Below are positions 1-19,758 of a stretch of 19,758 nucleotides of DNA, one piece after another. Position numbers and translations under genes: made by a program. The stretch covers positions 1 to 19,758 of the forward strand of contig NSHO01000011.1 of assembly GCA_002737105.1 (NCBI GenBank), read 5' to 3'. The notes beneath the pieces were generated by a model. It did not search any database and was not told the origin of the DNA. It was given only the letters and a program-made list of their open reading frames with translations. This DNA is from Flavobacteriales bacterium (GTDB lineage Bacteria > Bacteroidota > Bacteroidia > Flavobacteriales > Flavobacteriaceae). Numbering within the stretch: position 1 is the stretch's first letter; each line of letters begins with the position of its first letter.

Positions 1-1
1 A

Positions 2-154
2 AAACGTGAAAGATGGCATGCTGAATTAGTAAAAGATATTTATATGACAGAAACATTAAATGTATTAACTGATTTAACTGTTTTAGACACAAACAAACCT
101 ATTGTTAAAACTAAAAAAGATAATAAATTAAAAGAAAAATTAGCTTCAAAATAA
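2..154 (+). CDS. prc: C-terminal end of probable tail-specific (carboxy-terminal-processing) protease, 5' truncated
   Basis: An open frame enters from the left edge and ends at TAA 152-154, giving the last 50 residues of a protein. The visible part contains DIYMTETLNVLTDL followed by a Lys-rich tail. This resembles the C-terminus of periplasmic S41-family tail-specific protease Prc, whose E. coli member ends with a DPYLDETVNIALDL segment and then a charged tail. The D-Y-ET-N-DL spacing is shared. The catalytic domain lies outside the window, so the name rests on this short match alone. Prc-type enzymes degrade periplasmic proteins from their C-termini. The gene converges on rodA and shares a terminator with it. 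Another protein with a similar tail cannot be excluded. Confidence 0.6.
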   Translation, partial: KRERWHAELVKDIYMTETLNVLTDLTVLDTNKPIVKTKKDNKLKEKLASK

Positions 155-170
155 CGAATTATTATATATA

Positions 171-199
171 AAAAGCCATTTAAATTTTGAATGGCTTTT
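171..199. terminator. Bidirectional terminator between prc end and rodA end
   Basis: A 10-bp perfect inverted repeat, AAAAGCCATT (171-180) and AATGGCTTTT (190-199), encloses a 9-nt loop. T runs follow on the plus strand (to 202), and the A run gives a U tract on the minus strand. It sits between two convergent genes, so it can stop transcription from both sides. Confidence 0.8.
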
Positions 200-221
200 T
201 TTATTATGTTTTAAATGAATC

Positions 222-1478
222 TTACCATTCATTAACTTTGTTGGCATCTAATTTTATAAAAATAAATAGCATAATAGTAAATGCCCACAAACTAGACCCA
301 CCATAGGAGAAAAAGGGTAGTGGTATGCCAATAGTAGGAAACAAACGTATTAACATGGCGATATTTACAAAAAAGTGAGTAAATAAATAGGTGGCTACAC
401 AATAACCATAGACCCTGCTAAATCTAGTTTTTTGGCGTTCTGCAAGGAATAATATTCGCAAAAATAAAATTACAAATAATCCAATAACTATTATATTTCC
501 TACAAATCCCCATTCTTCACCAACCGTTGTAAAAATATAGTCCGTATGTTGCTCTGGCACAAAACCGCCTTTTGTTTGTGTGCCTTCTAAGTAACCTTTA
601 CCAAAAAATCCTCCTGAACCAATAGCTATCATAGATTGATTTAAATTGTATCCTTCGGCTTTCATGTTTACATCTTTTCCTAAAAGAACATTAATACGAT
701 CTTTTTGGTGGGGCTCTAAAACTTTATCATATACGTAACTAACCGAAAAGGAAAAAAGTGATATTGCTATAAAAATTAATCCGTAAACAAAAGGATTTCG
801 AGAAATCAGTCGATTAAATATAAAATGAATCACCATAAATATTCCAATAAATGAAATTAAATAAATGGGTTTAATGATAAGCGCTAAAAGGAAAGTAGCA
901 ATGGAAATGGCTCCAGTCCACAAATACCAACCTGGTAATCCTTCTCTAAATAAGACAAAAATTAAGGATAAAAAAATCATGGCACTACCTGTATCTGGTT
1001 GTAATAAAATTAACAAAACAGGAAGTCCAATAATTGCAAACGCTATATATTGAAAGTTTTTTTTGGCTAAGTTTACTTGTGCATCACTTAAATATTTAGA
1101 TAAAAGTAGGGCAACAGCTGTTTTTACAAACTCGGAAGGTTGAAAACCAAAACCTCCAAATTGGTACCAGTTGGTTTGTCCTTTTTTGCTCACTCCAAAT
1201 ACAAATAATCCCAAAAGTAAGGCAATTCCAATTCCATAAAATACAGAAGAAAATCGTTCAAAAATTTTTGAATCTATAAATAGAATAGAAAATATTATTG
1301 GTATAGAAATAAGCATAAAAATCATTTGTCTGCCATAATTCAAACTAAAATCAAAAGTATATTCTTGATTAGCAGGAACGGTAACAGAATATATAGTCAT
1401 CCATCCAAATACTACTAGTATGAAGTATAATGAAACGGTTATCCAATCGATGGAATTACTAATATCTTGGTTTTTCAT
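222..1478 (-). CDS. rodA: RodA, SEDS-family peptidoglycan glycosyltransferase
   Basis: A 418-residue polytopic membrane protein with about ten hydrophobic segments. RodA polymerises lipid II into glycan strands for sidewall elongation, working with the class B transpeptidase PBP2. SEDS signatures are visible: FQPSEFVKTAVALLLSKYL (after the third or fourth membrane segment), LLQPDTGSAMIF, the loop GEEWGFVGN, and near the C-terminus FPTIGIPLPFFSYGGSSLWA. The QPD aspartate and the FPTxGIPLPFFSYGGSS motif are typical of RodA/FtsW. Assignment as RodA rather than FtsW rests on the operon position directly after mrdA and the mre genes. It starts at ATG 1476-1478, 54 nt after the mrdA stop, and is the last gene of the elongation operon before the terminator at 171-199. 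Confidence 0.96.
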   Translation of the reverse strand: MKNQDISNSIDWITVSLYFILVVFGWMTIYSVTVPANQEYTFDFSLNYGRQMIFMLISIPIIFSILFIDSKIFERFSSVFYGIGIALLLGLFVFGVSKKGQTNWYQFGGFGFQPSEFVKTAVALLLSKYLSDAQVNLAKKNFQYIAFAIIGLPVLLILLQPDTGSAMIFLSLIFVLFREGLPGWYLWTGAISIATFLLALIIKPIYLISFIGIFMVIHFIFNRLISRNPFVYGLIFIAISLFSFSVSYVYDKVLEPHQKDRINVLLGKDVNMKAEGYNLNQSMIAIGSGGFFGKGYLEGTQTKGGFVPEQHTDYIFTTVGEEWGFVGNIIVIGLFVILFLRILFLAERQKTRFSRVYGYCVATYLFTHFFVNIAMLIRLFPTIGIPLPFFSYGGSSLWAFTIMLFIFIKLDANKVNEW

Positions 1479-1532
1479 TTGTGTTTATTTTCCGTTTTGT
1501 TTTGGAAATTTTTTGGATGTTGAAAAATATAA

Positions 1533-3482
1533 TTATTTTTTGTTTTCCGTCACTTTTTTCTTTTCTTTTTCTACTTCTTTTTTAGATTTTAATTTCATTC
1601 GAATCGAATCTGTTTTATCTAATTTTGGCTTGTAAATAGAATCTTTATTTGGATATAATTTTCGATATTGCCAGTTTAAGTTTCCTTCTAACATTCGTTT
1701 TTCTAGGTCTGTACGGGTAATTTTCTTGTTTAAATACTTTTCAATCATTAAAGTTGCAATTGGCCCAGCCCAAGTATTTCCAAAATGACCGTTTTCCACA
1801 ATAACTGCAATAGCAATTTTAGGTCGAATTCTCGGTGCAAATGCTACAAATTCAGAATGATCTTCTAATTGCACCCGCTTTCCATTTATTTTTGCGAAAT
1901 TTTCAGCAGTTCCTGTTTTACCACAAATTTCCAGACCTTCAACGCCCAATCCAAATGCAGTTCCACGGTTATAAACATCAAATAAACCATTTACAATTGG
2001 GTCGAAATGTCGTCTATTAATCGTTGTAAAATGTTTGGTAGTGTATTTTGAATCTATTTTTTTACCTTTTATATTTTTAATAATATGAGGCGTGAAATAG
2101 TAACCTCTATTTGCAATAGTAGCCATCATATTTGCTAATTGTATAGGTGTCATAGAAACTTCACCTTGACCAATTGAATTTGAAATAATTGTTGTAGAAC
2201 GCCATCCGCCATTTGGATAAAAATGCTCGTAAAATTTTGAAGTTGGAATGTGTCCTTTTCTACCTGGAGGTAAATCGTATCCCATAAATTTTCCTAAACC
2301 AAAACTTTTTAGGTGATTGGCCCAAGCATCAACACCGTCTTTTGGTCTTTTGTATTTTTCAATTGTACGTTTATATACATTTGCAAAATACGTGTTGCAA
2401 GATTTATAGATTCCAAAATTTAATTGTATCACGCCGCCCGGGCAGTGACAACGCATAAACGCCCCACGACCATATGAAAATCCGTGGTTGCACGTAAATG
2501 ACGTTTGGGTATCAATTACCCCTTCTTGCAAACCTACTAAACCTGTAAGAATTTTAAATGGAGAGCCAGGAGGAAATTCTCCTAATAAGCCCCTGTCGAA
2601 TAAAGGTTTAGCAATGGAATCATTGTATAATTTTGTATAATTTCTTGAACGTTGTCTGCCAACTAACAAAGCTGGATCATAAGAAGGCGCGGTTATTAAA
2701 GCTAAAATTTCACCAGTACTTGGCTCAATAGCTACAATTCCGCCACGCTTGTTTACCATTAATTCTTCGCCATATTTTTGTAATTCTCCATCAATAGCTA
2801 AAGTTACATCGCTACCTTGTTTTGCAATGGTATCAAATTTTCCTTCTTTGTAAGAACCAATTTCCTTGTTATGTTTGTCTTTCAGAATGTATTTTACTCC
2901 TTTTACACCACGTAACATTTCTTCATAAGCTTCTTCAACACCTTGTCTGCCAATTAAATCACCGCTTTTATAATAAGGATTGTCTTTTATAATAGCATCA
3001 TTTACTTGTGTAATAAATCCGAAAATATTAGCCCCATGTTTTGTTTGATACTCTCTTAAAGATCGTTTTTGAATGTAAAAACCACTGTATTTTCTTATTT
3101 TTTCTTGAAAACCAGCAAATTCCATTTTGTTTAATTGCGAAAGAAAAAGCGAAGGTAATCTAGGGCTGTAAATTTTGGCTTTACCAATTTTTTCTAAAAA
3201 TTCTTCTTTTGTAATTTGAAGAATTTTACAAAATTCAAGTGTATCAATATCTTTTACTTCTTTTGGAACAACCATAATATCGTAAGATGGCTGATTGGCA
3301 ACTAAAAGTTTTCCGTTTCGGTCATAAATATAACCTCTTTCAGGAAAATCAAATTTTATTTTTATGGCATTATTTTCGGATTTTATTTTTAAAGTGTCAT
3401 CAATAATTTGTAAATAAAAAAGACGAACCAATAACAAGATAGCGGACACAATGATTATGGTTGGTAATAAAGTCTTTCTCAT
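1533..3482 (-). CDS. mrdA: Penicillin-binding protein 2, elongation-specific transpeptidase
   Basis: A 649-residue class B penicillin-binding protein that cross-links peptidoglycan during rod elongation. A single N-terminal membrane anchor (about residues 5-25) precedes the pedestal/dimerisation domain, which contains RGYIYDRNGKLLVANQPSYDI (from residue 49; non-catalytic). The transpeptidase domain has all three active-site motifs: SPFK (S307 nucleophile, K310), SCN (361-363) and KTG (522-524). Between the first two lies a Cys/His-rich segment (C331, H333, C345, H346, C347), in the region where gammaproteobacterial PBP2 carries a zinc site. The C-terminal tail after about residue 590 is rich in Lys and Glu. 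Its ATG overlaps the mreD TGA by four bases (ATGA), which suggests translational coupling; rodA, its glycosyltransferase partner, follows. Confidence 0.95.
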   Translation of the reverse strand: MRKTLLPTIIIVSAILLLVRLFYLQIIDDTLKIKSENNAIKIKFDFPERGYIYDRNGKLLVANQPSYDIMVVPKEVKDIDTLEFCKILQITKEEFLEKIGKAKIYSPRLPSLFLSQLNKMEFAGFQEKIRKYSGFYIQKRSLREYQTKHGANIFGFITQVNDAIIKDNPYYKSGDLIGRQGVEEAYEEMLRGVKGVKYILKDKHNKEIGSYKEGKFDTIAKQGSDVTLAIDGELQKYGEELMVNKRGGIVAIEPSTGEILALITAPSYDPALLVGRQRSRNYTKLYNDSIAKPLFDRGLLGEFPPGSPFKILTGLVGLQEGVIDTQTSFTCNHGFSYGRGAFMRCHCPGGVIQLNFGIYKSCNTYFANVYKRTIEKYKRPKDGVDAWANHLKSFGLGKFMGYDLPPGRKGHIPTSKFYEHFYPNGGWRSTTIISNSIGQGEVSMTPIQLANMMATIANRGYYFTPHIIKNIKGKKIDSKYTTKHFTTINRRHFDPIVNGLFDVYNRGTAFGLGVEGLEICGKTGTAENFAKINGKRVQLEDHSEFVAFAPRIRPKIAIAVIVENGHFGNTWAGPIATLMIEKYLNKKITRTDLEKRMLEGNLNWQYRKLYPNKDSIYKPKLDKTDSIRMKLKSKKEVEKEKKKVTENKK

Positions 3483-3985
3483 CTTTTATTAGGTTTAATT
3501 AAGTAAAGACTAATAATGCATATTGCAAATGTGAAAATGGTGCTCAAAATTGTACGCGAGATAATTTCAAAAAACAAATCGAATCGATATAGTTCTAAAC
3601 AAAAAAGTATAAAATGATGAAATACTATTGCAGATATGATAAAAGTAAATCGATCTACAGATAATTTATCAGCTATTCTGATGGTCTGGTATTCATAACT
3701 TAATCCAAATGCAAATTTTAAGAAAAAAGGTCTAAAGTACGCTAAAAGTAAAGAGGCAGTTGCATGAACACCGCCACTGTCACAAAACAAATCCATAAGT
3801 AAACCCAAACAAAAACTTGCGGCAATAAAACCTGATTTATTTGAGTTAATTGGATATAAAATAATAAAAAGTATGTATAAATAAGGGTTGATCCAACCTC
3901 CTAATTTCACTTGTTCAAGCACAACAATTTGTATTGTAAGTAAAACAATAAAACGTATTAAATTTAAAATGAAGTTACTATTCAT
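3479..3985 (-). CDS. mreD: Rod shape-determining membrane protein MreD
   Basis: A 168-residue, very hydrophobic protein with about five predicted membrane segments. Length and position between mreC and mrdA fit MreD, an inner-membrane component of the elongasome that works with MreC and RodA/PBP2. The conserved feature I can see is the segment around YLYILFIILYPINSNKSGFIA near residues 35-55, followed by a GLLMDLFCDSGGVHATAS stretch. GL-x-D near a small-residue helix is usual for MreD. It overlaps mreC by one base (TAATG) and mrdA by four (ATGA), so translation of all three is probably coupled. MreD sequences diverge strongly; identification depends on hydropathy plus context. Confidence 0.9.
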   Translation of the reverse strand: MNSNFILNLIRFIVLLTIQIVVLEQVKLGGWINPYLYILFIILYPINSNKSGFIAASFCLGLLMDLFCDSGGVHATASLLLAYFRPFFLKFAFGLSYEYQTIRIADKLSVDRFTFIISAIVFHHFILFCLELYRFDLFFEIISRTILSTIFTFAICIISLYLIKPNKR

Positions 3986-4821
3986 TATTGCTTTGTTGGA
4001 TCTTTTTCTGTTTCTGCTTCCAGTGTTTCTTTCTCTTTTTTCTTTTTGTTTTCAATAACATATACATAGCCAAGTGAAGTCATATCGTTGAAAAGTCTTA
4101 CATTGATTACGAATTTGTTACTGGTTTTTTCTGCAAATATTTGTTCAATTTTTCCAATTGGAATATTTTCGGGAAAAATGGAAGATTGCGCTCCAGTTAC
4201 AATAGTATCGCCTTTTTTTAATGTCGCTAATTTTGGTACATCAATAAGTTGTACATATCCAGCATTTTTTCCATCCCAAGTAATTGAGCCAAAATGATCC
4301 GAATTTTTTATTTTTCCGTTTAACGGATTTTTCGTGTGCAGAATACTAATAACTGTAGCGTAATTTTTGGATGTTTTTTCTATAATTCCTACTACACCTT
4401 TATCGCTAATAACAGCCATATCTGTTTTTAGTCCTTCAAACGAACCTTTGCCTAGCGTTAGAAAGTTTTCTTGTTTGGTGTAAGAATTCTTTATCACTTT
4501 TGCTTGTCTTACTACAAAATCCGATAAAATATTTGGAACTACAATTTTACTTTCTAAAATGGTATCTTTTTTATTGAATAGAATTTCTTTTAATCGGGCA
4601 TTTTCTCTGGCTAAATCTTCGTTTTTTTGTTGCAGTCCAAAGTATTCTTTTACACTGTTTATCTGGCTATATGTATAACCTGAAAAAGCGCTTGAAGAAT
4701 TGATATACTGACTTCTATGGTAAGAATGTGATTTAATTGTAAGCGTTAATGAAATACCCAAAAGCAGCAAAAACAGCAATTTATAGCTGTTTTTTATAAG
4801 AAAAATTATAATTTGCTGCAT
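3985..4821 (-). CDS. mreC: Rod shape-determining protein MreC
   Basis: A 278-residue bitopic protein. MreC links cytoplasmic MreB to the periplasmic synthases and activates PBP2/RodA. One N-terminal membrane helix (about residues 10-30) is followed by a periplasmic coiled-coil segment (about 55-85; LQQKNEDLARENARLKEILF). The paired beta-barrel domain then runs to about residue 255, with GVVGIIEKTSKNYATVISILH and the PIGKIEQIF region typical of the MreC fold. The last 25 residues are highly charged (Lys/Glu) and probably disordered. The stop is 1 base into mreD's start, and the start lies 11 nt after the mreB stop, so it is an internal gene of the mreBCD-mrdA-rodA operon. Confidence 0.95.
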   Translation of the reverse strand: MQQIIIFLIKNSYKLLFLLLLGISLTLTIKSHSYHRSQYINSSSAFSGYTYSQINSVKEYFGLQQKNEDLARENARLKEILFNKKDTILESKIVVPNILSDFVVRQAKVIKNSYTKQENFLTLGKGSFEGLKTDMAVISDKGVVGIIEKTSKNYATVISILHTKNPLNGKIKNSDHFGSITWDGKNAGYVQLIDVPKLATLKKGDTIVTGAQSSIFPENIPIGKIEQIFAEKTSNKFVINVRLFNDMTSLGYVYVIENKKKKEKETLEAETEKDPTKQ

Positions 4822-4832
4822 GTATTACCTAC

Positions 4833-5861
4833 TTATTTAATTAAAATATTTTTGTACTTAGCTAAATTTTTAAGCGTCATTCCGGTTCCTCTAACAACAG
4901 CTCTTAAAGGGTCTTCGGCAATATAAACTGGTAAATCTGTTTTTAATGAAATACGTTTGTCCAAACCTCTAAGCATTGAACCTCCTCCTGCTAAATAAAT
5001 ACCGGTGTTGTAAATATCTGCTGCTAATTCTGGTGGTGTTTGAGACAACGTTTCCATAATAGCGTCTTCAATTCTTTGTATTGATTTGTCTAAGGCTTTG
5101 GCAATTTCTCTGTAAGAAACATCCACTTGTTTTGGTTTCCCAGTTAATAAATCACGTCCTTGAACGGACATGTCTTCAGGAGGACTTTCTAAGTCTTCGA
5201 TAGCTGCACCAATTTGTATTTTAATTTTTTCTGCAGTTGTTTCACCCACAAATAAATTATGTTGCGTTCTCATGTAATAAATAATGTCGTTGGTAAATAC
5301 GTCACCAGCAATTTTTACAGATTTATCACAAACAATACCTGCTAAAGCAATCACGGCAATTTCTGTAGTTCCACCACCTATATCCACAATCATATTTCCT
5401 TTCGGTTGCATAATATCAATTCCAATACCAATTGCCGCAGCCATTGGTTCATGAATTAAATATACTTCTTTTCCATTAACACGTTCCGCGGATTCTTTTA
5501 CTGCACGCATTTCCACTTCTGTAATTCCAGAAGGAATACAAATTACCAAACGAAGTGCTGGTGTAAAAAGTTTTTTCTTTAATGCAGGAATGCTTTTAAT
5601 TAACATTTGAAGCATTTTCTCAGACGCATCAAAATCGGCAATTACGCCATCTTTTAGCGGACGAATTGTTTTTATATTTTCGTGGGTTTTTCCTTGCATC
5701 ATGTTGGCTTCTTTTCCAACAGCAATTATTTTCCCAGTTATTCGGTCTCTTGCAACAATTGAAGGACAGTCTATAACAACTTTATCGTTGTGAATTATTA
5801 GTGTATTTGCGGTACCAAGGTCAATTGCAATGTCCTCAGTCATAAAGTCAAAAAATCCCAT
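4833..5861 (-). CDS. mreB: Rod shape-determining actin homologue MreB
   Basis: A 342-residue bacterial actin that forms membrane-associated filaments directing sidewall synthesis. All nucleotide-binding motifs are present: phosphate-1 DLGTANT (14-20), the EPMAAAIGIG segment (138-147), phosphate-2 DIGGGTTE (160-167), and the adenosine motif YLAGGGSMLRGL (289-300). The N-terminal MGFFDFM is hydrophobic and may act as a membrane-binding helix. Length matches the family (about 335-350), with no missing elements. It is the first gene of the elongation operon, 11 nt before mreC, and a TAnnTTTG element lies about 45 nt upstream of its ATG. purH upstream has its own terminator, so transcription of the operon probably starts here. 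Confidence 0.97.
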   Translation of the reverse strand: MGFFDFMTEDIAIDLGTANTLIIHNDKVVIDCPSIVARDRITGKIIAVGKEANMMQGKTHENIKTIRPLKDGVIADFDASEKMLQMLIKSIPALKKKLFTPALRLVICIPSGITEVEMRAVKESAERVNGKEVYLIHEPMAAAIGIGIDIMQPKGNMIVDIGGGTTEIAVIALAGIVCDKSVKIAGDVFTNDIIYYMRTQHNLFVGETTAEKIKIQIGAAIEDLESPPEDMSVQGRDLLTGKPKQVDVSYREIAKALDKSIQRIEDAIMETLSQTPPELAADIYNTGIYLAGGGSMLRGLDKRISLKTDLPVYIAEDPLRAVVRGTGMTLKNLAKYKNILIK

Positions 5862-5906
5862 ATTTATTTGAAGGGTTTAGTATTTTGTGTAAATCTATTC
5901 AACTAA

Positions 5907-5914
5907 CAAAAGTA
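5907..5914 (-). promoter_or_regulatory. Bacteroidota-type -7 promoter element upstream of mreB
   Basis: The minus strand reads TACTTTTG, a full match to the TAnnTTTG -7 element of Bacteroidota sigma factor. It lies 46 nt before the mreB ATG and after the purH terminator. No TTG at the usual -33 distance (17-23 nt upstream) is present, so it is called from the -7 element and position only. Confidence 0.5.
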
Positions 5915-5942
5915 TAAAATAAAATTGGAATTATTTAAAATA

Positions 5943-5977
5943 AAAACGCATTAAAAATAATTTTTTTAATGCGTTTT
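5943..5977 (-). terminator. Terminator of purH
   Basis: A 15-bp inverted repeat (5943-5957 pairing with 5963-5977; core AAAACGCATTAAAA) has a short AT loop. It is 27 nt downstream of the purH stop, with a run of A on the plus strand giving U on the transcript. It separates purH from mreB, and both are on the minus strand. Confidence 0.7.
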
Positions 5978-6003
5978 AAAATAGTGATATTTTTGAGCTG
6001 TTT

Positions 6004-7530
6004 TTAGTGTTTAAAATGGCGCACACCAGTCATCACCATTGCAACATTATTAGCGTTACAATAGCCAATACTTAACTCGTCTTTTATAGATCCTCCTGGC
6101 TGAATAATAGCTGTAATTCCTGCTTTATTTGCAATTTCTACACAGTCTGGAAATGGAAAAAAAGCATCACTTGCCATAACTGCTCCAGTTAAATCGAAAT
6201 CAAAAGTTTTTGCTTTTTCAATGGCTTGATTTAAGGCGTCTACTCTTGACGTTTGTCCAGTTCCAGAAGCGCATAATTGGCGATTTTTAGCAAAAACAAT
6301 GGTATTCGATTTGGTGTGTTTACATATTTTTGAAGCGAATAATAAATCTTCAATTTCTTCTGCTGTAGGAGCTGTTTTTGTAGCTGTTTTTAATAGTTCA
6401 GCTGAATCGGTAATATTATCTTTGTCTTGAACTAAAACGCCATTTAAACAAGTTCGAATATTTTTAGCTGGTAAAGCCACATCGTTAATTACTAATATGA
6501 TTCGGTTCTTTTTTTCTTCTAAAATTTCAATAGCTTCTTGGTCGTAAGAATGCGCAATAACCACTTCGCAAAACAATTTATTGATTTCTTCTGCGGTAGC
6601 CAAATCAATGTTTCCATTGGCAATCAGTACGCCACCAAATGCGGAAGTAGGATCGCCAGCTAAAGCATCTAAATAAGCTTCTTTCATTGTAGCTCTTGTA
6701 GCTATCCCACAAGCGTTATTGTGTTTTAAGATAGCAAAAGTAGGATCATTATGTTTAAATTCATCAATTAAATTAACCGAGGCATCAACATCTAATAAGT
6801 TATTGTATGAGAGTTCTTTTCCGTGCAATTTTGTAAACATTTTATCAAAATCACCAAAGAAAAATCCTTTTTGATGCGGGTTTTCACCGTAACGTAATAT
6901 TTGACCTTTTTCTTCGCTAATTTTCAAATAGGTATCTTCAGTATTGAAATAATTAAAAATTGCAGTATCGTAATTTGATGAGGTATGAAAGGCTTTTGTC
7001 GCTAATAATTTTCTTTGTTCGATAGAAGTAGCACCTTGATTTTCAGTATAAAAATTTAAAAAAGAAGCATATTCATCAACTGATGCTACAATTACGGTAT
7101 CTTTAAAATTTTTAGCTGCTGCGCGAATTAATGAAATCCCACCAATATCAATTTTTTCAATGCTATCTGCTTCACTGGCTCCAGAAGCTACTGTTTTTTC
7201 AAACGGATATAAATCCACAATTACCAAATCAATTTGCGGAATATCAAATTCTGTCATTTGCGCCACATCGCCTTCATGATCCTGACGGTTTAAAATTCCA
7301 CCGAATATCTTTGGGTGTAATGTTTTTACTCTTCCGCCTAAAATTGACGGATAAGAAGTTACATCTTCTACAGCCACAACAGGAACTTGTAAACTTTTAA
7401 TAAAATCTTCAGTTCCGCCAGTAGAATAAATAGTTACATTATTTTGGTGAAGGGCTTTGATGATAGGTTCTAAACCCGTTTTATCAAATACAGAAATTAA
7501 TGCTGATTTAATTTGTTTTGTGTGAGTCAT
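6004..7530 (-). CDS. purH: Bifunctional AICAR transformylase / IMP cyclohydrolase
   Basis: A 508-residue enzyme for the last two steps of de novo IMP synthesis in the cytosol: formylation of AICAR from 10-formyl-THF, then ring closure. The N-terminal MGS-like cyclohydrolase domain (about 1-195) shows ALISVFDKTGL, the phosphate-binding STGGT (36-40) and GGRVKTLHPK (65-74). The transformylase domain (about 200-508) shows the catalytic K269-H270 pair in LKHNNACGIA, SAFGGVLIANG, DAFFPFPD and the C-terminal QPGGSIKDE and GVRHFKH. The start ATG at 7528-7530 was preferred over an in-frame upstream ATG at 7566 because the first 12 codons would overlap the promoter at 7555-7585, and MTHTKQIKSALISVFD fits the family start. 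It is a single-gene unit with its own terminator. Confidence 0.96.
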   Translation of the reverse strand: MTHTKQIKSALISVFDKTGLEPIIKALHQNNVTIYSTGGTEDFIKSLQVPVVAVEDVTSYPSILGGRVKTLHPKIFGGILNRQDHEGDVAQMTEFDIPQIDLVIVDLYPFEKTVASGASEADSIEKIDIGGISLIRAAAKNFKDTVIVASVDEYASFLNFYTENQGATSIEQRKLLATKAFHTSSNYDTAIFNYFNTEDTYLKISEEKGQILRYGENPHQKGFFFGDFDKMFTKLHGKELSYNNLLDVDASVNLIDEFKHNDPTFAILKHNNACGIATRATMKEAYLDALAGDPTSAFGGVLIANGNIDLATAEEINKLFCEVVIAHSYDQEAIEILEEKKNRIILVINDVALPAKNIRTCLNGVLVQDKDNITDSAELLKTATKTAPTAEEIEDLLFASKICKHTKSNTIVFAKNRQLCASGTGQTSRVDALNQAIEKAKTFDFDLTGAVMASDAFFPFPDCVEIANKAGITAIIQPGGSIKDELSIGYCNANNVAMVMTGVRHFKH

Positions 7531-7554
7531 TATGTTGTTGATTGTTTTGAACTG

Positions 7555-7585
7555 CAAAAGTAACAATTTGAATAAGATAATCCAA
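7555..7585 (-). promoter_or_regulatory. Bacteroidota sigma promoter for purH
   Basis: On the minus strand, TTG (7585-7583) is separated by 20 nt from TACTTTTG (7562-7555), matching the TTG-N17-23-TAnnTTTG promoter described for Bacteroidota. Transcription would start near 7548, leaving a leader of about 18 nt before the purH ATG at 7530. This supports the shorter purH start. Confidence 0.65.
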
Positions 7586-7686
7586 TAAATCCATTCTGTA
7601 AATGAGTAACATTTACAAATAATTTTCCAGTAAAAATTGTAACAAATAGTCGCTTTTGGCTACAAATATTTTAGATATTAATTTTT

Positions 7687-8937
7687 ATGATACTATATAT
7701 ACGTTTACTGAAAGAAAGTTTTGCTTTTGCTTTTAATGCTTTGAGAAGTAATAAATTACGAACATTTCTTTCTTTACTTGGAGTAACTGTTGGGATTTTT
7801 TCTATTATTGCTGTTTTAGCGGCGGTTGATTCTTTAAAGAAAAATATTGTAGACAGTTTAGATGGGATGGATAAAAACACCATTTATTTATTCAAATATT
7901 CTTTTGGACCAACGGATGTGGAAGAATGGAAGCGTGACCAATTTCCGCATGTAAAATATGATGAATATCAGTATTTACAAAAAAGTATGGCCGATATTGA
8001 TAAAATTTCATTTAATTTTTTTACAGGCAACCAGAATATAAAATATGATGAAAACACGGTTAATTCTATTCGTGTTAAACCCTCAACAAATGAATTTTTT
8101 GAAATTGAACCGTTTAAAGTTGATAAAGGAAGATTGTTTAATGAAGCAGAATCCAATTCTGGAACTTCTGTAATTGTAATTGGAAGTGAGGTTGCAGATG
8201 GATTATTTAAAGGCAACGAACCTATTGGAAAACAAATTCGGTTATATGGGCAACGTTTTACAGTCATTGGTGTATTAAAAAAAATGGGTCAAAACGCCTT
8301 TGGTGATTCCAATGATGTAGCGGTTTTTTTACCAGTAAATAATATTAGAAAATTATATGGTGACAACAGTGCAAATTTTACACCAGCCATTTTAATCAAA
8401 CCTAAAGCAGGTGTTGATATTGAAGAATTTAAAGCAGAATTAACCAACAAAATGAGAAATTTTAGAGGTTTACGGGCTGGAGAAATTAATAGTTTTTTTG
8501 TAAATATTTTGTCTGGTTTTACTAATTTTATTGATGATATTATTGGTAAGATGAATCTTGCAGGTTGGGGAATTAGTATTTTTTCTCTTTTAGTAGGTGG
8601 ATTTGGAATTGCAAATATTATGTTTGTTTCTGTAAAAGAGCGGACCAATTTAATTGGAATTCAGAAAGCTTTAGGCGCTAAAAACAAATTTATTTTGTTT
8701 CAGTTTTTATTTGAAGCAGTAATTTTAGCAATGTTTGGCGGATTAATAGGAATTATTTTGGTTTGGTTAATTGCTTTAGTTTTAACTAACGTTCTAGATT
8801 TTGAGTTTGTTTTGAGTTCTTTCAATATTTTATTAGGTTCAAGCTTATCTGTAGTTATCGGTTTAATTTCGGGAATTTTGCCAGCCATTTCTGCTTCTAA
8901 ATTAGATCCTGTGGAAGCCATTCGAACAGGAATGTAA
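7687..8937 (+). CDS. MacB/FtsX-family ABC transporter permease, no ATPase partner nearby
   Basis: A 416-residue permease with the MacB architecture. A cytoplasmic amphipathic N-terminus (KESFAFAFNALRSNKLRTFLS) leads into membrane helix 1 (about 29-48). A MacB-type periplasmic core domain follows (about 50-265), and then three C-terminal helices forming the FtsX domain (about 285-410), with GGFGIANIMFVSVKERTNLIG and the terminal LDPVEAIRTGM. The motifs RTFLSLLGVTVGI and DPVEAIR are family hallmarks. Such permeases export lipids, peptides or drugs, or act mechanically, with a separate ATPase; no ATPase gene is present within the window, so it must be encoded elsewhere. The gene is alone between purH (divergent) and the barrel operon (convergent). 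I could not find a convincing promoter in the 156-nt gap upstream. The substrate cannot be told from sequence. Confidence 0.88.
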   Translation: MILYIRLLKESFAFAFNALRSNKLRTFLSLLGVTVGIFSIIAVLAAVDSLKKNIVDSLDGMDKNTIYLFKYSFGPTDVEEWKRDQFPHVKYDEYQYLQKSMADIDKISFNFFTGNQNIKYDENTVNSIRVKPSTNEFFEIEPFKVDKGRLFNEAESNSGTSVIVIGSEVADGLFKGNEPIGKQIRLYGQRFTVIGVLKKMGQNAFGDSNDVAVFLPVNNIRKLYGDNSANFTPAILIKPKAGVDIEEFKAELTNKMRNFRGLRAGEINSFFVNILSGFTNFIDDIIGKMNLAGWGISIFSLLVGGFGIANIMFVSVKERTNLIGIQKALGAKNKFILFQFLFEAVILAMFGGLIGIILVWLIALVLTNVLDFEFVLSSFNILLGSSLSVVIGLISGILPAISASKLDPVEAIRTGM

Positions 8938-8952
8938 TACTAAAAAATAAAT

Positions 8953-8988
8953 AAAAAAGCCGATTTGAAAGTTCAAATCGGCTTTTTT
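8953..8988. terminator. Bidirectional terminator between ABC permease and barrel gene
   Basis: A 16-bp perfect inverted repeat (8953-8968 with 8973-8988, core GCCGATTTGA/TCAAATCGGC) has a 4-nt loop. An A run precedes it and a T run follows it. It lies between convergent genes (permease stop at 8937, barrel stop at 9010), so it should work in both directions. Confidence 0.88.
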
Positions 8989-9009
8989 TTGGCTTTTAAT
9001 TAATTATAA

Positions 9010-11721
9010 TTACAACACGTATTTCAAGCTAAACACCACAAAACGAGGTTGCACATAATAACTTGAAAAGTTTGTAGAACCACCTAATGCATTAAAGCTG
9101 TTATCGTTTAATGCTGTTGTATTTAATAAGTTGGTAGCACTAACTTTATACTCAAATTTACTATCTCTTTTTTGATATGATAATGATGCGGTTAAGAAAT
9201 CATATTCAGTATCAAAAGTTTTCGCTTTATCTCTATTGTGATAAAAATTGTATTCAGAAGTAAAAGAAAAGGCATCTAAAAAGAAATATTCTAACGTTAC
9301 CGAAGGATTATCTACATAATTTATCTGATCTTGAAAATCGTTTATAGTGAATTCATAGGACAATTCAATATTTGGTACTTTTTTAAAATTGGTTGAAAAT
9401 CCGATATCATAGTTTTGTGTAAACGATTTTGTATTTTGAATATATTCTGAATTGTCTGGATTGACACGAATATTATTATTTGAGCTTCTACTCATACTTG
9501 CTGAACCATCTGCTTTAAAATATCTTGCAAAAGATCTACCATAATTAAATCTTCCTGAAAGCGACTCATTTGGAAAATTCGAATTAATATTTACTGAACT
9601 TGAAACTTGATTTACACCTGTTAATAAAGCACGATTTGTAATAATTTCGGTTTGTTTCGTATAGGTAACATTTGCAGAAATATTTTCCATATTAAACATA
9701 CTAAATTTAAAGAATCGCAAGGAGTGTACTTGTGAAATCGAGTTTTCTAAGAATCTATTTCCACTGTACAAACTGTTATAATTAGAAAACACGTAACCTT
9801 GTGCTAGTTTTACAACATCTGTAAAATTATTAGATAACGAGAAATTATAGGATAATGTTTGTGATTTTTTCATTTGCCATAATGCAAAAAAATCAGGTAA
9901 AACTCTATTGAAACTCATTTTATTTGTACTGTTCAATTGGGTATCGTTGGTATTAAATTGATGCAAAGTAACACCTGGATTAAAAGTAAATTTTCCCACC
10001 AACATTTTGTAATGTAAGCCAACAAAAGCATCGTTAAAAACATAATTTACTTGATTGATGTTTTTGCTATCGGATAAATTATTTTGTGTGCCATTATCTA
10101 AAATTTGGAACATATTGGTGTTAAAGTTTTGATATGAATACGTGTTTCCAATTGTAACATTAATGTTGCTTTTTGGTGTTACCATATAATAATAATCAAA
10201 CTTAGAATCTGTTTTATTTGTTTTTACAAATCGGTTTTGGTTGATGTTATTTCTTGATTGAGTACTATTGTATCCTGTTAAAACAAAAGGTTGTATTTGT
10301 AAATTGGCATTGTAAAACGGATCTTCTTGTTGAAATAAATTTTGCATTTCAAAAGCAAATACATTTTTATCATTAAGCGTATAATAATAGTTTAAGTTTT
10401 GATTTAATGAAATGGGTTGTTGATTTTTTTCTGTTAAAATATTTCCTTGCAAACTAGATACTACATTTTGTCTTTCCAATTGATCAGATGTTTTAAGTAA
10501 CGCATCATAATCCAGGTGCATTTTGGTAGAAGGCACGTAGCTACTACTTAATTTAAACAAACCTAAATTGGTTCTTTGTCTAGAATTATCTTGACGGGTT
10601 TCTGTTATATTTACAGTTGTACCATTTGGTAATCTGTCTGTACGATTGTAAATATTGTCCGTTTGTAAATCGGTTTTGTTGTAAGAATAAATACCAAATC
10701 CACTAATTGTCCATGCTTTTGAAGGATTGTAAGAGAAGTTGGCCGCACCAAATTTTGCATCAATATTTTTAGCACGATTGTTTCTCAAACCGGTTATTCC
10801 CAAATCGTTTGAAGAAACATTGAAACTAGAACCTCCTTTGCGCATCATATTTTTAAATCCTCCAGTAAATTTAAAATAGTCTTGTGTGGTAAGCGGTAAC
10901 TCGCCAATATTATTTAAATTTCCAATTAAATTTACGCTGTATTTTGGACTGTAATAAAATAACTTTGGATTAATAATACTTCTGTTTTTCGAGTCGATAA
11001 TTCCTTCTCCAGCAAGGACATCACCAAACCAAAAGTTGGTTTTACCTTGTTTTAGTTTGATATTAATAGCAATGTTTTCTTCATTATTTTCTAATCCTTT
11101 TAAATTAGAAACTTCGTTATAATTTCTTAAAACTTGTATTTTGTCAATAGCATCTGCGGGTATGTTTTTTACTCCTAATTTTGTATCTCCATCAAAAAAA
11201 TCTTTTCCATTTACCATTAGTTTTTGTGCTGTTTTACCTTCCACCGAAATTTCACCGTCTTTATTAACAGATACGCCAGGTAGTTTTTTAAGAACATCTT
11301 CTAACTTCTTTTCGGTTCCGTTGGTAAACGAATCGGAGTTGTAAATAATGGTATCGCCACTTATTCTTACAGGCATTTCTCTAACAATTTCAACCGTCTC
11401 AATGGTGTTGGAATTGGATAAAACAATATTAAAAGTTTGATTTTCTTTTGTAGTCGTAATTTTTTGTTCAAAAGGGGCATAACCTATATAACCAGCTTTA
11501 ATAATATATTCTGTATTGGCTTTTAAGTTTAATGAAAATTCCCCTTTTTCACTGGTGATGTTATACGCATCCATCGCTTTTGTAACTTGGTTTATGGCCA
11601 TTACATTGGCTGTTTCTATAACCAAATTGTCGCCATCTTTCAGTATTCCTGAAACCTTTACGGATTGTGCGTAACTCATTCCGATAAGAAATAAGCTTAG
11701 TACTAAAATTATTTTTTTCAT
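9010..11721 (-). CDS. Outer membrane beta-barrel protein with carboxypeptidase-regulatory-like domain and plug-like region
   Basis: A 903-residue protein with a signal peptide (MKKIILVLSLFLIGMSYAQS; cleavage after the AQ region). Next come a carboxypeptidase-regulatory-like beta domain (about 20-112) and a TonB-receptor plug-like region (about 115-230: KKLEDVLKKLPGVSVNKDG, KLMVNGKDFFDGDTK, IPADAIDKIQVLRNY). The rest, to the C-terminus, looks like a large outer-membrane beta-barrel with many alternating polar/aromatic strands ending in FVVFSLKYVL. This is the layout of the Bacteroidota outer-membrane beta-barrel family related to TonB-dependent receptors but without a SusD partner here. No TonB box was recognised. 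It is the last gene of an operon with two GLPGLI proteins (12 nt after the second), which suggests joint function at the outer membrane. Substrate unknown. Confidence 0.85.
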   Translation of the reverse strand: MKKIILVLSLFLIGMSYAQSVKVSGILKDGDNLVIETANVMAINQVTKAMDAYNITSEKGEFSLNLKANTEYIIKAGYIGYAPFEQKITTTKENQTFNIVLSNSNTIETVEIVREMPVRISGDTIIYNSDSFTNGTEKKLEDVLKKLPGVSVNKDGEISVEGKTAQKLMVNGKDFFDGDTKLGVKNIPADAIDKIQVLRNYNEVSNLKGLENNEENIAINIKLKQGKTNFWFGDVLAGEGIIDSKNRSIINPKLFYYSPKYSVNLIGNLNNIGELPLTTQDYFKFTGGFKNMMRKGGSSFNVSSNDLGITGLRNNRAKNIDAKFGAANFSYNPSKAWTISGFGIYSYNKTDLQTDNIYNRTDRLPNGTTVNITETRQDNSRQRTNLGLFKLSSSYVPSTKMHLDYDALLKTSDQLERQNVVSSLQGNILTEKNQQPISLNQNLNYYYTLNDKNVFAFEMQNLFQQEDPFYNANLQIQPFVLTGYNSTQSRNNINQNRFVKTNKTDSKFDYYYMVTPKSNINVTIGNTYSYQNFNTNMFQILDNGTQNNLSDSKNINQVNYVFNDAFVGLHYKMLVGKFTFNPGVTLHQFNTNDTQLNSTNKMSFNRVLPDFFALWQMKKSQTLSYNFSLSNNFTDVVKLAQGYVFSNYNSLYSGNRFLENSISQVHSLRFFKFSMFNMENISANVTYTKQTEIITNRALLTGVNQVSSSVNINSNFPNESLSGRFNYGRSFARYFKADGSASMSRSSNNNIRVNPDNSEYIQNTKSFTQNYDIGFSTNFKKVPNIELSYEFTINDFQDQINYVDNPSVTLEYFFLDAFSFTSEYNFYHNRDKAKTFDTEYDFLTASLSYQKRDSKFEYKVSATNLLNTTALNDNSFNALGGSTNFSSYYVQPRFVVFSLKYVL

Positions 11722-11733
11722 TAAGTCTGTTTG

Positions 11734-12606
11734 TTAATTTTTTGTTTCACGGATCATAATAGGACCATCATTGTCTTCCATTCGTTTTTGCATTTTTTTC
11801 TCGTATTTCTCGTATTCTTTTTTAGAAATGATTTTACCAGCATTAGGAATTTTTACTTTTACTGTTTCATTGTTTTTTATGCTTACTTTGGTGCAAAAGT
11901 AAATATAATTTTCATTTTCCAGTTGTAATATCAATCCAGGTAAACCCCATACGCCATTTGGACCAAAGCTAACAGGTATTTCACTGGTGTACCAAGCTGT
12001 AATAGTTTTTGGTTCTGGTTTTTTCATTTCAAATAATGAAGATTTTCCGTTCTTTGTTTTTTCTTGATAACGTTCGTATGCTTCTAAATCATTTTTAGAA
12101 ACCGGTTCAATATAAGTTGCTTTTACGCAGTTATAATCACCAATTATTTTTGTTTCGTTGGAAATTTCCCAAGCCATTTTTGGTAACGAATCTTTTATCA
12201 CAAATTCATCACCAAAAATATCTTCCTCGGTGTATGAAATTTTATCTTTTGTATTCATATATTTATCTCCATCACCAGACATACTAACACTAACAGAAAA
12301 AGACACGCCACCTTGTCCTGGTTTTGGTTTTTCTAATGCTACCACTTCTTCAAAAAGCGCTTCGTTTTTATTGAATGTTAAAAGGTAATTTTTTTGAAAT
12401 GCTTTTGCCATAGCTTCCTTCATTGCTTCTTTATCAAAACCAATTATTGCATCTTCTGCTGCTTCTTTTTCAGATTCTTTTGAAACTGAAACAGCTTCTT
12501 TTTTAGATTTATTTTGAATGGTTTGATATTCCACTTTTCCATAAAAATCTTGCCCAAAAAGGGTGACAGAGAAAAGTAATAAACAGAATTTAGACATATT
12601 TTTCAT
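11734..12606 (-). CDS. GLPGLI family secreted protein, second copy
   Basis: A 290-residue exported protein of the Bacteroidota GLPGLI family, function unknown. A signal peptide (MKNMSKFCLLLFSVTLFGQ; an internal ATG at codon 4 is also possible) precedes a mature region beginning DFYGKVEYQ. The name-giving GLPGLI hexapeptide is at about residue 221 (VWGLPGLILQLEN). It shares with its upstream neighbour the GQGG turn, a FVIKDSLP block followed by ISNETKIIGDYNC, TAWYTSEIPVSFGP, and a late SKKEYEKYE segment. Two cysteines (C160 in DYNC and C238 in FCTK) are at matching positions in both copies and may form a disulfide. Charged Lys/Glu/Ala-rich residues 33-70 are probably helical. It lies 30 nt after the first copy and 12 nt before the barrel gene. 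Confidence 0.88.
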   Translation of the reverse strand: MKNMSKFCLLLFSVTLFGQDFYGKVEYQTIQNKSKKEAVSVSKESEKEAAEDAIIGFDKEAMKEAMAKAFQKNYLLTFNKNEALFEEVVALEKPKPGQGGVSFSVSVSMSGDGDKYMNTKDKISYTEEDIFGDEFVIKDSLPKMAWEISNETKIIGDYNCVKATYIEPVSKNDLEAYERYQEKTKNGKSSLFEMKKPEPKTITAWYTSEIPVSFGPNGVWGLPGLILQLENENYIYFCTKVSIKNNETVKVKIPNAGKIISKKEYEKYEKKMQKRMEDNDGPIMIRETKN

Positions 12607-12636
12607 AATATTTGGGGATTAATTAATATTACTATT

Positions 12637-13554
12637 TTATCTTGAATATCTCATTTGCATACCACCTCTTGATCCAGGTCCGCCACCCATTTCACTCATT
12701 TCTTTCATTTTTTTAATCATTATATCGTCGTATTCTTTTTGTGAGACTTTGTCACCACCAGTTGGCGCTTTGATTTCGATTTTCTCTTTTACATTCAGTA
12801 CTAATTTCGAACACATAATTATGGTTTTTCCGTCATTAACTTCCATAATTAAACCAGGTAAACCCCAATATTCATCAGGACCTTGGTTTACAGGAATTTC
12901 TGGACAATACCATGCAGTTACAGTTACTTCTTTTGGCATGTCAATGTCTTCAAAAAAGTTGGTTTTCTTTTCTTCTTTTTTCTCAGAAGTATCTTTTTCG
13001 TCAACTTTTCCTTCTTCTGTTTCTTTTTTTGGTGCTTCTTTTTTTCTTCTATAATTTCTAAAGTCGGTTTTACTGGCTTCTTTGATTGCTGTTGCTTTAA
13101 AACAAGTGTAATCGCCAATTTTTTTAGATTCATCACTTAGTACCCATTTTAAATTTGGTAACGAGTCTTTTATCAAAAATTCTTTTCCAAAAACTTCTTT
13201 ATCAACCGTGTATTGTTTTTCTTTAACGTTTTTAAAATAAGTGCCGCCACCGCCCATAAAAGAAGCCATCATTCTACCGCCACCGCCTTGTCCGGGTGCA
13301 TCAAGTTTTTCTTCTTCTTTGTATATTGAGGCAGATTTATCGAAATTTAGAACGAATGTTTTTTCAAACATTTTTTTCATTCTTTCCATAATTTGATTTT
13401 TCATTTCAGGAGTCATGTCTTTGTTTCCGTCAAAGTTTTTGGCAAATTCTGATGTAGACGTTTTAGATTCATAAACCGCCATTCCTTGAAAGTCTTTCTG
13501 TGCAGTTGCCATAAAAGTTGTTAAACCCATTACGGCTAAAAATATTTTTTTCAT
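12637..13554 (-). CDS. GLPGLI family secreted protein, first copy
   Basis: A 305-residue exported protein, first gene of the GLPGLI-GLPGLI-barrel operon. A signal peptide (MKKIFLAVMGLTTFMATAQ) precedes mature KDFQGMAVYES. The hexapeptide is at about residue 231 (YWGLPGLIMEV). It is paralogous to the next gene: shared blocks include FLIKDSLPNLKWVLSDESK, KIGDYTCFKAT, VTAWYCPEIPV, and late QKEYDD. The matching cysteines are C151 and C248. It differs by Met- and Gly-rich stretches (about 87-105, and the C-terminal EMSEMGGGPGSRGGMQMRYSR) and by a low-complexity Lys/Glu insert (about 172-205). Function is unknown; periplasmic or outer-membrane-associated location is inferred from the signal peptide. 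No TAnnTTTG element with full match was found upstream. Confidence 0.88.
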   Translation of the reverse strand: MKKIFLAVMGLTTFMATAQKDFQGMAVYESKTSTSEFAKNFDGNKDMTPEMKNQIMERMKKMFEKTFVLNFDKSASIYKEEEKLDAPGQGGGGRMMASFMGGGGTYFKNVKEKQYTVDKEVFGKEFLIKDSLPNLKWVLSDESKKIGDYTCFKATAIKEASKTDFRNYRRKKEAPKKETEEGKVDEKDTSEKKEEKKTNFFEDIDMPKEVTVTAWYCPEIPVNQGPDEYWGLPGLIMEVNDGKTIIMCSKLVLNVKEKIEIKAPTGGDKVSQKEYDDIMIKKMKEMSEMGGGPGSRGGMQMRYSR

Positions 13555-13617
13555 CTTTTAGTTTATTTTATATTAGTTTAGACTCTAAAAATAGCTAATA
13601 GTTACATGATAATTTGT

Positions 13618-13625
13618 TATTTTTG
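13618..13625 (+). promoter_or_regulatory. Bacteroidota-type -7 element upstream of the secreted protein/deoxynucleoside kinase unit
   Basis: TATTTTTG matches TAnnTTTG and lies 17 nt before the ATG at 13642. No TTG is visible at the -33 distance. The element would fall inside the gene if the in-frame ATG at 13606 were used, which favours the later start. Confidence 0.4.
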
Positions 13626-13641
13626 TGTTAATATTAAAACT

Positions 13642-14403
13642 ATGCGATTTTTTCTTCTCTTTTATTTAACTGTTTATTTTACTTCCGCTCAAAATATTGA
13701 TGTGGAGCGTGTAGGCAATAAACCATATAAGTACAGTACTTATTGGGGAAATGATTTATCTGGGAATTCTTATTTTTCTTCAAGTAATAATTTGTATAAA
13801 ATTAATAAAATAGACACGTTAAATTATTCTAACAATACATTTGGAAAAATTTCAAGTGTAGAAACATTTAATATGTTACAAACGGTTATTTTTTATAAAG
13901 AAAACAATGCTTTTGTTTTGGTAGATGCTCAGCTTAATGAAATTAATACTACTATTTTTTCGGAAATTAATTGCGAATTTTTAAAACCTGCTTCTCAAAA
14001 TGAATTTTGGTTTTATGATAGTTTAAGTCAGCTAATAGGCTTGTATAATTTGAATTCTAAACAATTAAAATTTCTATCTAACCCAATCAAAAACATTAAG
14101 TATTCTCAATCTGATTATAATTATTTGTATTGGATTGATAATGAAAACAATTGTTATTCAATTTCTAAATTCGGAAAAATAATTAATTTAGGCAAAGTAA
14201 TTGCTTTTGAAAAAATATTTTTTTTAAGTCAAAGAGATTTGTTTTATCTTTTTGATGGTAATATATATTATTATACCTTTGAAAATCAATTATCAACAAG
14301 AATAAATATTAATGAAAATTTGATAGCTAATTTTTTCTATACAGATGGATTTTTTTCTATTTTTACCAACAATCAATTAAGTACCTATCAAATAAAAAAA
14401 TAA
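13642..14403 (+). CDS. Hypothetical secreted protein, 253 residues
   Basis: I do not recognise this family. The chosen start, ATG 13642, gives a clean signal peptide (MRFFLLFYLTVYFTSAQN); an in-frame ATG at 13606 would add MIICYFCVNIKT and overlap a promoter-like element. The mature part is rich in Asn, Tyr, Phe, Ile and Ser, with repeated short hydrophobic strands spaced by polar turns (e.g. NNLYKINKIDTL, QLIGLYNLNSKQLKFL, RDLFYLFDGNIYYYTF). This pattern recalls a beta-propeller-like or other all-beta fold; that is inference only. There are two Cys (in INCEF and NNCYS). It is separated by just 3 nt from the deoxynucleoside kinase gene, so the two are co-transcribed, but a functional link is not obvious. 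The head-to-head neighbour is the GLPGLI operon. Confidence 0.8.
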   Translation: MRFFLLFYLTVYFTSAQNIDVERVGNKPYKYSTYWGNDLSGNSYFSSSNNLYKINKIDTLNYSNNTFGKISSVETFNMLQTVIFYKENNAFVLVDAQLNEINTTIFSEINCEFLKPASQNEFWFYDSLSQLIGLYNLNSKQLKFLSNPIKNIKYSQSDYNYLYWIDNENNCYSISKFGKIINLGKVIAFEKIFFLSQRDLFYLFDGNIYYYTFENQLSTRININENLIANFFYTDGFFSIFTNNQLSTYQIKK

Positions 14404-14406
14404 AAT

Positions 14407-15021
14407 ATGCATATAGCTATTGCAGGAAATATTGGGGCTGGAAAAACCTCATTAACTAGATTGTTATCTAAACATTTTAGATGGGAAGCACATTTCGAAG
14501 ATGTAGATGATAATCCTTATTTAGATGATTTTTATCACTCCATGGAACGTTGGAGTTTTAATTTGCAAATTTATTTCTTAAACAGTCGTTTTCGACAAAT
14601 TCTAGAGATAAGAAAATCAGGAAAAAAAACTATTCAGGACAGGACCATTTATGAAGATGCCTTTATTTTTGCGCCTAATTTGCATGCGATGGGTTTAATG
14701 TCTAATAGAGATTATACCAATTATAAGTTACTTTTTGATTTAATGGAAGACCTTGTAGGTCCGCCAGATTTGCTAATTTACTTAAGAAGTTCAATTCCTA
14801 ATTTAGTAGACCAAATTCATAAGCGTGGCAGAGAATACGAGAACTCTATATCTATCGATTATTTAAGCAGATTGAATGAGCGCTACGAAGCATGGGTTAC
14901 TACGTATGATAAAGGAAAGCTATTAATTATTGATGTAGATGATATTGATTTTGTAAATAGCCCAGAAGATTTGGGAAATATTATTAACAGAATTGATGCT
15001 GAAATCAACGGATTATTTTAG
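14407..15021 (+). CDS. Deoxynucleoside kinase (dNK family)
   Basis: A 204-residue cytosolic salvage enzyme that phosphorylates deoxynucleosides to 5'-monophosphates. Motifs in order: P-loop GNIGAGKT (7-14), E31 in the FEDVDDNPYL segment (the likely general base region), DRTIYED (78-84) where the DR/E pair contacts the sugar and base, and the LID segment KRGREYE (139-145) with arginines for phosphate binding. A C-terminal LLIIDVDDIDF strand completes the fold. Length fits bacterial dAK/dGK/dCK enzymes (about 200-220). The preferred base cannot be assigned from sequence; deoxyadenosine or deoxyguanosine is likely in Bacteroidota relatives. It is the second gene of a two-gene unit, and the stop is followed by a terminator shared with convergent hppA. 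Confidence 0.9.
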   Translation: MHIAIAGNIGAGKTSLTRLLSKHFRWEAHFEDVDDNPYLDDFYHSMERWSFNLQIYFLNSRFRQILEIRKSGKKTIQDRTIYEDAFIFAPNLHAMGLMSNRDYTNYKLLFDLMEDLVGPPDLLIYLRSSIPNLVDQIHKRGREYENSISIDYLSRLNERYEAWVTTYDKGKLLIIDVDDIDFVNSPEDLGNIINRIDAEINGLF

Positions 15022-15031
15022 TGAAAACATA

Positions 15032-15065
15032 AAAAAATGCCTCAACAAAAGTTGAGGCATTTTTT
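15032..15065. terminator. Bidirectional terminator between deoxynucleoside kinase and hppA
   Basis: A 15-bp perfect inverted repeat (15032-15046 with 15051-15065; core ATGCCTCAAC/GTTGAGGCAT) has a 4-nt AAAA loop and flanking A and T runs. It lies between convergent genes. Confidence 0.9.
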
Positions 15066-15084
15066 GTAAAACACAAAGTGCAAA

Positions 15085-17643
15085 CTATTTCAATCCTTCT
15101 ACTTTAGCTTTTACTTCTTCTAGAGAACCTTCAAAAGTTTGAACATTTACATTATCGTTTATAGAAGTAGTAACTGTAGCTTTTGCTTTTCCGTTAACGT
15201 TTTTAATTTCTACTTTAACGTTTTTATCAGCGTCTTTAGAACAGCAAGATTTTTCTCCTTCATTTGCTACAAATTTTCCATCGGCATCATAATGAGCCAT
15301 GCACATTTCTTTTTCTTCAGCGGTACAACCTAAAGAATCGCACATTTTTGCACATGCTTCTTTGGTCATAGTTGCGCATTTTGTCATATCGCATTTACCC
15401 ATTTCTGAAGTGCCATCAGCATTCATTTCAACAGTGTATTTCATTTCTTTTTTAGTTCCTTCAGAATGACCTCCTAAAATAGGTGCGATTACCAATCCAA
15501 TCAAACACGTTAATTTGATTAAGATGTTCATTGATGGTCCAGAAGTATCTTTAAATGGATCTCCAACAGTATCTCCAGTTACGGCAGCTTTGTGAGCATC
15601 AGAACCTTTGTATGTCATTTCTCCGTTGATTTCTACACCTGCTTCAAAAGATTTTTTAGCGTTGTCCCAAGCACCACCTGCGTTGTTTTGGAATACTGCC
15701 CAAAGTACACCTGAAACGGTAACTCCGGCCATATAGCCACCTAACATTTCAGCAATTAATTGGTTATCATCTGGGTAAACTAATTTTCCTAAAAGTACAA
15801 TTGCAATTGGAAAACCGATGGTTAAAATTCCTGGCAACATCATTTCGCGCAAAGCGGCTTTAGTTGAAATTTCCACACATTTACCATATTCTGGTTTGCC
15901 TGTTCCTTCCATAATTCCTGGAATCTCTTTGAACTGACGACGTACTTCGTATACCATATCCATAGCAGCTTTTCCAACAGAATTCATCGCTAAAGCAGAG
16001 AAAACTACTGGAATCATTCCACCTATAAATAACATGGCTAATACTGGTGCTTTGAAAATATTAATTCCGTCAATTCCTGTAAACGTTACATAAGCAGCAA
16101 ACAAAGCTAAAGAGGTTAACGCAGCCGAAGCGATTGCGAATCCTTTTCCTGTTGCAGCAGTTGTATTTCCTACTGAATCTAAAATATCGGTACGCGTACG
16201 CACTTCTTTAGGAAGTTCACTCATTTCAGCAATTCCACCTGCGTTATCAGAAATTGGTCCGAAAGCATCAATGGCTAATTGCATTGCAGTTGTTGCCATC
16301 ATAGCTGAAGCGGCAAGCGCTACACCATAAAAACCTGCAAACGCATACGAAGACCAAATTGCCGCAGCAAATAATAATACTGTTGGGAAAGTTGAAATCA
16401 TACCAGTTGCTAAACCTGCAATTACATTTGTTCCTGCTCCTGTAGATGATTTTTGAACAATAGCCAAAACCGGTTTTGTTCCTAATCCTGTATAATATTC
16501 AGTTACTGATGAAATGGCTCCACCAACTATTAATCCTACAATAGTAGCATAGAAAACACGCATAGAAGAAATGTCTTTCAATCCTTCACCGTAAAATTCC
16601 ATTTTCATAGTTGTTGGTAACATATATTCTACTAAAAAGTAACATGCAATTAAAGTCAGTCCAATAGAAACCCAGTTTCCAATGTTCAACGCTTTTTGTA
16701 CTTGTGCTTCCTTAGCATCATCACTTGAAATTTTAACTAACATGGTTCCGATGATAGAAAATAAAATTCCAAAACCAGCAATTGCCATTGGTAATAAAAT
16801 TGGTCCGATTCCGCCAAAAGCATCATCGATTTTTCCACCCATATCTTTAATTACGTAATTTCCTAAAACCATAGCAGCTAAAACCGTTGCTACATACGAA
16901 CCAAATAAATCGGCACCCATACCAGCTACGTCACCTACGTTATCACCAACATTATCTGCAATTGTCGCAGGATTTCGAGGATCATCTTCTGGAATACCCG
17001 CTTCCACTTTTCCTACTAAATCGGCACCTACATCGGCAGCTTTGGTATAAATACCGCCACCCACACGAGCAAATAAGGCTATCGATTCAGCACCTAATGA
17101 GAAGCCTGCTAAAGTTTCTAATACGATGGTCATTTTTTCGGTTCCATCTACTCCCCAAACTCCGCCCATAAAGAAACGGAAGAAGACAATGAAAAAAGTG
17201 GTTAGTCCTAAAACAGCTAAACCAGCAACACCTAATCCCATTACTGTTCCGCCACCAAAAGATACTTTTAAGGCTTGTGGTAAACTAGTACGAGCAGCTT
17301 GAGTTGTACGTACATTGGTTTTAGTTGCAATTTTCATTCCCATATTTCCTGCTAAAGCAGAGAAAAATGCGCCAAAAATAAAGGCAATTACAATTAGCCA
17401 ATGTGTGGTTGGAACGAAAAAAGAAATGGCTCCAAGAACTATACTCGCGCCTATAACAAAAAAGCTTAATAATCTGTATTCTGCTTTTAAGAAAGCCAAT
17501 GCACCTTCATAGATGTAATCTGAAATTTCTTTCATTTTACCGTCTCCTGCATCTTGTTTTAATACCCATGTGCGTTTAATTGCCATAAAAAGCAATCCTA
17601 TAATTGCCATAACAATTGGCAAGTAAATCATAAAATCATTCAT
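15085..17643 (-). CDS. hppA: Membrane pyrophosphatase (K+-dependent type) with Cys-rich C-terminal extension
   Basis: An 852-residue ion-pumping pyrophosphatase that hydrolyses PPi and drives H+ or Na+ across the inner membrane. The core (about 1-725) has about 16 membrane helices and the active-site motifs DVGADLVGK (204-212), DDPRNPATIADNVGDNVGD (220-238), DNAGGIAEMS (466-475) and DTVGDPFKDTSGPS (691-704). Ala496 in the GNTTAATGKG segment, where K+-independent enzymes have Lys, indicates the K+-dependent class. Which ion is pumped cannot be settled by eye. Residues 726-852 are an extension beyond the usual end near the last helix: charged, with eight cysteines at 751, 756, 764, 768, 773, 781, 800 and 801, and a Lys/Val/Asn-rich beta-like tail. 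By known topology the C-terminus would be periplasmic. Upstream is a decayed ppa relic. Confidence 0.95.
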   Translation of the reverse strand: MNDFMIYLPIVMAIIGLLFMAIKRTWVLKQDAGDGKMKEISDYIYEGALAFLKAEYRLLSFFVIGASIVLGAISFFVPTTHWLIVIAFIFGAFFSALAGNMGMKIATKTNVRTTQAARTSLPQALKVSFGGGTVMGLGVAGLAVLGLTTFFIVFFRFFMGGVWGVDGTEKMTIVLETLAGFSLGAESIALFARVGGGIYTKAADVGADLVGKVEAGIPEDDPRNPATIADNVGDNVGDVAGMGADLFGSYVATVLAAMVLGNYVIKDMGGKIDDAFGGIGPILLPMAIAGFGILFSIIGTMLVKISSDDAKEAQVQKALNIGNWVSIGLTLIACYFLVEYMLPTTMKMEFYGEGLKDISSMRVFYATIVGLIVGGAISSVTEYYTGLGTKPVLAIVQKSSTGAGTNVIAGLATGMISTFPTVLLFAAAIWSSYAFAGFYGVALAASAMMATTAMQLAIDAFGPISDNAGGIAEMSELPKEVRTRTDILDSVGNTTAATGKGFAIASAALTSLALFAAYVTFTGIDGINIFKAPVLAMLFIGGMIPVVFSALAMNSVGKAAMDMVYEVRRQFKEIPGIMEGTGKPEYGKCVEISTKAALREMMLPGILTIGFPIAIVLLGKLVYPDDNQLIAEMLGGYMAGVTVSGVLWAVFQNNAGGAWDNAKKSFEAGVEINGEMTYKGSDAHKAAVTGDTVGDPFKDTSGPSMNILIKLTCLIGLVIAPILGGHSEGTKKEMKYTVEMNADGTSEMGKCDMTKCATMTKEACAKMCDSLGCTAEEKEMCMAHYDADGKFVANEGEKSCCSKDADKNVKVEIKNVNGKAKATVTTSINDNVNVQTFEGSLEEVKAKVEGLK

Positions 17644-17680
17644 AGTTTCTTGTAAAAAGTTAATTTTAAATTTAATCGAG

Positions 17681-17688
17681 CAAAATTA
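17681..17688 (-). promoter_or_regulatory. Bacteroidota-type -7 element upstream of hppA
   Basis: The minus strand reads TAATTTTG, matching TAnnTTTG, 38 nt before the hppA ATG (17641-17643) and just after the terminator hairpin. There is no -33 TTG at the usual spacing (the hairpin occupies that place), so only the -7 element supports it. Confidence 0.4.
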
Positions 17689-17691
17689 AAC

Positions 17692-17728
17692 AAAAAAGGC
17701 AATTATTCTAACGATAATTGCCTTTTTT
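17692..17728 (-). terminator. Terminator downstream of the ppa relic
   Basis: A 15-bp inverted repeat (17692-17706 with 17714-17728; core AAAGGCAATTAT) encloses a 7-nt loop, TCTAACG. It lies between the stop of the ppa relic and the hppA start, so it was presumably the original ppa terminator and keeps hppA as a separate unit. Confidence 0.75.
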
Positions 17729-17748
17729 ACTAAAATTAGGGGAATTTT

Positions 17749-17932
17749 TTATTTTATGCTAAATAATCCCTCTGGTTTATTTTCAATTTCTTCAAATCGT
17801 TGGCTTCATTCTTTTAAGATAGCGTGCGCTTCATTTAAGTCACCCGGCCATTTTGTTTTCTAAATCTTTGTATTCTTAAAAGAAGTGTTCATGTCAGTTT
17901 AAGTGTTTTTTTTCGACGGAAAAGTTAGAAAA
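17749..17932 (-). pseudogene. ppa: Relic of soluble inorganic pyrophosphatase C-terminus
   Basis: Reading the minus strand, codons in one frame from about 17930 to 17843 give FSVEKKHLN, stop, HEHFF, stop, EYKDLENKMAG. A shift to a second frame continues GDLNEAHAILKE, stop (TGA, 17806-17808), SQRFEEIENKPEGLFSIK and a final TAA at 17749-17751. HEHFFxxYKDLE and the segment that follows match the C-terminal end of family I soluble inorganic pyrophosphatase (E. coli has HFFEHYKDLEKGKW), and a C-terminal ENKPEGLFSIK fits Bacteroidota members. The first stop codons, the frameshift and the missing N-terminal part (about two thirds of the protein, with the active site) mean it is not functional. It sits directly upstream of hppA, between it and the DUF5686 gene. 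Confidence 0.8.
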
Positions 17933-18026
17933 AAGATAGAAGATAGTGAGGCCTGCATTTGATTTTTTATATTATTGATTTTGTAGTAATATTAATACAT
18001 CAATGAAGTTCCTTTTGCCTTTTAAT
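17933..18026. other. Short spacer between the ppa relic and the DUF5686 gene
   Basis: AT-rich sequence with no open frame, hairpin or repeat that I can support. In an intact ppa locus the N-terminal coding part would start near here, so these bases may be unrecognisable gene debris. Confidence 0.4.
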
Positions 18027-19758
18027 TTAAAAATAAAAACCAAAACCTACCCGTATTGTAAATTTTCTGGCATCGGGAATATTAAAATAACTGCCTCGCC
18101 AAGCTGCATCAATTCGCATTACTTTAAATATGTTACCTATTCCTGCAGAATATTCAATATAGCCATCAACTGGTGCTTGATAATTTTGTCCGGAGGCATT
18201 AATTGCTTTGTTTTCATTTGAAACAGAACCATAAACGGCTTTTGCCCCAATAATTTCTCTCCAATTTAATTTTCTTAATAGCGGCACTCTTGAAAATAAT
18301 TTACCATTAAAATTATGCTCCAAATGTAGTGAAGTATATTGATCGGCTACGAAATCGTAATAATTTAATAAATTGTAGGTGTTGTCGATAATAAAAAAAG
18401 ATTGGTTTCCAGGAATAATTCCCATTAAAGATAAAGGTACTGTTCCAAAGGTTTTACCAACTTCTAAAGTAGTAAATAGTCGGCCAAATCCGCCAATTAA
18501 TATAGGCTGACGATAAAACATTTGTAACTTGGAATAACTGAAGTCGCTATTTAAAACCCCTTTTAAACCTTGAGAGTAACTAACAAAAATTCTTGGATAA
18601 TTTAAATCTACCTCTATTCGGTCTACACCATATCCAATCATTTTTCGATTTGGCGTATAATTGACTAAGAAATTGACTTCAGATTGGGTAATTTTGTTTG
18701 CCGTTCGACTAAATGTGTCATCCGTAAAATAATCTAATTTGAATTCGGAAGAAGCAGAAGATAAAGTTCTGTAAGAAAAACTACTTTCGAAAACCAAATT
18801 TTTAACAGGCTCTATTTCAAAACCTAAATTAGTTAAATTGACATTAGTTAATTTGTTGTTTGTACCACTTGAAAAGAAGGAAGAAGACGCAAAACTTCTA
18901 CCTAATACATCATTAGAAGTGGTTAAACTTACGCCAATTTGTTCGACGTCTCTTCGGTTTCCAAATGAGGCAATAAATCTATTTTTCTTATCCAACATTA
19001 CACGTGCATTGATGCCGTATTTTACTTTTTGGTCTTTAAAACCGTAAGCGGTATACCCTTGAATACGCCAAGGATCGTTGGTGCCAAAGTAAGTTCTTCC
19101 ACCTAATCTAATGCGTTGCCCTTCTACATCATTATAACCAAAAGTAGAGAAAACGGGGCCGATATCAAATTTTCCAACTTGTATGTAACCACTTCCTAAA
19201 ATGGATACAATATTGTAAAAACGTTTAATTTTTGGTACCGTTTTTAAAGTGTCTAGCATCTCATAAATTCCTTTTTCATTAGAATTTAAACTTTCAAATC
19301 TATTTTCTTCCCAATATTCCTCCGTTTTAGCATACGCTTCTTTGTTGAACGTGTTTACTTCTTCACGGTAAAATTTATCGTCTTTTTCTCGGTTGAATTC
19401 GTGATTTTTAAACATGGTAGTTCGTTTGCCATACATGCCATTTGAGCCTTCTTTTTTTGTAAGGGCAAAATCTGTCATCATGTGATCTCGTTTCAATAGG
19501 AAAACCGAATCGTTAAGTACGTCAAATTCTTGTTCAATATAAATATCTCGTACCCAGTTTATGTTAGCACTTTTGCTTGCTTCCATATTGATGCTTTTTA
19601 TAGCAAAAGTGGAATCGTTTACCCAAAAATCACCCTTAAAAGTCAATTCGTTTTTCCGTCTGGGATAATATACAATGTTATAGCACCATTTTTTATCAAT
19701 AAAAGTACTATCGGCTAAAACATAATTATATACTTGAATTCCTGTTCGAGATATCGGA
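18027..19758 (-). CDS. DUF5686 family outer-membrane-type protein, 5' end outside window
   Basis: The reading frame stays open to the right edge: upstream of codon 19646 it reads ...DKKWCYNIVYYPRRKNE before LTFKGDFWVND, so the gene starts beyond the window and an internal TTG is not its start. About 576 residues are visible. The first part has FKGDFWVNDSTFAIKSINMEAS and YIEQEFDVLND, then a charged linker. From about the middle a barrel follows, with many alternating strands (GYIQVGKFDIGPVFSTFGYND, GQRIRLGGRTYFGTNDPWRIQGYTAYGF), ending FTIRVGFGFYF with a C-terminal Phe typical of outer-membrane proteins. These match the DUF5686 family of Bacteroidota, which usually begins with a signal peptide and a carboxypeptidase-regulatory-like domain, here off the edge. 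Function unknown. No terminator is visible directly after its stop. Confidence 0.85.
   Translation of the reverse strand, partial: PISRTGIQVYNYVLADSTFIDKKWCYNIVYYPRRKNELTFKGDFWVNDSTFAIKSINMEASKSANINWVRDIYIEQEFDVLNDSVFLLKRDHMMTDFALTKKEGSNGMYGKRTTMFKNHEFNREKDDKFYREEVNTFNKEAYAKTEEYWEENRFESLNSNEKGIYEMLDTLKTVPKIKRFYNIVSILGSGYIQVGKFDIGPVFSTFGYNDVEGQRIRLGGRTYFGTNDPWRIQGYTAYGFKDQKVKYGINARVMLDKKNRFIASFGNRRDVEQIGVSLTTSNDVLGRSFASSSFFSSGTNNKLTNVNLTNLGFEIEPVKNLVFESSFSYRTLSSASSEFKLDYFTDDTFSRTANKITQSEVNFLVNYTPNRKMIGYGVDRIEVDLNYPRIFVSYSQGLKGVLNSDFSYSKLQMFYRQPILIGGFGRLFTTLEVGKTFGTVPLSLMGIIPGNQSFFIIDNTYNLLNYYDFVADQYTSLHLEHNFNGKLFSRVPLLRKLNWREIIGAKAVYGSVSNENKAINASGQNYQAPVDGYIEYSAGIGNIFKVMRIDAAWRGSYFNIPDARKFTIRVGFGFYF

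Follow-up and report, generated by a model that had tools for sequence, protein, structure and literature searches.

The minus strand of the window (the whole stretch of 19,758 nucleotides analysed here) shows, in the gap between an intact hppA gene and a gene encoding a DUF5686 protein, what sequence comparison confirms to be a dead remnant of ppa, the gene of a family I inorganic pyrophosphatase. We consider it probable that this stub is the leftover of a lost ppa, that the membrane pyrophosphatase HppA most likely clears pyrophosphate (PPi) alone, and that the loss seems to have recurred within the genus. The genus of the window is probably Flavobacterium; on HppA trees the hppA loci of named Flavobacterium intermingle with those of the window's genus.

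The stub spans about 50 of the 176 codons of ppa, and its positions and those of its neighbours are given in Table 1. When the minus strand is translated in three frames, one frame reads HEHFF-stop-EYKDLENKMAG and another reads PGDLNEAHAILKE-stop-SQRFEEIENKPEGLFSIK-stop, which reproduces the two-frame relic with three stop codons and one frameshift of the preliminary description; the extent given there, 17749-17932, is too long, and the homologous part ends at 17893. The intact 176-residue Ppa of locus L009 was used as tblastn query against 80 fetched hppA loci, the window and locus L001, and the E-values refer to that small set. This Ppa matches the window stub at residues 134-176 only (57% identity, E 9e-8), in agreement with the earlier claim that the gene has lost its N-terminal two thirds, and the match, together with the usual ppa slot beside hppA, bears out the family I identity proposed there. 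Similarity to family I (PF00719) is found along the C-terminal stretch, with E-values from 9e-8 in the window to 1e-17 in the orthologous stub of locus L034. The C-terminal sequence, the gene slot and the downstream inverted repeat match the ppa of relatives, whereas the window copy has no full-length open frame: it lacks the N-terminal two thirds, its frame is broken by the three stops and the frameshift, and it is a pseudogene that gives no enzyme. The Asp-rich part of family I pyrophosphatases is catalytic.

Table 1. Positions of the ppa stub, its lesions and the neighbouring features in the window
Feature	Position	Strand	Evidence
hppA, intact membrane pyrophosphatase, 852 aa	15085..17643	-	ORF; PF03030; solved chains 6aft, 4a01, 4av3
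Cys-rich C-terminal extension of HppA, past the end of the PF03030 match (residue 719 of 852)	15085-15486	-	
Inverted repeat flanked by A and T tracts, between stub and hppA	17692..17728		Sequence; self-complementary match; alignment with L174
ppa C-terminal stub, pseudogene	17749..17893	-	tblastn; frame translation; orthologous stubs L001/L158 and L034
TAA closing the stub	17749-17751	-	Frame translation
In-frame TGA within the stub, window-specific	17806..17808	-	Translation; alignment
Small deletion/frameshift, window-specific (14 alignment columns missing relative to L158 and L034)	17849..17850	-	Alignment
In-frame TAA within the stub, window-specific	17876..17878	-	Translation; alignment
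TGA directly 5' of the stub, common truncation junction of all three relic genomes	17894..17896	-	Alignment of window, L158 and L034
Gene of a DUF5686 protein, continuing past the end of the window; flanks the ppa slot upstream	18027..19757	-	PF18939, E 6e-57; synteny table

HppA matches the complete PF03030 profile (847.5 bits, residues 14-719, profile positions 1-645 of 645) and the three solved chains, and the stretches aligning with 6aft, which we take to be catalytic, include DVGADLVGKVE, DNVGDNVGD and TEYYT. The C-terminal extension differs from one to the next of the seven sequences compared, in length as well as in sequence, and one might guess that its cysteines bind metal. Comparison of the hppA loci of relatives, which the preliminary description had proposed as a check, shows that 44 of the 80 loci, all named records, have a ppa of nearly full length within the flank that was fetched, and in 39 of these 44 the ppa match ends 110-165 bases before hppA. 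The stub lies in this usual slot (DUF5686 - ppa - hppA), which argues against a chance match. DUF5686 ends 386 bases before hppA in the window, and the inverted repeat between stub and hppA is nearly identical to a sequence 3' of the intact ppa of genome G113 (L174); it is probably the former ppa terminator, kept after the gene was lost. Loci were also fetched for 30 genomes without intact Ppa, 28 of which are non-relic. Nine of these 28 show the DUF5686 end 107-218 bases before hppA and no ppa match between them: in seven the DUF5686 protein has 59-64% identity to that of the window, and in L153 and L170, with 34-35%, the gene is perhaps a paralogue. The remaining non-relic loci have DUF5686 at 703-1280 bases from hppA (11 of 28) or at 337 bases (one), lack it in the fetched flank (four), or have a flank shorter than 500 bases (three). 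Intact ppa, dead stub as in the window, and clean deletion form a plausible series at the hppA locus, and they may have succeeded one another in that order. A search of a phage collection with positions 17640-18060 of the window gave no match; a further match of the locus DNA in genome G001 (E 2e-5) is a palindromic repeat matching itself, and another, in L003, has E 5e-4.

About 30-60 bases upstream of hppA, a promoter-like stretch with leader, TTGTTAyTTTTGCnnCCGATAAAA, recurs almost unchanged in eight loci without ppa beside hppA (L035, L036, L038-L040, L043, L149 and L152), and it is missing in many ppa-bearing Flavobacterium loci. An upgrade of the hppA promoter after ppa loss (TTGTTAyTTTTGC-type) was considered and not used as evidence, since a similar element also occurs in the ppa-bearing genomes G113 and G245.

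The same stub is present in two other genomes: G001 (loci L001/L158), the nearest genome compared, which has 25% of the sampled 31-letter words of the window in common with it, and G104, whose locus L115 has 100% identity to L034 over 3373 bases and was counted with it as one genome. L034 comes from a metagenome assembly titled Chryseobacterium gleum; with DNA identical to that of the locus of G104, a member of the window's genus by its placement, it looks mislabelled. The 1300 bases around the stub align to the window at 94% in G001 and 82% in L034, and the tblastn search matches L001 at Ppa residues 126-176 (59%, E 7e-14) and L034 at residues 122-176 (69%, E 1e-17). The alignment shows all three genomes with the same junction, with the TGA in front of the stub and without the N-terminal part, and the inner TAA, the inner TGA and the frameshift are found in the window only, relative to G001 and G104/L034. 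Since all of them carry this truncated stub in one and the same position, the truncation is older than the split of these lineages, and the lesions specific to the window struck later, in a gene already truncated. The recent decay suggested in the preliminary description is therefore not supported; the stubs of L158 and L034 also differ without codon-position bias, as described below.

PF00719 is found at E up to 0.001 in 203 of the 249 genomes of the genus and over the cut-off in 201, which were taken as having intact Ppa; the two matches below the cut-off are the stubs of G001 and G104 (E about 1e-4). HppA is present in 223 of the 249 genomes and missing from 26, and family II PpaC (PF02833, DHHA2) was found in none of the 249, with matches in five of 14 control genomes. 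Forty-eight genomes show no Ppa over the cut-off, 46 of them with HppA; the two genomes with neither enzyme, G092 and G124, are each 76% complete. The complementarity of Ppa and HppA is weak over all 249 genomes (Fisher p 0.09, kinship ignored). Among the 210 genomes with completeness of at least 90% and contamination of at most 5%, all 29 without Ppa have HppA, all 22 without HppA have Ppa, and none lacks both (Fisher one-sided p 0.03, kinship ignored). Many of the genomes without Ppa are incomplete; four of them, G096, G142, G234 and G237, consist of one contig with 99-100% completeness. An order-wide draw of 118 genomes, requested at 90% completeness or more, contains 46 with both enzymes, 28 with Ppa only, 43 with HppA only (two of which carry PpaC) and one, G318 (94% complete), with neither (p 3e-6, kinship ignored). 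In this draw the order-level group f16, with genomes of 0.3-0.6 Mb (e.g. G311 and G319), shows Ppa in 20 of the 20 seen and none of them among the HppA-bearing genomes, the reverse of many small genomes without Ppa and with HppA.

An HppA tree of 80 rows (35 that lost ppa, 43 with ppa and two uncounted) requires the Ppa label to change at least 10 times, eight of these changes forced by well-supported branches, a count that gives no direction and is rough, since hppA recombines. The ppa-bearing genome G245 (L176) falls within the relic group with 99% SH-aLRT in a quick IQ-TREE tree (LG+G4) and outside it, as sister, in a FastTree tree; the first placement speaks against the reading given here, and the conflict may be read as recombination in hppA, which looks mosaic. 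The phyletic pattern is observed directly, and from it the loss of ppa seems recurrent in the genus; the functional reading of the pattern is inferred.

The window's genome might carry an intact soluble pyrophosphatase of family I, II or HAD-type elsewhere, so that the stub would be a superseded copy. Such cases exist: 36 hppA loci have no intact ppa nearby, and among the 35 of their genomes searched for PF00719 nine show a match over the cut-off, which is an intact ppa elsewhere in eight and a distant, interrupted homologue in G277. A family III enzyme, BT2127, is moreover described from Bacteroides thetaiotaomicron in the passages of PMC11210485 that deal with it. Against this stand the two stub-bearing relatives G001 and G104, each with a listed completeness of 99%, in which the stub is the only PF00719 match, PF02833 is not found and HppA is full-length, and the fact that 202 of the 203 PF00719-matching genomes have a single match, G194 alone having two. 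A superseded copy is for these reasons unlikely. As no family I or II enzyme was found in G001 and G104, HppA most likely clears PPi alone there, and on the evidence of gene content the likeliest route of PPi disposal in the window's organism would also run through HppA. The preliminary description had proposed that the soluble enzyme was lost and that PPi removal may depend on HppA or on another ppa copy; the loss stands, and of the two routes reliance on HppA is the likely one.

The rest of the 35 searched genomes comprise the one with the L034 stub and 25 with no PF00719 match. Three named species belong to these 25, F. aciduliphilum (L035), F. buctense (L039) and F. dankookense (L056), whose genome completeness is unstated. 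The homologue of G277 (L194, G277:C1:391800-393200), in the genome of L038, has 43% identity to Ppa over residues 12-139, contains a TAG, has its second piece reported separately, and lies far from hppA.

The stubs of L158 and L034 show 52 codons without internal stop, and the two differ at 10, 8 and 10 sites in codon positions 1, 2 and 3, with five synonymous and 18 non-synonymous codon changes. The same stretch of intact ppa, in five comparisons that share members, shows 7/4/20, 0/0/18, 5/2/24, 6/5/25 and 6/5/24 differences, that is, a third-position excess in all five, which is absent in the stub pair. Substitutions spread evenly over codon positions are as expected without protein constraint, so that selection at the protein level is not apparent in L158 versus L034, the pair to which this test applies, the window copy standing outside it. 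Between the window and L158, 27 of 116 sites of the 3' stub (17749-17865) are different, compared with seven of 220 in the adjoining non-coding DNA (Fisher p 2e-8); the two differ at 34 of 964 sites in DUF5686, 71 of 878 in the first part of hppA and two of 105 in the terminator and hppA leader. The spacer from DUF5686 to the stub is nearly alike in window and L158, and between window and L034 it is strongly diverged, with differences at 16 of 59 sites and 56 gap columns, which, like the placement of G245, counts against our reading. Since the divergence of the 3' stub is far above that of its flanks, drift alone should not explain it, and the excess may come from a short segment acquired by recombination with a divergent lineage.

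It is improbable that the stub is kept for a function, either as a small protein or as an RNA leader or terminator of hppA. The open frame of L158 and L034, which would suit a small protein, is weak evidence of function because the pair lacks codon-position bias, and on this ground a selected mini-gene is rejected for L158 versus L034. An early in-frame ATG is also lacking: there is none in the L034 stub, the first in L158 is at codon 30, and the other usual starts, GTG and TTG, occur at codons 12 and 16 only. The window copy, besides, is broken. The good conservation of the terminator and hppA leader could speak for a role of the RNA, yet it sits in these two elements and not in the strongly divergent 3' stub. 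The chance that sequencing or assembly errors disguise an otherwise intact ppa is negligible: the inner stops and the frameshift are indeed seen in one assembly only, but the N-terminal two thirds are absent, the gap between DUF5686 and hppA is too short for a gene of 176 codons and its spacer, and the same truncation is found in two other assemblies.

The stub is best explained as the leftover of a lost ppa. An intact family I ppa once stood between DUF5686 and hppA, and its 3' third remains. The 5' two thirds were lost in an ancestor common to the window, G001 and G104, as the common junction and slot show; the remaining stub drifts as non-coding DNA, as shown for the G001/G104 pair, and the window lineage later gained its further stops and its frameshift, as the alignment shows. 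The intact HppA would most likely be the sole PPi clearer, so that hydrolysis would be coupled to ion pumping, and the loss of ppa would be tolerable because HppA performs the same chemistry. The nearest known case of a membrane enzyme alone is that of Clostridium thermocellum and Thermoanaerobacterium saccharolyticum, which, according to the passages of PMC7657619 on these anaerobes, have no soluble pyrophosphatase and use a membrane-bound proton-pumping enzyme in its place; tRNA charging and the excretion of amino acids are suggested to be affected. The same passages describe the membrane pyrophosphatase of C. thermocellum as non-essential, which counts against dependence on HppA; these two species have PPi-using glycolytic enzymes, and the balance in Flavobacterium may differ. 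The review PMC11210485, in its account of the Rhodospirillum rubrum membrane enzyme, states that this enzyme allowed interruption of the cytoplasmic pyrophosphatase of E. coli, an indication that an enzyme of the membrane type can stand in for a lost soluble one; that system is engineered, whereas the loss in Flavobacterium is natural and seemingly recurrent. The membrane pyrophosphatase of Flavobacterium johnsoniae, of the same family and by our placement of the window probably of the same genus, is tabulated in PMC6882861 as a K+-dependent H+ pump.

Literature searches on soluble-pyrophosphatase loss or on Flavobacterium retrieved no paper describing this loss, which may have been published elsewhere. 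We give about even chances to the broader proposal that the soluble pyrophosphatase was lost many times in Flavobacterium, with biosynthetic PPi cleared by one reversible ion pump. In the textbook view, biosynthesis is pulled forward by a soluble enzyme that hydrolyses PPi. If the proposal is true, growth would be tied to membrane energy, and tRNA charging and nucleic acid synthesis would proceed without an irreversible pull. F. aciduliphilum, F. buctense and F. dankookense, as named species, would allow bench tests of this reliance. Taken alone, the stub is a pseudogene of the ordinary kind, and its value is that of an intermediate documenting gene loss; a genus whose species have both enzymes, only the soluble one or only the pump offers a natural comparison of what each one is worth.
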